The position numbers were made by a program, and so were the translations under genes. 64,000 nucleotides of DNA from Candidatus Binatia bacterium (lineage in GTDB: Bacteria; Eisenbacteria; RBG-16-71-46; SZUA-252): contig DASQJL010000073.1 in assembly GCA_035631035.1 (NCBI GenBank), positions 1 through 64,000 of the forward strand. The letters run 5' to 3'. Of this stretch, positions 1 to 64,000 are shown piece by piece. The notes beneath the pieces are model-generated. The model had not been told where the DNA came from, did not search any database, and saw only the letters and a program-made list of their open reading frames with translations. Position 1 is the stretch's first letter. Each line of letters opens with the position of its first letter.

Positions 1-1
1 G

Positions 2-340
2 TGGAAGGCGGCGAACGCGGGGGCGATCAACCTGGCGCCGCCCTTCCAGAAGCACAGCGTGGATCTGCAGGCCGATCCGGACGCCATCACCCAGGCGGGG
101 GTGCGCTCCATCACCGTGAAGATCTTCTACAACCTGGGCGACACCGAGCAGGTGAAGCAGGTGACGCTGAACGCTTCCAAGGGGCAGCTCTCCGACAAGA
201 TCGACTTCATCCTGCCCTCGGACAAGGCCAACTACGACTACCAGATCGACTGGCGCCTGAAGGGCAACAAGACCGTCTCGTCGGGCCGGAAGAGCGCGAG
301 CGACGCGATCCTCTTCGTCGACGAAGTCCCCGCGGGTTGA
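2..340 (+). CDS. C-terminal end of an unrecognised exported-cluster protein (5' truncated)
   Basis: The reading frame is open from base 2 to a TGA at 338-340, so the start lies upstream of the window. The visible 112 residues alternate short polar and hydrophobic stretches typical of beta-sandwich repeats (VRSITVKIFYNLGD, then a YDYQIDWRLKGN stretch). No catalytic motif or membrane segment is visible. The stop is 10 bases before the next gene, whose Shine-Dalgarno GGAGGAAG lies between them, so it belongs to the same operon as the exported proteins that follow. It could be a carbohydrate-binding or Ig-like surface protein; no family was recognised. Confidence 0.75.
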   Translation, partial: WKAANAGAINLAPPFQKHSVDLQADPDAITQAGVRSITVKIFYNLGDTEQVKQVTLNASKGQLSDKIDFILPSDKANYDYQIDWRLKGNKTVSSGRKSASDAILFVDEVPAG

Positions 341-350
341 GGAGGAAGCC

Positions 351-1832
351 ATGAGACGAACCACGATGTTTCGCATCGCGGCGCCGCTCTTCACCGCGGC
401 GCTCCTCCTGGCGGCGGCCGCGGCCAGCGCCCAGACCGACCGGGACTATCTCAAGAACAAGCTCTCGTTCCGCTACGTGGGCTCGCCGAACAACATCTCG
501 AGCGCGGTCGAGGTGCTGGACAACGCGGCCGTGGCCTCGGGCACCGAGAGTGGAACCTTCTGGGCCTCCCCTGCCGTGAGCGGACTTCAGGGCATGGTGC
601 GCAAGCTGCTGAAGGCGCCGGGACAGGGTGGCGACGCCAATCTCCAGTACGTGGTCGCCAAGACGGTCAAGATCCAGGACCGCCCGGTCATGATCCTCAT
701 GGTGAATGACGTTACGGCGCCTCTGTCCGCGGACGCCATGAACCACTGGGACGCCTGCGACGACGGCGCCGGCCACGCGTGGCCGTGCGCCTCGAACGCC
801 TCCACCACCGACGACCAGCGGCAGCAGTGCGCCGAGTCGCGCCACGAGACGCCACCGGCCCGGCTGGACGCGACGTGGGCGGGCCAGATGACGCTGGGCC
901 AGGCGGCATTCAACGGCGGCACCGCGGGGAGCGCCACCGGCACCTTCGTGCACGAGCTGGTGCACACGCAGGACCGCTCCGACCGCCGCGCGCACATGTT
1001 CACGATCAGCCGGCACTCGTACCACTACGGCTCGGACGGCACCCACTACGACATCGAGGCGGTCCCGAACCTGGCGTCGACGTACCAGGAAGGGATCGCG
1101 AATGCGGTCATGATGACGGTGGACGCGAACGAGGCCCAGCGCCTGTTCAACTGGTTCGCGAACAACGACGTCATGATGGTCGAGAAGAACGTCCCCGTGC
1201 CCCCGGGCACCGGAGCGGGCGCGGCGCCCTGCTGGACGGTGGTCACGACGCCCTCGGCCGACATCTGGCTCTACAACCAGCTCACGGCGGCCCACGTCCG
1301 GGAAGTGCAGCGCACGCCCAATCCGTATCCCAACTACGCCTACTTCCGCATCCGCGACCTGCCGCCGCGGTTCATCGTGCACAACGAGAACATCATCGCG
1401 CTCGTCTTCTCCGAGTACGCCCGGCACCTGGGGCTGCAGAAGTTCATGGACGCGCTGAAGACGAACGACCGGACGATCTTCCGCGTCTCCACGAGCCCGA
1501 TTGCCCAGCTCTACAACACCCTCTGCCGCGCCGGCCTCGAGGGGCGCCCGATCTCGGCGGTGACCGGCGTGAACGAGGCGGGGCCCAAGCCGTACCTGAT
1601 CCCGCTGGCCTACGCCGATTACTTCACCGCCTACCGCTCCCAGTCCAAGGCCGACTACAAGTCGATCTTCGAGGACATGCTGCCCCAGGAGTGGATCGAT
1701 CTCTACTGGGACGGCTACAAGGATACCGTTCGGAGCGCGGTGCCGATCGACGCGACCCACACGCCCCAGTTCACGAACCTGACCGACATCTCGATCGCGC
1801 TCGGGGTGAACCAGTCGACCGCGGAACATTGA
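351..1832 (+). CDS. Secreted putative zinc metallopeptidase, HELVH family, copy 1
   Basis: 493 residues. A signal peptide is clear (basic MRRTTMFR, then an Ala/Leu core ending ASA about residue 26), and GGAGGAAG precedes the ATG. The key motif is H201-E202-L203-V204-H205 followed by TQDRSDRR; an HExxH core with E247 in YQEGIAN 42 residues later matches the spacing of gluzincin zinc peptidases, where the later Glu is the third ligand. Zinc binding is inferred from these motifs only. Many Cys and aromatic residues flank the centre (CDDG, PCASN). It is a close paralogue of the next gene, and both sit ahead of a CARDB protein and a barrel protein, suggesting a joint envelope role. The natural substrate is unknown and I cannot assign a named peptidase family. 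Confidence 0.8.
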   Translation: MRRTTMFRIAAPLFTAALLLAAAAASAQTDRDYLKNKLSFRYVGSPNNISSAVEVLDNAAVASGTESGTFWASPAVSGLQGMVRKLLKAPGQGGDANLQYVVAKTVKIQDRPVMILMVNDVTAPLSADAMNHWDACDDGAGHAWPCASNASTTDDQRQQCAESRHETPPARLDATWAGQMTLGQAAFNGGTAGSATGTFVHELVHTQDRSDRRAHMFTISRHSYHYGSDGTHYDIEAVPNLASTYQEGIANAVMMTVDANEAQRLFNWFANNDVMMVEKNVPVPPGTGAGAAPCWTVVTTPSADIWLYNQLTAAHVREVQRTPNPYPNYAYFRIRDLPPRFIVHNENIIALVFSEYARHLGLQKFMDALKTNDRTIFRVSTSPIAQLYNTLCRAGLEGRPISAVTGVNEAGPKPYLIPLAYADYFTAYRSQSKADYKSIFEDMLPQEWIDLYWDGYKDTVRSAVPIDATHTPQFTNLTDISIALGVNQSTAEH

Positions 1833-1849
1833 GCGAGGAAACCACCTTC

Positions 1850-3340
1850 ATGACTTCCCTGTTCTCTTCCCGCCGCATCCTTCTCGCGGCCGCGCTCGCG
1901 ACGGTCCTGGGCCCCTGGGGCCCGGGACGCGCGGCGGCCGGCGAGACCGAGCGGACGTATCTCCGGACCAAGCTCGTCTTCTACTACGTGGACACGCCGA
2001 ACAGCGTCGCGCAGCTCCCGCAGATCCTGGACAACGCCGCGATCGCGAACGGCACCCAGACCGGCACGTTCTGGACGAGCACGAAGGTGCCCGGCCTGCA
2101 GCGGCTGGTGCGGGGACTGTTGCAGGAGCCCGGCAAGGGGGGGAACGACTATCTCCAGCTGCTCACCTCGTGGATCGTCAAGGTCCTCGACAAGCCGGTC
2201 ATGCTGACCCTGGTGAACGACGTGGACGCGCCGCTCTCGAGCCAGGCGATGGAGCGGTGGGACGCCTGCGATGACGGGAGCGGGCATGCGTGGCCGTGCG
2301 CCTCGAACATGGCGAGCCAGGACGACTGGCGCGCCCAGTGCGCCAAGAAGGAGGGGAAATCCGCTCCGGAGCGCCGCGACTTCTGGGCCGGCCAGATGAC
2401 CCTGGGGCAGACGGTGTTCAGCAGCGGCTCCGGCGGCGACCCGATGGCGACCTTCATTCACGAGCTGGTCCACACGCAGGACCGGTCGGACCGCCAGGAC
2501 GTCCGCTTCTGGCTGAGCAGCAAGTGGTACAACTACGGCTCCGACGGCAAGCACTACACCGTCGAAGCGGTGCCGAACCTGCGCGCCACCTACCAGGAGG
2601 GCATCGCGAACACGATGGCGCTGTTCATCGACAACGACCGGCGCAAGAAGATGTTCGACTGGTTCGCCAACAACGACATGGTCATCGTCGAGAAGGCGAT
2701 CCCCACCCAGACCGTGTATCTCAACACGCACCCCTGCGCGAACAGCGTCTGGGAGTTCCCCTCCCAGGACATCTGGCTCTACAACCAGCTCAAGGCCTCG
2801 GGGGCGACGGAGATCACGACCAACCCGATCCCGGGCTACGCCCAGTTCCAGATCCGCAGCATCCCGCCGAAATTCATCGTCCACAACGAGTACATCATCT
2901 CGATGACCTTCTCGGAGTACGCCTGGCACCTGGGCCTGGGCAAGTTCCTGAAGGCGCTGAAGACCAACGACGCCATGCTCTTCCGCACGCCCAACAGCCC
3001 CATCGCCAAGCTGTACGAAACCCTCTGCACGATGGGACTCGAGGGGCGCCCGCTCTCGTCGGTCCAGAACGTGAACGAGGCGGGGCCCAAGCCGTATCTC
3101 ATCCCGCTCGCGTACGCCGATTTCTTCACCAGCTACCAGTCCAGGACCAAGGCGGACTACGCCACGATCTTCGAGAACAAGCTGCCGCAGGCATGGGTGG
3201 ACATGTACTGGGACGGCTACAAGGACGCGGTCCGGTCCGCGGCGGTCATCGACGCCACGCACAAACCGCGGTTCGACCAGCTGACCGATATCGCCATGGC
3301 GCTGGGCGTCAATCAATCGGTGGCCGACGAGGCCCCGTGA
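1850..3340 (+). CDS. Secreted putative zinc metallopeptidase, HELVH family, copy 2
   Basis: 496 residues starting at the ATG at 1850 after GAGCGAGGAA. The same frame stays open far upstream but only as a shadow inside copy 1. A signal peptide runs to about AAAG at residue 30. H204-E205-L206-V207-H208 and E250 in YQEGIAN repeat the zinc-site pattern of copy 1. Long blocks are shared with copy 1 (GRPxSxV..VNEAGPKPYLIPLAYAD; WYNYGSDGKHY versus SYHYGSDGTHY), showing tandem duplication followed by divergence, for example a shorter Cys-containing loop near residue 300. The gene starts 17 bases after the copy 1 stop and is followed 31 bases later by the CARDB gene. Peptidase activity is inferred; a structural, non-catalytic role remains possible. 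Confidence 0.8.
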   Translation: MTSLFSSRRILLAAALATVLGPWGPGRAAAGETERTYLRTKLVFYYVDTPNSVAQLPQILDNAAIANGTQTGTFWTSTKVPGLQRLVRGLLQEPGKGGNDYLQLLTSWIVKVLDKPVMLTLVNDVDAPLSSQAMERWDACDDGSGHAWPCASNMASQDDWRAQCAKKEGKSAPERRDFWAGQMTLGQTVFSSGSGGDPMATFIHELVHTQDRSDRQDVRFWLSSKWYNYGSDGKHYTVEAVPNLRATYQEGIANTMALFIDNDRRKKMFDWFANNDMVIVEKAIPTQTVYLNTHPCANSVWEFPSQDIWLYNQLKASGATEITTNPIPGYAQFQIRSIPPKFIVHNEYIISMTFSEYAWHLGLGKFLKALKTNDAMLFRTPNSPIAKLYETLCTMGLEGRPLSSVQNVNEAGPKPYLIPLAYADFFTSYQSRTKADYATIFENKLPQAWVDMYWDGYKDAVRSAAVIDATHKPRFDQLTDIAMALGVNQSVADEAP

Positions 3341-3371
3341 CCCGACCGCCGCACCTCTGGAGGAGTCGATC

Positions 3372-6300
3372 ATGAAAGCGGTACCGACCGGGCGCGCGCT
3401 CGCCGCGCTCCTTCTGCTGTCGTTCGCGGCTTCGGGCGGCGGATTCCGAAGCGCACGAGCCGAGGACGCCCCCGCGGCACCGCCGGCGGCAGCCGGAGAC
3501 GCGTCGTCGGCCTCTCCCGTCAGCGCCACCGGGCTCCTCCCCATCTTCGGCGTCGCGGTCGATTTCGACGCGCTCCCGAACAACGCCAAGCCCGACGACG
3601 CCGTCGCCGCGCTGCAGAAGCTGTGGGACGGCCGGCTCAAAGACTCCGGCTTCAACGTGGTCCAGTTCCCCGTGGACGCGCGGGAGCTGGGCGACAAGGG
3701 AGCGGCGCGGCTGGCCAAGCTCTGCGGGTGGGCCAAGACGAACAACGTGCGGCTCGCGCCGGCGCTCCTGGGCGCTTCGCCCGGCGAGGCGCTCCCGGCG
3801 GACTATCCCGACAAGGTCGGGGCGTTCGCGACGAAGACGATCGAGCTGGTCGGAAAGGGCGATCCCGCCGCGTACGCGCAGATCATGTTCTACCAGCTGG
3901 AGCGGCCGCTGAACCACCCGGGCAACCACGGCCCGATGGACGCATCGCAGGCGGCGTCGCTGCTCGCGAACACCGTGACGAAGCTGCACGCGGCGGAGCA
4001 GGCGGCGCTGGCCGGCTCGTCGCTTCAGGCCACGCCCGTCCTCGCCGGCGTGTCGTTCGACTACGAGCTGATCAAGGTCGGCGCGATCGCGAACGTTCCG
4101 ATCACCGACGAGACCTATCAGCAGGCGTACGCCTCGGCGCACGACTACCTGGCCGCGGTGCTGGGCGCCGCCCCGGTGGACGTCGTAGGGCTGGAGTGGT
4201 TCCCGGGGAGCTTGAGCTCGGACGGCGTGGACCGCTTCCCCGATCTGATCGGCAAGCTGCAGACCGATTTTCCCGGGAAGCTCCTTATCGTGAACACCGG
4301 CTACTCCACGGCGGCGAAGGGCGAGGCCGACCAGACGCGGTACTACACGCAGACCTTCAACAACCTGAGCGATCTCCGCACGAATCAGGGCGTCGAGTCC
4401 TCCTTCGCGGGGATCCTCTGGCGCACCGCCATGGACCGGCCGGGCGGTGAGCCCGCGCCCCCCTCGTCCAAGACCCTCGACGAGATGGCCTCGTGGAACT
4501 GGCAGGACCGGGCCGCCGAGCTGACGCGCATGTGGAACGAGCCGGGGTCGGACTCGAAGGAGATGCGCTGGTGGGTCGGGCGCGTGGAGAGCCGGTTCGG
4601 GCTGGTGGGCTCGAGCAAGGACGCCTCGAAACCGGGGATGCCCAAGGCCGCGTGCGCGCTCCTCGCCCATCTCAAGACGTCGCTCGCCGCGGCGGCGATG
4701 AGCACCGGGGCGGGCCAGATCGCGGAGGAGCTGACGGCGGCCGCCTCGGGGCCGGGCGGGACCAAGGGGCTGGTCGGTGCGGTCAAGGACAAGCTGCAGG
4801 CCGCGCTCTTCGGAATGCTCGACGTTTGGGTGGCGAAGACGGCGGAGAACCTCGTGAGCGGCGGCGGCGGTGGCGGTGGTGACGGAGGCGGAGGCGGTGG
4901 AGGCGGTGGCGGTGGCGGAGCGCCGCCTCCCCCGCCGCCCGCGCCGACCAACACCGCCGACATCTACATCGCCGGCGCGTCGGTGGACAGCGAGATCAAG
5001 GCCGGATCGCCGGTCTCGATCTCGGTCACGGTCGGAAACGGCGGCCCGGCGACCGCGACCGGCGTCTCGCTCTACCTGAAGCAGAACAACGGCACGAGCG
5101 ACCTCACGCAGTCGACGCCGACCTCGATCACGTCGGGCTCCTCGCAGGTGGTCACCCTCAACTGGACGCCGGACCACCCGGGGAACTATCCGCACGTCAC
5201 CGTCGAAGCCTACTGCGACAACGATTCGCAGCTCGCCAACAACAAGACCGATCCCGTGGACATGGACGCGGCCCCCGGCGGTGGAGGTGGGGGCGGCGGC
5301 GGAGGAGGCGGAGGCGGGCTCGGCGGCGGGGGCCTGGGCGGCAAGCTCGGCGGCAAGTACGGTGGCGTCGTGCAGCTCGATCCCAAGGTTCTCGGCGGGG
5401 TGAAGGGGAACCTCGTCACGAAGACCGATCCCGGCTTCATCCACATCGAGGCGGTGCGCGGCATCAGCCCGATGCCGATGATGAGCACGATGTCGGCGCC
5501 GGGAGCGGGCGGCGGCGCTCCCATGGCGATGCGGATGAGCACCGGGACGGGTGGCGGCACCGCGAAGGCCGGCGGCGGCGTCACCGTGCTCGGCGGCTCG
5601 GGCGGAACCGGCGGCACGGGCGGGACCGGCGGCACGGGCGGCGGCACCGAGACCAGGGCCTACCGCATGGAAGCGGCGCCAAGCGGGCCGCAGCCGATCG
5701 CGCTCGCCTTCACCGTGACGAATCCCTTCGACCACACGTTCACCTCGGTCAAGGGGACGCTCAAGATCCAGGACAAGGTCATCGCGACCAAGGACCTCGG
5801 GGTCCTCTTCCCGCGGCAGCGCCGCACCGTCTCCTTCGCGCAGTGGACGCCGCCGAAGACGGGCACCTTCCCGGTTCGGATCGATCTCGCGGGCCTCGGG
5901 CCGGGCGGAAAGCCTCTCACCGCCTCGGCCATGGACCAGCTCACGGTCAACCCCGGCGGCGCCGCCGCACCCCCCGCGGGCGCGGCCACCCGCATGGTGA
6001 TCGGCGGGAAGCCCGGCGCCACGGGCGGCGCGCCCGGGGGTGCCGTGCCGGTCGCGATGACGCGCGGTCCCGGCACCCTGACGCAGACGCGGCTCCTCAC
6101 GCCGCTCGTCATGGCGCCCGTAGCGCCGGCGATGGCCGGCCCCGCGACGCGCTCCCTCTACCTCGCTCCGGGCGGAACGCGCGCCATCGGCGGGATGACC
6201 ACCTCGATCCTGGGGCTCACGCCCAACAGCGTCCTGCTCGCGCCCTTCCCCGTCCAGGCCGGCAACGACGTCGCGGTCACGATCCGCCTCTTCAACACCG

Positions 6301-7397
6301 AGCGCGCGGCGGCGAAGAGAGTGAAGGTCGAAGCCTACGTGGACGGCGACAAGCTGGGGGAGACCACCCTGGACGTGCCCGTCGCGCGGGCCGTCATCGC
6401 AAGCGGCTTCCCCACGTGGAAAGCGAAGCCGGGACGCCACGAAGTGCGCGCCGTCGTCACCGCCGGCGACCGGAGCGGGGCCGCCTCCAAGCCGGTCGAC
6501 GTGCGGCCCCCCAATGGCGTCGGGGCGGGTGGCGTCGCGATGCTCATGGGACGGGGCGCGTTCTCGCTCTCGACCCTGCAGATGACCACCGCCGACGTCC
6601 GGCTGAATCCTCTGGCCCCAGCCGCCGGAAACGCCGTGGACGTGTCGGTCCGCGTGCAGAACGCGGGCGCCGCGGACGTGAAAGGGGTCCGCGTGGAGCT
6701 CTTCGCCGACGGCACGCGCCTGGGCGAGGTGTCGGGGAACATCGCGGCCGGGAAGGATTTCGTCTTCAGCGGCTTCCCCAAGTGGACGGCCGCCTCGGGC
6801 GCGCACAAGCTGCTCCTCCGCGCGAACGCGGGCGGACGGATCGTGGAGGCGACGCGGGACGTCGCCGTGGGCGCGGCGATCATGCTGGCCAAGCCGCTCC
6901 TGACCACCACGACGCTCATCACCCCCTCAACGCAGACCGCCCCGCCGACCCTGCAGACCCCGACGGTGGGACTCCGCACCACCGCGGTCAGCGGCATGAC
7001 GATGATGATGGTGGCGAATCCGGATCTGCAGATCGGGCCGGGGGACATCGCGTTCCTGCCGATCTCGCCCAAGGCGGGCGACCCGCTCACCATCAACATC
7101 ACGGTCCGGAACGTGGGCACCGGCGCCGCGAACAATGCCACGGTGCGCGCCATTCTCCAGGCGGACGGCGCCGAGGCGACCCGCCGCGAGTTCCCCGTCA
7201 ACCTGGCGGCCTCCGGCATGACCAGCCTTTCCTGGCCGGTGACCACGCCGGGCGGGAAGATGCTGACCGCGGTGGTCACCGCGATCGTGGCGAACGATGC
7301 GCGGGCGGACAACAACCAGGCACAGGCCACGACGTCGGTGGCGATCGTTCTTCAGCGGCAGATCAGCCCGATGATCCTGCAAGTTCAGCCCAAGTAA
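3372..7397 (+). CDS. Giant exported protein: barrel-like N-domain plus multiple CARDB-like repeats and poly-Gly linkers
   Basis: 1341 residues, ATG preceded by GGAGGAG. Signal peptide about 1-30, then an Ala/Pro stretch. Residues about 50-400 look like a glycoside-hydrolase-type alpha/beta barrel: repeated hydrophobic strands such as VLAGVSFDYE, VDVVGLEWFPGS, LLIVNTGYS and FAGILWRTAMDRP. No catalytic pair can be fixed. Poly-Gly runs at about 497-520 and 635-660 and a GGTGGTGG run about 740-758 separate beta domains. At least five CARDB-like modules follow (about 528-636, 770-860, 946-1048, 1074-1165, 1216-1330), each with the adhesion-type pattern in which a D.....P..G..V.....V.N.G....V.V motif is followed by a WT/G strand. 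CARDB modules are known as cell-adhesion or peptidase-associated domains. It probably forms a long secreted or surface scaffold working with the two HELVH proteins and the downstream barrel protein. Confidence 0.8.
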   Translation: MKAVPTGRALAALLLLSFAASGGGFRSARAEDAPAAPPAAAGDASSASPVSATGLLPIFGVAVDFDALPNNAKPDDAVAALQKLWDGRLKDSGFNVVQFPVDARELGDKGAARLAKLCGWAKTNNVRLAPALLGASPGEALPADYPDKVGAFATKTIELVGKGDPAAYAQIMFYQLERPLNHPGNHGPMDASQAASLLANTVTKLHAAEQAALAGSSLQATPVLAGVSFDYELIKVGAIANVPITDETYQQAYASAHDYLAAVLGAAPVDVVGLEWFPGSLSSDGVDRFPDLIGKLQTDFPGKLLIVNTGYSTAAKGEADQTRYYTQTFNNLSDLRTNQGVESSFAGILWRTAMDRPGGEPAPPSSKTLDEMASWNWQDRAAELTRMWNEPGSDSKEMRWWVGRVESRFGLVGSSKDASKPGMPKAACALLAHLKTSLAAAAMSTGAGQIAEELTAAASGPGGTKGLVGAVKDKLQAALFGMLDVWVAKTAENLVSGGGGGGGDGGGGGGGGGGGGAPPPPPPAPTNTADIYIAGASVDSEIKAGSPVSISVTVGNGGPATATGVSLYLKQNNGTSDLTQSTPTSITSGSSQVVTLNWTPDHPGNYPHVTVEAYCDNDSQLANNKTDPVDMDAAPGGGGGGGGGGGGGGLGGGGLGGKLGGKYGGVVQLDPKVLGGVKGNLVTKTDPGFIHIEAVRGISPMPMMSTMSAPGAGGGAPMAMRMSTGTGGGTAKAGGGVTVLGGSGGTGGTGGTGGTGGGTETRAYRMEAAPSGPQPIALAFTVTNPFDHTFTSVKGTLKIQDKVIATKDLGVLFPRQRRTVSFAQWTPPKTGTFPVRIDLAGLGPGGKPLTASAMDQLTVNPGGAAAPPAGAATRMVIGGKPGATGGAPGGAVPVAMTRGPGTLTQTRLLTPLVMAPVAPAMAGPATRSLYLAPGGTRAIGGMTTSILGLTPNSVLLAPFPVQAGNDVAVTIRLFNTERAAAKRVKVEAYVDGDKLGETTLDVPVARAVIASGFPTWKAKPGRHEVRAVVTAGDRSGAASKPVDVRPPNGVGAGGVAMLMGRGAFSLSTLQMTTADVRLNPLAPAAGNAVDVSVRVQNAGAADVKGVRVELFADGTRLGEVSGNIAAGKDFVFSGFPKWTAASGAHKLLLRANAGGRIVEATRDVAVGAAIMLAKPLLTTTTLITPSTQTAPPTLQTPTVGLRTTAVSGMTMMMVANPDLQIGPGDIAFLPISPKAGDPLTINITVRNVGTGAANNATVRAILQADGAEATRREFPVNLAASGMTSLSWPVTTPGGKMLTAVVTAIVANDARADNNQAQATTSVAIVLQRQISPMILQVQPK

Positions 7398-7413
7398 AGG
7401 GGAGGTCCAACGC

Positions 7414-10400
7414 ATGTCTCGTGTCGCGCGCGCCGGGCGGAACGCCTCGGCCTGGCTCAGCGGTCTCGTTCTCGTCGCGTCGCTCGCGCCGTCCGCCCTC
7501 GCCCAGAGCCTGGGAGGGATCAGCGGTACGATGAGCGCGGGCCTGGCGTCCGCCTACCCCGCCGATTGGCAGCGGACGAACACGTTCGCCTCGATGCAGC
7601 TCACCAACAGCACGCAGGAAGTGGTCACCGCGGACATCAAGGTCACGCTGGTCCGGAACGGAACCGAGGTCGCGGCGACGCCGCCGGTCCAGCGCCTGTA
7701 CCCGGTCGGCGGCTTCTTCGTCCCCACGCCCGAGGTCACGACGTGGCAGTCGCTGCGTTTCGGCGGCAAGGTGGGCGAGGCGGTGGATCTCACGGGACGG
7801 CTCCCGGACGGCGTCTACACCGTCTGCGTCGACATCTCGAACGTGCGGGGGACCTCCTCGGGCGCGCAGTACACCGGATTCTCCCAGTGCGCCACGTTCT
7901 TCTCCTTCTTCCCCAAGCCGCCCCAGCTCGTCGCGCCGGGTGACGGCGGCCTGGTCTCGACGCCGTCGCCGGTCTTCCAGTGGACCCCCGTGCTCTCCAA
8001 CCTGGGCGGCCGCCTGCCCCACTTCTTCCGCCTGGTCGAGGTCTATCCGGGCCAGACGCCGGAGCGCGCGATCGAGGCGAACCGCGCCATCTTCGAGCAG
8101 GTGTTCGGGACCAACATGCCCGGCGGGGACCAGAGCAGCTTCACCTATCCCGCGTTCGCGCCCTTTCTGCTGAACGGTCACCGGTACGCATGGCGCGTCC
8201 AGGCGCTCCTCACGGTCGGAACGAGCGGCTCGGGCGGGTTGGGCACCACCCTGGCCGCCAAGCCCGGCGCCTCGTTCACGCAGTTCAACGCCCGTCCGCT
8301 CGGGGAAAACGAGGGGCGCAGCAAGGTCTACACCTTCACCTGGAGCTCCGATCCGATGGCGGCCGCGAAGGGCGCGCCCTCCGATCTCGCGCCCGTGGGC
8401 GAGGAGTCGCGCATGGGCAACGTCTGGAGCCCGCCCAACGGCGGCGCCGTCAGCCGCTACTCGGAGACCGGATCCGGCCAGGACGACGGCGGGATCTCGG
8501 CCGGACAGGCCGGCATGGAGGAGGGCGCCGCCGAGGGGAGCAACTTCGCCGACCGGCTCGCGCGCGTCATGGCCTCGCTCTGGAAGCAGGGCCCGGGCGC
8601 CGCGTCCGCGGTGGCGCGCGCGGGAGGCAAGGGTGCGATGGTGCCGCCGTCGGCTCCGTCGAGCGGCGTGGCGATCGCGGCCTCGCGGACCGGCTCCGGC
8701 GCCTCGGCTTCCGGCATCGGCTCCGGCGCCTCGACTTCGGGCACCGGCTCCGGCGTCGCGGCCTCGCGCACCACGCCGTCGTCCTCCGACTCGAGGCTCG
8801 CGGCCGCGCCCGATCCGGGATCCGACGCGCAGCCGGCCACCACGACCGAGACCGGCGCCGCCGCCGACAGCACCGCGCAGGCCGCGGTCGCGCCGCCGCC
8901 CCCGCCGCCGGCGGCTCCTCCCTCGAGCGACAGCCCGGGCCTGGGGCCCGGATGGGCGCGGCTTCACGGCACCGCCTCCCTCTCGGGCGAGGCCTACAGC
9001 AGCGACGGCCTGGCCACGCCGAACCGTCCCGACCGCAGCTCGCGGGTGGTGACGGGGCTCTCGGTCGGGGTCATGAAGGACCAGATGCGGATCCCGGTGT
9101 CGGCCCTCTTCTCCGACGACCAGGTCGCGTTCCGGCAGAACATCAACCAGGTCGCGGTCGCGCCGCGCTTCCGCTGGGCGGGGGTCACCGCGGGCAACTT
9201 CTCGCCGCAGTTCTCCAGCTACACGATGGCCGACGCGACGATCCTGGGCGGCGGTCTCGAGCTGGCCCCCAAGCAGTGGCACATCGGGGTGGTGAGCGGC
9301 CGCGCGCGCAAGGCGATCACGCAGACCTCGGTGCTCGGCATCGTCCCGCAGTTCGCGCGCAACATGACCGCGGGGCGGATCGGCTATGGCAACCCACTCG
9401 CCAATTCGGTCGAGTTCTCGATCCTGCACGCGACCGACGATCCCCACTCGATCGCGGGCGCGGAGAGCACGCTGACGCTCACACCCGAGGGCAACACGGT
9501 CTACTCGGTCAAGGCCCAGGGGCTGCTCCCGACGCGCCATCTCCGGGCGGTGGTCGAGACGGCGCTCTCCCGCTATGACCGGGATCGCCGCGCCGACGCC
9601 TCCTCGGTGGACGGCCGCGCGCTCGGCCTCCAGCTGTTCCACGAGACCGGCCTCACGCGGGTCGGCGTGAAGGCCGAGTACTTGAACGGCGGCTTCATGA
9701 CGCTCGGAAACTCCGGCATCACGGGGGACCGCGTGGACGTGGGGTTGAACGCGCACGTCGCGCTCCTCCAGGGCAAGGTGAACCTGGACGGCATGGCTGG
9801 GGTGCGGAACGACGCGGTGAGCGAGGCGCTGGCCGCCGAGACGCGGCGGCGCAACTACGGCCTGAACGGCTCCTGGCAGCCGGGCCCCCGCTTCGGGGCC
9901 GACGCGCAGATGGCGATCTACTCGAACGAGTCGGACGCCACCGACTCGCTCTTCCTCGGCAACAGCAACACGACGCGCGTCTACTCGGTGGCGCCTCACA
10001 CCGCCTGGACGGTGGGGCGCATCCAGAACTCCTTCACCTGCTCGGCCACGATGCAGAAGTCGGAGAACGGCGGCGTGATCGCGGACACGAAGAGCCTCAC
10101 CCTGCTCGGGAACTGGGCGGCCCAGGTCGGCGCCCCCCTCTCGATCAACCTGACCGGCAGCTACACCAAGACCGACTTCGAGATCGCGGTGAGCGAGCTG
10201 AGCGCGTTCGGACCCGGATTCACCCTCGCGGCCTTCCGCGCGAAGCTCCTGACCAACGCGCAGCTCCAGGTGACCCGGACGCGCACGGGGAACGCGGGCA
10301 CCGACACCGACCTCACGCCCCGACTGGAGATGCGCTGGGAGTTCGCGCCGCGCCAGGCGCTGGTGCTGCGCGGCAATTTCCGGCGGTTCCAGTACGCGGT

Positions 10401-10461
10401 GCCGGGTACGCCCGAGTTCAACGAGCGGATCGCGAGCCTGGAGTACGTCACGAATCTATAA
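7414..10461 (+). CDS. Outer-membrane beta-barrel protein with Ig-like N-domains and low-complexity linker
   Basis: 1015 residues, ATG 16 bases after the CARDB gene with GGGGAGG upstream. Signal peptide ends about residue 31 (PSALAQ). Residues 32-300 are beta-rich, periplasmic or Ig-like (VTADIKVTLVRNGTEV; PVFQWTPVLSN). Residues about 395-512 are Ser/Ala/Gly/Pro low complexity, including a nine-residue tandem repeat and a PPPPPP stretch. Residues about 515-1015 alternate polar and hydrophobic residues with aromatic girdle positions, as in a large outer-membrane barrel (GLSVGVMKDQ, VTAGNFSPQFSSYTMAD, LRGNFRRFQYAV). The terminal residue is Leu rather than the usual Phe. This could anchor the preceding secreted proteins or form their export channel; the function is not known. 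Confidence 0.78.
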   Translation: MSRVARAGRNASAWLSGLVLVASLAPSALAQSLGGISGTMSAGLASAYPADWQRTNTFASMQLTNSTQEVVTADIKVTLVRNGTEVAATPPVQRLYPVGGFFVPTPEVTTWQSLRFGGKVGEAVDLTGRLPDGVYTVCVDISNVRGTSSGAQYTGFSQCATFFSFFPKPPQLVAPGDGGLVSTPSPVFQWTPVLSNLGGRLPHFFRLVEVYPGQTPERAIEANRAIFEQVFGTNMPGGDQSSFTYPAFAPFLLNGHRYAWRVQALLTVGTSGSGGLGTTLAAKPGASFTQFNARPLGENEGRSKVYTFTWSSDPMAAAKGAPSDLAPVGEESRMGNVWSPPNGGAVSRYSETGSGQDDGGISAGQAGMEEGAAEGSNFADRLARVMASLWKQGPGAASAVARAGGKGAMVPPSAPSSGVAIAASRTGSGASASGIGSGASTSGTGSGVAASRTTPSSSDSRLAAAPDPGSDAQPATTTETGAAADSTAQAAVAPPPPPPAAPPSSDSPGLGPGWARLHGTASLSGEAYSSDGLATPNRPDRSSRVVTGLSVGVMKDQMRIPVSALFSDDQVAFRQNINQVAVAPRFRWAGVTAGNFSPQFSSYTMADATILGGGLELAPKQWHIGVVSGRARKAITQTSVLGIVPQFARNMTAGRIGYGNPLANSVEFSILHATDDPHSIAGAESTLTLTPEGNTVYSVKAQGLLPTRHLRAVVETALSRYDRDRRADASSVDGRALGLQLFHETGLTRVGVKAEYLNGGFMTLGNSGITGDRVDVGLNAHVALLQGKVNLDGMAGVRNDAVSEALAAETRRRNYGLNGSWQPGPRFGADAQMAIYSNESDATDSLFLGNSNTTRVYSVAPHTAWTVGRIQNSFTCSATMQKSENGGVIADTKSLTLLGNWAAQVGAPLSINLTGSYTKTDFEIAVSELSAFGPGFTLAAFRAKLLTNAQLQVTRTRTGNAGTDTDLTPRLEMRWEFAPRQALVLRGNFRRFQYAVPGTPEFNERIASLEYVTNL
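8692..8772 (+). repeat. 27-bp tandem repeat inside the barrel-protein gene
   Basis: The block beginning GGCTCCGGC recurs at 8692, 8719 and 8746, a strict 27-base period encoding GSGASASGI, GSGASTSGT and GSGVAASRT. It lies in the flexible linker between the N-terminal domains and the barrel, where copy-number change would only alter linker length. Confidence 0.75.
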
Positions 10462-10462
10462 C

Positions 10463-10482
10463 CCGCCGGCTTCAGCCGGCGG
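10463..10482. repeat. Perfect 8-bp hairpin after the surface operon
   Basis: CCGCCGGC, loop TTCA, GCCGGCGG begins two bases after the stop codon of the barrel gene. No U-tract follows, so it is more likely an RNA 3'-end stabiliser or part of a composite terminator with the next hairpin. Confidence 0.55.
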
Positions 10483-10488
10483 AAGGCG

Positions 10489-10520
10489 GGGCGGGGGGCC
10501 AAGCCTCCCGCCCGTTTCCT
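10489..10520 (+). terminator. Candidate terminator of the surface-protein operon
   Basis: GGGCGGGGGG (10489-10498), a 5-base loop and CCTCCCGCCC (10504-10513) form a 10-bp GC stem with one G-U pair, followed by GTTTCCTTG. The trailing U-rich stretch is weak, so termination may be partial. Confidence 0.45.
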
Positions 10521-10541
10521 TGTCTACCGGCCTCTTTCTCG

Positions 10542-10599
10542 CCACGCGGCGCGAGCCTCCGTCTCCCCACGCGGCGCGAGCCTCGGCCCCGCCACGCGG
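10542..10599. repeat. 25-bp tandem repeat upstream of the aminotransferase gene
   Basis: The unit CCACGCGGCGCGAGCCTC begins at 10542 and again at 10567, and a third truncated copy (CCACGCGG) begins at 10592, a constant 25-base period. It lies directly in the 5' region of the aminotransferase gene and ends 20 bases before its ATG. It could be a regulatory array or a slippage product. Confidence 0.7.
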
Positions 10600-10618
10600 T
10601 TTGTGGTACCGTCCCTCG

Positions 10619-11764
10619 ATGCCCGATCCCATCCCGTTCCACCGACCCTCGATCACCGACGCCGAGGTCGACGCGGTCACCGCGACCCTGCGCTCCGGGT
10701 GGCTCACGACGGGGCCGCGCGTGCGCGACCTGGAGCAGATGGTCGCGGACTACGTCGGGATGCCTCACGCCGTGGCGCTCTCCTCCTGCACCGCGGCGCT
10801 CCACCTGGCGCTGATCGCGGCGGGGGTCGGCCCCGGCGACGAGGTGGTCACCTCCCCCTACACGTTCGTGTCCACCGGCGAGACGATCCTCTACCTGGGC
10901 GCCAGGCCGGTCTTCGTGGACGTGGAGCGCGCGACCAAGAACCTGAATCCCAAGCTCGTGGCCTCCGCGATCACGCTGAAGACCCGCGCCATCGTGTCGG
11001 TCTCGATCGCGGGGCACCCCTGCCGCGCGCACGAGATCGCCGCCGAGGCGAAGCGCCACGCGATCCCCGTCATCGAGGACGCCGCGCACTCGCTCACCGC
11101 CCGGATCGGCGACCAGCCGGTCGGGCGCCAGGCGGACATGACCTGCTTTTCGTTCTACGCGACGAAGGGGGTGACCGCGGGAGAGGGAGGCATGGTCGTC
11201 ACCGAGCGCGCGGAGTGGGCCGACCGCGTCCGGCGGCTTTCCTTGCACGGGCTCTCGGCGGCGGCGTGGTCGCGCTACGACAAGGGCGGCTGGTGGGACT
11301 ACGACGTTGTCGAGCTCGGCTACAAGTACAACCTGACCGACGTGCAGGCCGCGCTGGCGCTGGCGCAGATGCGCCGGGCCGACGCCATGCGCGCTCGCCG
11401 CGAGGCGATCGCGGCGCGCTACACGGAGGCCCTCGACGGGATCCGCGGCCTGACGACCCCGGCGGTCCTGCCCGGCGTGCGGCACGCGTGGCACCTCTAC
11501 CAGATCGAGGTGGTGGAGGGCGGTCGCACCGACCGGAACGCGCTGGCGCTCGCGCTGCGCGAGGACGGGATCGGCACGAGCGTGCACTTCAAGCCGCTCC
11601 ACTGCTTCCCCTGGTACCAGGAGCGGCTGGGCGTTCGCCCGGGACAGTTCCCCGCCGCCGAGAGCTGCTATGCCGGGACCCTGTCGCTCCCGATCTGGCC
11701 CGACATGACCGACGCGCAGGTGGACCGCGTGGCCGAGCGGGTCCGGGCGCACCTGGGGGGCTGA
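10619..11764 (+). CDS. DegT/DnrJ/EryC1/StrS-type PLP sugar aminotransferase
   Basis: 381 residues from the ATG at 10619 (MPDPIPFHRPS). An in-frame ATG at 10520 would add 33 low-quality residues crossing a tandem repeat, so the later start is preferred. Family landmarks: N-terminal SITDAEVDAV...SGWLTTGPRV, SSCTAALHLAL for phosphate binding, EDAAHS, and the PLP lysine K183 in SFYATKG..GEGG. The C-terminal HFKPLHCFPWYQE block is typical of nucleotide-sugar aminotransferases. Such enzymes transfer an amino group from glutamate to UDP-keto sugars for surface-glycan building. It converges on wecB with a one-base gap, supporting a glycan role. The exact sugar cannot be named. Confidence 0.93.
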   Translation: MPDPIPFHRPSITDAEVDAVTATLRSGWLTTGPRVRDLEQMVADYVGMPHAVALSSCTAALHLALIAAGVGPGDEVVTSPYTFVSTGETILYLGARPVFVDVERATKNLNPKLVASAITLKTRAIVSVSIAGHPCRAHEIAAEAKRHAIPVIEDAAHSLTARIGDQPVGRQADMTCFSFYATKGVTAGEGGMVVTERAEWADRVRRLSLHGLSAAAWSRYDKGGWWDYDVVELGYKYNLTDVQAALALAQMRRADAMRARREAIAARYTEALDGIRGLTTPAVLPGVRHAWHLYQIEVVEGGRTDRNALALALREDGIGTSVHFKPLHCFPWYQERLGVRPGQFPAAESCYAGTLSLPIWPDMTDAQVDRVAERVRAHLGG

Positions 11765-11765
11765 C

Positions 11766-12866
11766 CTACCGCAGCGCCTGCCGCAGCATCGCCACGATCC
11801 GCTCCGCGGCCTTCCCGTCCCCGTAAGGATTCGCTCCCGACGCCATCGCGGCGTAGGCCTTGGGATCGTCCAGCAGGCGCGACGCCTCGCCGACGATCTT
11901 CTCGCGATGCGGTCCCACCAGCTTCACCACCCCCGCCTCCACCGCCTCGGGGCGCTCCGTCTCGTCGCGCAGCACCAGCACCGGCTTCTTCAGCGAGGGC
12001 GCCTCTTCCTGGATCCCTCCCGAGTCGGTGAGGATCAGGTGGGACGCGGCCATCAGGTCGGAGAACGCCTTGTACTCGAGCGGCTCGATCAGGTGCACGC
12101 CCGCCGCCGACCCGAGCGCCTCGCGCGCGGGGCCCGCCACGCTCGGGTTGGGGTGGACCGGGTAGACCACGTCGACGTCGGCGTAGCGCTTCACCAGGTC
12201 GCGCACCGCGGCGAAGATCTCCTGCATCGGCGCCCCGAAATTCTCCCGCCGGTGCGCCGTCAACAGCACGAGCCGCTTGCCGCGGAGCGGAAGCGCCGGC
12301 GCGCGCGGCGGCTGCATCGCCACGACCTCGAGGAGCGCGTCGATGACCGTGTTGCCCGTGACCACGACCGAGCCCTCGGCGATCCCCTCGCGCAGGAGGT
12401 TCTCCCGCGCGCGGCGCGTCGGGGCGAAGTGGCGCGACGCGATCACCGACGTGACGCGGCGGTTGACCTCTTCGGGATAGGGATAGAGGTTGTCGTGGGT
12501 GCGGAGCCCGGCCTCCACGTGGCCGACGGGGATCTTCCGATAGAAGGCCGCGAGGGACGCGGCCATCGTGGTCGTGGTGTCGCCCTGGACCAGGAGGAGA
12601 TCGGGGTTGGTTTCGGCGAGATAGCTCTCGAGCCGGGTCAGGGCGCCGACCGTGATCTCGGTGAGGGTCTGCCCCTCCCGCATGAGGTCCAGGTCGTGGT
12701 CGGGGACGATCCCGAACAGCCCCAGGACCTGGTCCAGCATCTGGCGATGCTGGGCCGTGACGCAGACGAGCGAGCGGATCCCGGGTTCGCGCGCCAGGGC
12801 CTTCAGCACCGGCGCCATCTTGATGGCCTCGGGGCGGGTCCCGAACACGCTGAGAACGGTCTTCAC
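11766..12866 (-). CDS. wecB: UDP-N-acetylglucosamine 2-epimerase (non-hydrolysing)
   Basis: 366 residues, usual length. The N-terminal GTRPEAIKMAPV, the central HVEAGLRTHD and LTDSGGIQEEAP near the C-terminus are signature blocks of the WecB/MnaA family, which converts UDP-GlcNAc to UDP-ManNAc in the cytoplasm for surface polysaccharides. The start is GTG. No Shine-Dalgarno is visible in the bases before it, and a TTGACG/TAACTC pair would place the transcript start at or next to the GTG, so the message may be leaderless. It is convergent with the aminotransferase gene. Confidence in the family is high; the downstream glycan is unknown. Confidence 0.96.
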   Translation of the reverse strand: MKTVLSVFGTRPEAIKMAPVLKALAREPGIRSLVCVTAQHRQMLDQVLGLFGIVPDHDLDLMREGQTLTEITVGALTRLESYLAETNPDLLLVQGDTTTTMAASLAAFYRKIPVGHVEAGLRTHDNLYPYPEEVNRRVTSVIASRHFAPTRRARENLLREGIAEGSVVVTGNTVIDALLEVVAMQPPRAPALPLRGKRLVLLTAHRRENFGAPMQEIFAAVRDLVKRYADVDVVYPVHPNPSVAGPAREALGSAAGVHLIEPLEYKAFSDLMAASHLILTDSGGIQEEAPSLKKPVLVLRDETERPEAVEAGVVKLVGPHREKIVGEASRLLDDPKAYAAMASGANPYGDGKAAERIVAMLRQALR

Positions 12867-12872
12867 CGGGGC

Positions 12873-12902
12873 GAGTTAGCCACAGGGGTCGGTACCCGTC
12901 AA
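12873..12902 (-). promoter_or_regulatory. Weak candidate promoter for wecB
   Basis: On the minus strand TTGACG (12897-12902) and TAACTC (12873-12878) are 18 bases apart. Transcription would begin about base 12866, the first base of the GTG start, so the mRNA would be leaderless. The -10 match is poor. Confidence 0.3.
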
Positions 12903-12937
12903 CGGATTCCCGGCCTCCCGTATGCTACAGTCCCATC

Positions 12938-12985
12938 ATGACCTACCAGCGATCCGGCAACTTCCGCCCACGGCACCTTCCATGA
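12938..12985 (+). CDS. Possible 15-codon leader peptide overlapping the kinase start
   Basis: ATG at 12938 opens a 15-residue frame (MTYQRSGNFRPRHLP) whose TGA (12983-12985) overlaps the kinase ATG at 12982 in an ATGA arrangement. A TATGCT -10-like element lies just upstream (12920-12925). It may be a translationally coupled upstream ORF; chance is not excluded. Confidence 0.25.
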   Translation: MTYQRSGNFRPRHLP

Positions 12986-15261
12986 CCTCCGTCGGCGAGA
13001 AGCTCCAGGCGGCGCTCGGAGACCGCTATCGGGTGGTGCGCGAGCTGAACCGCGGCGGCATGGGCACCGTTTTCGAGGCCGAGGACACCCGGCACCGGCG
13101 CGCGGTCGCGATCAAGGTGCTGAACCCGGAGCTGTCCGAGGTGATCGGTCCGCGCCGCTTCCAGGCCGAGATCGAGATGGCCGCGCGGCTCATGCATCCG
13201 CACATCGTGCCGCTGCACGATTCGGGATCGGGCGGCGGTCTCCTGTACTACGTGATGCCCCTCGTCACGGGCGAGTCGCTGCGCCAGCGGCTGACCCGCG
13301 AGAAGCAGCTCCCCGTGGAGGACGCGATTCGGATCGCGCGCGAGGTGGCCGACGCGCTCCAGTATGCGCATGGGCAAGGACTGGTGCACCGGGACATCAA
13401 GCCCGAGAACATCGTCCTCTCCAGCGGGCACGCGCTGGTTCTCGATTTCGGCGTGGCGCAGTCGTCCGGCTCGGGGGCCGAAGCGATGACCCGCACCCTG
13501 GCAGTTCTCGGAACGCCGCTCTACATGAGCCCCGAGCAGTCCGCCGGCGGCGCCGTGGACGCGCGGAGCGATCAGTACAGCCTGGCCTGCGTCCTCTATG
13601 AGATGCTCGCGGGGCAGCCGCCGTTCACCGGCGGGACCGCAGACAGCATCGGACTCCAGCATCGGACGCTCGAGCCTCGCGCGGTCACGGCACTCCGCGC
13701 CAGCGTGCCGCCGCCGGTCGCCGAAGCGCTCGCGCGAGCGCTGTCCAAGGCCCCCGCCGACCGCTTCCCCACGGCGGCCGCCTTCGGCGAGTCGCTGGGC
13801 GCGCTCGCCACGCCATCCCCCCTCCCGACGCCGGCCGGCTCGCGACGCGACGCGACCACGCCCGGCCGGTCTCCCGGCGGACGCGTGATGCTGGCGGTGC
13901 TTCCGCTGGAGAACATGAGCGCCGATCCGGAGCAGGAATTCTTCACGGACGGCATGACGGAGGAGCTGATCGCGCACCTGGGCCGCCTCCAGCCCAAGCG
14001 GCTCGGCGTGATCGCCCGCACCTCGGCCATGCGCTACAAGAAGACGGCGAAGAGCGTGGACGAGATCGGCCGGGAGCTGGGCGTCGATCATGTGCTGGAG
14101 GGGAGCGTGCGCCGCGCCGGGGAGCGGCTCCGCATCACGGTGCAGCTGATCCAGGTCGCCGACCAGACCCATCTCTGGGCGGAGAACTACGACCGAAAGA
14201 TGGCGGACGTGTTCGACATCCAGAGCGAGGTCGCGGCGAGCGTCGCGAAGGCGCTGGAAGTGCAGCTGCTCCCCTCGGGGCGCGCGGGCGGATCGACGGG
14301 TGCGGCGGCGAATCCCGCCGCGTACGAGGCCTATCTGCGCGGCCGCTTTCATTGGAACCGGCGGACGAAGGAGGGTTTTCGTCTCGCGATCGAGGCCTTC
14401 GAGGCGGCCCTGGCCGCCGATCGGGACTACGCGCGAGCCTACGCCGGGCTGGCCGACGTGTATGTCGTGCTCCCGAACTGGGACTCGATCACCATCGCCG
14501 AAACGGGTCCCCGGGCCGAAGCCTATGCGAAGCGGGCGCTCGAGCTCGATCCCAACCTGGCCGAAGCCCATGCCTCGTATGGCGCTGTACTCTCCAACCT
14601 CCATCGGGATTACGTCGGGAGCGAGCGCGAGGAGCGCCGCGCGATCGAGCTCGATCCTTCGTATGGGATCGCCTATAGCTGGTGCGCCACGGCGCTGATG
14701 GCCCAGGGACGGATCGACGACGCCATCGTGATGAACGAGCGTGCCTGCCGGCTCGATCCCCAATCCCTGGTCGTGCTGATCAACTTCAGCGGGATGTACG
14801 CCTGGAAGCGCGATTTCGAGCTGGCCGCGGCGTATACGCTGCGCACGCTCGAGATCGAGCCCTCGCTCACGCGTTACGCGGCGTTCTTCGGCATCTACCG
14901 GGGCATGCAGGGGCGCGAGGAGGATGGGATCGCCTACCTCTCACAGTTGAGCCCGGAACAGCGCCAGGACCCGCACGTGATCGCGGCCGTGGGCTTCCTG
15001 AATGCGCGGGCGGGCCGGCCGGAGTCGGCTCGGGAAGCGCTCCGGCAGCTGGACGAGCGCGCGAAGCGCGAGCCGGTTCCACACGTCGCGATCCATTTCC
15101 TGCTCGTGGCGCTGGACGAGCGGGCGCGGCTGTACGCCTCGCTGGAGAAGCGCATCGGCGAGGGGCAGCTGACGCCCGTCACGCTGCGCTACGCGCCGAC
15201 GTTCGATCCCTTCCGCAGCGACCCGGAGTTCCAGGCGCTGATGGAGCGCACGGGCGCCTGA
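12982..15261 (+). CDS. Ser/Thr protein kinase fused to TolB-like domain and TPR repeats
   Basis: 759 residues from the ATG at 12982; an in-frame start at 12922 would add 20 residues. Hanks-type kinase at about 15-285: Gly loop GGMGTVF (25-31), K45 in VAIK, catalytic HRDIKPEN with D138, D155-F156-G157, then GTPLYMSPEQ in the activation region. After a Pro/Arg linker comes a TolB/adenylate-cyclase-associated domain (about 300-430: AVLPLENMS, DGMTEELIAHL, LEGSVRRAGERLRITVQLI), then TPR helices to the end (about 440-759). No transmembrane segment is visible, so it should be cytoplasmic. The layout suggests a signalling hub in which the C-terminal half binds a partner. It ends 3 bases before the convergent kinase gene. 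Confidence 0.92.
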   Translation: MTSVGEKLQAALGDRYRVVRELNRGGMGTVFEAEDTRHRRAVAIKVLNPELSEVIGPRRFQAEIEMAARLMHPHIVPLHDSGSGGGLLYYVMPLVTGESLRQRLTREKQLPVEDAIRIAREVADALQYAHGQGLVHRDIKPENIVLSSGHALVLDFGVAQSSGSGAEAMTRTLAVLGTPLYMSPEQSAGGAVDARSDQYSLACVLYEMLAGQPPFTGGTADSIGLQHRTLEPRAVTALRASVPPPVAEALARALSKAPADRFPTAAAFGESLGALATPSPLPTPAGSRRDATTPGRSPGGRVMLAVLPLENMSADPEQEFFTDGMTEELIAHLGRLQPKRLGVIARTSAMRYKKTAKSVDEIGRELGVDHVLEGSVRRAGERLRITVQLIQVADQTHLWAENYDRKMADVFDIQSEVAASVAKALEVQLLPSGRAGGSTGAAANPAAYEAYLRGRFHWNRRTKEGFRLAIEAFEAALAADRDYARAYAGLADVYVVLPNWDSITIAETGPRAEAYAKRALELDPNLAEAHASYGAVLSNLHRDYVGSEREERRAIELDPSYGIAYSWCATALMAQGRIDDAIVMNERACRLDPQSLVVLINFSGMYAWKRDFELAAAYTLRTLEIEPSLTRYAAFFGIYRGMQGREEDGIAYLSQLSPEQRQDPHVIAAVGFLNARAGRPESAREALRQLDERAKREPVPHVAIHFLLVALDERARLYASLEKRIGEGQLTPVTLRYAPTFDPFRSDPEFQALMERTGA

Positions 15262-15264
15262 GGA

Positions 15265-16995
<1,731 letters not shown>

Positions 16996-17029
16996 CGGGC
17001 TCCAGGGATCGGGTTCGTGCCGCCGCGTC

Positions 17030-18283
17030 TCAATGCGCCGCGGCCTCGTCGAGCGGTCCGCGCGTTCCGGCCGGGCCCGCCGCCTCGGCCACGACCCGCT
17101 TGGCCGCGAGCAGCGCCCGCTCGGCGCGGGTGTTCAGCGACCCGGAGTCCTGCGCGTCCACCGGGAACGTCGCCACGCCGATCGAAACGGTGATCTTCCG
17201 GCGGCGCGCGGTCGCCTGCTTCTCGACCAGCGTGCGCAGCCGCTCGGCGGCGATCATCGCCTCGGGGGTGTCGGTGTGCGGCAGGAGGATCCGGAATTCG
17301 TCGGCGCCGTAGCGCGACACGCAGTCGCTCCCGCGGGCCGCCCGCTTCAGCGCTTTCCCCATGTCGGACAGGACCTGGGTGGTCACCGACCCGGCGCGCT
17401 CCCGCGCGCCCGAGGCGTTCACGTCCAGGACCACGACCGACAGCTTGTGGCCGTAGCGCTTCGCCTTCCCGACCTCGCTCTCGAGCGAGCGGTCGAAGGC
17501 GCGCTTGTTGAACAGCGACGTCACCTCGTCGGTCGTGCCGAGGCGCTCCGCCTCGCGCAGCAGGACCAGGCGGATCACCATGGCCGACACCGGAAGCATC
17601 ATCAGGGCGATCCGGCTCGCGCTTTCCTCGTCGAAGGCGCCCGGACGGGAATGGCTCAGGTTCACCACGCCGACCAGGTCTCCCTGGACCAGCACCGGGA
17701 CCGAGAGGAAGGAGCGCACCGTCGGGGCCTCCGAGCCCCCTTCGCGATGGAGGTCGTTCAGGAGCACCGGCTTCCGCGACTGCGCGACCCACGACGAAAA
17801 GCCCGCGCCGCGGTCGAAGCGCACGTGGCCGATCAGGTCGATCCGCTCGCCCAGCGTGGCGGCCTCGACCAGCGTTCCGTTGTCCCGGTCGAGCACGAAG
17901 AGGGTGGCGTTCTCGAACGGCACCGCCCGCTGCACCTGTCCGAGCGCGGCGGCGAGGGCGTCGGCGGGCGCGGCGTTCCGCTGCGCGATGGCGCTCAGCT
18001 CCGCCAACACCTCGGCGTCGGAGACCCGCGCCTTCGCGTCGCTCCCCTTCCCCTTCCCGAGCACGGCCATGACCTTCCGGTTGATCGCGATGGCGCTCGC
18101 GAAGACGTCGGAGGAGCGCTTCTTCGCCGCCGACAGGGCGAGATCCTTCGCGAAGTGGTCGCACTCGTTCTTCTTCAAGATCCGCCGGCCCCCGAGCACC
18201 TCGAGGAGCTTCTGCTCCGACCGGATGAACCGCTCCGTCGCCTCGACCAGCCGCTTCGACCCCGCGCCGTTCCGCTGCTTCAT
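17030..18283 (-). CDS. GAF-GGDEF protein with degenerate cyclase motif
   Basis: 417 residues from the ATG at 18283, preceded by GGGAGGAAG; longer upstream frames run antisense and are discarded. A helical N-terminus with Lys/Arg-rich segments is followed by a GAF domain (about 95-245: FENATLFVLDRD, SFLSVPVLVQGDLVGVVNLS) and a GGDEF-type domain (about 255-405). The signature reads RYGADEF in place of GGDEF, and the upstream metal/nucleotide motif reads DVNASG where active cyclases usually have DxDxFK. Diguanylate cyclase activity is therefore doubtful; a c-di-GMP or GTP-sensing role is possible. It follows the FliK-like gene by 20 bases and precedes the REC-GAF kinase. Confidence 0.88.
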   Translation of the reverse strand: MKQRNGAGSKRLVEATERFIRSEQKLLEVLGGRRILKKNECDHFAKDLALSAAKKRSSDVFASAIAINRKVMAVLGKGKGSDAKARVSDAEVLAELSAIAQRNAAPADALAAALGQVQRAVPFENATLFVLDRDNGTLVEAATLGERIDLIGHVRFDRGAGFSSWVAQSRKPVLLNDLHREGGSEAPTVRSFLSVPVLVQGDLVGVVNLSHSRPGAFDEESASRIALMMLPVSAMVIRLVLLREAERLGTTDEVTSLFNKRAFDRSLESEVGKAKRYGHKLSVVVLDVNASGARERAGSVTTQVLSDMGKALKRAARGSDCVSRYGADEFRILLPHTDTPEAMIAAERLRTLVEKQATARRRKITVSIGVATFPVDAQDSGSLNTRAERALLAAKRVVAEAAGPAGTRGPLDEAAAH

Positions 18284-18303
18284 GGCTTCCTCCCTGGAAT
18301 GCT

Positions 18304-18675
18304 TCAGCGCGCCCCGGGCGCGTCTCCCTGATGACGGGCCGATCCCGGCACCACCGCCGAATCCACGATCGTGACGCGGGTCCCGCCCTCGTCCCGGCCC
18401 AAGCCCGCCGGCGCGAGCACCATCGGCGGTCCCAGCTCCTTCACGGTGACCGGGAAGGTCTCCCCCGGCTTCCACTCCGGCGCGCCGTGCGCCATGAGCG
18501 TGACTCCATGGAAATGGAGCAGCGCCTTCCCGCGCCCGAGAATCCGGGCCACGGTCAGCGGCTCCGTCGCTCCTTCGCGCAGCGATGCGTAGAGCGCAGC
18601 ACCCAGCCCCGGCTCGAAACGGATCCGGATCTCGACCGGGCGGCTCGCGCTCGGCTTGGCGGCGGTGGACCCCAT
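18304..18675 (-). CDS. Small protein resembling the FliK N-terminal domain
   Basis: 123 residues from the ATG at 18675. A GTG at 18699 would overlap the HDOD stop (GTGA) and add 8 residues; either start is possible. The pattern ILGRGKALLHFHGVTLMA, then KPGETFPVTVKELGPPMVL, resembles the compact beta domain found at the start of many flagellar hook-length-control (FliK) proteins, but the long C-terminal part of FliK is missing. It lies between the HDOD gene and the GAF-GGDEF gene in the FliA-containing operon, which supports a flagellar link. The assignment rests on pattern only; an unrelated OB-like fold is possible. Confidence 0.55.
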   Translation of the reverse strand: MGSTAAKPSASRPVEIRIRFEPGLGAALYASLREGATEPLTVARILGRGKALLHFHGVTLMAHGAPEWKPGETFPVTVKELGPPMVLAPAGLGRDEGGTRVTIVDSAVVPGSARHQGDAPGAR

Positions 18676-18695
18676 CCTCACCCAACCCACTTCGC

Positions 18696-19661
18696 TCACT
18701 CCTCTCCCGACCCGCGGAACTCGGCGAAGAGCGCTTTCTCCCGCTCCGTTTCCCGGATCACCTCGGAGACCAGCTCCGCGGCCAGCGCCTCGCGGCGCGC
18801 CGCGCGCGGCTCCACCGACTCCCACGCGCGCTCGTCGAGCCCGGGGGCGTCGATACCCGGCGCCCAGGGATAGCCGGCGCGCTGCGCGAGGAAGTTGGCG
18901 ATGTGGACCAGCGACGCCAGCGCGACGTTCCGCGCCGCCGTCTCCGGCCGGTGGTGGCAGGCGATCGCCTCGACGATGTCGGAGGGGAGACCCCACCGCT
19001 CGGCGAGCCATCCGCCCACCTCGGCGTGATCCGATCCGAAGTGCGCGCGCTCCGCCTCGAAGGAGGCCACGCCCTTGGTGCGGCAGCGGGCCAGGACCTT
19101 CTCGAAGCGCGGAGGATCGGATTCGCGCAGCACGACCTTCCCCACGTCGTGGAGAAGGCCGGCCGCGTAGGCGTCGCCGGTCAGGCGGTACTTCGCCCGT
19201 TCGGCCAGCGCCCGCGCGGCGATGCCGGCGGCCATGGAGTGCCCCAGGAGGCCCTCCAGCGAGGAGCCCGGACGCCCCAGCGCCCGCACCACCGACGACG
19301 TGAGCACCAGGTCGCGGATCGTGGAGGGGCCCAGGACCAGGACGGCCAGCTCCACCGAGCCGACCTTCCGGGGGAAGCCGTAGAAATCGGAGTTCGCGAG
19401 CCGGAGCGTGCGCGCGGTGAGGGCGGGATCGAGGGCCACGATCCGTCCGATCTCCTCGGAGGTCGCGTCGGGACGCGCCACTTCTTCGATCAGGCGCGAG
19501 GCGACCGCCGGGAAGGTCGGAAGGGAGACGGTGCGCTCGGCCGCGCGCTGGAGCGCCATGCGGCGCGAGATCCCGGGCGGCTCGGCATGGACGCGAGCGC
19601 GGGCGCGGGCGGCGGAACGGGCTGCGGCGACCCGCGCGGGGGCGCCGGAGAGGTGCGCCAT
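18696..19661 (-). CDS. HDOD-domain signalling protein
   Basis: 321 residues. The ATG at 19661 overlaps the fliA stop as TGATG, indicating coupled translation. A basic Ala/Arg N-terminus (about 1-35) is followed by an HDOD domain (about 45-245): TFPAVASRLIEEV, IVALDPALTARTLRLANSDFYG and LLHDVGKVVL, the last keeping an HD pair, then HFGSDHAEVGGWLAERWGLP. HDOD proteins are often non-enzymatic regulators linked to flagellar gene control, chemotaxis or c-di-GMP, and this position right after fliA fits that. The retained HD residues leave weak phosphohydrolase activity possible. Confidence 0.9.
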   Translation of the reverse strand: MAHLSGAPARVAAARSAARARARVHAEPPGISRRMALQRAAERTVSLPTFPAVASRLIEEVARPDATSEEIGRIVALDPALTARTLRLANSDFYGFPRKVGSVELAVLVLGPSTIRDLVLTSSVVRALGRPGSSLEGLLGHSMAAGIAARALAERAKYRLTGDAYAAGLLHDVGKVVLRESDPPRFEKVLARCRTKGVASFEAERAHFGSDHAEVGGWLAERWGLPSDIVEAIACHHRPETAARNVALASLVHIANFLAQRAGYPWAPGIDAPGLDERAWESVEPRAARREALAAELVSEVIRETEREKALFAEFRGSGEE

Positions 19662-20431
19662 CAAAGCACCCGGGCGAGGCGCGCCTTCAGCGTCTTCACG
19701 GCGCGCGTGTGGATCTGCGAGACGCGGGATTCGGAGATATGGAGCGCTTCGCCGATCTCCTTCAGCGTCATCTCTTCGTAGTAGTAGAGCGCGACCACCA
19801 GCCGCTGCTGCTCCGGCAGGCCGTCAATCGTCTCGAGCAGCACCTCGCGCGCCTGCTCGCTCTCGATCACTTCGAGGGCGTCGGCCTGCGCGGGGTCGTC
19901 CACGATATCCTCGAGCTGGATGTAGTCCTGGTCGTCCTCGGTCGAGACCGCCTTGGAGAGGGAGAGCAGCGCCGTTCCGTGCACCTCGTCCATGAGGCGC
20001 GACAGCTCGACCGGGCTCAGGTTCAGGGCGTCGGCGACCTCTTCCTCCGTCGCGGCGCGCCCCAGCTTCTGCCCCAGCTCGCGAGCCGCCTCTTCGACCG
20101 TGCGCGCCTTGCGCCGGATGGAGCGGGAGGCCCAGTCCAGGGAGCGCAGCTCGTCCAGGATGGCGCCTCGGATCCGCCAGATGGCGTAGGTCTCGAACTT
20201 GGTTCCCTTCGAGGCGTCGAACTTCTCGAGCGCGTCGAAGAGGCCGATGATCGCGGCCGACGTCAGATCGTCCCGCTCCACCGACTTCGGGAGGTGCAGC
20301 GCGAGCCGGTCGACCACGTACTTCACCAGCGGCGCGTACTTGCTGAGCGCGATCTCCTTCTGCCGCTCTTTCCGGTTCTTGGAGCGCGGCGAGCGGTTCT
20401 GAAGGGCGTGAAGGACGGACGAGAAGGCCAT
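19661..20431 (-). CDS. fliA: Flagellar sigma factor FliA (sigma28 family)
   Basis: 256 residues, the usual length. Region 2 (about 28-100) contains APLVKYVVDRLALHLP and IIGLFDALEKFD plus TYAIWRIRGAILDELR, characteristic of FliA/WhiG sigma factors. Region 3 covers about 105-170. Region 4 (about 200-253) has LPEQQRLVVALYYYEEMTLKEIGEAL and a helix-turn-helix ISESRVSQIHTRA. It directs RNA polymerase to late flagellar and chemotaxis genes. A sequence matching the sigma28 consensus occurs 2.4 kb upstream of this gene (22866-22892) ahead of fliN, so the operon may be autoregulated. Confidence 0.97.
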   Translation of the reverse strand: MAFSSVLHALQNRSPRSKNRKERQKEIALSKYAPLVKYVVDRLALHLPKSVERDDLTSAAIIGLFDALEKFDASKGTKFETYAIWRIRGAILDELRSLDWASRSIRRKARTVEEAARELGQKLGRAATEEEVADALNLSPVELSRLMDEVHGTALLSLSKAVSTEDDQDYIQLEDIVDDPAQADALEVIESEQAREVLLETIDGLPEQQRLVVALYYYEEMTLKEIGEALHISESRVSQIHTRAVKTLKARLARVL

Positions 20432-20446
20432 GGGTGCTCTCCCGAG

Positions 20447-20686
20447 CTAGCGGTTCCCGCGCGCGCGCCGCGAGGCCGGATGGGCCTCCTCGTAATGGCG
20501 GCGGAGCGCGGTTCTCATGAGAATCAGGCCGAAGCCGATCCCGACGGCGGCGACGAGGACGAAGGCGATCGCCGCGCGCAGGACCGTCACGATCCAGGAC
20601 GCGTGCGTGGCGGCGCTCACGAGCCCCGAGAGCAGGGCGGCGAGGACGGCCGTGATCGCGGTGAGACGGACGAGGAGTGCGCGCAC
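20447..20686 (-). CDS. Small two-helix membrane protein between flhG and fliA
   Basis: 79 residues, GTG start at 20686 placed one base after the flhG stop. Two hydrophobic segments (about 6-27 and 31-56) are followed by a basic tail (RRHYEEAHPASRRARGNR), giving a likely hairpin in the inner membrane with both ends in the cytoplasm. No family was recognised. Its fixed position between flhG and fliA suggests a flagellar or signalling accessory. Confidence 0.65.
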   Translation of the reverse strand: MRALLVRLTAITAVLAALLSGLVSAATHASWIVTVLRAAIAFVLVAAVGIGFGLILMRTALRRHYEEAHPASRRARGNR

Positions 20687-20687
20687 G

Positions 20688-21623
20688 TCAGACGCCCTCC
20701 GGAACTTCGTCGCTGGTGACCACCGTGAACGGCCCCGGCTCCGGCGCCGTCTCCTTGGGAGCCATGCCCAGCACCCGGCGCGCGAGCTGGTAGACGCAGG
20801 TCGCGGCGGGCGAGTAGGGATAGGTCGAGAGGAAGGGCTCCTGGCGGAGCACCGATTTCGGCACCGATTCGTCGGCCAGGATCGCGCCCCAGTACTCGAT
20901 GTCCAGGTTCAGGAACCGCTTGGCCACCGAGCCGACGCGCCGCGCGACCGCCGCGGCCTCTTCCTCGGACGCGGCCTCGTTCACGATCAGCGCGGGAACG
21001 CAGCGGATGCTGCGCCGGCTGAGCACCTTGATCATGGCGTAGGCGTCGGAGAAGGCGGTGGGCTCGGGGGTGGTGACGACCAGGATCGGATCGGCGACCT
21101 GCGCCAGGGAGACCGCGTTCCGGCCGATGCCCGACGGGCAGTCGATCAGGATCAGGTCCACGTCGCGCTCCAGCTCCGCGAGGGAGCGGATCAGCACCTC
21201 GGTGCGGTACTCGTCCAGGTTCGCGAGCTCCTCGACCCCGCTCGAGGCGGGAAGGATCCGGATGCCGTCGGGGCCCTCGAGCACGACTTCGCCCACGGTG
21301 CGGGTGCCGAGGATCACGTCCTGAAGGTCGTACTGGGGCGCGATGCCGAGGAGCAGATCCACGTTCGCCAGTCCCAGGTCGCCGTCGACGACGAGGACCC
21401 GGATGCCCTGCCGCGCGAGCGCGATCGCCAGGTTCGTCACGATGTTCGTCTTGCCGACGCCGCCCTTGCCGCTCGTCACCGCGACGATGCGGCGGCGCGG
21501 GCGATTCGACGGCGGGGCGATCACCGGCTTCCGAGCCGCGCGCGGCGTCCGCGCCTTCTTCGCGGGACGCTTCCGCCGCTCCACCTTCGACTCGGCCCGG
21601 TTTCCAATCTCGATTTCGGTCAT
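20688..21623 (-). CDS. flhG: FlhG/MinD-like ParA-family ATPase
   Basis: 311 residues from the ATG at 21623 (GGAG four bases upstream region); an in-frame start at 21722 would add unlikely sequence. A basic N-terminal tail (about 1-44) precedes the deviant Walker A motif SGKGGVGKT (51-59), VVDGDLGLANVDLLLG and LIDCPSGI. These are signatures of the FlhG/YlxH branch, which limits flagellar number with FlhF. FlhF is not encoded next to it here. A sigma54-like GG-N10-GC promoter lies 95 bases upstream. It is followed directly by the small membrane protein and fliA. Confidence 0.92.
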   Translation of the reverse strand: MTEIEIGNRAESKVERRKRPAKKARTPRAARKPVIAPPSNRPRRRIVAVTSGKGGVGKTNIVTNLAIALARQGIRVLVVDGDLGLANVDLLLGIAPQYDLQDVILGTRTVGEVVLEGPDGIRILPASSGVEELANLDEYRTEVLIRSLAELERDVDLILIDCPSGIGRNAVSLAQVADPILVVTTPEPTAFSDAYAMIKVLSRRSIRCVPALIVNEAASEEEAAAVARRVGSVAKRFLNLDIEYWGAILADESVPKSVLRQEPFLSTYPYSPAATCVYQLARRVLGMAPKETAPEPGPFTVVTSDEVPEGV

Positions 21624-21883
21624 GACGCTCCGTTGTCCCTCGTGCGCGCTCTGGAGCGCGCGCCGTTCGTGCCGCTCGTCGATCCTCAGTTGGTTCGTCG
21701 GATTCGCAGGTCCGTTGTGCAACTCGTATGCCGCAGGTTAAGTCGTTGCGTTGCTTCGCGCCGGCGCCTCCGCTCCCCGTGGAGCGCCGGCCGGTTTGGC
21801 GGCGGTCCCCGAGCGCCGCACAACTTCTGGCCGCCCGCCTGCCGCCGCACCGCCGCGCCCGAGCGCGGCCGGCCGCTTCTGCT
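21624..21883. other. Gap between fliO and flhG lacking the expected export-gate genes
   Basis: In common flagellar operons fliP, fliQ, fliR, flhB, flhA and flhF lie between fliO and flhG. Here 260 bases separate the two and I find no remnant of those genes. The stretch holds a sigma54-like site (21718-21733) and GC-rich inverted segments such as GGCCGGCC. Confidence 0.7.
21718..21733 (-). promoter_or_regulatory. Candidate sigma54 promoter upstream of flhG
   Basis: On the minus strand CGGCATACGAGTTGCA has the invariant GG (-24) and GC (-12) exactly ten bases apart and a perfect TTGCA. Compared with TGGCACG-N4-TTGCW it differs at three positions. The start point would lie about 80 bases before the flhG ATG. 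Confidence 0.45.
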
Positions 21884-22228
21884 CTACGAGCGCATCCGGC
21901 GCTGACGCGCGGCCCGCGAGGCGCGGAGAAGCTCCGCTTCGATCTCCTCGAAGGCCTCCTCCTCCGTCGCGGCGCCGGGGGCGCGGCCCAGATCGGCGAG
22001 CGCCGCCCAGTGCTCCTTGGTCGAACCGAGCAGAAGGCGCCGTCCATCCACCTCCACCAGCACCAGCGTCCGGCCGATTCCGACCCGGGTCCGCGACACG
22101 ACGTGCAGGGGGAGGACCTCCGCCGCCTCGGGCGAGCCCTTGGGACGCGCGGCGAAGATGCGGCTGGCGCCGTAGAGCACGGCGGCGGACACGGCGAAGG
22201 CGGTCGCTTCGATCCAGGGAATGGTCAT
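21884..22228 (-). CDS. fliO: Flagellar biosynthesis protein FliO-like
   Basis: 114 residues, ATG at 22228 inside an ATGA overlap with the fliN stop, and GGAGGAG just before it. A single N-terminal membrane segment (about 5-25) precedes a cytoplasmic beta domain with LPLHVVSRTRVG, TLVLVEVDGRRLLLG, which is the FliO core pattern, and a basic helical tail. FliO assists assembly of the FliP-FliQ-FliR export gate in the inner membrane. Those gate genes do not follow in this window, which is unusual. Confidence 0.85.
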   Translation of the reverse strand: MTIPWIEATAFAVSAAVLYGASRIFAARPKGSPEAAEVLPLHVVSRTRVGIGRTLVLVEVDGRRLLLGSTKEHWAALADLGRAPGAATEEEAFEEIEAELLRASRAARQRRMRS

Positions 22229-22524
22229 CGAGGGCTCCTCCGGTCCGTTCCGGCCAGGGCGATGACGCGCACCGCGGCGCGTCCTTCCAGGGCGATCAGC
22301 TCGCCGTAGGCGACGGTGGTTCCATTCGCGACGACCTCGACCGGCGAGAGCGCGGCCCGCGTCAGCGGGAGCACGTCGCCGGCGCGCAGCGCCTTCAGCT
22401 CCTCCTGGGCCAGGTCGGCGTGCCCCGCGTCGATCACGACGTGGTAGCGCTCGCGCGGCGCGGGGACGTAGGCCGCTTCCCCGCGGAGGGCGGCGATCTC
22501 TTCCGGCGTGAGCAGTCGGCTCAT
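22225..22524 (-). CDS. fliN: Short FliN-type flagellar switch protein with FliM-like N-terminal motif
   Basis: 99 residues from the ATG at 22524; longer upstream frames overlap orf50 and are discarded. The C-terminal half is a SpoA/FliN fold: LKALRAGDVLPL, SPVEVVANGTTVAYGELIALEGRAAVRVI. The N-terminus MSRLLTPEEIAALRG resembles the LSQxEIDALL helix by which FliM (and FliY) binds phosphorylated CheY. So this short protein appears to join a CheY-docking motif to a C-ring domain. It is the second gene after the sigma28 promoter and overlaps fliO. Confidence 0.85.
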   Translation of the reverse strand: MSRLLTPEEIAALRGEAAYVPAPRERYHVVIDAGHADLAQEELKALRAGDVLPLTRAALSPVEVVANGTTVAYGELIALEGRAAVRVIALAGTDRRSPR

Positions 22525-22535
22525 GGCGGTGCCGG

Positions 22536-22688
22536 TCAGCGGGCCGCGCTCTTCGTGGTCTGACCGACCACGGCGCGGACGAAGGCGAGATAGCGGCGCA
22601 TCGCGAGACGTTCGACCGCGCTCACGGCGCGGCCGCGAACCTGGGCGGCGTGAGACTTCCGGCTCCGGGACTTCGAGGCGCGAGGCAT
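22536..22688 (-). CDS. Small basic protein, orf50, upstream of fliN
   Basis: 50 residues, ATG at 22688 preceded by GGGAGAA. The sequence begins with an Arg/Lys/Ser-rich stretch (RASKSRSRKSHAAQ) and ends with a helix (LAMRRYLAFVRAVVGQT). It stops 11 bases before fliN and is the first gene after the sigma28 promoter. No family recognised; its reality rests on position, Shine-Dalgarno and compact spacing. Confidence 0.45.
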   Translation of the reverse strand: MPRASKSRSRKSHAAQVRGRAVSAVERLAMRRYLAFVRAVVGQTTKSAAR

Positions 22689-22865
22689 CGGCGTTCTCCC
22701 TTCCCACGGCTTCGCGGATCGTCCGACCCGCGCGGTGACTGGCTGGTTACGGCGAGGCAAAAGGCAACGGGCGTGCCGGGCCGCGGAAGGGAATTTGCCG
22801 GCCGCGTAAGCTGCTTATTGGTATGTGTTTATAGGATTGGCGTGAACGTCTGGAAGGAGCGCTCG

Positions 22866-22892
22866 ACATCGGCAGGAGCGGCGAAAACTTGA
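22866..22892 (-). promoter_or_regulatory. Sigma28 (FliA) promoter for the orf50-fliN operon
   Basis: Minus-strand TCAAGTTT (22885-22892), an 11-base spacer and GCCGATGT (22866-22873) match the FliA consensus TAAAGTTT-N11-GCCGATAA at 13 of 16 positions with exact spacing. Transcription would start about 22859 and run into orf50, fliN, fliO and possibly through fliA. Confidence 0.75.
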
Positions 22893-22924
22893 GCGAAATG
22901 CGAAGGGCCGTGCAGAAATCATAT

Positions 22925-22975
22925 CCGGCCGGCCGCCGCCACGGAGCGCAACCCCGATGGCGTGCCCGGCCGGCC
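22925..22975 (-). terminator. Inverted CCGGCCGGCC pair after queA
   Basis: Identical self-complementary CCGGCCGGCC blocks at 22925-22934 and 22966-22975 can pair over a 31-base loop, starting six bases after the queA stop. No U-tract follows, so a terminator role is only possible. Confidence 0.35.
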
Positions 22976-22981
22976 GTTCTG

Positions 22982-24100
22982 TTACAAGATCAGCATCGCG
23001 TCACCATAGGAGTAGAACCGATACCCCTCCCGCACCGCCTCTTCATAAGCCGCGAGCACCCGCTCCCTCCCCGCAAGCGCCGAAACCAGAAACAGCAGGC
23101 TCGACTTCGGCAGATGAAAGTTGGTGACCATCCCGGCCACGACGCGGAATTCGAATCCCGGCAGGACGAACAGCGACGTGTCGCGCCAGTCGCCGCCGGC
23201 GGGCTCGCCGTCCCGCGCCCAGGACTCGAGCGCGCGCACGGCGGTCGTCCCCACGGCGATGACGCGCCCGCCCGCCGACCGCGCGGCGTGGAGCGCCGCC
23301 GCGGTCTCGGGCGGCACGCGATAGGGCTCCGGGTCGAGCGCGTGCTCGGCCGGATCTTCGGTCGCGACGGGACGGAACGTTCCGGGGCCCACGTGGAGCG
23401 TCACCGCCGCGATCGCCGCTCCGCGGTCGCGGCAGGCCCGGAGCGTCGCCTCGGTGAAATGGAGTCCCGCCGTCGGCGCGGCGACCGAACCGGGCTCGCG
23501 CGCATAGACCGTCTGATACCGCTCACGGTCCTCGGGCTCGTCCGCCCGGTCGATGTAGGGGGGAATGGGCACGTGTCCCACGCGCGCGAGCCAGCTCTCG
23601 AACGGAAGCGCCCCGTGAGGGCGGAACGCCACGCGGCGGGCACCGCGCTCCCCGACCCCGGAGACGACCGCGCTCCACGCGGGATCGGCGAACGCGAGCG
23701 GGAGTCCCGGGCGAAGGCGGCGCGCGGGCCGGGCCAGCGCGAGCCACGCCCGCTCGCCGGGGACGATGGGCGAGGGCGGCTCTTCTCTCACCAGGAGCAG
23801 CTCGACGTCGCGGGGTGAGGCGCAGCCGGCCTCGCGTGGCAGGCGAGCGAAGAGCCGCGCGGGGATCACGCGCGTGTCATTGACGACGAGAAGGTCGCCC
23901 GGGCGAAGGTAGCCGGGAAGATCGCGGAAGCGGCGGTGCTCGATCGCCGGCGCAGGGTTCGCGCCGGGCGCATCGTGGTCCGCCGCACGAGGGAGCACGA
24001 GAAGGCGCGATTCGTCGCGTTCGGCCGAGGGGTGCTGCGCGATCCGGTCGGCGGGAAGGCTGTAGTCGAAGTCGGAGGTGCGGAGGGGCCCCGCGTTCAC
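22982..24100 (-). CDS. queA: tRNA S-adenosylmethionine ribosyltransferase-isomerase QueA
   Basis: 372 residues. GTG start at 24100 overlaps the upstream kinase stop (GTGA). Family blocks: FDYSLPADRIAQHP at the N-terminus, GDLLVVNDTRVIPARL, PPYIDR, ERYQTVYA..GSVAAPTAGLHFT, VTLHVGPGTFRPV and TNFHLPKSSLL. QueA adds the SAM-derived ribosyl group to preQ1 at the tRNA wobble base in queuosine synthesis. Its usual neighbours ruvA-ruvB are present upstream but separated by the stressosome and kinase genes. Confidence 0.98.
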   Translation of the reverse strand: MNAGPLRTSDFDYSLPADRIAQHPSAERDESRLLVLPRAADHDAPGANPAPAIEHRRFRDLPGYLRPGDLLVVNDTRVIPARLFARLPREAGCASPRDVELLLVREEPPSPIVPGERAWLALARPARRLRPGLPLAFADPAWSAVVSGVGERGARRVAFRPHGALPFESWLARVGHVPIPPYIDRADEPEDRERYQTVYAREPGSVAAPTAGLHFTEATLRACRDRGAAIAAVTLHVGPGTFRPVATEDPAEHALDPEPYRVPPETAAALHAARSAGGRVIAVGTTAVRALESWARDGEPAGGDWRDTSLFVLPGFEFRVVAGMVTNFHLPKSSLLFLVSALAGRERVLAAYEEAVREGYRFYSYGDAMLIL

Positions 24101-25716
24101 CCCGCCGGCCGCTCGACGCCCGCCAGCGACGCGATGGCCGAGACCAGGTCGTTCGCCTCGATCGGCTTCGTGAGGTAGGCCTGGTATCCCGCCTCCAGCG
24201 CGCGCCGCTGCGTGTCGCCGCCGGTGTAGGCGGTCAGGGCGAGCGCCGGGACGGTACCGCCGCGCTCCCGGCCCCGCTCGCGCACGGCGCGGATCAGCGT
24301 GATCCCGTCCATGCCCGACATCGCGATGTCGCTGATCAGCACGTCGGGCTTCTCACGGCCGAGCGCGATCAAGGCCTCGGGGACCGACCGCGCGGACGTC
24401 ACGCTCGCCCCCGACCGCTGCAGCAGGGCGGAGATCGCCTCCAGGGCGTCGGGGTCGTCCTCGACCACCAGCAGCCGGAGCCGGTTCAGGCTGGGCGTTT
24501 CCGAGAGGACCGGCTTCACGTCCGGTCGCGCCATGGAGCGCACCGCCGAGAGCCCGCGCGCCTCGGCCGGAGGAAGGCTCACGATCATCGTGGTGCCGCC
24601 CCCCAGACCCGGGCTCCTCGCCTCGACGGCGCCGCCGTGCAGCTCGACGATCTGCCGCACGATCGCGAGCCCCAGCCCCAGCCCGCTCTCGGAGCGCGTG
24701 GTCGAGGGGTCGGCCTGGTGGAAGCGCTCGAAGATCTTCGGCAGGACGTCGGGAGCGATCCCCTTGCCGGTGTCGGCCACCTCGATCCGGACGCCCGCCT
24801 CGGTGCCCCGGACCGACACGCGCACGGTGCCGTCCCGCGGCGTGAACTTGATCGCGTTCGAGAGCAGGTTCCAGACGACCTGCTGCAGGCGCGTCGCGTC
24901 CCCCCACACGGGACCCGCGGTGTCCTCGACCATCGATTCCACGCGCACGTGCTTGGCCTCGGCCGCGCCGCGGATGTTCACGATCGCCGCGGCGACGATC
25001 GGCTCCAGCTCCACCAGGGCCACGTCCAGGCGCAGCTTTCCCGAGACGATGCGGGAGACGTCGAGCAGGTCGTCGATCAGCTTCATCTGCAGCCGGACGT
25101 TCCGCTCGATCACGTCGAGCCCGCGCGTCAGCTGCGCTTCGTCGCCGTTCGCGGAGCGGAGCAGGGAGACCCACGATAGCATGGTGCCGAGGGGCGAGCG
25201 CAGCTCGTGGGAGAGGGTGGCCAGGAACTCGTCCTTGCTCTGGTTCGCGGCCTCGACCGCCTCGCGCGCCGCTTCGGCGGCGCTCCGTGCCGACTGCTCG
25301 CCGGCGAGCGCGGCGCGCAGCGAGTCCTCGGCCCGGCGCACGCGCAGGAGCGAGCGCACGGTCGCGACGAGCACGGTGGGTTCGATCGGCTCGGTGAGGG
25401 CGGCGTCGGCCCCCCCTTCCAGGGCCCGCACGGTATCGGCATCGCTCACGTACGTGGCCGACACTTGGAGAACCAGGGTGGAGGCGGTCCCGGGATCGGC
25501 CTTGATCCGGCGGCAGACCTCCCAGCCGTCCAGTCCCGGGAGCTTCACATCCAGAACCACGATGCGAGGCTCGCGCTCGGCTACGAGGCGCAGCGCCTCG
25601 AGCCCGTCCTTGGCCTGGATCACTTCATAGCCCGCGCGCGCCAGGATCCGCTCCTTGTGGTAGCGCGCGGTGTCGGTGTCGTCCACGACCAGGATCAGCT
25701 CCGGCTGGGGGGCCAT
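24097..25716 (-). CDS. Hybrid histidine kinase REC-HisKA-HATPase-REC
   Basis: 539 residues, ATG at 25716 with TAGGAG upstream. First receiver (about 7-125) has phospho-acceptor D56, but the conserved Lys of receivers is replaced by E109 (LTEP), so its switching may be altered. A helical linker leads to HisKA with H170 (LSHELRSPL) and HATPase_c (NLLSNAIKF, DTGKGI, GLGLGLAIV). A C-terminal receiver (about 413-535) has D463 and a normal LTKP lysine. No membrane segment. It follows the second hybrid kinase by 9 bases, placing it at the output end of the stressosome operon. Confidence 0.94.
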   Translation of the reverse strand: MAPQPELILVVDDTDTARYHKERILARAGYEVIQAKDGLEALRLVAEREPRIVVLDVKLPGLDGWEVCRRIKADPGTASTLVLQVSATYVSDADTVRALEGGADAALTEPIEPTVLVATVRSLLRVRRAEDSLRAALAGEQSARSAAEAAREAVEAANQSKDEFLATLSHELRSPLGTMLSWVSLLRSANGDEAQLTRGLDVIERNVRLQMKLIDDLLDVSRIVSGKLRLDVALVELEPIVAAAIVNIRGAAEAKHVRVESMVEDTAGPVWGDATRLQQVVWNLLSNAIKFTPRDGTVRVSVRGTEAGVRIEVADTGKGIAPDVLPKIFERFHQADPSTTRSESGLGLGLAIVRQIVELHGGAVEARSPGLGGGTTMIVSLPPAEARGLSAVRSMARPDVKPVLSETPSLNRLRLLVVEDDPDALEAISALLQRSGASVTSARSVPEALIALGREKPDVLISDIAMSGMDGITLIRAVRERGRERGGTVPALALTAYTGGDTQRRALEAGYQAYLTKPIEANDLVSAIASLAGVERPAG

Positions 25717-25725
25717 CGATCGCTC

Positions 25726-27852
25726 CTACGCGGCGGCCGTCCGCCGCATCGCCTCTTCGACGCGCGGCAGGATGCGCTCGCGGGAAAGTGTTTCCTTGGA
25801 GATCACGCCCGCGGCCATTTCGAGGAGCCGGTCGCGCTCGCCTTCCCCGAGCGCCTTGGACGTGACCACGAACACGGGAATCTCGCGCGTCATCGGATCG
25901 CTCTTCAGGCGGCGCAGAACCTCCTCGCCGTCCTGGTCGGGCATCCGGAGATCGAGGCAAATCGCGCCGACCTGCCCGGAGCCCGCGACGTGGAGCGCCT
26001 CGGCTCCCGTGGCGGCCTCGAGCACCTCGACGTGCGGCGCCGTCAGGCTCTGGCGGATCAGATAGCGCGAGATCTCCTCGTCGTCCACGATCAGCACGCG
26101 GCGCATGACGACGTCTCCCGTCATGGACGAGATCTGCCGGATCAGGCGCTGGCGGTCGATCGGCTTGATCAGGTAGGCGTCCGCTCCCAGCGCGGCTCCC
26201 TTGGCCTGATCCTCGACGGTGCTCACGATCAGGATCGGCGTCGCTCCCGTATCCGGACGGCGCCGGAGCTCGGTCAGGAAGGCCCAGGTATCCTCGCCGC
26301 GCAGCAGGACGTCGAGGAGGATCAGCGCCGGGCTCATGATCGACAGCGCCTCGCGCGCCTCGCGCAGCGTTCGGGCGTGGAGCACCTGATAGCCCGCGGC
26401 CGAGAGGTACTTCTCGTAGAGAAGTGCCTCCTCGGGCGCGTCCTCGACCACGAGTACGGGGAGGCGCCCGGGCATCGGGTGCCAGGAATCCAGGGCCACG
26501 CTGTCGCGCTCCGCGTAGGAGACCGGGATCTCCGCCACGAACGTGGATCCGGCGCCCACTTCGCTCCGCACGGAAACCGATCCGCCCAGGAGCTCGGCCA
26601 GCCTGCGGCAGAGGGGAAGCCCCAGTCCCGTGCCGCGGACCCTCCGCTGGATCGCGCTGTCGATCTGCGTGAACTCCTGGAAGATCCGCTCCTGGTCCTC
26701 GGGCGCGATCCCGATGCCGGTGTCCGACACCTCGAACGCGATCTTCCCTCCGCCGTTGACCAGGCGCGCGCGCACGCGGACCTCGCCCTGCTCGGTGAAC
26801 TTGAGCGCGTTCGAGATGAAGTTGCGCAGGATCTGCGAGACCTTTCCCTCGTCGGTATGGAGCGGCGGGATCTCCTCCGGCTCCTCGAAGACCAGGGCGA
26901 CCGAGGTGGTGACGAGGAGCGGCCGGAGCATGCCGCGCAGGGCCCCGAAGAGGTTCGACACCTCGAAGAGGGTGGGGCGCACCTCGGACTTCCCCGCCTC
27001 CACCTTGGCCAGGTCGAGCAGGTCGTTCACCAGCTCCGACAGCTCGCTGGAGGCGCGCCGGATGAACTGAACCTGCCGCTCCTGCTCCGCCGTGAGCGGG
27101 CCGTCGGTGCGCTCGAGGAGCATCCAGGCAAGCGCCTGGATCGAGTTCACCGGCGTGCGGAATTCGTGCGTCATGTTCGAGAGGAAGCGCGACTTGAGCT
27201 CGTCGGCGCGGCGCAGATGGTCGGCCTTCTCGTCCAGCTCGGCGTAGAGCGCGACCACCCCGCGGTTGGTGTCCTCCAGCTCGCGGTTCAGCACCAGGAG
27301 CTGCTCCTGGCGCTGCTCCAGCTCGGCCATGGTGGCGAGCAGCTCCTGGTTCTGGCGCTGGATCTCCCCGAGGGCGTCCTGCGGCTTTTCCTTCGCGAGC
27401 GACTCGGCGATCGCGACGATTTCCGCCGGGCTCACGAGCGGCCGCCCCGGGGGGACGAGCTTGCTCAGGGTGACGGTCGTTCCCTGCGCCGGATCGGACA
27501 CGATGCTGAACTGGTCCATCAGGCGCCGCGCGCCGGAGATGCCGATTCCCATGCCCGTCGTGGAGCGGTAGCGCCCCTCGAGGATCTCCGTCAGCCGGCG
27601 GATGCCCGGCCCCGTGTCGGTGACCCGGATCGTGAACACCTGGGGCGGCGTGACTCCCTCGACCCGGAACTCGGCCATCCCCTGCTGCGCGTAGGCGACC
27701 GCGTTCCGCGCGATCTCCGAGACGGCGGTGGCGATCCGCACCTGATCCTGTCCGTCGAATCCGAGGAGACCCGCGATCCGCCGCGCGCGCTGGCGCGCGA
27801 GCACCACGTCCACCTCCTGGCGCAGGGCGAGCGAGAGGATGCGGCTGCTCAC
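25726..27852 (-). CDS. RsbT-like ATPase domain fused to hybrid histidine kinase with two receivers
   Basis: 708 residues; GTG start at 27852 overlaps the phosphatase stop (GTGA). Residues 1-135 form a GHKL ATPase of the anti-sigma/RsbT type: N-box SEIARN (45-50), DTGPGI (79-84), TTGMGIGISGARR. A coiled coil (about 155-220) follows, then HisKA with H229 (MTHEFRTPV) and a second HATPase_c (NFISNALKF, DTGIGI, GTGLGLPLC). Two receivers end the protein with D514 and D634. A kinase carrying an RsbT-like front end is well placed to receive stressosome signals in the way RsbT releases RsbU. No transmembrane segment. Confidence 0.93.
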   Translation of the reverse strand: MSSRILSLALRQEVDVVLARQRARRIAGLLGFDGQDQVRIATAVSEIARNAVAYAQQGMAEFRVEGVTPPQVFTIRVTDTGPGIRRLTEILEGRYRSTTGMGIGISGARRLMDQFSIVSDPAQGTTVTLSKLVPPGRPLVSPAEIVAIAESLAKEKPQDALGEIQRQNQELLATMAELEQRQEQLLVLNRELEDTNRGVVALYAELDEKADHLRRADELKSRFLSNMTHEFRTPVNSIQALAWMLLERTDGPLTAEQERQVQFIRRASSELSELVNDLLDLAKVEAGKSEVRPTLFEVSNLFGALRGMLRPLLVTTSVALVFEEPEEIPPLHTDEGKVSQILRNFISNALKFTEQGEVRVRARLVNGGGKIAFEVSDTGIGIAPEDQERIFQEFTQIDSAIQRRVRGTGLGLPLCRRLAELLGGSVSVRSEVGAGSTFVAEIPVSYAERDSVALDSWHPMPGRLPVLVVEDAPEEALLYEKYLSAAGYQVLHARTLREAREALSIMSPALILLDVLLRGEDTWAFLTELRRRPDTGATPILIVSTVEDQAKGAALGADAYLIKPIDRQRLIRQISSMTGDVVMRRVLIVDDEEISRYLIRQSLTAPHVEVLEAATGAEALHVAGSGQVGAICLDLRMPDQDGEEVLRRLKSDPMTREIPVFVVTSKALGEGERDRLLEMAAGVISKETLSRERILPRVEEAMRRTAAA

Positions 27853-28853
27853 GCGGCCTCCCGCAGCGCGACGGCGGTGGCGTCGTCCCGCCCCCTGCCG
27901 AAATCGCGGTAGAGAGCGCCGGCGATGACCGCCGGATGGCGATGCTGGAGTCCAGGATACCGGGCGAGGTCCCAGTGGGTGGCGATCCCGTCGGTGTGGA
28001 GCAGGACCAGGGCGCGCCGGGGCCAGGGATAGACGAACTCGTGAACCTTGCGAACGGAGTGGCCCAGGACGCCGTGGTGGGAGACCATCGACCGCTGCTC
28101 TCCGGGAGCGTGCACGGAGGCGGAGATGTTGCCGATCCCCACGAAGCGGCCCACGCGCTCCTGAAGATCCAGCTCGAGCACGGCCCCGGCGGCCCCGCGC
28201 GTGGCGCGGAGTCCCTCGTGGATGCGCTCGAGGATCGAGACCGGCCCCTCGTCGGTGTGCTCCAGGAAGAGGCGCGCCGCCAGCGAGGAGGCGGCATGCG
28301 CGTCGGCGCCGTGCCCGAGACCGTCGACGACCAGGACCAGCGTGCGGTCGGGGCGATGGGCGACCGCCCAGGCGTCCCCGGAGAGCTCCTCGCCGGGGCA
28401 GGGGACCTGGACCGCCCCGACCTCGATGGCGCTCGCGTCGCCCCGGGGCTCGGCCCCCACCCTGGCGAACAGGATGGTGCCCGTCTCGCCGCTGTAGAGA
28501 TCGAAGCAGGTGGCGATCCGGCGAATGGCGCCGAGGCCGCCTCCGATGCTCCCCTCCCTCGTCGAGAAGCCGTCGCGCAGGGCGCGATCGAGGTCGCGGA
28601 TGCCGGGGCCGCGGTCGAGCGCGACGATCTCCACGGCCCGCATTTCCGGTTCCCTCACGGTCGAGAGCACGATCTCTCCCCCCTGCGCGTGCTTCACGAG
28701 ATTCGTCGCCGCCTCCGTCGCCACCAGGCCCACGCGGCCGGTCTCCTCGGAATCGAACCCGATGCTCTCGGCCAGCACCGCCGCCGCCCGGCGAACCTGC
28801 CCCGCCTGGCTCATCTCGCGGACCGGGATCGCCTGCGTCTCGATCACCGCCAT
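27849..28853 (-). CDS. RsbT-like ATPase fused to SpoIIE/PP2C phosphatase (RsbX-like)
   Basis: 334 residues from the ATG at 28853; its first 10 bases overlap the rsbT end. N-terminal GHKL ATPase (about 10-132): ATEAATNLVKHA N-box, DRGPGI, and a Gly-rich GGGLGAIRR. C-terminal PP2C/SpoIIE domain (about 145-334) with metal-site acids in GDAW (D160), VDGLGHG (D177), HTDGI and the final GRDDAT. In stressosome operons this position is held by the phosphatase that resets RsbR and RsbS by dephosphorylation; that role is inferred. The fused ATPase domain is in line with such phosphatases outside Bacillus. Confidence 0.92.
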   Translation of the reverse strand: MAVIETQAIPVREMSQAGQVRRAAAVLAESIGFDSEETGRVGLVATEAATNLVKHAQGGEIVLSTVREPEMRAVEIVALDRGPGIRDLDRALRDGFSTREGSIGGGLGAIRRIATCFDLYSGETGTILFARVGAEPRGDASAIEVGAVQVPCPGEELSGDAWAVAHRPDRTLVLVVDGLGHGADAHAASSLAARLFLEHTDEGPVSILERIHEGLRATRGAAGAVLELDLQERVGRFVGIGNISASVHAPGEQRSMVSHHGVLGHSVRKVHEFVYPWPRRALVLLHTDGIATHWDLARYPGLQHRHPAVIAGALYRDFGRGRDDATAVALREAA

Positions 28854-29248
28854 CGCGTGATCGCGACCCGGGTGCCCCGGCCCGGCTCGGAGGTGACCTC
28901 GAAATCGTGGCAGAGCCGCTTGGCCCCGCCCAGTCCCAGACCCAACCCCCCGCCCGTGGTGAAGCCGTCGCGCAGCGCCTGCTCCACGTCGGGGATCCCC
29001 GGCCCCTGGTCCTCGAACACCACCCGGATGCCGCGCCGGTTCCCGTCGTTCAGCGCCTCGAGCCGCATCGACCCGCCCCCGCCGTGGGTCAGCGTGTTGC
29101 GCGCGAGCTCGCTGGCGGCGGTCACGATCTTGGTCTGGTCCACCAGGCTGAAGCCCGCGTACACAGCCCACTCGCGCACCAGCTGGCGCACGCCGACCAC
29201 GTCCTGCGAGGTGCGGATCTCCTTGGCCTCATCCCTGAGTACGGCCAC
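28844..29248 (-). CDS. rsbT: Stressosome serine/threonine switch kinase RsbT
   Basis: 134 residues, GTG start at 29248 overlapping the rsbS end by 20 bases. GHKL fold with N-box SELARN (E47, N51), THGGGG, FEDQGPGI, and GGGLGLGLGGAKRL, matching RsbT length and motif order. In known stressosomes RsbT phosphorylates RsbR and RsbS, then leaves the complex to activate an output protein. No RsbU phosphatase or sigmaB gene is encoded in this window, so the output must differ; the kinases downstream are the obvious candidates. Confidence 0.95.
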   Translation of the reverse strand: MAVLRDEAKEIRTSQDVVGVRQLVREWAVYAGFSLVDQTKIVTAASELARNTLTHGGGGSMRLEALNDGNRRGIRVVFEDQGPGIPDVEQALRDGFTTGGGLGLGLGGAKRLCHDFEVTSEPGRGTRVAITRWR

Positions 29249-29624
29249 GCGAACGCTCCGCGGATCCCGCGGCGCCGTCGCCGCGGATCAGGTCCATGCC
29301 TCGCTCCACGTTCAGGGCGGTACGCACCCCCGGGAGCGAGAGGCCCAGCTCGACCAGGGTGATCGCCACGGCCGGCCGCATGCCGACCACCACCGTCTCG
29401 GCATCCAGAACATGCGCCATCGCGGCGATGTTGGCGAGGATCCGCCCGATGAAGGAGTCGACCACTTCGAGGGAGGAGATATCGATGACGACGCCGCGCG
29501 CATGCGCCTCCGCGATGCGGGAGGTGAGATCGTCCTGCAGGGTCATCGCGAGCCGGTCGTGCATGTCGACCTGGATCGTGACGAGCAGGCAGTCGCCCAT
29601 CTTGAGGATCGGGATCCGTTCCAT
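29229..29624 (-). CDS. rsbS: Stressosome scaffold RsbS (STAS)
   Basis: 131 residues from the ATG at 29624; longer frames upstream are out-of-family sequence. One STAS domain begins IPILKMGDCLLVTIQVD and carries DISSLEVVDSFIGR, where S57 corresponds to the phosphorylated Ser of Bacillus RsbS. RsbS and RsbR co-assemble into the stressosome core and hold RsbT. A short basic C-terminal tail is extra. It begins 11 bases after rsbR and overlaps rsbT. Confidence 0.95.
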   Translation of the reverse strand: MERIPILKMGDCLLVTIQVDMHDRLAMTLQDDLTSRIAEAHARGVVIDISSLEVVDSFIGRILANIAAMAHVLDAETVVVGMRPAVAITLVELGLSLPGVRTALNVERGMDLIRGDGAAGSAERSRGRTQG

Positions 29625-29635
29625 GGTCCCGTTCC

Positions 29636-30547
29636 TCAGCGCGACGGACGAGGAGGAGGCGCGCCGCCGTTCCGGGGGGCCGCGCCGTCCACCGACGCGA
29701 CCGTCAGGCCCCGCCGCGCGAGCGCGATGGCGAAGGCGTCCGCGAGCGTGGACTTGGTGGCCACCCCCTGCAGCTCCACGCCCAGGTGCACGATCGTCTG
29801 CGCGATCTGGGGGCGGATGCCGCTGATGATGCACTCGGCGCCCATCAGCCGCGCCGCCGCGATCGTCTTCAACAGGTGCTGCGCCACCAGCGTGTCCACC
29901 GTGGGCACGCCGGTGATGTCGATGATCGCGTAGGAGGAGCCGGTCTCCACGATCTTCTGGAGCAGGTTCTCCATGACGGTCTGCGCCCGGGTCGAATCGA
30001 GGGTGCCGATGACGGGCAGGGCGAGGACCCCCTCCCACAGCTCGACCACGGGGGTCGAGAGCTCGACCATCTCCGATTCCTGCCTCCGGATGAGCTCCTC
30101 GCGACTCTTCATGTAGAGCTCGGTCGTGTAGAGCCCCAGCTGGTCCAGGATCAGGGACGCCGTCCAGAGCTGCTCGGCGAGCTGGTCCGAGTCGCGCCCC
30201 AGCTCGTGGCGGAGCCGGGCGAACAGCGGCTGCTTCAGGGAGAAGACGAAGACGGCGGTATCCGTCGGCGAGTAGCCCTGGATGGCGCGCGAGCGCGAAA
30301 GGTCGGTCAGGAACTCGCGGGTCTCGCCCCAGGCGGGGGTGCGGATGTCGGTGGAGGCGCCGCCCTGCAGGCTGCTCGCAAAATGGCTGAGGAACCGGCG
30401 CGACTGGTCCGTCAGCTCGTCCTCGCGGGCTCGGTCGCGCTGATAGCCCAGCGCGGAAATCTGAAGCTGGATCCAGTCGGCCAGAAGCTCGCGCTCGTAG
30501 CGCTGGACGATCTCCGGAATGCGGCCCACCGATGTCGCGGTACTCAT
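29636..30547 (-). CDS. rsbR: Stressosome sensor-scaffold RsbR
   Basis: 303 residues, ATG at 30547 with AGGAGAGGA upstream. An all-helical N-terminal sensor region (about 10-155) is followed by a linker helix and a STAS domain (about 165-285). IIDITGVPTVDTLVAQHLL aligns T219 with the RsbT target Thr205 of Bacillus RsbRA; S185/T186 in LDSTRA lie near the second known site, less securely. The N-terminal domain does not look like a haem globin, lacking an obvious proximal-His pattern, so the signal is unknown. It is the first gene of the stressosome operon, with 119 bases of its own upstream DNA after the ruvB hairpin. Confidence 0.94.
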   Translation of the reverse strand: MSTATSVGRIPEIVQRYERELLADWIQLQISALGYQRDRAREDELTDQSRRFLSHFASSLQGGASTDIRTPAWGETREFLTDLSRSRAIQGYSPTDTAVFVFSLKQPLFARLRHELGRDSDQLAEQLWTASLILDQLGLYTTELYMKSREELIRRQESEMVELSTPVVELWEGVLALPVIGTLDSTRAQTVMENLLQKIVETGSSYAIIDITGVPTVDTLVAQHLLKTIAAARLMGAECIISGIRPQIAQTIVHLGVELQGVATKSTLADAFAIALARRGLTVASVDGAAPRNGGAPPPRPSR

Positions 30548-30666
30548 GTGAGGTCCTCTCCTTGGCGAGAAAACCGAGTCGTTTCCGAAGTGCGGATATT
30601 CCGAAAGCGGACGCCAGATGGTAAGAATACGACCAGCGGAGGAGAAGCGTAAAGTTACAAGCGTGC

Positions 30667-30701
30667 AGGGGGGTGATTTCGTTCGAAAAAAGGGCCCCCC
30701 T
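30667..30701 (-). terminator. Hairpin directly after ruvB
   Basis: AGGGGGG/CCCCCCT arms (30667-30673 and 30695-30701) start at the base after the ruvB stop codon and enclose a T-rich loop. It could end the ruv transcript ahead of rsbR; no U-tract follows the outer stem. Confidence 0.4.
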
Positions 30702-31820
30702 CTAGAAGCCTTCCAGCCGCTGCTGTCCCTCGGGGTTGGGAGCGCCGGGCGTCGCCCGGGACCGCCCCAGGTGGGCGAACGCCAGGTCGGTGGCCTCCCG
30801 CCCGCGGGGGGTCCGCTTCAGGAAGCCCTCCTGGATCAGGTAGGGCTCGTAGACGTCCTCCAGGGTGTCCGGCTCCTCCCCCACGACCACGGCGATCGTA
30901 GAGAGGCCGACCGGGCCGCCGCCGTACTTCACGACGATGGCCTCCAGCATCCGCCGGTCCATGTCGTCCAGGCCGCGGGCGTCCACCTCGAGGAGGGCGA
31001 GGGCGGCCTGGGCCACGGCGGACGTGATCGTCCCGTCGGCCCGGGTCTCGGCATAGTCCCGGACCCGCCGGAGGAGGCGGTTGCCGACCCGGGGCGTCCC
31101 GCGGGCGCGGGAGGCGATCTCCTGCGCCCCCCCGGCGTCGATGGAGACGCCCAGGATGGTTGCGGACCGGCGGATGATCCGGGTCAGCTGGTCGCGCGAG
31201 TAGTAGTCGAGCCGGGCGGAGAGGCCGAAGCGGCCCCGGAGCGGCGCGCTCAGGAGCCCGGTGCGCGTGGTCGCGCCCACCAGCGTGAAGCGCTTGAGAT
31301 CGATCCGCACGCTGCGCGCGCTGGGTCCCCGGTCGATCATGATGTCCAGGCAGAAGTCCTCGATGGCGGGGTAGAGATACTCCTCCACGACGGGATTCAT
31401 CCGATGGATCTCGTCGATGAAGAGGATGCCGCGCTCGTCGAGATTGGTGAGGATGCCGGCGAGGTCGGCCGCGCGCTCCAGCACCGGCCCCGAGGTCTGG
31501 ACGAAGGGAACGCCCATCTCGGCGGCCAGGATGGAGGCGAGGGTCGTCTTCCCCAGCCCGGGGGGTCCGTGGAACAGGATGTGGTCGAGCGCCTCGCCGC
31601 GGGCCCGCGCCGCCTCGGTCGCGATGCGGAGCTGCTCGCGCAGGCCGTCCTGCCCCGTGAAGTCGGAGAGCTGCCGGGGGCGGAGGCTCCCCTCCAGCTC
31701 GCGGTCGTTCCCGAGGAGCTCGGGATCGGTCACGCGCTCCCGCTCGGGCCCGGGAACGGGCAACGGCGCGGGCCCGGGGAGGCGGCGCTTCTTCGGCTCG
31801 GGCGATGCGGGTCGGGGCAT
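30702..31820 (-). CDS. ruvB: Holliday-junction branch-migration helicase RuvB
   Basis: 372 residues from the ATG at 31820, which has GGAG six bases upstream; an in-frame ATG at 31859 adds 13 residues and has no Shine-Dalgarno. AAA+ motifs: Walker [10 protein letters not shown], Walker B LFIDEIHR, sensor GATTRTG, arginine-finger region RFGL, then the winged-helix end. The N-terminus is longer than usual by about 25 Pro/Arg-rich residues. RuvB drives branch migration with RuvA. It follows ruvA in the conserved ruvC-ruvA-ruvB order. Confidence 0.98.
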
Positions 31821-31880
31821 TTGGCACTCCGGTGAACCGGCGGCCTGGCTGGACGTCATCGGGAACGGGTGAAGCCTAGG

Positions 31881-32492
31881 CTAGCGCACCTTCTGCTGCA
31901 ACGCCCGGCGCACGACGCTCTCCACGGTGGCGCCCGCGCCCAGCTCCTGCACGGCCTCCTGGGCCGCGCCCAGGGCGCCGCTCCGGGAAAAACCGAGCGC
32001 GGCCAGCGCGGCGGCCGCGTCGGACGCAACGGTCGTGTGCGCGCCGAGCGCGCCCGGAGTTCCGGCGGCCGCGGGCGCCGCGCCGCCGAGCGCCGGCGCT
32101 TTCTCGGAGAGCTCCACGACCAGGCGCTGCGCCAGCTTCTTCCCCACGCCCGGCAGCGTCTGGAGGAATTCCGCGTCCCCCGCCTGGAGCGCCTCGCGCA
32201 CGCGCGAGGCGGTGGCGCCGCTCAGGATGCCCACCGCCAGCCGCGGCCCGATCCCCGAGACCGAGATCATCCGCTCGAACAGCTCCCGCTCGACATGGTC
32301 GGCGAAGCCGTACAGCTGGAGCGCGTCCTCGCGTACGTGGAGATAGGTGAGCAGGGACAGGGTCTGGCCGACCGCGGGGAGCGTCTCGAAGCAGGAGACC
32401 GAGATGTGGAGCCGGATCGAGATGCCCCCCATCCGCACGACAGCGGAGGTGGGCATCTTGGAGACGAGGGTTCCGCTCAGGGCGTCGATCAT
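31881..32492 (-). CDS. ruvA: Holliday-junction binding protein RuvA
   Basis: 203 residues. N-terminal OB domain ([36 protein letters not shown]), tandem helix-hairpin-helix motifs (SGIGPRLAVGIL and LPGVGKKLAQRLVVEL) and a C-terminal three-helix domain III (DAAAALAALGFS, ESVVRRALQQ). RuvA tetramers hold the four-way junction and load RuvB. The ATG overlaps the ruvC stop (ATGA). The flexible linker before domain III is Ala/Pro/Gly-rich. Confidence 0.97.
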   Translation of the reverse strand: MIDALSGTLVSKMPTSAVVRMGGISIRLHISVSCFETLPAVGQTLSLLTYLHVREDALQLYGFADHVERELFERMISVSGIGPRLAVGILSGATASRVREALQAGDAEFLQTLPGVGKKLAQRLVVELSEKAPALGGAAPAAAGTPGALGAHTTVASDAAAALAALGFSRSGALGAAQEAVQELGAGATVESVVRRALQQKVR

Positions 32493-33154
32493 GACCGGGA
32501 AAACCTCCGGATGGGGATCGCGACCCTCGCCGACGTGACCAGCGGCGAGCGGTGCGCGTGGCAGAGGGCGACCGCGAGCGCGTCGGCTTCGTCCTCGGTG
32601 ACGGCGCCCACGCCGGGAAGGAGGCGGCGCACCATGAACGCGACCTGCTCCTTCGCCGCCGCGCCCTGCCGCACCACCGCCATCTTCACCTCGGGCGCGG
32701 TGTACTCGTAGATCGCGGCCCCGCTCTTGCGCGCGGCCAGGAGGACGACGCCCCGCACATGGCCGATCTGGAGCGCCGCCTTGGCGCTCTTCCGGACGAA
32801 GGCCGATTCGACGGCGACCTCGTCGGGAGCGAGCTCCCCGAGCAGATGCGCCAGGGCGTCGTGCACGGCGACGAGACGGTCGGCAAAGGAGAGGGAGGCC
32901 CGCGGCGCGATGGCGCCGGAGCGTTCGTAGTGGACGCGGCTGCCCTCGAGGCGCACCAGCCCGTAACCGGTGGCGCGACTGCCGGGGTCGATCCCGAGAA
33001 TCCGCCGCCCCGCCGCGGGCGCCGAAGCGGGTGCGCGCCCGACCGCCGGAGCGGGTGCGCGCTCGGCCGCTGCCGCGGCGGCGCTACTGCTGGAACTTGG
33101 TGAGGACTTCGTCCGAGATGTCGAGATTGGACGAGATCCGCTGGACGTCGTCAT
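32489..33154 (-). CDS. ruvC: Holliday-junction resolvase RuvC with N-terminal extension inside yebC
   Basis: 221 residues. The resolvase core begins at about residue 50 ([10 protein letters not shown]); active-site acids are D56, E116 (VAVESAFV), and D188/D191 in [13 protein letters not shown]. The only ATG, GTG or TTG in frame before the core is the ATG at 33154, so translation must begin within the yebC 3' end, a 71-base overlap, and a Ser/Ala/Pro-rich extension of about 50 residues precedes the core. A non-standard start closer to the core cannot be excluded. RuvC cleaves Holliday junctions resolved by RuvAB. Confidence 0.95.
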
Positions 33155-33836
33155 GGTCCTCGAGCGCCTCCATGAGCTTCAAGGCCTGTTCGGCATCCTT
33201 CTCGGACAGCGCGATCGTGTTCTGGGGCACCTTGGCGATCTCGGCGGAAGTCGTGACAATCCCCTTCTTCGCCAGGGCCGCCTTCACCGACTCGAACTGC
33301 GGGAGCGGCGTCATGATCTCGTACGTTTCGGGGTCGTCGGTGGCGACGTCCTCGGCGCCGGCGTCGAGGACGAGCTCGATGAGGGACTCCTCGTCGATCG
33401 CGGAGCGCGGAATGACGATCTGCCCCTTGGCGTGGAACATCCACTGCACGGCCCCCGCCTCGGCCATCCGTCCGCCCGCCTTGGTCAGGATATGCCGGAG
33501 CTCGCCCGTGGTGCGGTTCCGGTTATCGGTGAGGGAGTCCATGAGGATGGCGATGCCGCCGGGGCCGTAGCCCTCGTACGTCACCTCCTCGTAGTTCACC
33601 CCCTCGAGCTCGCCGGTTCCCTTCTTGATGGCGCGCTCGATGTTGTCCTGCGGCATGTTCACCGACTTGGCGCCGAGGACGGCGGTGCGCAGACGCGGGT
33701 TGGCGTTCTGATCCCCGCCACCGGCGCGCGCGGCGACGATGATCTCCTTGATGTACTTCGTGAAGATCTTCCCTCGCTTGGCGTCCGTCGCGGCTTTCTT
33801 CCGCTTGATGGTCGCCCACTTCGAATGACCCGACAT
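33084..33836 (-). CDS. yebC: YebC/PmpR family protein
   Basis: 250 residues, ATG at 33836 after AGGGGGGA. Typical start [27 protein letters not shown] is followed by [46 protein letters not shown]. Members bind DNA or act on ribosomes stalled at proline-rich stretches; the exact role differs between species. The yebC-ruvC-ruvA-ruvB order is widely conserved. Its 3' end is shared with the ruvC start. Confidence 0.97.
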
Positions 33837-33907
33837 GCCGCGTTCCCCCCTGTACGTCTAAGACTCCGCGTCGCCCCGGCCGATCGTCGCGCCCGGGCGT
33901 GAAGCGA

Positions 33908-36187
33908 TCAACGCACCAGCACCAGACGCCGCACCAGCTCGCGTCCCGCCGCGCGGAGCCGGTAGAAGTAGATCCCCGCGGCCGCGGGGCGTCCGGCCTC
34001 GTCGCGACCGTCCCAGCGGATCAGGTACTGCCGCGCGGTCGCCTGATCGGAATCGACCAGCGTTTTGACCAGGCGCCCCCGCGCGTCGAAGACGCGCAGG
34101 TCGGCCGCCACCGGGGCGCCGCTGCCCGCGAGCGTGAACGGGATGTCGGTCGCGCGGAGGAACGGATTGGGGCGGTTCTGCCCCAGCACGACGCCCGCCG
34201 CCGAGGGCGGTATCGCCACGTCGGTGGTCGCGCCGGTCGTGAAGCGGAACGGCTCGCGCGCGCTTCGCCCATGGCTCAGGGCATCGGTGGCCACGACGCT
34301 CCATTCGTAGGTGGTGCTCGGGCCGAGGTAGTTCGCCACCTGGGCCGAGCTGTCGGTCGTGGTCTTGCTGAAGACCACCTGGTTCGTCGTGAGATTGCGA
34401 AGGGTCACGGTATAGGTCAACGCCTCGTTCTGCGGATCGGTGGTGCTCCGCCAGCGCAGGGTCAAAGGCGTCGTGGTCACGGTCGTGTTGTTCGACGGAA
34501 GCAGGAGATTGAACGGGCGGGGAAAGACGGGCGCGCCCAGGGACGAGGACCAGATCGCGGCCTGGACGTTGATCCGGCCCCACCCGTAGATGCTGTCGGG
34601 GATGTTGGCGCGGTCCGCCGTTGTCATCAGGGCCTGACGAACCTGGGCGACGGTCCACTCGGGGTGCGCCTCGCGCACCAGCGCCGCGGAGCCTGCGACG
34701 AGCGGCGTCGAGAGCGACGTGCCATTCGCCTGCGCGATGGCGACGTTGTTGCTAGCGACCGCCCAGTAGGTGCCTACGCCCTGGGCCACCACCTCCGGCT
34801 TGATCCGGCCGTCCGAGGTGTTCCCGCGGCTGGAGAAGCTGGCGATGCCGTTGTTCGTGTCTACCGCCCCGCACGAGAGGATGCTGTCGGCATCGGCAGG
34901 GCTGTCGAGGGTGCGTCCGCCGGGTCCGGAGTTCCCCATGGCGTTGGCCACGACGATGCCGCGACGGGCCGCGAGGATGGCCGCCTGCGCCACGATGGTC
35001 GTATGCCCATTCAGGTCGTTCCAGGTGTAGTCCGTCTGCCCCGGGTCGAAATCGAGATACGCCAGCGACGACGAGATTACGTCCACACCCAGCGAGTCGG
35101 CCCATTCCGCCGCCGCAGCCCAGTTGTCCTCCTCGGCATGCGTCTCGGTGGGGACGTACTCGGTCTTCGCGAGCGCGAACGTCGCGTTGTACGCGGGGCC
35201 AATCAGGTTATTGATCCAGTACCCTCCCGCCACCGCCCACGTGCCGGTCCCGTGGTCCCACTGTCCCGAGGCGTCCGGCGGGATCTGGTTGGCGGTTTCG
35301 CTGTCCTCCCAGACGAAGTCCCACTCGGCGATCCGCTTGAGCTGGATCGTCGCCGTGTGGCTCTTGTTGAAGCCGGTGTCGAACATCGCGAGGATCACGC
35401 TGGCGCCGCTGTATCCGGAATCGTGAACGGCGGGAACGTTGATGCTGGTGAGCTGGGTGATTGACGGGCCGTAGCCGGTCGAGGGCGGCTTGTTCAGGGC
35501 CGAGGCGCGAGCCGCGCCGGGAGCCGGGGCCGCCCCGTGCTCATCCGTGCTCGGCGCGCCCTCGATGGCTGGCCCTTCCGAGACCGGCGTTATGGGCCGG
35601 GAATACTGAAGCGGCAGGATCGCGCGCACGAACGGAAGGGTCGCGATCCGGCGCGCCTCCCCGTCGTTGGCCATCACGCTCACCGCGTTCATCCACTTGG
35701 AGACGTGCCGCACGCCCGCCCCCGTCGCGGCGACGGCTTCGACGTAGCGAGCCGGCACCGGGACGTCGTCGAAATCGGGCGCGTACTGGCCCCCCTGCTC
35801 TTTCGCGCGGCGGGCCCGCGCGCGCTCGGTGAGCCGCGCTCCGGCGTCGCGCACGGCCGCGCCGAACGAGCGCTCGTCGAACACTGCCTTGTCGGTGAAT
35901 ACGACCCAGAGCGCGGTGCGCCCCTCGGCGGCGATCCGTGCGACCGCCGACGCGCTGAGCACCGGCTGCATGCGCGGCGCGGGGGGCGTGAAGCGGGAGC
36001 TCCGCTCGAGAGCCTCGGCGCGCGCCGCCTTCGACCGCGCGTCGGGCGCGGGGGCCGGGGCAGCGGAAGCAGCGGAGGCGAGCGGCGAGATCCCCAGAAG
36101 GAGCAGGGCGAGACCGCCGAGAGCGGCTCGGGAACGTCGGATCGCAGGACAGAGGAGCCCGCGGTGCGAGGCGAGATGAAGATCCAT
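33908..36187 (-). CDS. Secreted subtilisin-like serine protease (S8) with FlgD-like C-terminal sorting domain
   Basis: 759 residues from the ATG at 36187 (GGGAG ten bases upstream); an ATG at 36196 is also in frame. Signal peptide to about 41 (SAASA). Propeptide-like region 70-235. S8 triad: D270 (VILAMFDTG), H312 (WDHGTGT), S491 (NGTSLSTPLVAG), with oxyanion N419. The motif around His is HGTGTWAVAGG rather than HGTHVAG. A fibronectin-type segment (about 530-660) and a FlgD-like beta domain (about 665-759: QNRPNPFLRATDIPF, GRLVKTLV, IRWDGRDEAGR, AGIYFYRL) follow; the latter is the tail usually linked to type-IX-like sorting. It lies 22 bases after the EF-G-like gene. Confidence 0.93.
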   Translation of the reverse strand: MDLHLASHRGLLCPAIRRSRAALGGLALLLLGISPLASAASAAPAPAPDARSKAARAEALERSSRFTPPAPRMQPVLSASAVARIAAEGRTALWVVFTDKAVFDERSFGAAVRDAGARLTERARARRAKEQGGQYAPDFDDVPVPARYVEAVAATGAGVRHVSKWMNAVSVMANDGEARRIATLPFVRAILPLQYSRPITPVSEGPAIEGAPSTDEHGAAPAPGAARASALNKPPSTGYGPSITQLTSINVPAVHDSGYSGASVILAMFDTGFNKSHTATIQLKRIAEWDFVWEDSETANQIPPDASGQWDHGTGTWAVAGGYWINNLIGPAYNATFALAKTEYVPTETHAEEDNWAAAAEWADSLGVDVISSSLAYLDFDPGQTDYTWNDLNGHTTIVAQAAILAARRGIVVANAMGNSGPGGRTLDSPADADSILSCGAVDTNNGIASFSSRGNTSDGRIKPEVVAQGVGTYWAVASNNVAIAQANGTSLSTPLVAGSAALVREAHPEWTVAQVRQALMTTADRANIPDSIYGWGRINVQAAIWSSSLGAPVFPRPFNLLLPSNNTTVTTTPLTLRWRSTTDPQNEALTYTVTLRNLTTNQVVFSKTTTDSSAQVANYLGPSTTYEWSVVATDALSHGRSAREPFRFTTGATTDVAIPPSAAGVVLGQNRPNPFLRATDIPFTLAGSGAPVAADLRVFDARGRLVKTLVDSDQATARQYLIRWDGRDEAGRPAAAGIYFYRLRAAGRELVRRLVLVR

Positions 36188-36209
36188 GGGTGTCATACTC
36201 CCTGGCCGG

Positions 36210-38300
36210 CTAGGCGGAGGCCATCGCTTCCTTGTCGGCCTTGGCCTGCGCGATGACCTTGTCGGCCAGCTCGCGCGGCACTTCCTCGTAGTGGCTGAAC
36301 TTGGTGTGGAACGAAGCGCGCCCCTGGGTGAGGGAGCGCAGGTGCGTCGAGTACTTGTACAGCTCGGCCTGCGGCACGTGCGCCCGGATCTGGTCGTAGC
36401 GCGACTCCGAGTCCATGCCGAGGATCTTCCCCCGTTTGGATGACAGATCGCCCGTGACGGCGCCGACGAAATCCTTGGGCACGCGCACAACGATCTCCAC
36501 GATCGGCTCGAGCAGCACGGGGCCGGCCTCCCGCACCCCCTCCCGGAAGGCGAGCGCGCCGGCGATCTTGAACGCCATTTCCGACGAATCCACCGTGTGG
36601 TAGGAGCCGTCGTAGAGCGCGGCGCGGAAGTCCACGACCGGGTAGCCGGCCAGCACCCCCTCGTGCATCGCCTCGACGATCCCCTTCTCCACGGCGGGGA
36701 TGAAGTTGCGCGGGACGGAGCCGCCCACGATCTCGTCCACGAACTCGAACCCGCTCCCGGATTTCAACGGCTCGAAGCGGACGTGGACGTCCCCGAACTG
36801 GCCGCGGCCGCCCGTCTGCTTCTTGTGCCGCCCCTGCTTGCTGACCGATTTCCGGATGGTCTCGCGGTAGGGAATCCGCGGCTTCGCCGTCTCGACGTGC
36901 ACGCCGAAGCGGCGCGTCAGCTTCTCGAGGAGCACGTCGATGTGGAGGTCGCCCAGCCCCGAAAGGACCGTCTGGTGCAGGTCGCCCTCGACGCGGACGT
37001 GGATGGTCGGGTCTTCCTCGCGCAGCTTGTGGAGGCCCGAGCCCATCTTCTCCTCTTCCCCTTTGTGCTTGGGCGCGATCGCGACCTCGTTGGTCGCGCC
37101 GGGAAACGGGACGGGCGCGAGCACGATGGGATGGTTCTTGTCGCACAGGGTCTGGCCGGTGTGCGTCTCGCGCAGCTTCACCGCCGCCCCGATGTCGCCC
37201 GCGGGGAGGGTGGCCGCGTCCTTCCGGTCCTTGCCCACGATGGTGAAGAGCTGCCCGATCTTCTCCGCGCGCTGTGCGCTGGAATTCCAGACTTCCTTCC
37301 CCGGCGCCAGCGTCCCCGAGAAGACGCGGATCATCGAGAGGTCGCCGGCGTGGCTCTCGCTGCTCGTCTTGAAGACGATCGCGGCGAGATGCCCGGCGGC
37401 GTCGGCAGGGAACTCGACCTTGTCGGCGCTGCCCGGTTTCGTCCCCACCACGGGGCCGCAGTCGGACGGCGAGGGCATCAGGTCCACGATGGTGTCGAGC
37501 GCGAAATCGATCCCGTGCATCGGATAGGCGGCGACCGGTACCGCCGGCACGAACGAGCGCGCGCAGACCCCCTCACGGAGTCCCTTGTGGATCTCCTCGA
37601 CGGAGAGCTCCTCGCCGCCGAGGAACTTCTCGAGCAGCGTGTCGTCGGCCTCGGCCGCGGCGTCCACGAGAGCGGAGCGCGCCTGGCCGATCTCGGCCTC
37701 CATCTCCGCGGGGACGGGGCCTTCCTTGGAGGAGCCGTCCTTCTCGAAGAAGAACGCCTTGTGCGACGCGAGGTCCACGATGCCACGGAACGACTCCGCC
37801 TGTCCGATCGGCCACGCCACCGCGACGAAGCGCTTTCCCAGGCGCTCGGTCGCGCGCGCGAGCGCGCCCGCGAAGTTGGCGTGCTCCTTCTCCATCTGCG
37901 TGATGACCGCCAGCGTCGCGCACCCGCGATCTTCGATCTTCTCCCACACCGCCTCGGTCCCGGCCTCGACGCCCGCCGGGGCCTTGAGGCAGAGGATCAC
38001 GCCGTCGGCCGCGCGCAGTCCCGCAACGAGATCACCCGCGAAGTCGGCGTAGCCCGGCGTATCGATGAGGTTGATCTTGTGGTTGCGCCATTCGATGGGC
38101 GCGACGCCCAGGCTGAGCGAGATCTTGCGATGGGTCTCCTCCGCCGTGAAGTCGAGCGCGGTGGTCCCGTCTTCGACCCGGCCATGCCGCGTCGTGACTT
38201 TGGTGCGCCAGAGGAAGGCTTCGGCGAGGGAGGTTTTTCCGGTGCCGTGCTGCGAGGCGAGTGCGACGTTACGGATCTGGCTCGTTTGGAACTCTTTCAA
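36210..38300 (-). CDS. EF-G-like translational GTPase (FusA2 type) with altered G motifs
   Basis: 696 residues; TTG start at 38300, with GGGGGG upstream. Domain order matches EF-G: GTPase (1-270), domain II, then III-V (QGRHKKQTGGRGQFGDVHV; RGKILGMDSE). Walker A is QHGTGKTS (17-24) instead of the usual HxDAGKTT. Switch II reads DTPGYADF, so the catalytic His of EF-G is Tyr, as in the EF-G-like paralogue family. The base-recognition motif NKxD is replaced by TQME (134-137). Translocase activity is doubtful; a ribosome-associated or regulatory role is more likely. A separate true EF-G must exist elsewhere. Confidence 0.9.
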   Translation of the reverse strand: MKEFQTSQIRNVALASQHGTGKTSLAEAFLWRTKVTTRHGRVEDGTTALDFTAEETHRKISLSLGVAPIEWRNHKINLIDTPGYADFAGDLVAGLRAADGVILCLKAPAGVEAGTEAVWEKIEDRGCATLAVITQMEKEHANFAGALARATERLGKRFVAVAWPIGQAESFRGIVDLASHKAFFFEKDGSSKEGPVPAEMEAEIGQARSALVDAAAEADDTLLEKFLGGEELSVEEIHKGLREGVCARSFVPAVPVAAYPMHGIDFALDTIVDLMPSPSDCGPVVGTKPGSADKVEFPADAAGHLAAIVFKTSSESHAGDLSMIRVFSGTLAPGKEVWNSSAQRAEKIGQLFTIVGKDRKDAATLPAGDIGAAVKLRETHTGQTLCDKNHPIVLAPVPFPGATNEVAIAPKHKGEEEKMGSGLHKLREEDPTIHVRVEGDLHQTVLSGLGDLHIDVLLEKLTRRFGVHVETAKPRIPYRETIRKSVSKQGRHKKQTGGRGQFGDVHVRFEPLKSGSGFEFVDEIVGGSVPRNFIPAVEKGIVEAMHEGVLAGYPVVDFRAALYDGSYHTVDSSEMAFKIAGALAFREGVREAGPVLLEPIVEIVVRVPKDFVGAVTGDLSSKRGKILGMDSESRYDQIRAHVPQAELYKYSTHLRSLTQGRASFHTKFSHYEEVPRELADKVIAQAKADKEAMASA

Positions 38301-38340
38301 GGGAGCCCCCCTGGTTCCGGTCCCTCCGGAACCGATGGTA

Positions 38341-38346
38341 ATTATA
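38341..38346 (-). promoter_or_regulatory. Candidate -10 box of the EF-G-like gene
   Basis: A perfect TATAAT on the minus strand lies 41 bases before the TTG start. No good TTGACA is found at 16-18 bases; GGGACA occurs 20 bases upstream. It stands out in this GC-rich setting. Confidence 0.45.
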
Positions 38347-38390
38347 AGCGGCTAATGTAGATAGCTTGTCCCGGAATGGTACCACACTCG

Positions 38391-38437
38391 AGGGGGGAAA
38401 AGAAAGCGGCGAGGCGGTGAGAAGCACCGCCTCGCCG
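38391..38437 (-). terminator. Rho-independent terminator of the PEP-CTERM gene
   Basis: A perfect 13-bp stem (CGGCGAGGCGGTG, loop of five, CACCGCCTCGCCG at 38407-38437) starts 26 bases after the stop codon and is followed on the minus strand by CTTTCTTTTCC. This is the clearest terminator in the window. Confidence 0.85.
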
Positions 38438-38462
38438 GGGAGTACCGACTTTGCTTTCGAGC

Positions 38463-39248
38463 TTACTTCTTGCGCATCCGGGTCGCGGCCAGACCAAGGA
38501 GTCCGGTTCCGAGGATCATGACCGTGCTGGGCTCGGGAAGCGACGGCGGAGGAGGAGCCGTGCCAAGAGCGGCCGACCACTCTTCGAAACCATCGTCGGA
38601 GGTGAGGTCAGCTTCCATTCCCGTCGTAGCGCCCATCTGGGTGTAGAAGTAGATCTGATCCGTGGAGCTGGCACCGGCGAAGTACGACGTCGGGATGAGC
38701 ACCTGAGCATCGTCGCCACCGCTACCGGTGTTGAGATTGTAGTTCAAGTACACCGTCTGATCGGTCGTGCCATCCAGGTTGTACCGGAGCACGCCACCCG
38801 CGCTCACCACGTCCGTCGTCGACGTGAGCGAACCGGAGCCCGCCAGCGTGTAGATCTTCAGCTGGTCGAGCGAGAGGTACTGCTTGCCATCCGTAGCGAC
38901 CTCGTTGATGTCGACGCTGAACTGGTAGTAGTTCACGCCGCCAACGTTGATCACCGCGAGCTGGCCCAGCGTGACGCTGTGGGTCCAGATGCCGCCCACG
39001 TCGTCATACGTTGCATTCGCGTTGCCGTCCGTGTTCAACCCCTCTTCGGTCGGGGAGTTGTGGAGACGGAGGAACGGATTGTACACGCCCGTGCCGGTCG
39101 GATCCGTGCTCAGCTGAGTCCAGATCGTTCCGTCGGCGGACGTCGCAGTCGCGTCCTGAGTGGTGAGATCGATCGGCGGAAACGCGAACGCCGCCGACGC
39201 GCCGAGGAGTAGCCCCGCGGCGCCGAGGAAGAGCACCTTACGAATCAT
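38463..39248 (-). CDS. Secreted PEP-CTERM protein
   Basis: 261 residues from the ATG at 39248, preceded by AGGGGG; a longer frame starts at 39269. Signal peptide ends about AFA residue 22. The mature part is Gly/Thr/Asp-rich and beta-like (VNYYQFSVDINEV, QTVYLNYNLNTG), without Cys. The C-terminus is a complete PEP-CTERM tail: PEPSTVMILGTGLLGLAATRMRKK, i.e. PEP motif, hydrophobic helix and basic end, which exosortase cleaves in known systems. No exosortase is encoded here. The codon and base use is less GC-extreme than neighbours. It has its own promoter and terminator, so it is a monocistron. Confidence 0.92.
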   Translation of the reverse strand: MIRKVLFLGAAGLLLGASAAFAFPPIDLTTQDATATSADGTIWTQLSTDPTGTGVYNPFLRLHNSPTEEGLNTDGNANATYDDVGGIWTHSVTLGQLAVINVGGVNYYQFSVDINEVATDGKQYLSLDQLKIYTLAGSGSLTSTTDVVSAGGVLRYNLDGTTDQTVYLNYNLNTGSGGDDAQVLIPTSYFAGASSTDQIYFYTQMGATTGMEADLTSDDGFEEWSAALGTAPPPPSLPEPSTVMILGTGLLGLAATRMRKK

Positions 39249-39373
39249 TCGGTAACCCCCTAGATGCATTGCGCGAACAGTCGGGGATGAATGCCCACGC
39301 CACCGGACTTAACGCCGCACTCCCGGTACAACCCCCCCAGGCCGGGAAAGTGGCGCTGGAAAAAACCGCTTAC

Positions 39374-39401
39374 ACCTGAGCAAACAGATTGTAGCAGGTG
39401 A
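39374..39401. repeat. Inverted repeat spanning the PEP-CTERM promoter -10
   Basis: CACCTG (39374-39379) and CAGGTG (39396-39401) are perfect inverted halves 16 bases apart, enclosing the -10 box. The placement suits an operator, but six-base arms can occur by chance. Confidence 0.35.
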
Positions 39402-39417
39402 CACCGTGCGAATCAAC
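39389..39417 (-). promoter_or_regulatory. Sigma70-type promoter of the PEP-CTERM gene
   Basis: TTGATT (39412-39417), a 17-base spacer and TACAAT (39389-39394) on the minus strand give 9 of 12 consensus bases with ideal spacing, in a locally AT-richer region. The start would be near 39382, giving a leader of about 130 bases. Confidence 0.7.
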
Positions 39418-39482
39418 TGCAAAATTCACGGACCGTTTGGATTGCACTACCCAATGAGGATAGTCAGGCAGGCCCGACGTGT

Positions 39483-41009
39483 CTAGCGCATTAGGGCGTC
39501 TTTTTGCTGTCGGACCTCTGCCAGCGCCGGCGAATTGGGGAAATTCTCCAGGAACAGCTGAAGATATCCCGCCGCCCGGTCCCGCTGCCCGTTGGCCGCC
39601 GCGACGCGGGCACCATCCACAAGTGCTTGGGCCGTATAGGGATTACGCGGATGGTGTGCAGCCATGTCATCCACGGCGGCCAACGCCTTGTCCCATTGTT
39701 TGAGGACCAGGTGCCCCCGGATGATGTTGTACCGGCACAGGGGGGCGAAGACGGAGGTTGAATCGGTGACGATCATGCTCTCGTAGACCGTGATTGCGCG
39801 AGCGAGTGCGGCGGCGGCCGCCGCCTGATCCCCACGCGCCGCGTAACGCGTCGCGATCGTGATCGGCGCCTCCACCGCGGCCTGAGTGCGCGGATATTTC
39901 ACGGGAATCGACTCCAGCGTCGCTTTCGCCTGGTCCCATGCGCCGGTCTGCTCCTCGAGCATCGCCTCCCGAAAGAGCGCGGCGGGTGCCACGTCCAGAT
40001 TGCGCGGGTAGAGGGCGACGACTTCGCGATAGGTGGCCAGCGCGGCAGGGAACTGCTTGTTCCCCTCACGGTACACGGCCGCGTCGAACAGCGCCCGCGG
40101 CGCGAGGTTGTGCTTCGGAAACTCACGCGCAAACGCGTCGAGCATGGCAATCCCACGAGGATCGGTCGGGTGCGACATGAGCTCGATCTTGGCGCGCGAA
40201 TAGCGCAGCTCCGGCGTGAGCGCCTTGAGATCCGGATGCGCGGCCACCAACTTCTCGAGGGCGGTCACCTGCTCCAAGGCGTCGGGCGATCGCCGGAGCT
40301 CGAGATCGGTGCGTACGATCCGCGCGCGGATGAGGGCTTCGAGCATCGGCTCGCGTGGCTTCTCGAGAAGACCTTTGAAATAGCCGTTGCCATAGTCCAG
40401 CTCTCGTTGCGCGCCCGCCTCGTCGCCACGTTCCCGCCGCAGCTGCGCCATGAGCTCGGGCACACCCAGGATTTCGTCCTCCTGCGATGTCCCCTTGGGC
40501 GGCGGCACGGGCTCGTAGCGGCGGAGCATCGCCCGCATCCGCTCCACGGCTTCGTTGGTGCGGCCCAACGCGCGGAGCGTCCCGGCCGCGACGAAGTCCG
40601 CCTGGCGCAGCGTCATCGTGTCGCCTTCGGCGTGCTGCTCCATCCAACGCCCATCTTCGAGCGCGAGGTCCGGACGGTTCGCCATCGAGGCGAATCGCGC
40701 GGCCTGCGTCTGCGCCGCGGCCACGAGCTGAAGCGCTTCCCGTCCGATCCGCTTCTCCCGGTCGCTTCCCCGCAGGAATGGAGGGTGGGCGGCATCGCGC
40801 ACGCGTAGATAGTCCCCGCGGAGACGAAGAAGGCCCACGGAGTCGGGATGGCTTCTCCCCAGAAACGCCTCGGTCTCCGCTTTCTTCGCCTGGTAGATCG
40901 CCTGCTCGACACGGTACCGCTCGGCACGGCGGTCGGCCGTGCCGCACCCCGCCGCGATGACCGCCGTTGTGAGGAGCAGCAGGAGACGGACGTCCGCGCG
41001 GGTCGTCAT
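39483..41009 (-). CDS. TPR-repeat lipoprotein
   Basis: 508 residues. Lipoprotein signal with lipobox VIAAGC (Cys22), then helical TPR-type repeats throughout (ALATYREVVALYPRNLDVAPAAL, WDKALAAVDDMAAHHPRNPYTAQAL). Likely faces the periplasm, anchored to a membrane. The ATG overlaps the stop of the upstream multi-pass membrane protein (ATGA), so the two probably act together. TPR lipoproteins often scaffold envelope assemblies; no specific partner can be named. Confidence 0.85.
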   Translation of the reverse strand: MTTRADVRLLLLLTTAVIAAGCGTADRRAERYRVEQAIYQAKKAETEAFLGRSHPDSVGLLRLRGDYLRVRDAAHPPFLRGSDREKRIGREALQLVAAAQTQAARFASMANRPDLALEDGRWMEQHAEGDTMTLRQADFVAAGTLRALGRTNEAVERMRAMLRRYEPVPPPKGTSQEDEILGVPELMAQLRRERGDEAGAQRELDYGNGYFKGLLEKPREPMLEALIRARIVRTDLELRRSPDALEQVTALEKLVAAHPDLKALTPELRYSRAKIELMSHPTDPRGIAMLDAFAREFPKHNLAPRALFDAAVYREGNKQFPAALATYREVVALYPRNLDVAPAALFREAMLEEQTGAWDQAKATLESIPVKYPRTQAAVEAPITIATRYAARGDQAAAAAALARAITVYESMIVTDSTSVFAPLCRYNIIRGHLVLKQWDKALAAVDDMAAHHPRNPYTAQALVDGARVAAANGQRDRAAGYLQLFLENFPNSPALAEVRQQKDALMR

Positions 41010-41857
41010 GACGCCTCCGCCTGGCGGGCCTGGTAGAAGCGCGCCGCCGCGCTATAGATGAAGAAGGTCGCGAGCATGCTGAGGATGGCATAGAGGCCGA
41101 TCAGCACGCCGATGATCTCGGGGCGGATCTGGGTCACGAGAAACGACCCCATCACTTGTAGAACGAGCAGGATCGCCGCGGCGGGAAGCGAGAGCCCGAT
41201 CACCACGAGGAAGGTCGGGAAGAAGTTCGCGAGCCCCTCCCGAAGTCCCCCGCCGAACGCGCTCCCGAAGCCCCGCCCCGGCTGCACTGCCGTCACGGGG
41301 ATGTAGACGAAGAGGCTCCAGATCGCATACCCGACCAGCATTCCGAGAACGGTGACGCCCATCGAGCTGGCGAAACCGCTGCGCAGGACGGCCCGAATGG
41401 CCTTCAGCACCGCCGGCTGGTTGAGGACGAATTGCCATCCCAGGATCAGCGCCTCGCACAGCACGGCCGCGACCAGCACGGCGAAGAACGCCTGCTTGAG
41501 CCGCGCACCCGTCGCCGTCGCGGGGAACGCCGCCGGATCGATCGGCCGCAGCACCCGGATCAGGGCCAGCGGGATCAGCACGCTCCCCGCGAACGCATAG
41601 AGCACGGCCTCGACGTTGGTCATCAGCGTCGGCAGGAAGGCGTAGAAGATGGGGTAGTGGAGCACCCGGTCGCCGGTCATGCGGTTGGCGAGCCATCCGG
41701 CGGAGGCCATGCCCCACGCCGTGCCCAGGTTCATCGCGAGGAACAGGACGACCAGCTCCGCCGCGAGGATCCAGGCGAAGGGAGCGAATTCGTGAAAACG
41801 GAAACTGCCGAGCGCCTCCAGCGCCGCGGCGCGTATCGTGCGGGTGTCGCGCGCCAT
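41006..41857 (-). CDS. Multi-pass inner-membrane protein of unknown function
   Basis: 283 residues with about six hydrophobic segments (about 26-48, 70-100, 121-145, 165-188, 212-240, 245-270). The N-terminus is amphipathic (RTIRAAALEALGSFRFHEF), and a Gly-rich loop FGSAFGGGLREGLANF precedes the last helices. No transporter motif was recognised. It forms a two-gene unit with the TPR lipoprotein and is divergent from the FHA phosphatase gene across only 53 bases. Confidence 0.8.
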   Translation of the reverse strand: MARDTRTIRAAALEALGSFRFHEFAPFAWILAAELVVLFLAMNLGTAWGMASAGWLANRMTGDRVLHYPIFYAFLPTLMTNVEAVLYAFAGSVLIPLALIRVLRPIDPAAFPATATGARLKQAFFAVLVAAVLCEALILGWQFVLNQPAVLKAIRAVLRSGFASSMGVTVLGMLVGYAIWSLFVYIPVTAVQPGRGFGSAFGGGLREGLANFFPTFLVVIGLSLPAAAILLVLQVMGSFLVTQIRPEIIGVLIGLYAILSMLATFFIYSAAARFYQARQAEAS

Positions 41858-41910
41858 ATTCCTCCCGATCCGTGTTGATTCCGAGGGGTGAAGGCTGGAG
41901 ACTACCGCGC

Positions 41911-43590
41911 ATGCATGGTGAGGGCCAGTACCTTGTCGTCCGGCGGGGCGGCACCGAAGGCGAGCGGGTTGCGCTCGATCCGGCGTCGGCCGTCACGCTC
42001 GGCCGCTCCCGCGAGAACACGGTGGTCCTGACGGACGCCTCGGTCTCGCGCGAGCACGCGCGCATCTTCCACCGGGAGGGCTCCTGGTGGGTGGAGGACC
42101 AGGGGAGCAAGAACGGGACGAAGGTGAACGGCCGCCGGATCGAGAAGGCCTCCCCGCTGACGCCCGGCGACATGCTCCAGCTCGGCAACTTCCAGGTGGC
42201 GTTCTCCGCGAGCGGGAGCCAGGTCACGGCGCGCGTGGCCGACGTGGCCGGGCCGGCCACCCTGCGGTCGATCAAGGTCGAGGAGTTCGAGACCGGGGTG
42301 GACACCCGCTCCCTCGGGGCCGGCCTGGCTCCCGAGCGGGTGGGCGCGTTCCTGCGCGCCATCGACAAGGTAGGCCAGGCGCTCCTCGCCCATCGCACGG
42401 TGGACGAGCTCTTCGCGTTCGTCGTCGAACTGGCGAGCGACGTGCTGCGCGCGGACCGCACCGCCCTTCTCCTGCGCGATCCGAACTCTGACGCGCTGGT
42501 CGCCAAGGCGGTGAAGCAGGCGGCCGGGAGTGAGGGGGACATCGTGGTCAGCCGGAGCATCGCGCGCGCCGCGATCGAGCAGAAGCAGGCGCTCCTCACG
42601 GGCGACGCGCAGAGCGACACCCGCTTCCGGGAACAGCAGAGCGTGATCCAGCAGCGGATCCACTCGGCGATGTGCGCTCCCCTCTGGCACGACGACCGGG
42701 TGCTCGGACTCATCTACGTCGACAACGTCGCCGCGCCGGCGCCCTTCGAGGAGAGCGACCTCCGCCTGCTCACGCTGATCGCGCACTTGACCGCGGTCAA
42801 GGTGCGCGAGACGGAGCAGTACGAGGCGGTGGAGCGCGCGGGAAGGCTGGCCGAGGAGCTCCGGCGCGCCGCGACGATGCAGCAGAACCTGCTTCCGCCC
42901 GAGCCGGTCCGCGAAGGGATCGTCGTGGTGGCCGGGAAGAACATCCCCTCCTTCGACGTCGGCGGCGACTACTTCGATTTCATCCCCGCCGAGGACGGGT
43001 GCCTGGTCGTGGGATTGGGCGACGTGGCCGGCAAGGGGATGGCGGCCGCGATGCTGATGATGAACCTCCAGGCTTCCGTGCGCGCGCAGGTCGAGACGGG
43101 GCGCCCGCTGGCCGACGTGATGGCCCGCCTGAACCGCTCCATCCACCACAGCGTGCGCGGGCTCCGCTTCGTCACGCTCTTCGTGGCGCGGATCGACACC
43201 CGGAGCGGCGCGGTGAACTACGTGAACGGCGGCCACAACCCGCCGTACGTCATGCGCGCCTCGGGGGAAATGGAGACCTTGAACGCGGGCGGGCTCCTCC
43301 TGGGCATGTTCCCCGAGGCCGAGTACGAGGAAGGCACGATCGCGCTCCGCCCGGGAGATCTGCTGGTCGCCTACAGCGACGGGGTGACGGAAGCGCGGGC
43401 GCCCGCGAAGGCGGGCGAGGAGTTCGGCGAGGAGTTCGGGGAGGAGCGGCTGGTGGAGTTCCTTCAGGCCTCGCGCGATCTGCCGGCCGAGACCCTGGTC
43501 GAGCGGCTGATCGCGCGCATCCAGGAGTTCAGCGGACCCGCCCAGCTCGCCGACGACGTGACGGTCGCCGCGGTGCGGCTCGGCTCGTAG
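41911..43590 (+). CDS. FHA-GAF-SpoIIE/PP2C phosphatase
   Basis: 559 residues from the ATG at 41911 (GGAG upstream); a GTG at 41872 would add 13. FHA domain (about 5-100): VTLGRSRENTVVL, VSREHARI, GSKNGTKVNG, which reads phosphothreonine. GAF domain about 150-305. SpoIIE-type PP2C (about 340-555): FDVGGDYFDFI, GDVAGKGMAAAM, YVNGGHNPPYV, YSDGVTEA, ADDVTVAAV, all expected acids present. It probably dephosphorylates a phosphoprotein in a partner switch; the kinase gene at 12982 or the stressosome are possible partners but neither is adjacent. Divergent from the membrane protein gene. Confidence 0.93.
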   Translation: MHGEGQYLVVRRGGTEGERVALDPASAVTLGRSRENTVVLTDASVSREHARIFHREGSWWVEDQGSKNGTKVNGRRIEKASPLTPGDMLQLGNFQVAFSASGSQVTARVADVAGPATLRSIKVEEFETGVDTRSLGAGLAPERVGAFLRAIDKVGQALLAHRTVDELFAFVVELASDVLRADRTALLLRDPNSDALVAKAVKQAAGSEGDIVVSRSIARAAIEQKQALLTGDAQSDTRFREQQSVIQQRIHSAMCAPLWHDDRVLGLIYVDNVAAPAPFEESDLRLLTLIAHLTAVKVRETEQYEAVERAGRLAEELRRAATMQQNLLPPEPVREGIVVVAGKNIPSFDVGGDYFDFIPAEDGCLVVGLGDVAGKGMAAAMLMMNLQASVRAQVETGRPLADVMARLNRSIHHSVRGLRFVTLFVARIDTRSGAVNYVNGGHNPPYVMRASGEMETLNAGGLLLGMFPEAEYEEGTIALRPGDLLVAYSDGVTEARAPAKAGEEFGEEFGEERLVEFLQASRDLPAETLVERLIARIQEFSGPAQLADDVTVAAVRLGS

Positions 43591-43596
43591 CGAGCC

Positions 43597-44490
43597 TCAG
43601 TCGCTCTGGTTGGTCGCGAGCCGGTTGGCTTCCATCGCCCGCTGGAGATGGCGCTCGACCAGCTTCGAGTGGAGCAGCGTGTCGCGGTAGGCGTTTCTCG
43701 TGAAGGAATCGCGCGCGCGGGCCAGCTGGAGCTCGGCGTCGCGCTCCAGGCGCAGCGCCCGCGCTGCCGGCCTCGACCCCATCTCCTTCCTCGTCTCGAC
43801 CAACACCCGCTCCGCCCGGCGAAGCGCGCGGCGCGCCGTGTCCCGCGGGACCGGCAGGTCCGCGCACTGGCGGAGCAGGTCGACGACGCCGTTGCGCACG
43901 TCGCGCGTCTGCCCAAAGGCGCCCCGAACGTAGCCGTTCTTGTAGAGGCGCCGCGCGTTCTCCTGCCTTTCTTGAAGCCCCTTCAGCATGAGGCGCTGGC
44001 GCGACGAGGAGGCGGCTTCCACGATGTCCTTCCCCCGTTCCAGCGCGTCGTCGGTCTGGTCCAGCGCGCGCCCCACGACCTCGGGGTCGTTCTCGGGCGG
44101 GCCGGCCTGGATCAAGGCGCTCTTCAAGTAGGCGCGCGCCTCGAGGGTGAGGCGGTTGGCGCGCGCGTAGAAGCTCTGCCCGCTCGCCTCGCGGGCCTCG
44201 GTCTGGCGCTCCCGCGCGTTACGCAGGTCCGAGCGCGACTTGTCGCTGGCGCTCCGGCGCACGCGCCCCTCCGAGCCGGCGATCATGGCGTCCGTGCGCA
44301 GGATCTCGCGCGCCACGCGGTCTCCCTCGGTGAGACGCTGGGCGCTGGGGGCGGGGCCGAACGAGGAGGCGGGCGGCAGGTAGGGGCCGTACAGCTCGTC
44401 GGTGCTAAGCGCCGAAGGCGAGGACGCCGGCAGGAACAGGGCCGCGGCAGCCAGAAGAGCAGGCAGAATCCGGGCGTGTTCGCGGCGCAT
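43597..44490 (-). CDS. Secreted helical Arg/Ala-rich protein behind a sigma54 promoter
   Basis: 297 residues, ATG at 44490 with GAGG upstream; a TTG at 44505 is also in frame. A signal peptide ends about PSALS residue 28. The rest is nearly all helix, with heptad-like patterns and high Arg/Glu (RSDLRNARERQTEARE, RRALRRAERVLVETRKEM), suggesting coiled coils in the periplasm. One short Cys position (RQCADLP). No family recognised. It has the best sigma54 promoter of the window 72 bases upstream and lies just beyond the NtrC-type regulator gene in the same direction, so it is a likely target. Confidence 0.72.
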   Translation of the reverse strand: MRREHARILPALLAAAALFLPASSPSALSTDELYGPYLPPASSFGPAPSAQRLTEGDRVAREILRTDAMIAGSEGRVRRSASDKSRSDLRNARERQTEAREASGQSFYARANRLTLEARAYLKSALIQAGPPENDPEVVGRALDQTDDALERGKDIVEAASSSRQRLMLKGLQERQENARRLYKNGYVRGAFGQTRDVRNGVVDLLRQCADLPVPRDTARRALRRAERVLVETRKEMGSRPAARALRLERDAELQLARARDSFTRNAYRDTLLHSKLVERHLQRAMEANRLATNQSD

Positions 44491-44790
44491 GGGTCCTCGC
44501 GTCAAGGCTGGGCTGTTCGGTCGGCATCCATCGATCGTTCCGGCATGGCGGGAATAAACGATGCAAACGGCACGCCACGTATAGGGTTACCGCGTCCGAA
44601 TCGGCAACGGGTGCCAAACCTCGTTTACAGGATGAAGTTACCCCGGGCGTTCGCGGCCATGGCGATGCGAGGCCGGGGTCCGGGTCGAGCGCCGATGGAC
44701 GGGAACGTACCTTCGTCTGTACGGAACGGTCCGGAGCGCGCGGAGCGATGGCCGTTCGCCATGCCGGGGTGCGCCACGGCACAGCACCAC
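44491..44790. other. Regulatory gap with sigma54 promoter and possible activator site
   Basis: No gene found in 300 bases. The sigma54 promoter lies at 44562-44577. CGTAC-N8-GTACG (44706-44723) sits about 130 bases upstream of it, a usual distance for an NtrC-type activator site, but its identity is a guess. Confidence 0.5.
44562..44577 (-). promoter_or_regulatory. Sigma54 promoter of the secreted helical protein
   Basis: Minus-strand TGGCGTGCCGTTTGCA fits TGGCACG-N4-TTGCW at 10 of 12 defined positions, with invariant GG and GC exactly 10 apart. The start would be about 60 bases before the ATG at 44490. The NtrC-type activator gene is directly upstream. Confidence 0.75.
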
Positions 44791-46191
44791 CTATCCCTGT
44801 TCCGAAGGCTCCGGCTCGGCGGCGCCGATCGGGATGGAGTGGCTCTCCATCCGGGAATAGAGGGCGCGGCGGGAGATGCCAAGGAGTGATGCCGCCTTCG
44901 TCTTGTTCCCCTGCGCCCGCTCGAGGGCCTCGAGGATCATCTTCCGCTCCATCTGGTCCAGGCTGAGTCCCATGGAGAGGAGGTCGGCGCCGTCGTGGGC
45001 GGCACGCGGACGGTCGTGCGGGAAGTGGGATCGGAGAATCGGCCCCTTCCCCGCCAGGATACAGGCACGCTCGATCAGGTTCTGCAGCTCGCGGATGTTC
45101 CCGGGGTAGTCGTAGTTCACCAGGAATTCCAGCGCCTCGGACGCGAGCGCGTCGGGGGTCCGCTCCTGGTGGATCAGGAAGTGGTTCACCAGGGGGTGGA
45201 TGTCCTCGCGCCGCTCCCGCAGCGGGACGAGCCGGATCGGGAAGACGTTCAGCCGGTAGTAGAGATCCTCGCGGAAGCGCCCGTCGTGGATCATGTCCTC
45301 GAGGTTCCGGTTCGTCGCGGCCAGGATCCGCACGTCGGCGCGCCGCATCTCCTCGCCTCCGACGCGGACGTAGATATGGTCCTGCAGGAAGCGCAGCAGC
45401 TTGACCTGGATGCTCTGCGGCAGCTCGCCGATCTCGTCGAGGAAGACGGTCCCGCCGTCGGCCACCTCGAAGCGCCCCGGCTTGGTCCGGATGGCGCCGG
45501 TGAAGGCGCCCCGCTCGTGGCCGAACAGCTCCGATTCGAGCAGGGTCTCGGGGAGCGCGCCGCAGTTCACGGGGATGAAGGGAGCCTCGCAGCGATGGCT
45601 CGCCGCGTGGATCGCCTGCGCGTAGACCTCCTTCCCCGTCCCGCTCTCGCCCGTCAGCAGGACGCTCGCGTCGGTGGGCGCCACGCGCTGCGCCAGGTTC
45701 AGCGCCTCGCGAATCGCGGGGCTCGATCCCACGATCGTCTCGAAGCGGTGAAGGTGGATCTGCTCCTGAAGGCTCTCGATCCGGCCGCGCAGCACGGTGG
45801 ATTCCTGGCGGAGCTTCCGGTGGTCCAGCACCTGGCGCACCCGGACCGGCAGTTCCTCGAGGAGGTTGTCCTTGAGGATGTAGTCGGCCGCCCCCTCCTT
45901 CATCATCTGGACCGCCTCGCGCGCGTCGCCGAAGGCGGTCATGAGGATCACGTCGGGCTGGGTGGCCAGGGAACGGGCGTGCCGGAAGACCTCGGCGCCG
46001 CTCGCGCCGGGCATCCGCATGTCGGAGACGACCAGATCGAAGGGGCGGGCCTGCAGCTCGTGGATGGCGGCGTCGCCGCCGAGGGCGACGGCCACGTCGT
46101 AGCCGGCCTCGGAGAGCGTCGCCTCGATGAGGCGGCAGAGGTTCTCCTTGTCCTCGGCGACCAGGATGCGTTCCAGGGTGCGTTGCGCCAT
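44791..46191 (-). CDS. NtrC-family sigma54-dependent response regulator
   Basis: 466 residues. Receiver (about 8-125) with D57 in VVSDMRMPG; the usual Lys-Pro is Lys-Asp (LKDN). AAA+ domain (about 150-380) with Walker A GESGTGKE (181-188), the sigma54-contact loop GAFTGA (228-233), FLDEIGELP and NYDYPGNIRELQN. Fis-type helix-turn-helix at the end (about 420-455: NKTKAASLLGISRRALYSRM). It activates sigma54 promoters upon phosphorylation, most likely by the kinase encoded 3 bases upstream. The consensus promoter at 44562 is a natural target. Confidence 0.96.
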   Translation of the reverse strand: MAQRTLERILVAEDKENLCRLIEATLSEAGYDVAVALGGDAAIHELQARPFDLVVSDMRMPGASGAEVFRHARSLATQPDVILMTAFGDAREAVQMMKEGAADYILKDNLLEELPVRVRQVLDHRKLRQESTVLRGRIESLQEQIHLHRFETIVGSSPAIREALNLAQRVAPTDASVLLTGESGTGKEVYAQAIHAASHRCEAPFIPVNCGALPETLLESELFGHERGAFTGAIRTKPGRFEVADGGTVFLDEIGELPQSIQVKLLRFLQDHIYVRVGGEEMRRADVRILAATNRNLEDMIHDGRFREDLYYRLNVFPIRLVPLRERREDIHPLVNHFLIHQERTPDALASEALEFLVNYDYPGNIRELQNLIERACILAGKGPILRSHFPHDRPRAAHDGADLLSMGLSLDQMERKMILEALERAQGNKTKAASLLGISRRALYSRMESHSIPIGAAEPEPSEQG

Positions 46192-46194
46192 CCG

Positions 46195-47580
46195 TTACAA
46201 GGCCTCGGCCGGCAGACGAATTTCGAACAGGGCGCCCCCCGACGGGGCGCTCCCCACTGTAACCGATCCGCCGTGCTCCGTGACGATTCGATCCACGAAC
46301 GCCAGTCCCAGGCCAGTCCCCGTCGCCCGCGTCGTGTAGAACGGCTCGAAGATCTTGTTCCGGATCGCCTTGGGGACCCCCGGGCCGGTATCTTCAAACT
46401 GAATGCGGGCTTCCCCCTTCTTGCCCTGCACCCGAACGCGCAGACGCCCACCGTCCTTCATGACGTCGCGCGCATTCAGGGCCAGGTTCAGGAAGACGTG
46501 GTGCATCGCCGAAGGATCTCCCTCGACCATCATCTCCGGGGCGTCCCACTCGTATTCCAGGGACACCTTGGACCGGTCCAGCTCCACGCGAAGGATGTCG
46601 ATGGAGCGCTCCAGCACCGGCCGGAGCTCGAAATCCACCGACTCTCCCTTCGGGCGCCGGGAGAGATCGAGGAAGTTCTGGACCACGGTGCCCATCCGGC
46701 TCACCTCCTCGTCGATCATCGCCAATAACTCCGCCCGCTGCGCCTGGTTCAGGTTTTCGTACTTCTGGAGGCGCTGGGAGGCGCCCCGGAGCACCGCGAG
46801 CGGGTTTCGGATCTCGTGCGCGACGCCCGCGGCCACCTGTCCCACCGAGGCGAGGAGGTCGGTGTGGCGCAGGTTCTCCTCGATCCGGTTCAGATGCCCC
46901 ACCGTCCTCTGATACCCCGCCCAGATCAGAACGATCAGGAGCGATGCGAACAGGGCGGCTCCGAACAGGGACGTCCGGATCGCCTCGAGCGGCCGGAACG
47001 CGCGCGATCCCCCCTCCACCACGACGGCGCCCAGCACCTGGCCGTCCTCGTCCACGACCGGGGCGTAGCCCGACCGGAGGTACTGGCGGTCCTTTTCGTA
47101 GAGCGGCGAGTGGGAAGGCTCGCCGATGAGAGCGGTCGCGAGCGAAGCGGGGTCCAGCGTGAGCACGTCCCGCTCGAAGCCGAACGGCTCCTTGAGGCGC
47201 AGCAGCACGTGGGAGGAACGGTCGACCAGGAGGACGTTCGACGCCTCCGCTCCCTCGGCCAGGCGGCTCCAGGCCGCGCGCACCTTGTCGGAGGCCTCGA
47301 TCGCGTCCATCTGGACGACGAAGTCGGTGACCGAGTCCTGAACGGCGGCCGCCGAGTCCCGGACCGCCGCTCCGAGCGAGCGGATCTGCTCGGGCCGGAC
47401 CAGGAGCGCCGCGATCTGCGCGGTGCCCTCCAGCCGCTTCCCCAGCTCCACGTCCAGCATCGCCTGGGAGGTCCGGATGGAGTAGAAGACGGTGCCGTTG
47501 ATGACGAGCACCAGCGCCCCGATGAACCCGAGCGTCCAGTAGACGCGCGGGCGGGTTCGGTGCCGCTCGAGAAAGAACAT
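46195..47580 (-). CDS. Membrane sensor histidine kinase (NtrB/ZraS type)
   Basis: 461 residues. Two membrane helices (about 14-36 and 203-223) flank a periplasmic sensor domain (about 40-200) that looks cache-like (NVLLVDRSSHVLLRL, GYAPVVDEDGQVLGAVVVEG). HisKA has H255 in GVAHEIRNPLAV; HATPase_c has NLALNARDVM, DTGPGV, GTGLGLAFVDRI. It should phosphorylate the adjacent NtrC-type regulator. It is divergent from the TSUP permease gene with 47 bases between starts. The ligand is unknown. Confidence 0.95.
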   Translation of the reverse strand: MFFLERHRTRPRVYWTLGFIGALVLVINGTVFYSIRTSQAMLDVELGKRLEGTAQIAALLVRPEQIRSLGAAVRDSAAAVQDSVTDFVVQMDAIEASDKVRAAWSRLAEGAEASNVLLVDRSSHVLLRLKEPFGFERDVLTLDPASLATALIGEPSHSPLYEKDRQYLRSGYAPVVDEDGQVLGAVVVEGGSRAFRPLEAIRTSLFGAALFASLLIVLIWAGYQRTVGHLNRIEENLRHTDLLASVGQVAAGVAHEIRNPLAVLRGASQRLQKYENLNQAQRAELLAMIDEEVSRMGTVVQNFLDLSRRPKGESVDFELRPVLERSIDILRVELDRSKVSLEYEWDAPEMMVEGDPSAMHHVFLNLALNARDVMKDGGRLRVRVQGKKGEARIQFEDTGPGVPKAIRNKIFEPFYTTRATGTGLGLAFVDRIVTEHGGSVTVGSAPSGGALFEIRLPAEAL

Positions 47581-47627
47581 CAGCCGAGCCGGGGGCCGGC
47601 GTGTGCTAGGTTAGCCATCCGAACGAC

Positions 47628-48425
47628 ATGATACGGCATCCGCTGTTGCTGACGGCTTCGCTCGGCGCGGCCGCCGGCGCCCTGGGCGGGATGATGGGCG
47701 TGGGAGGAGGCATCCTCCTGGTGCCGCTTTTGGTCCACGTGATGCGCGAGCCGCAGCACGAGGCGCAGGCGGTCTCGCTCGCGTTCATCATCGCGACCGC
47801 GGCGGTCGCGGTCGTTCCGTACCTGGCGCGCGAGCGGCTGGACCTGGGCCTGGCGGCGCTCCTCGCCGCGGGAGCGCTCCCCGGCGTCGTGGCCGGCGCG
47901 CGCACGGCCGCGCGGATGAGCGCGCTCTGGCTGCGCCGCGCGTTCGGGATCGCCGTCCTCGCGACCGCGATCCGGATCCTCGTGGCGCCGCCGATTCCTT
48001 TGGGAGCGGCGATGCCCTGGCCGTGGCCGTTCGAGGTGGGACTGGGGCTGGGCGTCGGGTTCCTGGCCGGACTCCTCGGAATCGGCGGAGGGACGATCCT
48101 GGTCCCCGTGCTCACCCTGGTGCAGCGGATGCCGCAGCACGCCGCCCAGGGACTCTCGCTCCTCCTGATCGTGCCCGTGGGGCTGGTCGGCGTGGTCACC
48201 TACGCGCGCGGGGGGAAGCTGCCGGCGAAGCTCCTTCCGGGGCTTCTGGCCGGCGGAGCGCTCGGCGGGCTGGTCGGCGCGGTGCTGGCACAGGGCATCG
48301 GGGGGCGCTCGCTCGCGCGGATGTTCGCGGTGTTCCTGGTCGTCGTCTCGATGCAGATGATCTTCAGCAGGCCCCGGCCGCGGACGCGCGCCTCGGGCGA
48401 CCCCATTTCCGGAGGCCCGTCATGA
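47628..48425 (+). CDS. TSUP-family membrane permease (TauE/SafE)
   Basis: 265 residues with about eight membrane helices in two repeated halves, each opening with the Gly-rich family motif: GGMMGVGGGILLVPLL (about 20-36) and AGLLGIGGGTILVPVL (about 145-160). TSUP proteins export sulfite, sulfonates or related small anions across the inner membrane. The stop overlaps the DUF885 gene start (ATGA). Substrate is not predictable from sequence. Confidence 0.93.
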   Translation: MIRHPLLLTASLGAAAGALGGMMGVGGGILLVPLLVHVMREPQHEAQAVSLAFIIATAAVAVVPYLARERLDLGLAALLAAGALPGVVAGARTAARMSALWLRRAFGIAVLATAIRILVAPPIPLGAAMPWPWPFEVGLGLGVGFLAGLLGIGGGTILVPVLTLVQRMPQHAAQGLSLLLIVPVGLVGVVTYARGGKLPAKLLPGLLAGGALGGLVGAVLAQGIGGRSLARMFAVFLVVVSMQMIFSRPRPRTRASGDPISGGPS

Positions 48426-50197
48426 TCCGCCGTTCGTTCGTCCCGTCCCTCGCGGCCCTGCTCCTTCTCCTTGCCGCGCCGCTCTCCGGCGCGCGCGCCG
48501 AGGCCACCACGGCTGCCAAGCCCCACAAGGCAGCCAGGCCCGGAACACCTGGCGCCGAGCAGGTCCGCTTCGAGAAGCTCCTCGAGCAGTCGATGCGGGA
48601 GCGGTTCGCCGCCAATCCCTCGTACGCCACGTACATGGGCGTCCACGACTTCGACACGCGGCTCGAGAACACGTCGAAAGCCGCGATCGACGCCGAGGCG
48701 GCCTCGATGCACCGCGCGCTCGCCGCCCTCGCGACGATCGACAGGGCGAAGCTCGACGCCGACGCGCGGATCGACTACGACCTCTTCGCCAGCGATCTCA
48801 ACGGCCGCCTCTTCCGGATGACCGAGCTTCGCGACTGGGAGAAGGATCCGGGCACCTACGGCTACGGCTGGGGGATCGGGAATCTGATCGCGCGGAACTT
48901 CGCGCCTCCCAAGACGCGCCTCCGGGCGGTGATCGCGCGGCTCCGCCAGGTCCCGCGGCAGCTGGACAACGGCCGCGCCAACGTGAAGAACCCCCCCGAG
49001 CTGCTCGCGCGCTTCTCCGCGGAGGACCTCGAGGGGCTGGTGGCCTACCTCGACACCGACGTGCCCCGCGCGTTCGCCTCGGTGAAGGACGCCGCGCTCT
49101 GGAAGGAATACGACGCGGCCAAGCTCGACGCCCAGAAAGCGACGCGCGCCTACGTGAAGTGGATCCGCGACGAGCTGATCCCGAACGCGCACGGCAGCTA
49201 CGTGCTCGGCGAGGACGCGTTCCGGAAGCGGCTCCACTACGAAGAGATGATCGACGTGCCGATCGATTCGCTCCTTTCCATCGGCATGCGCGAGCTCTAC
49301 CGCCTGGAGGCGCGGTACGAGGACGCGGCCGGGCGCGTGGCGCCGGGCGCGCCGGTCGAGATGGTCGAGGGGATGATGCGCAGCGACCACCCCTCCAAGG
49401 ACAAGCTGCTCGACGAGGTTCGCGCGCTGCTCAACGACATCCGCGACTACTGCATCGAATCGAACTTCATCCCGATCCCCGCCGGCGTGCCGCTCACGGT
49501 GCGCGCGACGCCGGTGTACGAAGCGAGCCGCTCCTTCGCCTCGTTCGACGGGCCCGGCCCCCTCGAGACGAAGGCGCGCGACTCCTACTACAACATCTCC
49601 CTTCCGGCCGCCGGCTGGGATTCGGCGCGCGTCGAGCAGCATCTCCAGGCCTACAGCCGGTGGACCCTCGCCTCGGTCTCGATCCACGAGTGCTACCCCG
49701 GCCACTACGTGCACTCGCTCTACATGCGGGAGGCGCCGACCTACGCGCGAAAGACGATGGGGTGCAGCTCCTTCGCCGAGGGATGGGGCCTCTATACCGA
49801 AGAGGCGCTGTTCGATCACGGCTACGCCCGCGGCGACGCCATGAAGGAGTTCGGCATGCTCCGCTGGGCGCTGGTCCGGTCCTGCCGGCTCCAGGTCGGG
49901 ATCCGCGTCCACACGCGCGGCATGACGATGGACGAGGCGACGCAGTTCTTCATGGACCACGCGCACATGGAGCGCGCGAACGCCCAGCAGGAGGCCTATC
50001 GCGCCGCCTTCGATCCGCTCTACGTCGTCTACACGATCGGCGCCATGCAGATCCGAAAGCTCCGCGACGACGTCCGCGCCAAGGAGGGCGCCTCGTTCGA
50101 TCTCGCCCACTTCCACGAGCGGATCCTCTCCGAGGGATCGCTGCCGGTCGCGCTGCTCCGGCGCATCCTCCTGAACGACGAAGGGCCCTCGCTATAG
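48422..50197 (+). CDS. Secreted DUF885-family putative metallopeptidase
   Basis: 591 residues from the ATG at 48422; the longer upstream frame lies inside the permease gene. Signal peptide to about residue 26 (GARA). Mostly helical. The DUF885 zinc motif HECYPGHYVHS occurs near residue 422 (canonical HExxPGH), followed by EGWGLYTEEAL, whose Glu is expected to complete the site. The family is structurally related to M3-like helical metallopeptidases, but substrates are rarely known. Coupled to the permease gene by an ATGA overlap. Confidence 0.92.
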   Translation: MIRRSFVPSLAALLLLLAAPLSGARAEATTAAKPHKAARPGTPGAEQVRFEKLLEQSMRERFAANPSYATYMGVHDFDTRLENTSKAAIDAEAASMHRALAALATIDRAKLDADARIDYDLFASDLNGRLFRMTELRDWEKDPGTYGYGWGIGNLIARNFAPPKTRLRAVIARLRQVPRQLDNGRANVKNPPELLARFSAEDLEGLVAYLDTDVPRAFASVKDAALWKEYDAAKLDAQKATRAYVKWIRDELIPNAHGSYVLGEDAFRKRLHYEEMIDVPIDSLLSIGMRELYRLEARYEDAAGRVAPGAPVEMVEGMMRSDHPSKDKLLDEVRALLNDIRDYCIESNFIPIPAGVPLTVRATPVYEASRSFASFDGPGPLETKARDSYYNISLPAAGWDSARVEQHLQAYSRWTLASVSIHECYPGHYVHSLYMREAPTYARKTMGCSSFAEGWGLYTEEALFDHGYARGDAMKEFGMLRWALVRSCRLQVGIRVHTRGMTMDEATQFFMDHAHMERANAQQEAYRAAFDPLYVVYTIGAMQIRKLRDDVRAKEGASFDLAHFHERILSEGSLPVALLRRILLNDEGPSL

Positions 50198-50214
50198 CCC
50201 GGACGGCGGAGCTC

Positions 50215-51231
50215 TTGATCGCGCTGCAGAGCGCCCCGGCCTGGACCATTCCCGACCAGGCCGTGGAGGCGCTCCGCCGCGACTTCCCCTCGGTGCGCGT
50301 GGAGAACGCGCGGGATGACGCCGCGATCGAGGCGGCCATCGAGCGCGCGGAGATCCTCTTCTGCTGGGGCCTCGGGGACGCGGTCTTCGCGCGCGCCCGA
50401 TCGCTCCGCTGGCTGCATGCGCCCGCCGCCGGCGTCGGCGCCTACCTCACCCCCTCGATCCGCGCCCAGGCGCCCCGCATCACCAACTCCCGCGGCGTGC
50501 ACGCGATCCCGATCGCCGAGCACGTCATGGGGATGCTGCTCTCCCTGGCGCGCGACCTGCCGCGCGCCGCGCGCCAGCAGGCCACCGGGGCGATGGACCG
50601 CGAGAGCTGGTTCTCGCTCCCCGAGGTGCCGCGGGAGCTGGCGGGCCGCACCCTGGGCCTCTACGGCTACGGGGCGATCGCGCGCGAGACGGCGCGCCGC
50701 GCGCTCGCGTTCGGGATGCGGGTCGTGGCGCTGAAGCGGGATCCCGCGCCCCGGACGTGGGATCCCGGCCTCCTCGACACGATCGGCCTCCCGCGGGAGG
50801 AGCCGGCGCTCGCCGCCGTGTACGGCCCCGGAGACTTCGACCGCTTCCTCGAGGAGTCGGACGCGATCGTGATCTCCGCGGCGCTCACCGAGGAGACCGA
50901 GGGGCGCTTCGACGCGCGCGCGCTCGCGCGCATGCGGCCCGGGTCCTGGCTGGTGAACATCGCGCGGGGGAAGATCGTCCGCGAGGCGGACCTGGTGGAG
51001 GCGCTCCGGGCCGGCCGCCCCGCGGCCGCCGCGCTCGACGTGTTCGAGCGCGAGCCCTTGCCGCCGGAGAGCCCTCTTTATACGCTGAACAACGTGATCC
51101 TGACGCCGCACGTGTCCGGCCTCTCGACCGGCTACTGGCCGCGCTCGATGGCCCTCTTCCGGGCGAACCTCGGACGCTGGCTGGACGGAAGGCCGCTCTG
51201 GAACGAAGTGGATCCGGCACGAGGATATTGA
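50215..51231 (+). CDS. D-2-hydroxyacid dehydrogenase family protein
   Basis: 338 residues if the TTG at 50215 is used (GGAG three bases earlier); no ATG or GTG fits the N-terminal domain better, and the frame upstream is shadow. Catalytic pattern: Arg in NIARGKIV, Glu in FEREPLP, His in LTPHVSG. The NAD loop reads GYGAIA, so the third Gly of GxGxxG is Ala. Family members reduce 2-keto acids or act on phosphoglycerate-like substrates. The stop overlaps the next ATG (TGATG). Confidence 0.88.
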   Translation: MIALQSAPAWTIPDQAVEALRRDFPSVRVENARDDAAIEAAIERAEILFCWGLGDAVFARARSLRWLHAPAAGVGAYLTPSIRAQAPRITNSRGVHAIPIAEHVMGMLLSLARDLPRAARQQATGAMDRESWFSLPEVPRELAGRTLGLYGYGAIARETARRALAFGMRVVALKRDPAPRTWDPGLLDTIGLPREEPALAAVYGPGDFDRFLEESDAIVISAALTEETEGRFDARALARMRPGSWLVNIARGKIVREADLVEALRAGRPAAAALDVFEREPLPPESPLYTLNNVILTPHVSGLSTGYWPRSMALFRANLGRWLDGRPLWNEVDPARGY

Positions 51232-51983
51232 TGGCCAAGCCGCTGATCGGCATCACGCCCAACATTCGCGACACGAAGAACCGCGGGACCGAGCACGTGG
51301 TGCTCTCCCAGTACGTCGCGATGATCGCCGAGGCGGGAGCGATCCCCCTCATCGTGCCGGCCGTCTCCACCGCCGCGGAGGCGCGCGAGGTGCTGGCGCG
51401 CCTCGACGGCCTCCTCATGACGGGCGGCAAGGACATCGAGGCGGAGCGGTACGGCCAGGAGACGCGCGATCGCGAGCGTCTGGCCCACGCCGACCGCGTC
51501 GCGTCCGATTTCGCCTACGCGGCGGCCACGCTGGAGCTGGAGCGCCCCACGCTGGGGGTCTGTCTGGGAACGCAGGTGATGAACGTGGCGGGGCGGGGCA
51601 CCCTGCACCAGCATCTGCCCGAGGACCTGCCCGGCGCGGCGGAGCACGAGGACGACGATGAGGGAGGTTCTCCCGATCACGACGTCGTGATCGAGCCGGG
51701 AAGCCGCCTTCGCGAGCTCCTGGGCGTGGCGCGCGCGCGCGTGAACAGCTATCACCATCAGGCGATCGCGAGCGTGGCGCCGGGGTGGCGCGTCGGGGCG
51801 CGCGCCGTGGACGGCGTGATCGAGGCGATCGAGCGGGAGGACCGCCCCTTCTACCTCGGCGTCCAGTGGCACCCGGAGCGGATGCGCGGCTCCGAGGTCA
51901 CGCGGCGGCTCGCCGCCGCGCTCGTGGACGCAGCGCGCGGGGCGCCCGCACGGTCCAGCCGTACTTCTTCCGGATCGCCATGA
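51231..51983 (+). CDS. Gamma-glutamyl-GABA hydrolase-like class I amidotransferase (C26)
   Basis: 250 residues, ATG at 51231 with GAGG upstream. Catalytic triad of the PuuD family: C111 in GVCLGTQ, H214 and E216 in QWHPER. SYHHQAI and the LMTGGKDI loop are also family features. It hydrolyses gamma-glutamyl amides. The final codons overlap the convergent DinB gene by 86 bases; the C-terminal residues (ARSSRTSSGSP) are low complexity. Confidence 0.92.
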   Translation: MAKPLIGITPNIRDTKNRGTEHVVLSQYVAMIAEAGAIPLIVPAVSTAAEAREVLARLDGLLMTGGKDIEAERYGQETRDRERLAHADRVASDFAYAAATLELERPTLGVCLGTQVMNVAGRGTLHQHLPEDLPGAAEHEDDDEGGSPDHDVVIEPGSRLRELLGVARARVNSYHHQAIASVAPGWRVGARAVDGVIEAIEREDRPFYLGVQWHPERMRGSEVTRRLAAALVDAARGAPARSSRTSSGSP

Positions 51984-52491
51984 TCTGATCCAGGTGGTTC
52001 AGGTCGTGCCCCGCGATCAGCTCCAGCGTTCGCCGCACCGTCTCCTTCCCCCGCTCGGAATGCATCCCGTACCGCGTCCACCAGCTCCGCGGCACCCCCG
52101 TCACGAGCTCGAGGTTCACTTCGCGCAGCTGCCGGATCCGGCGGAGCAGCGCCGCCGTGCTCACGCGCCGTCCGCGGAACGTCTTCGCCCATCCGGCCTG
52201 GTCGTAGCCCTGGATCGGCGAGCCCGATTCACAGAGCGCCATCCGGTAGCGGTAGCCGTAGACCACCTCGGTGTCGAGGAGGTGCCCCAGGATGTCCGCG
52301 ATCGACCATTTCCCCGGAGCCGGCCGGCGCCGAAGCTGAGCGGTCGTGAGTCCGCCGACCGCGCGTTCCAGGCGGCCGGCGTGTCCCCGCATCAGCCGGA
52401 TGGGATCCCGGCCGGCGCGGTAGGCTTCGGTTTTCCGAACGTAGGCGACGATCTCGGGCGTGATTCGGATGCGACGTTGGGAACGCGTCAC
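51898..52491 (-). CDS. DinB-like four-helix metal-binding protein
   Basis: 197 residues, GTG start at 52491 after GGAGGAGGA. Helix bundle with DinB_2 pattern: GKWSIADILGHLLDTE and AGHDLNHLDQI, giving three His that usually bind a divalent metal. Related proteins include thiol transferases and YfiT-type hydrolases. The C-terminus is a basic tail overlapping the end of the amidotransferase gene on the other strand. Confidence 0.88.
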   Translation of the reverse strand: MTRSQRRIRITPEIVAYVRKTEAYRAGRDPIRLMRGHAGRLERAVGGLTTAQLRRRPAPGKWSIADILGHLLDTEVVYGYRYRMALCESGSPIQGYDQAGWAKTFRGRRVSTAALLRRIRQLREVNLELVTGVPRSWWTRYGMHSERGKETVRRTLELIAGHDLNHLDQIMAIRKKYGWTVRAPRALRPRARRRAAA

Positions 52492-52522
52492 TCCTCCTCC
52501 TTTCGGTTCGCGGGCGGGAGCG

Positions 52523-52912
52523 CTACTGCGCGACGGCGACCACCTCGCCGGTGACCATCTTCATCCCGCACGCGAACGGGATGTTCGTGTTCACCGTGCC
52601 GAGGCCGATCCGCACCGGCTGATTCAGCGGCAGGTCGAGGTGCGCGCCGTTGCCGTTGATCACGATGTCCTTGGCGCAGGTGCGGTCGGTGATCCGCGTG
52701 AAGACCAGCGTCGCGTTGGATCCCTTCACGACTTCGATCCGCGCGGGCTCGAATCCGTGCTCGGTCACCTGGATCGGCACGTCCTTGTTCCCCGGCGGCG
52801 CCTTCACCGTCTTCGGCTCCTTCTTGGACGAGCATCCGCCCGCCAGCGCCAGCGTCATGGCGAGAAGGACGGCCACCCGGCGCGCCTCCCGCCCCTTCCA
52901 CGCATTCCTCAT
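52523..52912 (-). CDS. Cupredoxin-like lipoprotein 1
   Basis: 129 residues from the ATG at 52912, AAGGAG eight bases upstream. Lipobox ALAGGC, then a cupredoxin beta-sandwich: VTEHGFEPARIEVVKG, FTRITDRTCAKDIVI, LPLNQPVRI and FACGMKMVTG. The C-terminal CGMxM with an upstream Cys is the presumed copper site in place of the classic Cys-His-Met set. A paralogue (55335-55682) lies in the Cus operon. Divergent from the cytochrome gene by 268 bases. Confidence 0.88.
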   Translation of the reverse strand: MRNAWKGREARRVAVLLAMTLALAGGCSSKKEPKTVKAPPGNKDVPIQVTEHGFEPARIEVVKGSNATLVFTRITDRTCAKDIVINGNGAHLDLPLNQPVRIGLGTVNTNIPFACGMKMVTGEVVAVAQ

Positions 52913-53180
52913 GGACACGACTCCTTTCGCGCCCGGCCGAAGCCGGGATCGTCACCGGGGTCCCGCGCGCCGTCCCAGCCGGCTCCGTTCGAGTCCCCTG
53001 CCCCTTCCCCCATGCCTGGAGAGCATCGCACAGACGAGGCGGACAGGCGAGGGGGCGGCCCGGCGCCCACCCCGCCTCTTGTCGCGGACGCGGTGAACCG
53101 TGACAATCCCGCTCGGACGATCCGGCCGGAGTCCGCGGACTTCCGGCCATGACGACCGGGACCCGCCGCGAGGAGCCGCG
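52913..53180. other. Divergent spacer between cupredoxin and cytochrome genes
   Basis: 268 bases without a gene. Contains short GC-rich inverted segments and one weak plus-strand promoter (53079-53107). No recognisable metal-regulator box. Confidence 0.5.
53079..53107 (+). promoter_or_regulatory. Weak candidate promoter for the cytochrome gene
   Basis: TTGTCG (53079-53084), 17 bases, GACAAT (53102-53107). Spacing is ideal but both boxes are imperfect; the start would be about 66 bases before the ATG. Confidence 0.3.
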
Positions 53181-53975
53181 ATGAGACGTGCCGTGACCCT
53201 GCTCGTGATCGCCGCCGCCGCCGTGGGAATCGGCGCGGCGCTCTCCATCTTCCGCCCCCACCTGCCGGCCGCCGAGCGCGGCCGGCGTCTCGCCGAGTCG
53301 ATGGGCTGCTTCGGCTGCCACGGTCCCGGCGGCACGCGCGGCGCGATGAACCCGGGCCGCACCGACAAGACCGTTCCCAATTTCGAGGGGGACGTGATGA
53401 TGTTCGCCTCGGGCGCCGCCGAGATTCACGAGTGGATCCATGACGGCGTCACGGCCAGGCGGCAGCAGAGCGCCACATGGCGCGCCCAGCGCGAGAGCGG
53501 CATCCTCAAGATGCCCGCGTTCCGGGGGAACGTGTCCGAGGACCGGATAGCCGACTTGGTCGCCTACGTCATGGCCATGTCCGGGAGCCCCTCGCCCGAG
53601 GACTCGATCGCGGCGCGCGGCCTGGAGCGCGCCGACAGCCTGGGCTGCACCGGCTGCCATGGCGCCGGGGGCCGGCTGGCGCGCGCCAATCCGGGATCGC
53701 TCAAGGGCTACGTCCCCTCGTGGGACGGGGCCGACTTCCCCGACCTGGTTCGGAGCCGCGACGAATTCAAGGACTGGGTCGAGGACGGAGTCAGCGACCG
53801 GTTCGAGCACGACGCGCTCGCGCAATTCTTCCTTCGCCGCGCCGTCCTCAAGATGCCGGCCTTCGAGAAGCACCTCCAGCCGGGCGACGTGGATGCGCTC
53901 TGGGCCTACGTTCAGTGGCTGCGGTCCGCCGAGGGCAGTCCCCTGGCCCACGGGACCCACGAAGCGTCGCGATGA
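53181..53975 (+). CDS. Membrane-anchored dihaem cytochrome c
   Basis: 264 residues from the ATG at 53181 (GAGGAG upstream); a longer frame begins at 53100. An N-terminal hydrophobic helix (about 5-25) likely anchors it to the inner membrane. Two class-I haem sites: C43-FG-C46-H47 and C156-TG-C159-H160. Each is followed by LKMPAF, supplying Met axial ligands M111 and M225, so the protein is two repeated domains. It probably passes electrons in the periplasm. The stop overlaps the Met/His-rich protein start (ATGA), tying it to the copper island. Confidence 0.92.
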   Translation: MRRAVTLLVIAAAAVGIGAALSIFRPHLPAAERGRRLAESMGCFGCHGPGGTRGAMNPGRTDKTVPNFEGDVMMFASGAAEIHEWIHDGVTARRQQSATWRAQRESGILKMPAFRGNVSEDRIADLVAYVMAMSGSPSPEDSIAARGLERADSLGCTGCHGAGGRLARANPGSLKGYVPSWDGADFPDLVRSRDEFKDWVEDGVSDRFEHDALAQFFLRRAVLKMPAFEKHLQPGDVDALWAYVQWLRSAEGSPLAHGTHEASR

Positions 53976-55327
53976 GAAGGGTCCGCGCGTCGATCGGGGC
54001 CGCGGCGGCGTTCGCTGCGATGGCCGCCGCCGCGCCAGGGCCGGCGCAGATGCACGACCACGCGTCGATGCACGACCACCCGATGCCCGCCGACTCGGCC
54101 GCGGCGATGCCGATGGACCACGAGATGCCGATGGACCACGCGATGCCGATGCACGGGCACGCGGCGATGACCGGACTCTACGGGTCCTACCCCATGACGC
54201 GCGAGGCGTCGGGCACCTCGTGGCAGCCGGATCGGGCGCGCCACCTGGGCGTCCACCGGATGGCCGGGCGCTGGATGCTGATGCTGCACGGCTTCGCCGA
54301 CCTGGTCGCCGACGATCAGGGAGGTCCGCGCGGCGACGAGAAGCGGTTCGGTGCCAACATGATCATGGGAATGGCGCGGCGGGATCTCGGGCCCGGACGG
54401 CTCGGAGTACGCGCGATGCTCTCGGCCGAGCCCGCGACGATCGGGAAGAAGGGCTATCCGCTGCTCCTCCAGACCGGCGAGACCTCGGACGGCCGCACGC
54501 CGCTCATCGACCGGCAGCACCCCCACGATCTCTTCATGGAGCTCTCGCTCAGCTACAGCCTCTCGAGCGGGAGCCGCTCGGTCTTTCTCTACGGCGGACT
54601 CCCCGGCGAGCCCGCGCTCGGGCCCCCCGCCTTCATGCACCGTTTCTCGGGTGCGGCCTTTCCCCAGGCTCCGATCACCCACCACTGGCTGGACTCGTCG
54701 CACATCACGTTCGGCGTGCTGACGGCGGGAGCGGTGGCGGGCGCGTGGAAGGTGGAGGCCTCGGCGTTCCGGGGCCGCGAGCCCGACGAGAACCGCTGGG
54801 ACGTCGAGACACCGAAGCTCGATTCGCACGCCTTCCGCCTGTCGTGGAACCCGACCCCGGCGCTCGCCCTCCAGGCGAGCCGCGGGCGGCTGAAGGGTCC
54901 CGAGTCCCTCGAGCCGGGGATCGACGTCGATCGCACGACCGCTTCGGCGATCTGGGCGGCGGATCTGAAACCGGGACACGCGGAGGTCACGGCGGCGTGG
55001 GGGCGGAATCGGGACCGGCCGGGTCCCGCGCTGGATGCCTTCACCGCCGAGGCGGCGCTGGAGATCGCCGGACGGCACACCGTCTTCGCGCGCGCCGAAC
55101 GGGTCGAGAAGAACGAGCTCGTTCCCGAGGGTGATCCGCGCGCCGGGACCGTCTACGACGTGGGCTCGTGGAGCGGCGGGTACCGCTTCGATCTCTGGAA
55201 GCGCGGACACGCCGCGGCGGGGATCGGGATCCTCGCGACGGTCGCCGCCGTTCCCGCCGGGCTGCGCGGCGATTACGGAACGGACCCCAGGTCGACGATG
55301 TTGTTCGCGCGCGTGACGCTTCGCTAG
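53972..55327 (+). CDS. Outer-membrane protein with Met/His-rich N-terminal copper-binding stretch
   Basis: 451 residues. Signal peptide about 1-26, then a dense repeat of MHDH, MPMDH and MPMHGH (residues 27-66), a typical periplasmic copper-binding ladder. The remainder (about 70-451) is beta-barrel-like, with aromatic and alternating strands (VFLYGGLPGEP, HITFGVLTAGAVAGAWKVEA) and a conserved-looking HPHDLFMELS block. It ends seven bases before the convergent cupredoxin gene. A copper sequestration or export role is inferred from composition and neighbours. Confidence 0.82.
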   Translation: MRRVRASIGAAAAFAAMAAAAPGPAQMHDHASMHDHPMPADSAAAMPMDHEMPMDHAMPMHGHAAMTGLYGSYPMTREASGTSWQPDRARHLGVHRMAGRWMLMLHGFADLVADDQGGPRGDEKRFGANMIMGMARRDLGPGRLGVRAMLSAEPATIGKKGYPLLLQTGETSDGRTPLIDRQHPHDLFMELSLSYSLSSGSRSVFLYGGLPGEPALGPPAFMHRFSGAAFPQAPITHHWLDSSHITFGVLTAGAVAGAWKVEASAFRGREPDENRWDVETPKLDSHAFRLSWNPTPALALQASRGRLKGPESLEPGIDVDRTTASAIWAADLKPGHAEVTAAWGRNRDRPGPALDAFTAEAALEIAGRHTVFARAERVEKNELVPEGDPRAGTVYDVGSWSGGYRFDLWKRGHAAAGIGILATVAAVPAGLRGDYGTDPRSTMLFARVTLR

Positions 55328-55334
55328 ACCGAAG

Positions 55335-55682
55335 TCACTGAACCCGCAGCGTGCCGGACACCATCTCCATCCCGCACGCGTACTTGATGGCTCCCCTCTT
55401 CTCCGGCGTGAAGGTGATCGCGACCGGCTGATTCAGCGGAAGCGCACGCCGGATGTGCTGGTCGGGAATGACGATCTCCTTGGCGCACGTCTCGTCCGTG
55501 GTGCGCGTCACGAGCAGGACGACCGGAACGCCGTTCTTGACCTTGAGCTCGGACGGGACGAATCCGGCGTCGGTCACCGAGACCTTCACGGTCTGCGGCG
55601 CGGCTTGCGAGGAGCGCTGACAGCCGCCCGCGACGACGACGAGCACGGCGAGGACGAGGGCGGCGAGCAGGATGCGTTTCAT
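55335..55682 (-). CDS. Cupredoxin-like lipoprotein 2
   Basis: 115 residues; ATG overlaps the cusA stop (ATGA). Lipobox VVAGGC, then VTDAGFVPSELKVKNG, TRTTDETCAKEIVIPD, LPLNQPVAI and YACGMEMVSG, the same arrangement as cupredoxin 1. As the last gene of the Cus operon it is likely an additional periplasmic Cu/Ag carrier feeding or buffering CusA/CusB. Confidence 0.88.
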   Translation of the reverse strand: MKRILLAALVLAVLVVVAGGCQRSSQAAPQTVKVSVTDAGFVPSELKVKNGVPVVLLVTRTTDETCAKEIVIPDQHIRRALPLNQPVAITFTPEKRGAIKYACGMEMVSGTLRVQ

Positions 55683-58600
55683 CGTGGATCTCCTTGGGGT
55701 GCTGCGGATGAAGCCGGACCGGTCGAACGCTCCGGCAGGCGGCGGCCCTTCCACCCCGCGTAGATCGCGGGATAGACGACCAGCTCGAGAAGGAACGACG
55801 TGATCACCCCCCCGGCCATCGGGGCGGCGATGCGCTTCATGACGTCGGCCCCGCTTCCCTGTCCGAAGAGGATCGGGAGGAGGCCGAAGAGGATGGCGCA
55901 GACGGTCATCATCTTCGGGCGGATGCGATGCGCGGCGCCCTCGACGATGGCCTCGGCCAGGTCCGCGCGATCGCGGAGCGCCCCGCGCGCTTCCCGCTCG
56001 CGATGCGCGAGCTTCAGGTAGAGCAGCATCACCACGCCGGTCTCCGCGTCGAGCCCCGCGAGCGCGATCATCCCCACCCAGACGGCCACGCTCAGGTGGT
56101 AGCCCAGGATCCAGAGGATCCAGATCGCGCCGACCAGCGAGAAGGGGACGGCGAGCATGACGAGGGAGGACTCGGCGACCGAGCGCGTGTTGAACCAGAG
56201 CAGCCCGAAGACGAGGAGGAGCGTGATCGGGACCACCAGCATGAGCCGCGCGGCGGCGCGCTCGTAGTACTTGAACTGTCCCGACCAGTCGAGCCGGTAG
56301 CGCGGAGGCAGGGCCACGCGCTTCGCGACGGCCTCCTTCGCGTCGTGCACGTACTGCGCGAGCGGCCGGCCCGCGACGTCCACCGAGACGAGTCCGAACA
56401 GCTGACCGTCCTCCTCCTGGATCATGGGGGGACCGGTGCGGAACTGGAGCTTCGCCAGCTGGGCCAGCGGGACCTGCTCCCCCGTCATCGTGGGCACCAG
56501 GATCCGGCCCAGCGCGTCCGGGTCCTCTCGGAAGCCGCGCGCGTACCGGACGTTGATGGGATAGCGCTCGCGCCCCTCCACCGCCTGAGAGACCGGCATC
56601 CCTCCGACCGCGGTTTCGATCACGTCCTGCACGTCCTCGACCGTCAGCCCGTACCGCGCGGCCTCCGCCCGGTCGATGTCGAAGTCGAGGAAGAGCCCTC
56701 CCATGATCCGCTCGGCGAAGGCGCTCCGCGTGCCGGGCACGTCCTGCAGCGCGCGCTCCACCTGGACGGCGAGCCGCTCGATCGTGGCGAGGTCGGGCCC
56801 GTAGACCTTGACCCCGACCGCGCTCCGGACGCCCGTCGCGAGCATCTCGTTCCGCGTCTGGATCGGCATCCACCAGACATTGGGCATGCCGGGCACGCGG
56901 ACCCGGCGGTCCATGTCGGCGATGAGGCCCTCCCAGGTCATCCCCGGCCGCCACTGGGATTCGGGCTTCAGCGTGACCACCGTCTCGACCATCGACATCG
57001 GCGCGGGGTCGGTCGCGGTCCTGGCGCGGCCGATCTTTCCGAAGACCGTCGCGACCTCGGGGATCTCCTTGAGCTTCTGATCCATGTACTGCAGCACGCG
57101 ACCCGCCTCGGTGGCCGACATGCCGGGGGGCGCGGTGGGCATGTGGAGAATGGTCCCCTCGTTCAGGGGCGGCATGAACTCGCTCCCGAGCCGCAGGTAG
57201 ACCGGGATGGTCGAAAGGACGAGAAGCACGGCCCCCAGCACGACCCAGCGGCGATGGCGGACCGAGAAGCGCACGACCGGCGCGTAGGCGTTCACCAGGC
57301 GCCGGCTGATCGGGTGGTCGCGCTCCGGCCGGATCCTTCCCCGGATGAACCAGGCGGCGAGCGCCGGGGTGAGCGTGACCGCGAGAAGGGCCGCGAAGAA
57401 CATGGAGTAGGTCTTGGTGTAGGCGAGCGGCTTGAACAGCCGCCCCTCGGTCGCCTCGAGCGTGAAGATCGGGAGGAACGAGACGGTGATGACCATGAGC
57501 GCGAAGAAGACCGGACGGCCGACCTCCTGGAGCCCGCGGACGATGACCTCGGAGCGCGGCCCGGCCTTCCCGCCCGCCTCCCACGCCTCGAGCTTCTTGT
57601 GCACGTTCTCGACCATGATGATCGACGCGTCCACCATCGCCCCGATCGCCACCGCGATCCCGCCCAGCGACATGATGTTCGCCGTGAGCCCCTGTGCCTG
57701 CATGAGGATGAAGGAGAGGACCACGGCAATCGGCAGGGTGAGGATGGGGATGAGCGCGCTCCGGAAGTGGAACAGGAAGACGACGATCACGAGGCTGACG
57801 ATCAGCATTTCCTGGAGCAGCTCGTGCCGGAGCGTTCGCACGGCGTTGTCGATCAGGGTCGACCGGTCATAGGTGACCACGAGCTGGATGCCGGGCGGAA
57901 ACGCCCCCTTCACCTCCTCTAGGCGGCGCTTCACCCCCTGGATCACGCGCAGCGCGTTCTGCTTCTGCCGCATGATCACGATGCCGCCCACGACCTCGCC
58001 CCTGCCGTTCAGCTCCGCGATCCCCCGCCGGGGCTCGGGGCCGAGGTGAACCTCGCCCAGCTGCCCCACGGTCACCGGCACGCCGTCCTCCCCGACCTTG
58101 ACCACGACCTGCTCCAGGTCCCGGGTGGAGTGGATGTAGCCGCGGCCGCGCACGAAGTACTCGTGCTCGGACATCTCGAGGACGTTGCCGCCGACGTCCT
58201 TGTTCGACCGGCGGATCGCCATGTCCACGTCGCGGAGCGAGAGTCGGTAGGACTCGAGCCGCCGCGGATCGAGATCCACCTGGTACTGGCGGACGAATCC
58301 GCCGACCGAGGCCACCTCGGCGACTCCGTCCACGCTCTGGAGCCAGTAGCGGAGGTACCAGTCCTGGAAGGAGCGGATCTGCGCGAGGTCGTTCTGCCCG
58401 GCCGTATCGACGAGGGCGTATTCGAACACCCAGCCCACGCCGGTCGCGTCGGGCCCCAGCTGCGGCGTCACCCCCTCGGGAAGGCGCCCCTGCAGCGAGG
58501 CGAGATACTCGAGCACGCGACTTCGCGCCCAGTAGACGTCCACGCCGTCCTTGAAGACGACGTAGACGAAGGAGTCGCCGATCATGCTGAGCCCGCGCAC

Positions 58601-58843
58601 GTACTGCACGCCGGGCGCGGAGCGGAGGGCGGTGACGATGGGATAGGTGATCTGGTCCTCGACCAGGTCGGGGCTCCGCCCCATCCACTCGGTCGAGATG
58701 ATGACCTGCGTGTCCGAGAGATCGGGGATCGCGTCGAGCGGCGTGTTCCGCAGGGCGCGGACTCCGAACAGGGCGGCGACCAGGGCCAGGGCGACGGTGA
58801 GGCCCCGGTTTCGAGCGCACCAGGCGATGCAGCGTGCGATCAC
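55679..58843 (-). CDS. cusA: Cu(I)/Ag(I) RND efflux pump CusA
   Basis: 1054 residues, GTG start at 58843. Twelve membrane helices and two large periplasmic loops. D405 in AIGAMVDASIIMVENVH sits at the same number as the essential Asp of E. coli CusA. Three methionines fall where the CusA metal-site Met triad does, allowing a five-residue offset: M568 (LHMP), M618 (SMVET) and M667 (NEMLATG). This supports Cu(I)/Ag(I) rather than Zn/Co export. It is coupled to the cupredoxin and sits 10 bases after cusB. Confidence 0.97.
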   Translation of the reverse strand: MIARCIAWCARNRGLTVALALVAALFGVRALRNTPLDAIPDLSDTQVIISTEWMGRSPDLVEDQITYPIVTALRSAPGVQYVRGLSMIGDSFVYVVFKDGVDVYWARSRVLEYLASLQGRLPEGVTPQLGPDATGVGWVFEYALVDTAGQNDLAQIRSFQDWYLRYWLQSVDGVAEVASVGGFVRQYQVDLDPRRLESYRLSLRDVDMAIRRSNKDVGGNVLEMSEHEYFVRGRGYIHSTRDLEQVVVKVGEDGVPVTVGQLGEVHLGPEPRRGIAELNGRGEVVGGIVIMRQKQNALRVIQGVKRRLEEVKGAFPPGIQLVVTYDRSTLIDNAVRTLRHELLQEMLIVSLVIVVFLFHFRSALIPILTLPIAVVLSFILMQAQGLTANIMSLGGIAVAIGAMVDASIIMVENVHKKLEAWEAGGKAGPRSEVIVRGLQEVGRPVFFALMVITVSFLPIFTLEATEGRLFKPLAYTKTYSMFFAALLAVTLTPALAAWFIRGRIRPERDHPISRRLVNAYAPVVRFSVRHRRWVVLGAVLLVLSTIPVYLRLGSEFMPPLNEGTILHMPTAPPGMSATEAGRVLQYMDQKLKEIPEVATVFGKIGRARTATDPAPMSMVETVVTLKPESQWRPGMTWEGLIADMDRRVRVPGMPNVWWMPIQTRNEMLATGVRSAVGVKVYGPDLATIERLAVQVERALQDVPGTRSAFAERIMGGLFLDFDIDRAEAARYGLTVEDVQDVIETAVGGMPVSQAVEGRERYPINVRYARGFREDPDALGRILVPTMTGEQVPLAQLAKLQFRTGPPMIQEEDGQLFGLVSVDVAGRPLAQYVHDAKEAVAKRVALPPRYRLDWSGQFKYYERAAARLMLVVPITLLLVFGLLWFNTRSVAESSLVMLAVPFSLVGAIWILWILGYHLSVAVWVGMIALAGLDAETGVVMLLYLKLAHREREARGALRDRADLAEAIVEGAAHRIRPKMMTVCAILFGLLPILFGQGSGADVMKRIAAPMAGGVITSFLLELVVYPAIYAGWKGRRLPERSTGPASSAAPQGDPR

Positions 58844-58853
58844 GCGTTTCCTC

Positions 58854-60434
58854 CTACGGCGCCGATGTCGCGGCCCTGAGCTTGCTTTCGGCCGCGATCA
58901 GGAAATTGCCCGACGTGACGATCACGTCCCCGGGCCCGATACCGGACTTCACCTCCACGTCGTCCCCCGCCTTGGCGCCAAGCTCGACTTGCCGCGGCGC
59001 GAAGCCGGCGGCCCCCTGGTCGACGAACACGATGCTGCGATCCCCCTCGTAGAGCACCGCGCTCTGGGGGATGGCGAGGCGAACGCCGAGGTCGCGCTCC
59101 AGCGTGACGTCGACGAACATGCCGGGCTTCAGGTCGCCCCGCGCGTTGGGAACGGTCACGCGCACCTCTCCCGTGCGCGTGTTCGGGTCGAGGTAGGGCG
59201 TCACGTACGAGACGCGGCCGGCGCGCGTGCGCTCCGGCAGGAAGGGCGTCTCGATCACCGCGTTCATGCCCGCCCGGACCAGGGCCAGCTCGTACTGGTA
59301 GACGCTCGCGACCACCCAGACCGGGTGGACCGGCGCGATCTTGTAGAGCACCTGGCCGGCCATGAACGACGAGCCCTCGACCACGTTCTTCTCGACGACA
59401 ACCCCGCCTGCGGGCGCGAGGATCGGGACCGCCTCGAGCGGCTTGCCCGAGCGCGCGATGGCGTCGATCTGCGCGGGGGTGATGTCCCAGAGGCGGAGCC
59501 GCTGGCGCGCGGCCTCCGCGAGCTCGGGATCAGCCCCGGCGCCGGGGGCGGCCGCGCCGGAGCCCATCCCCGGCATCCCCGGCGCCCCGGCGGAGGGAAC
59601 CGCGCGAAGCGCCTGGAGGAATTCCTGCTGCGCGGAGAAGAGCTCGGGGCTGTACACCGAGACGAGCGGTTCCCCCTGCCGGACCACCTGCCCGGCATAG
59701 TTCACCTGGATGCGACGCACCCACCCCGAGAACTTGAGCGAGACCTCGCTCCGGCGCGTTTCGTCGTAGGTCACCCTGCCCGCGGCGCGGATCGTGGCCC
59801 GGATGGGACGGGGCGCGGCCACCGTGGTCCGGATGCCGATCGACTGGCGGCGCGTCGGGTCGAGCAGCACCGGGCCGAAGCCGGGAACGGCGGCCAGACC
59901 CGGCGTCGCGGAGCCGGGATTCGACGGCGCTCCGGAGGGCAGGGCCCCCGGCGGCGGCGTTCCGGCCACGAAGGTGAGCTGGTCGGTGCTGGTGCTCAGC
60001 CGCCAGGACGCCACGGCCTGCTCGCCTCCGGGAGCGCGGATCGCGAGGTTGAGGTCCCACTCGCCCGTCATGGCCAGCCCGTACCGGATCTCGTAGACGC
60101 CCGGCCGCGCTTCGGTGACGACCCCGCGGCTCTGCATGCGCGGCATCGTCCCCATCGCTTCCATGACCGAGGACATCTCGATCGTCGCGCCCTGGACCGG
60201 CTTCCCCGACGCGTCCCGGAGCGTGACCACCAGGCGGTTGTCGCCGACGACCGGGCGCGCGGGCCGGCTCTCGGCCGCCACTTGGAAGACGCCGATCCGT
60301 TGCGTTTCGCTCGTGGTCGCGACGGTGCTCTTCCGGGAGCAGCCGGCGGCCGCGACAAGGAGCATCGCCGCGGCCAGGGCGGCGAGCCGCAGGAGGCCTC
60401 TCGGGACGCGCGGCCCCGGATCGTTCGGCGTCAT
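58854..60434 (-). CDS. cusB: CusB membrane-fusion lipoprotein with added N-terminal beta domain
   Basis: 526 residues. Lipobox VAAAGC (Cys32). Residues about 45-150 form an extra beta domain (DNRLVVTLRDASGKPVQGATIEMSS, GVYEIRYGLAMTGEWDLNLAI) like the YtkA/FixH-type domain. The membrane-fusion part follows: VNYAGQVVRQGEPLVSVYSPEL, coiled coil with a Gly/Ala/Pro insert, LAPAGGVVV, GEVRVTVPN, KPGMFVDVTL. It joins CusA to CusC across the periplasm. Overlaps the cusC stop (ATGA). Confidence 0.95.
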   Translation of the reverse strand: MTPNDPGPRVPRGLLRLAALAAAMLLVAAAGCSRKSTVATTSETQRIGVFQVAAESRPARPVVGDNRLVVTLRDASGKPVQGATIEMSSVMEAMGTMPRMQSRGVVTEARPGVYEIRYGLAMTGEWDLNLAIRAPGGEQAVASWRLSTSTDQLTFVAGTPPPGALPSGAPSNPGSATPGLAAVPGFGPVLLDPTRRQSIGIRTTVAAPRPIRATIRAAGRVTYDETRRSEVSLKFSGWVRRIQVNYAGQVVRQGEPLVSVYSPELFSAQQEFLQALRAVPSAGAPGMPGMGSGAAAPGAGADPELAEAARQRLRLWDITPAQIDAIARSGKPLEAVPILAPAGGVVVEKNVVEGSSFMAGQVLYKIAPVHPVWVVASVYQYELALVRAGMNAVIETPFLPERTRAGRVSYVTPYLDPNTRTGEVRVTVPNARGDLKPGMFVDVTLERDLGVRLAIPQSAVLYEGDRSIVFVDQGAAGFAPRQVELGAKAGDDVEVKSGIGPGDVIVTSGNFLIAAESKLRAATSAP

Positions 60435-61741
60435 CGGGAGTCCTCCTCGCGCAGCGGCGCGGGTTCGAGGCCGATGGCGCGCTCGAGATCGGCGAGAGCC
60501 ATGTGGACGGTTGCGATCGACTGGTAGCGGTCGAGCCGGGCCCGCGCGAGATCCCGCTCGGCCGTGAGGAGCGTCAGGAAGTCGGACCGGTTGGATTCAT
60601 AGCCGGCGCGGACCGAGGCGAGCGCGCGCTCGGTGGCGGGAACGACCCGCGTCTCGATGATCTCCAGCTCGTGGCTGCTCTCCCGGACGCGCGCCCGGGC
60701 GATCTCGACCTGGGCGCGGATGGAGTCGGACTCCGCGATCCGCTCCTGCTCGGCGCGCCGAAGCTCCGCCCGCGCCGCGCGGACGCCCGCGCCGCTCCTG
60801 CCGAACCCGAGCGGAAGCGTCACGCCCGCGCCGACCATCGTGCGCCACTCGGGCACGTCCATCGTCCGGTCGTAGCGGCCGATCAGCATCAGCTCGGGAA
60901 GCCGCATGCGGCCCGCGGCGACAATCTCGGCCCGGCGCGCTTCGATCGCGGCCGCGTTCGCGCGCAGCTCGGGACGGTTGGCCGCGGCGGCGGCGAACGT
61001 TGTGTCCGCCAGCTGGTGGCCGATGTGGGGCAGATCGCGGGGCGGATCGGGAAAGGCGCGGTCGGTCTCGTCGTGGAGAAGGGCTCGCAGCCGCGCCTGG
61101 ACCTCCCCGCGCGTGCGGCTGGCCGCGAAGAGCTGATGCTCCAGCATCCCCTGCTCGACGTCCGCCTGCAGGGCGTCCTGCTGCCCCACGGTCCCGGCCG
61201 CGTACTTCTGCAGCGCGACCCGGCGGAACTGGTCGAGGAGCCCCGCGATCTCGCGGTTCACCTCGATGCTGCGCGCCGCGAGATAGAGCTGGAAGTAGAC
61301 CTCGCGCGTCATGCGGAGCATCTCCAGCCTCATGGCGCGATAGTCCTCGCGCATCGACCGGGCCATGGCGCGGGTCGCTTGCCCCATCGCGGCGCGCTGC
61401 CCGAAGAGCGGCACCATCTGCGAGACCTGGACCGACCAGCCCGGGCCGGCGGAAGAGCCGAAGCTTTGCGGAGCGACCATTCCCTCGACGCGGGGATCGT
61501 CCCAGGCGCCGGCCGCGTCCGCCCGCGCCTCCATCGCCTCCCACGCCGAGCGCATCGCGGCGAGCGAAGGGTTGCGGCTCAGGACGGCGCTCTCGAGCGA
61601 ATTCAGATCGAGGCTCGAGGCCCCGAAGATCGAATCCAGGGGCGCGGGCGCCTCGGAGGGCTGCGCGGCGCGCGCGGAGGCGGCCGGCCAGGCGAGGGCC
61701 AGCGACAGGAGCAGCGGGTACAGCGGCGCGCGAAGGCGCAT
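60431..61741 (-). CDS. cusC: TolC-family outer-membrane channel CusC
   Basis: 436 residues from the ATG at 61741 (GAGGTG upstream); longer frames are shadow. Signal peptide to about residue 25 (SARAA). Two tandem outer-membrane-efflux repeats with long helices: ESAVLSRNPSLAAMRSAWEAM, AVEVNREIAGLL-type coils, and the second half ERALASVRAGYESNRSDFLTLLTAERDLARARL. No lipobox, so it is anchored only by the barrel. First structural gene of the efflux operon after the Cys-rich protein. Confidence 0.94.
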   Translation of the reverse strand: MRLRAPLYPLLLSLALAWPAASARAAQPSEAPAPLDSIFGASSLDLNSLESAVLSRNPSLAAMRSAWEAMEARADAAGAWDDPRVEGMVAPQSFGSSAGPGWSVQVSQMVPLFGQRAAMGQATRAMARSMREDYRAMRLEMLRMTREVYFQLYLAARSIEVNREIAGLLDQFRRVALQKYAAGTVGQQDALQADVEQGMLEHQLFAASRTRGEVQARLRALLHDETDRAFPDPPRDLPHIGHQLADTTFAAAAANRPELRANAAAIEARRAEIVAAGRMRLPELMLIGRYDRTMDVPEWRTMVGAGVTLPLGFGRSGAGVRAARAELRRAEQERIAESDSIRAQVEIARARVRESSHELEIIETRVVPATERALASVRAGYESNRSDFLTLLTAERDLARARLDRYQSIATVHMALADLERAIGLEPAPLREEDSR

Positions 61742-61871
61742 GCGATCACCACCTCGAATGGCTCGTGAACGGATTCCGGGCGCGCGAGCGCGCGCGGGCG
61801 AGCGACGACGGCCGGGAGCGGAGAGCGCGGCGTGACGCCGGCTCCGGCTCAACCGGTGGCGGTGATGCGCT

Positions 61872-62261
61872 TCAGATCAGGAGGATGGTGGTCCGGAGGA
61901 GCGGCGGCGAAGGGCCGGGCGGATCGGCCGCGACCGCCTGCGAGGCGCGCGGCGCCAGGACGGCGATCGCGACCCGGGCGGAGGGGAGAATGACGGCGGC
62001 CGCCGGGGCGCGGTCATCGCCGGGGCCTCCGCCGGGAACGAAGGTCGCGGGGTCGCGCTCGGCCAGAGTCGACGGCGCCGCGCAGCAGGAGCGATCGGCG
62101 GCCAGCGAGGCTTCCGCCGACGAAGGGGCGCCGGCGCAGCTCGGGCAGGCGGCCGTGTTCGCCCTCGGAAGCGCGCACGCCGCCCTCGCCAGGGGAACGA
62201 ACGTCGATCCCAAGAGCAGGGCCAGCACGACCAGCGATCCGATGAGGCGTCTTGCGTTCAT
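61872..62261 (-). CDS. Small exported Cys-rich protein at the head of the Cus operon
   Basis: 129 residues from the ATG at 62261 (AAGGAG upstream); an ATG at 62273 adds four. Signal peptide ends about ARA residue 26. Cys clusters CAL, CPSC and CC in the first 60 residues, then an Ala/Pro/Val-rich tail with a hydrophobic end. No family recognised; position as the first gene before cusC and its Cys pairs suggest metal handling in the periplasm. Confidence 0.6.
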   Translation of the reverse strand: MNARRLIGSLVVLALLLGSTFVPLARAACALPRANTAACPSCAGAPSSAEASLAADRSCCAAPSTLAERDPATFVPGGGPGDDRAPAAAVILPSARVAIAVLAPRASQAVAADPPGPSPPLLRTTILLI

Positions 62262-62342
62262 GTGCTCCTTCATACCCCGGGGCGGCGGTTCGGAGCCGCC
62301 TGACGTCGCTTACCATGCGGCCAGGGAACCCTTCCGCGCAAG

Positions 62343-62356
62343 GATACCTTGGTATC
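62343..62356. promoter_or_regulatory. GATACC-TT-GGTATC palindrome upstream of the Cus operon
   Basis: A perfect 14-base inverted repeat 82 bases before the Cys-rich gene start. The ATACC/GGTAT arms resemble those of copper-sensing CsoR-type operators, though the centre is shorter. No CsoR or CueR gene is in the window. Confidence 0.5.
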
Positions 62357-62396
62357 GGCCGACCCGCGACCGGCCTTCACAGCGCGGTACGCCCTT

Positions 62397-63269
62397 CTAT
62401 TTCAACAGCTTGGACAGCCGCCTGTCCTTGAGCGGCGCCCCGCCGGTCTGGCACCCGGGACAGTAGAAGGTTTCGTGGTCGGCGTAGGAGATCCTCGCGA
62501 TCACGCTCCCGCAGCGCGGGCACTTCGAGCCCGCGTGGTCGTGCACGACGTAGTGCTGGCTGGGCTCGCGCTGCGGCAGCTCTCCGGCGGCCGACTCACG
62601 AAGCAGCGCCGTCTGCCGCTCCAGCACCGCCCCGATCGCGGCGTGGAGCCGCCGCGCTTCGTCGTCGGTCACCTGGCCGGTCAGGCGGAGCGGCGAGAGC
62701 CGCGCTTCGTAGAGGATCTCGTCCGAGAGGCCGTTTCCGATCCCCGCGATCGCCCGCTGATCGGTGAGGAACGTCTTCAGCTGCCGGGACGACGCGCGGA
62801 GCGACGTGAGGAACCGCTCTTCCGAGAGCTCGCCGCGCGTGGGGTCGGGACCCACGGCCGCCAGCTCTTCGAGCGCGTCGGCGTCGTCGGTCAGCCACAG
62901 GCGCGCGCGCTTTTCCGTGCCGTGCTCGATCAGGAGCAGCGCCGACCCGTCATCGAACGCGATCCGCGCCGACCACGCCTTGCTCCCCGCGGGACGACGC
63001 GCCGGGCCGCCCGGCGCCGGCGGCGGCGCCAGGCGGAGCCTGCCCAGGCGCATCAGGTGGATCACGATCGCGCGCCGGGATTCGCACTCCAGCACGACGT
63101 ACTTCCCGCGCCGCGAGGGCAGGCTCAGGAATTCGCCCGCGAACGACTCCGGCGGCACGGCGGTCCGGAGCAGCGCCGGCTGGCGGACCGCGATCGACTC
63201 GATGCGGCGCCCGGCGACTCCGGCCGCGAGGTTCTCGGCCAGGACTTCGAGGAACGGCAGCTCCGGCAC
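62397..63269 (-). CDS. Fpg/Nei-family DNA glycosylase
   Basis: 290 residues with GTG start at 63269 so that the mature N-terminus is PELPF, with catalytic Pro2 and Glu3. RRGKYVVLE has the conserved Lys, QLKTFLTDQRAIAGIGNGLSDEILY is the H2TH region, and the C-terminal zinc finger is KCPRCG...FYCPGCQ. These enzymes remove oxidised bases and cut the strand. PELPFLEV differs from PELPEVET of MutM, so the substrate range may be Nei-like. Follows the methyltransferase by 20 bases. Confidence 0.95.
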   Translation of the reverse strand: MPELPFLEVLAENLAAGVAGRRIESIAVRQPALLRTAVPPESFAGEFLSLPSRRGKYVVLECESRRAIVIHLMRLGRLRLAPPPAPGGPARRPAGSKAWSARIAFDDGSALLLIEHGTEKRARLWLTDDADALEELAAVGPDPTRGELSEERFLTSLRASSRQLKTFLTDQRAIAGIGNGLSDEILYEARLSPLRLTGQVTDDEARRLHAAIGAVLERQTALLRESAAGELPQREPSQHYVVHDHAGSKCPRCGSVIARISYADHETFYCPGCQTGGAPLKDRRLSKLLK

Positions 63270-63289
63270 GGAGGCGTGGCCCGGCGCGC

Positions 63290-64000
63290 CTACTCGAGGC
63301 GCGAGGCGACGATCAGCGTGCTCTGGAAGGGAGCGCCGAGCGGTCGGGTGGAGCGCACGGCGAAGCGCTCGCGCGCGAGCCACTCGGACACCTGCTCCAC
63401 GCTCCAGGCGCGGCCGGAATCGAAGATCAGGTACATCCGAAGGCCGAAGAGTGCCTGCGGCACGGTCGGCATCCCCGGCCCGCTCGGCATCATGCCGTGC
63501 ACGAGGAGGGTGCCTCCGGGACGGATCGCCTCCCAGGCCTTGCGCAGGAGCTCCAGCGCGGTCTCTTCCCCCTCGGTCTGCAGCACGTTCGAGAGGAGCA
63601 GCGTGTCCACGGGCCCGGGCAGCGGATCGCTCCGGTAATCGCCCGGGTAGAGCGCCACCGCGTCGTCGTACCCCTCCTCGCGGAGGATCTCGCGCGCCAC
63701 GTCGATCGTGGGGGGCAGGTCGAACAGCGTGGCCCGGAGCTCGGGCGTGCGGCGCGCGTACTCGGCGGCGAAGATCCCCGATCCGCCCGCGACGTCGAGG
63801 AGCGTCGAGCCGGGCAGGAGCGGTGCCAACTCGGTGACGCGCCCCGCCGCCTCACGGCTCACCGTGTGCACGGCGCGGATGTAGCGCCGGACGCGCGCGG
63901 GATCGCCCTCCACGAGCGCTTCGCTGTTCAGCCGCACGCGGGGCGCGCCCTCGCGCACCGCGCGGGCGAGATCCCCCCAGGCGGCGTAGAGCTCGGCGGC
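63290..64000 (-). CDS. SAM-dependent O-methyltransferase (N-terminus beyond window)
   Basis: The frame is open to base 64000, so at least 236 residues are seen and the start lies to the right. SAM-binding motif I LLDVAGGSGIFAAEYA, then LFDLPPTIDVARE, DTLLLSNVLQTE and the GGTLLVHG strand place it in the plant-type/CrtF-like O-methyltransferase group, whose dimerisation domain would be in the missing part. The methyl acceptor is unknown. Not obviously related to the copper genes. Confidence 0.9.
   Translation of the reverse strand, partial: AAELYAAWGDLARAVREGAPRVRLNSEALVEGDPARVRRYIRAVHTVSREAAGRVTELAPLLPGSTLLDVAGGSGIFAAEYARRTPELRATLFDLPPTIDVAREILREEGYDDAVALYPGDYRSDPLPGPVDTLLLSNVLQTEGEETALELLRKAWEAIRPGGTLLVHGMMPSGPGMPTVPQALFGLRMYLIFDSGRAWSVEQVSEWLARERFAVRSTRPLGAPFQSTLIVASRLE

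Follow-up and report, generated by a model that had tools for sequence, protein, structure and literature searches.

A conserved operon of exported proteins in Candidatus Eisenbacteria, encoding four tandem paralogues, a giant protein with predicted TIM-barrel and CARDB domains and a putative outer-membrane barrel

The window, the whole stretch of DNA analysed here, consists of bases 1–64000 of contig C73 (64,773 bases) in the genome (G000) of a little-known soil bacterium of the Eisenbacteria, a group known mostly from metagenome assemblies. At its left end are located five co-directional genes, separated by gaps of 10, 17, 31 and 16 bases (Table 1), in agreement with a preliminary description of this DNA, which had reported five such genes with gaps of 10 to 31 bases. 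Base 1 of the window is also base 1 of the contig, so the first gene is cut at the contig edge. In all four complete products the most hydrophobic stretch is N-terminal, which is not the case for three control genes of the window, and in the same crude hydrophobicity test an N-terminal export-signal pattern was found in every operon product tested. Of the five products earlier assigned as exported, this supports the four complete ones, the first gene being present only as a 112-residue fragment. The hairpin located 3' of the last operon gene is a weak terminator candidate, as terminator-like sites are about as frequent in this region as chance or shuffled sequence gives. RNA and tRNA scans found none in the window, and PADLOC returned no anti-phage defence match for the locus.

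Table 1. Features at the left end of the window.
Feature	Coordinates	Strand	Basis or content
C4 3' end (112 aa of the beta-rich C-terminal part; YYVP family)	2..340	+	contig edge; identity to L009:7848-9878
Metalloprotease paralogue 1, exported, gluzincin-type by motif, 493 aa	351..1832	+	HELVH at 951-965, EGIA downstream, Sec-like N-terminus
Metalloprotease paralogue 2, exported, gluzincin-type by motif, 496 aa	1850..3340	+	HELVH at residues 204-208; E250 as candidate third ligand
Giant exported protein, 1341 aa	3372..7397	+	TIM barrel (predicted), helical region, Gly-rich linkers, several CARDB domains
TIM-barrel domain of the giant (probable pseudo-glycosidase)	3540..4436	+	fold model, Foldseek, catalytic Glu not conserved
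Exported protein, 1015 aa	7414..10461	+	N-terminal Ig/Fn3-like region; C-terminal putative outer-membrane beta barrel, ~500 aa
Terminator-like hairpin, 11 bp stem, 10 G-C	10489..10513	+	consensus match only

The first gene, previously read as encoding a beta-rich protein, corresponds by sequence comparison to the last 112 residues of a protein of about 680 residues: its truncated product is 87% identical to residues 564–674 of a 676-residue protein (L009:7848-9878). Contig C68 of the same genome carries, in matching orientation, the genes that we call A, B, C1, C2 and C3 and most of C4; it stops at residue 482 of C4, while C73 resumes at residue 564, with a short assembly gap of about 250 bases between them. 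Read in this way, the window appears to hold the right half of a longer operon that continues upstream on C68. The first 141 bases of C73 are identical to those of contig C53 (window 1-141; L044:1-141), so that the contig probably ends here because the assembly forked where two copies of a C4-type gene meet. From the synteny with relatives and the higher identity to the L009 array copy (87% for C73 versus 77% for C53), we infer that C73, and not C53, continues C68. The contig edge had thus hidden the C array from the preliminary description.

Put together, the operon is about 20 kb long and contains 9–10 genes, in the order A-B-C1-C2-C3-C4-X-giant-barrel, where A encodes about 740 amino acids, B about 400 and C1 to C4 about 600–730 each. 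This order is found in five of the 47 genomes of the Candidatus Eisenbacteria class, belonging to two families (G000, G001 and G006 in family f1; G023 and G041 in family f8), having been partly pieced together across contig ends and frameshifts. Exactly the same five of the 47 class genomes are matched by a C-family profile and by a profile of the giant's N-terminal domain, and among 309 genomes the giant is present in none beyond those five. The genes flanking the operon vary among the five genomes; a constant order despite differing flanks rules out a chance gene cluster. Among the operon proteins scanned, only the CARDB-containing giant reaches the Pfam or NCBIfam cut-offs, and weak matches to MJ0548_C, TPR_DOCK and EstP were treated as noise. 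Neither the libraries compared nor a narrow literature search yielded a named system with these genes, and in that search the part of the Eisenbacteria literature covered contained nothing bearing on this operon. The earlier proposal of an undescribed surface operon is borne out to this extent, and the operon may be of a new category in its gene content, a statement to be taken with caution since it relies on absence from these libraries and from that narrow search.

The four C proteins, which we name the YYVP family, each have their own export-signal pattern and beta-rich C-terminal domains. In a tree, C1, C2, C3 and C4 form separate clades, each containing the genes of the same position from both families. 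They are thus old paralogues, and the genes at any one position are orthologues. Their age and the retention of their positions argue for separate roles. The C family matches nothing in Pfam, in NCBIfam (where only the C-terminal part was scanned) or among PDB sequences. A structure model of the family (pLDDT 75, pTM 0.41), compared with PDB folds, gave no match from which a function can be read, only a generic beta-sandwich with a TM-score of about 0.1. Profile comparison shows that B and the C family share about 78 N-terminal columns.

A second, stand-alone C4-like gene is present in four Eisenbacteria genomes (L044:2-1887, L045:3082-6660, L048:4073-8090 and L049:244-4237), located away from any giant-protein gene. 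It adjoins the gene for an exported VWA7_N/Het-C-like protein, weakly similar to zinc phospholipase C, so that there are two locus types in which a C4 relative neighbours a putative metalloenzyme.

The giant had been described as a 1341-residue CARDB scaffold. Its CARDB domains are confirmed (E 8e-29), but residues ~57–355 are modelled as eight alternating strands and helices in (beta-alpha)8 order, so the protein is predicted to be more than a CARDB scaffold, with an N-terminal TIM barrel of the glycoside hydrolase (GH) clan-A fold. The mean pLDDT of the N-terminal model is 58, with values mostly between 70 and 90 over the initial two thirds of the barrel, falling off after that. Foldseek retrieves clan-A glycoside hydrolases, best the GH53 endo-galactanase (2gft, E 1.6e-8) and the GH39 enzyme PslG (4zn2, E 1.1e-7), with GH35, GH1 and GH5 structures also among the matches, and a TGYS sequence is present at the beta-7 position. 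The domain has no GH match in Pfam and no credible relative among PDB sequences. Unlike in clan A, the catalytic glutamate pair is not conserved: the beta-4 and beta-7 positions, which were located from motifs and the order of strands rather than by residue-by-residue superposition, read E/E/E/G/D and N/G/G/E/D in five homologues. The domain differs from clan A also in being fused to Gly linkers and CARDB domains. Given the loss of the catalytic positions, the barrel is probably a sugar-binding pseudoenzyme, and on its sequence we do not class it as an active glycoside hydrolase. Long poly-Gly runs are present in the giants of family f1 and absent from the f8 homologues.

The same resemblance to GH53, PslG, GH35, GH1 and GH5 structures, together with a DegT aminotransferase gene that adjoins the operon, would suit a glycan-foraging locus, in which the TIM domain would hydrolyse glycosides and the barrel protein would be a sugar porin. 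We judge this improbable: besides the substitutions at the glutamate positions, no SusC, SusD or TonB-receptor family match was found in the operon proteins scanned, and the downstream polysaccharide-type genes lie past the terminator-like site and are not syntenic. The operon resembles Sus-like polysaccharide utilisation systems in combining an outer-membrane protein with exported sugar-related proteins, but differs from them in having no SusC, SusD or TonB-receptor homologue and no intact glycosidase.

Directly past the operon, at 10619-12866 of the window, are a gene for a DegT/DnrJ aminotransferase and, convergent to it, one that by sequence appearance encodes a UDP-GlcNAc 2-epimerase-like protein. 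Neither neighbour is syntenic in relatives, and a polysaccharide locus comprising these DegT and WecB-type genes was rejected on this ground and because they lie beyond the terminator-like site.

The C-terminal 500 residues of the last protein are conserved among the operons, with 33–63% identity. The protein contains 16 amphipathic-strand peaks, compared to 9.8 (s.d. 2.7) in shuffled sequences, which makes an outer-membrane beta barrel plausible. It has no Pfam match, and so neither a POTRA match nor an FhaC/Omp85 barrel match that would relate it to two-partner secretion. Homologues of the last gene are present in all five operons, with scattered relatives elsewhere, including a frame-shifted copy in G006 (L100:6423-9040) and a divergent one in G002 (L101), which adjoins a 1956-residue open frame in a genome without a C array.

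The two proteases, correctly recognised beforehand as HExxH paralogues, are 58% identical to each other. The zinc motif residues H204, E205 and H208 are invariant in all aligned homologue rows, as is E250-G251-x-A253 in the protease alignment (A7); one distant relative has EAWA. The family matches no curated peptidase family or solved sequence in Pfam, NCBIfam or the PDB, so that the term gluzincin-type refers to the motif alone and not to a named peptidase family. The closest named relative found is in a metagenome-assembled genome record of Candidatus Eisenbacteria (VBOR01000053.1). When the protease profile was compared with 385 genomes, one distant relative was found outside the class, in G165, a member of a second phylum; in a second search, 29 of 40 genomes from that phylum were found to contain relatives, with up to ten matches per genome. 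The best-scoring of these keep the pattern T(F/M)VHExxH...YGxDGSH...NE...E(G/A)WA, close to TF(V/I)HELVHTQDR...YGSDGxHY...QEGIA in the window proteases. Retention of a similar pattern in such distant relatives supports a gluzincin-type zinc site. Like the gluzincin metalloproteases of clan MA, the window proteases are exported and combine HELVH with a downstream EGIA (HEFAH...EGWAEF in the relatives), but unlike them they match no sequence family in Pfam, NCBIfam or the PDB.

These proteases occupy slot X of the operon, between C4 and the giant. There are two of them in G001, as in the window, and one in G006, where the copy is missing some 55 residues N-terminal to the motif. An exported protein unrelated to the protease fills the slot in G023 and G041; the proteins of these two genomes are 28% identical to each other. 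Because an unrelated protein fills the slot in two of the five operons, the proteases appear to be an optional, lineage-specific part and not the operon core, which on sequence is the four-paralogue C array. The barrel-anchored protease and scaffold complex first proposed thus misplaces the centre of the operon. The genes likewise occur separately only in part: the C array and the giant are always together in the five genomes, while the proteases are missing from two.

The operon could also be viewed as serving mainly for proteolysis at the surface, by which peptides would be scavenged, with the other proteins holding the proteases. The two tandem genes with intact zinc motif and the multiple copies of the family in the second phylum fit such a role; it is nevertheless very improbable, since both f8 operons are without any such protease and, in G165, the closest protease relative and the C genes are on separate contigs. 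In another genome of the second phylum, a C-family array (G394:C125:35647-42001) and a distant protease relative (49337-50080) are about 7 kb apart.

The C family itself extends to the second phylum. G165 matches the C profile (profile-profile probability 99.1, E 7e-19 over 299 columns), and members are present in 13 of 40 genomes of its phylum, often as tandem genes; a combined C profile finds none in the rest of the 385 sampled genomes, beyond the two phyla. The motif WYYVPxKPRLA...P.F...Y...GG.LQ is common to both. At seven second-phylum loci, C genes adjoin a gene for a secretin (PF00263, E no higher than 1e-41), and most of these loci also encode small lipoproteins along with a giant lipoprotein of NHL/TIG type. 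The cluster of small lipoproteins, secretin, C genes and giant lipoprotein was observed at L098, L123, L125, L126, L129, L130 and L131; several other C genes of this phylum are located away from any giant protein. The second-phylum C clusters contain no homologues of A, B, X, the giant or the barrel protein, the only link being the short N-terminal motif shared by B and C, so the family may be used differently in the two phyla. The second phylum is an independent case in which C genes accompany a giant, presumably surface-located protein and an outer-membrane pore, and the presence of an outer-membrane protein and a giant, repeat-rich exported protein in both settings is the best clue to the function of the family.

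This arrangement resembles secretin-based outer-membrane export clusters, where the second-phylum C genes adjoin a secretin and a giant lipoprotein, but in the window operon a putative barrel of another family is present and there is no secretin. The window operon gave no match to a known secretion or polysaccharide locus, although the C family does neighbour secretins elsewhere. The seven secretin loci, and the variation of slot X as would be expected of cargo, speak for a dedicated export machine, in which the barrel or secretin would be the channel, C1–C4 and B would either act as chaperones in the periplasm or be part of the channel, and the giant and the protease would be the secreted cargo. 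No ATPase, inner-membrane or POTRA/two-partner secretion family match was found among the operon proteins scanned, PF00263 has no match in them, the second-phylum secretin profile finds no homologue in the Eisenbacteria loci read, and the individual export signals and beta-rich C-terminal domains of the C proteins are against such a machine. We regard it as rather unlikely, yet it lies close to the display reading set out below, and sequence cannot separate the two.

The interpretation that we favour, and to which we give an even chance, is that C1–C4 act together with an outer-membrane protein in the display or export of a giant adhesive protein, the protease being a lineage-specific add-on. 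A single operon of about 20 kb would make an exported, outer-membrane-associated surface assembly, in which C1–C4 and B would be non-interchangeable subunits. Together with the barrel protein, these would anchor the giant at the outer membrane or pass it through, and the TIM barrel of the giant would most likely bind a sugar polymer rather than cut it. In family f1, X would be one or two zinc metalloproteases maturing the assembly or processing a target, and in f8 an unrelated exported protein; overall, X would be a lineage-specific accessory. A broader proposal, which we advance tentatively and as somewhat less probable, is that the YYVP family marks a class of outer-surface assembly not recognised before. 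In it, tandem paralogues that cannot replace one another would fix giant proteins, adhesive or of propeller type, at the outer membrane. Two phyla would share this class, with a barrel as outer-membrane partner in Eisenbacteria and a secretin in the second phylum.

If the display reading is correct, the operon encodes a novel type of surface assembly at the outer membrane, made of proteins from a family that is unannotated in the libraries searched. Its conservation provides a defined list of parts for expression and imaging, and the zinc-protease family, absent from Pfam and NCBIfam, can be assayed. Elsewhere in the window, at 33908-35971 on the minus strand, a gene encodes a subtilisin-family protease with a C-terminal FlgD_ig domain. 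Stretches like this carboxy-terminus end several exported proteins in relatives, and may be a sorting domain.
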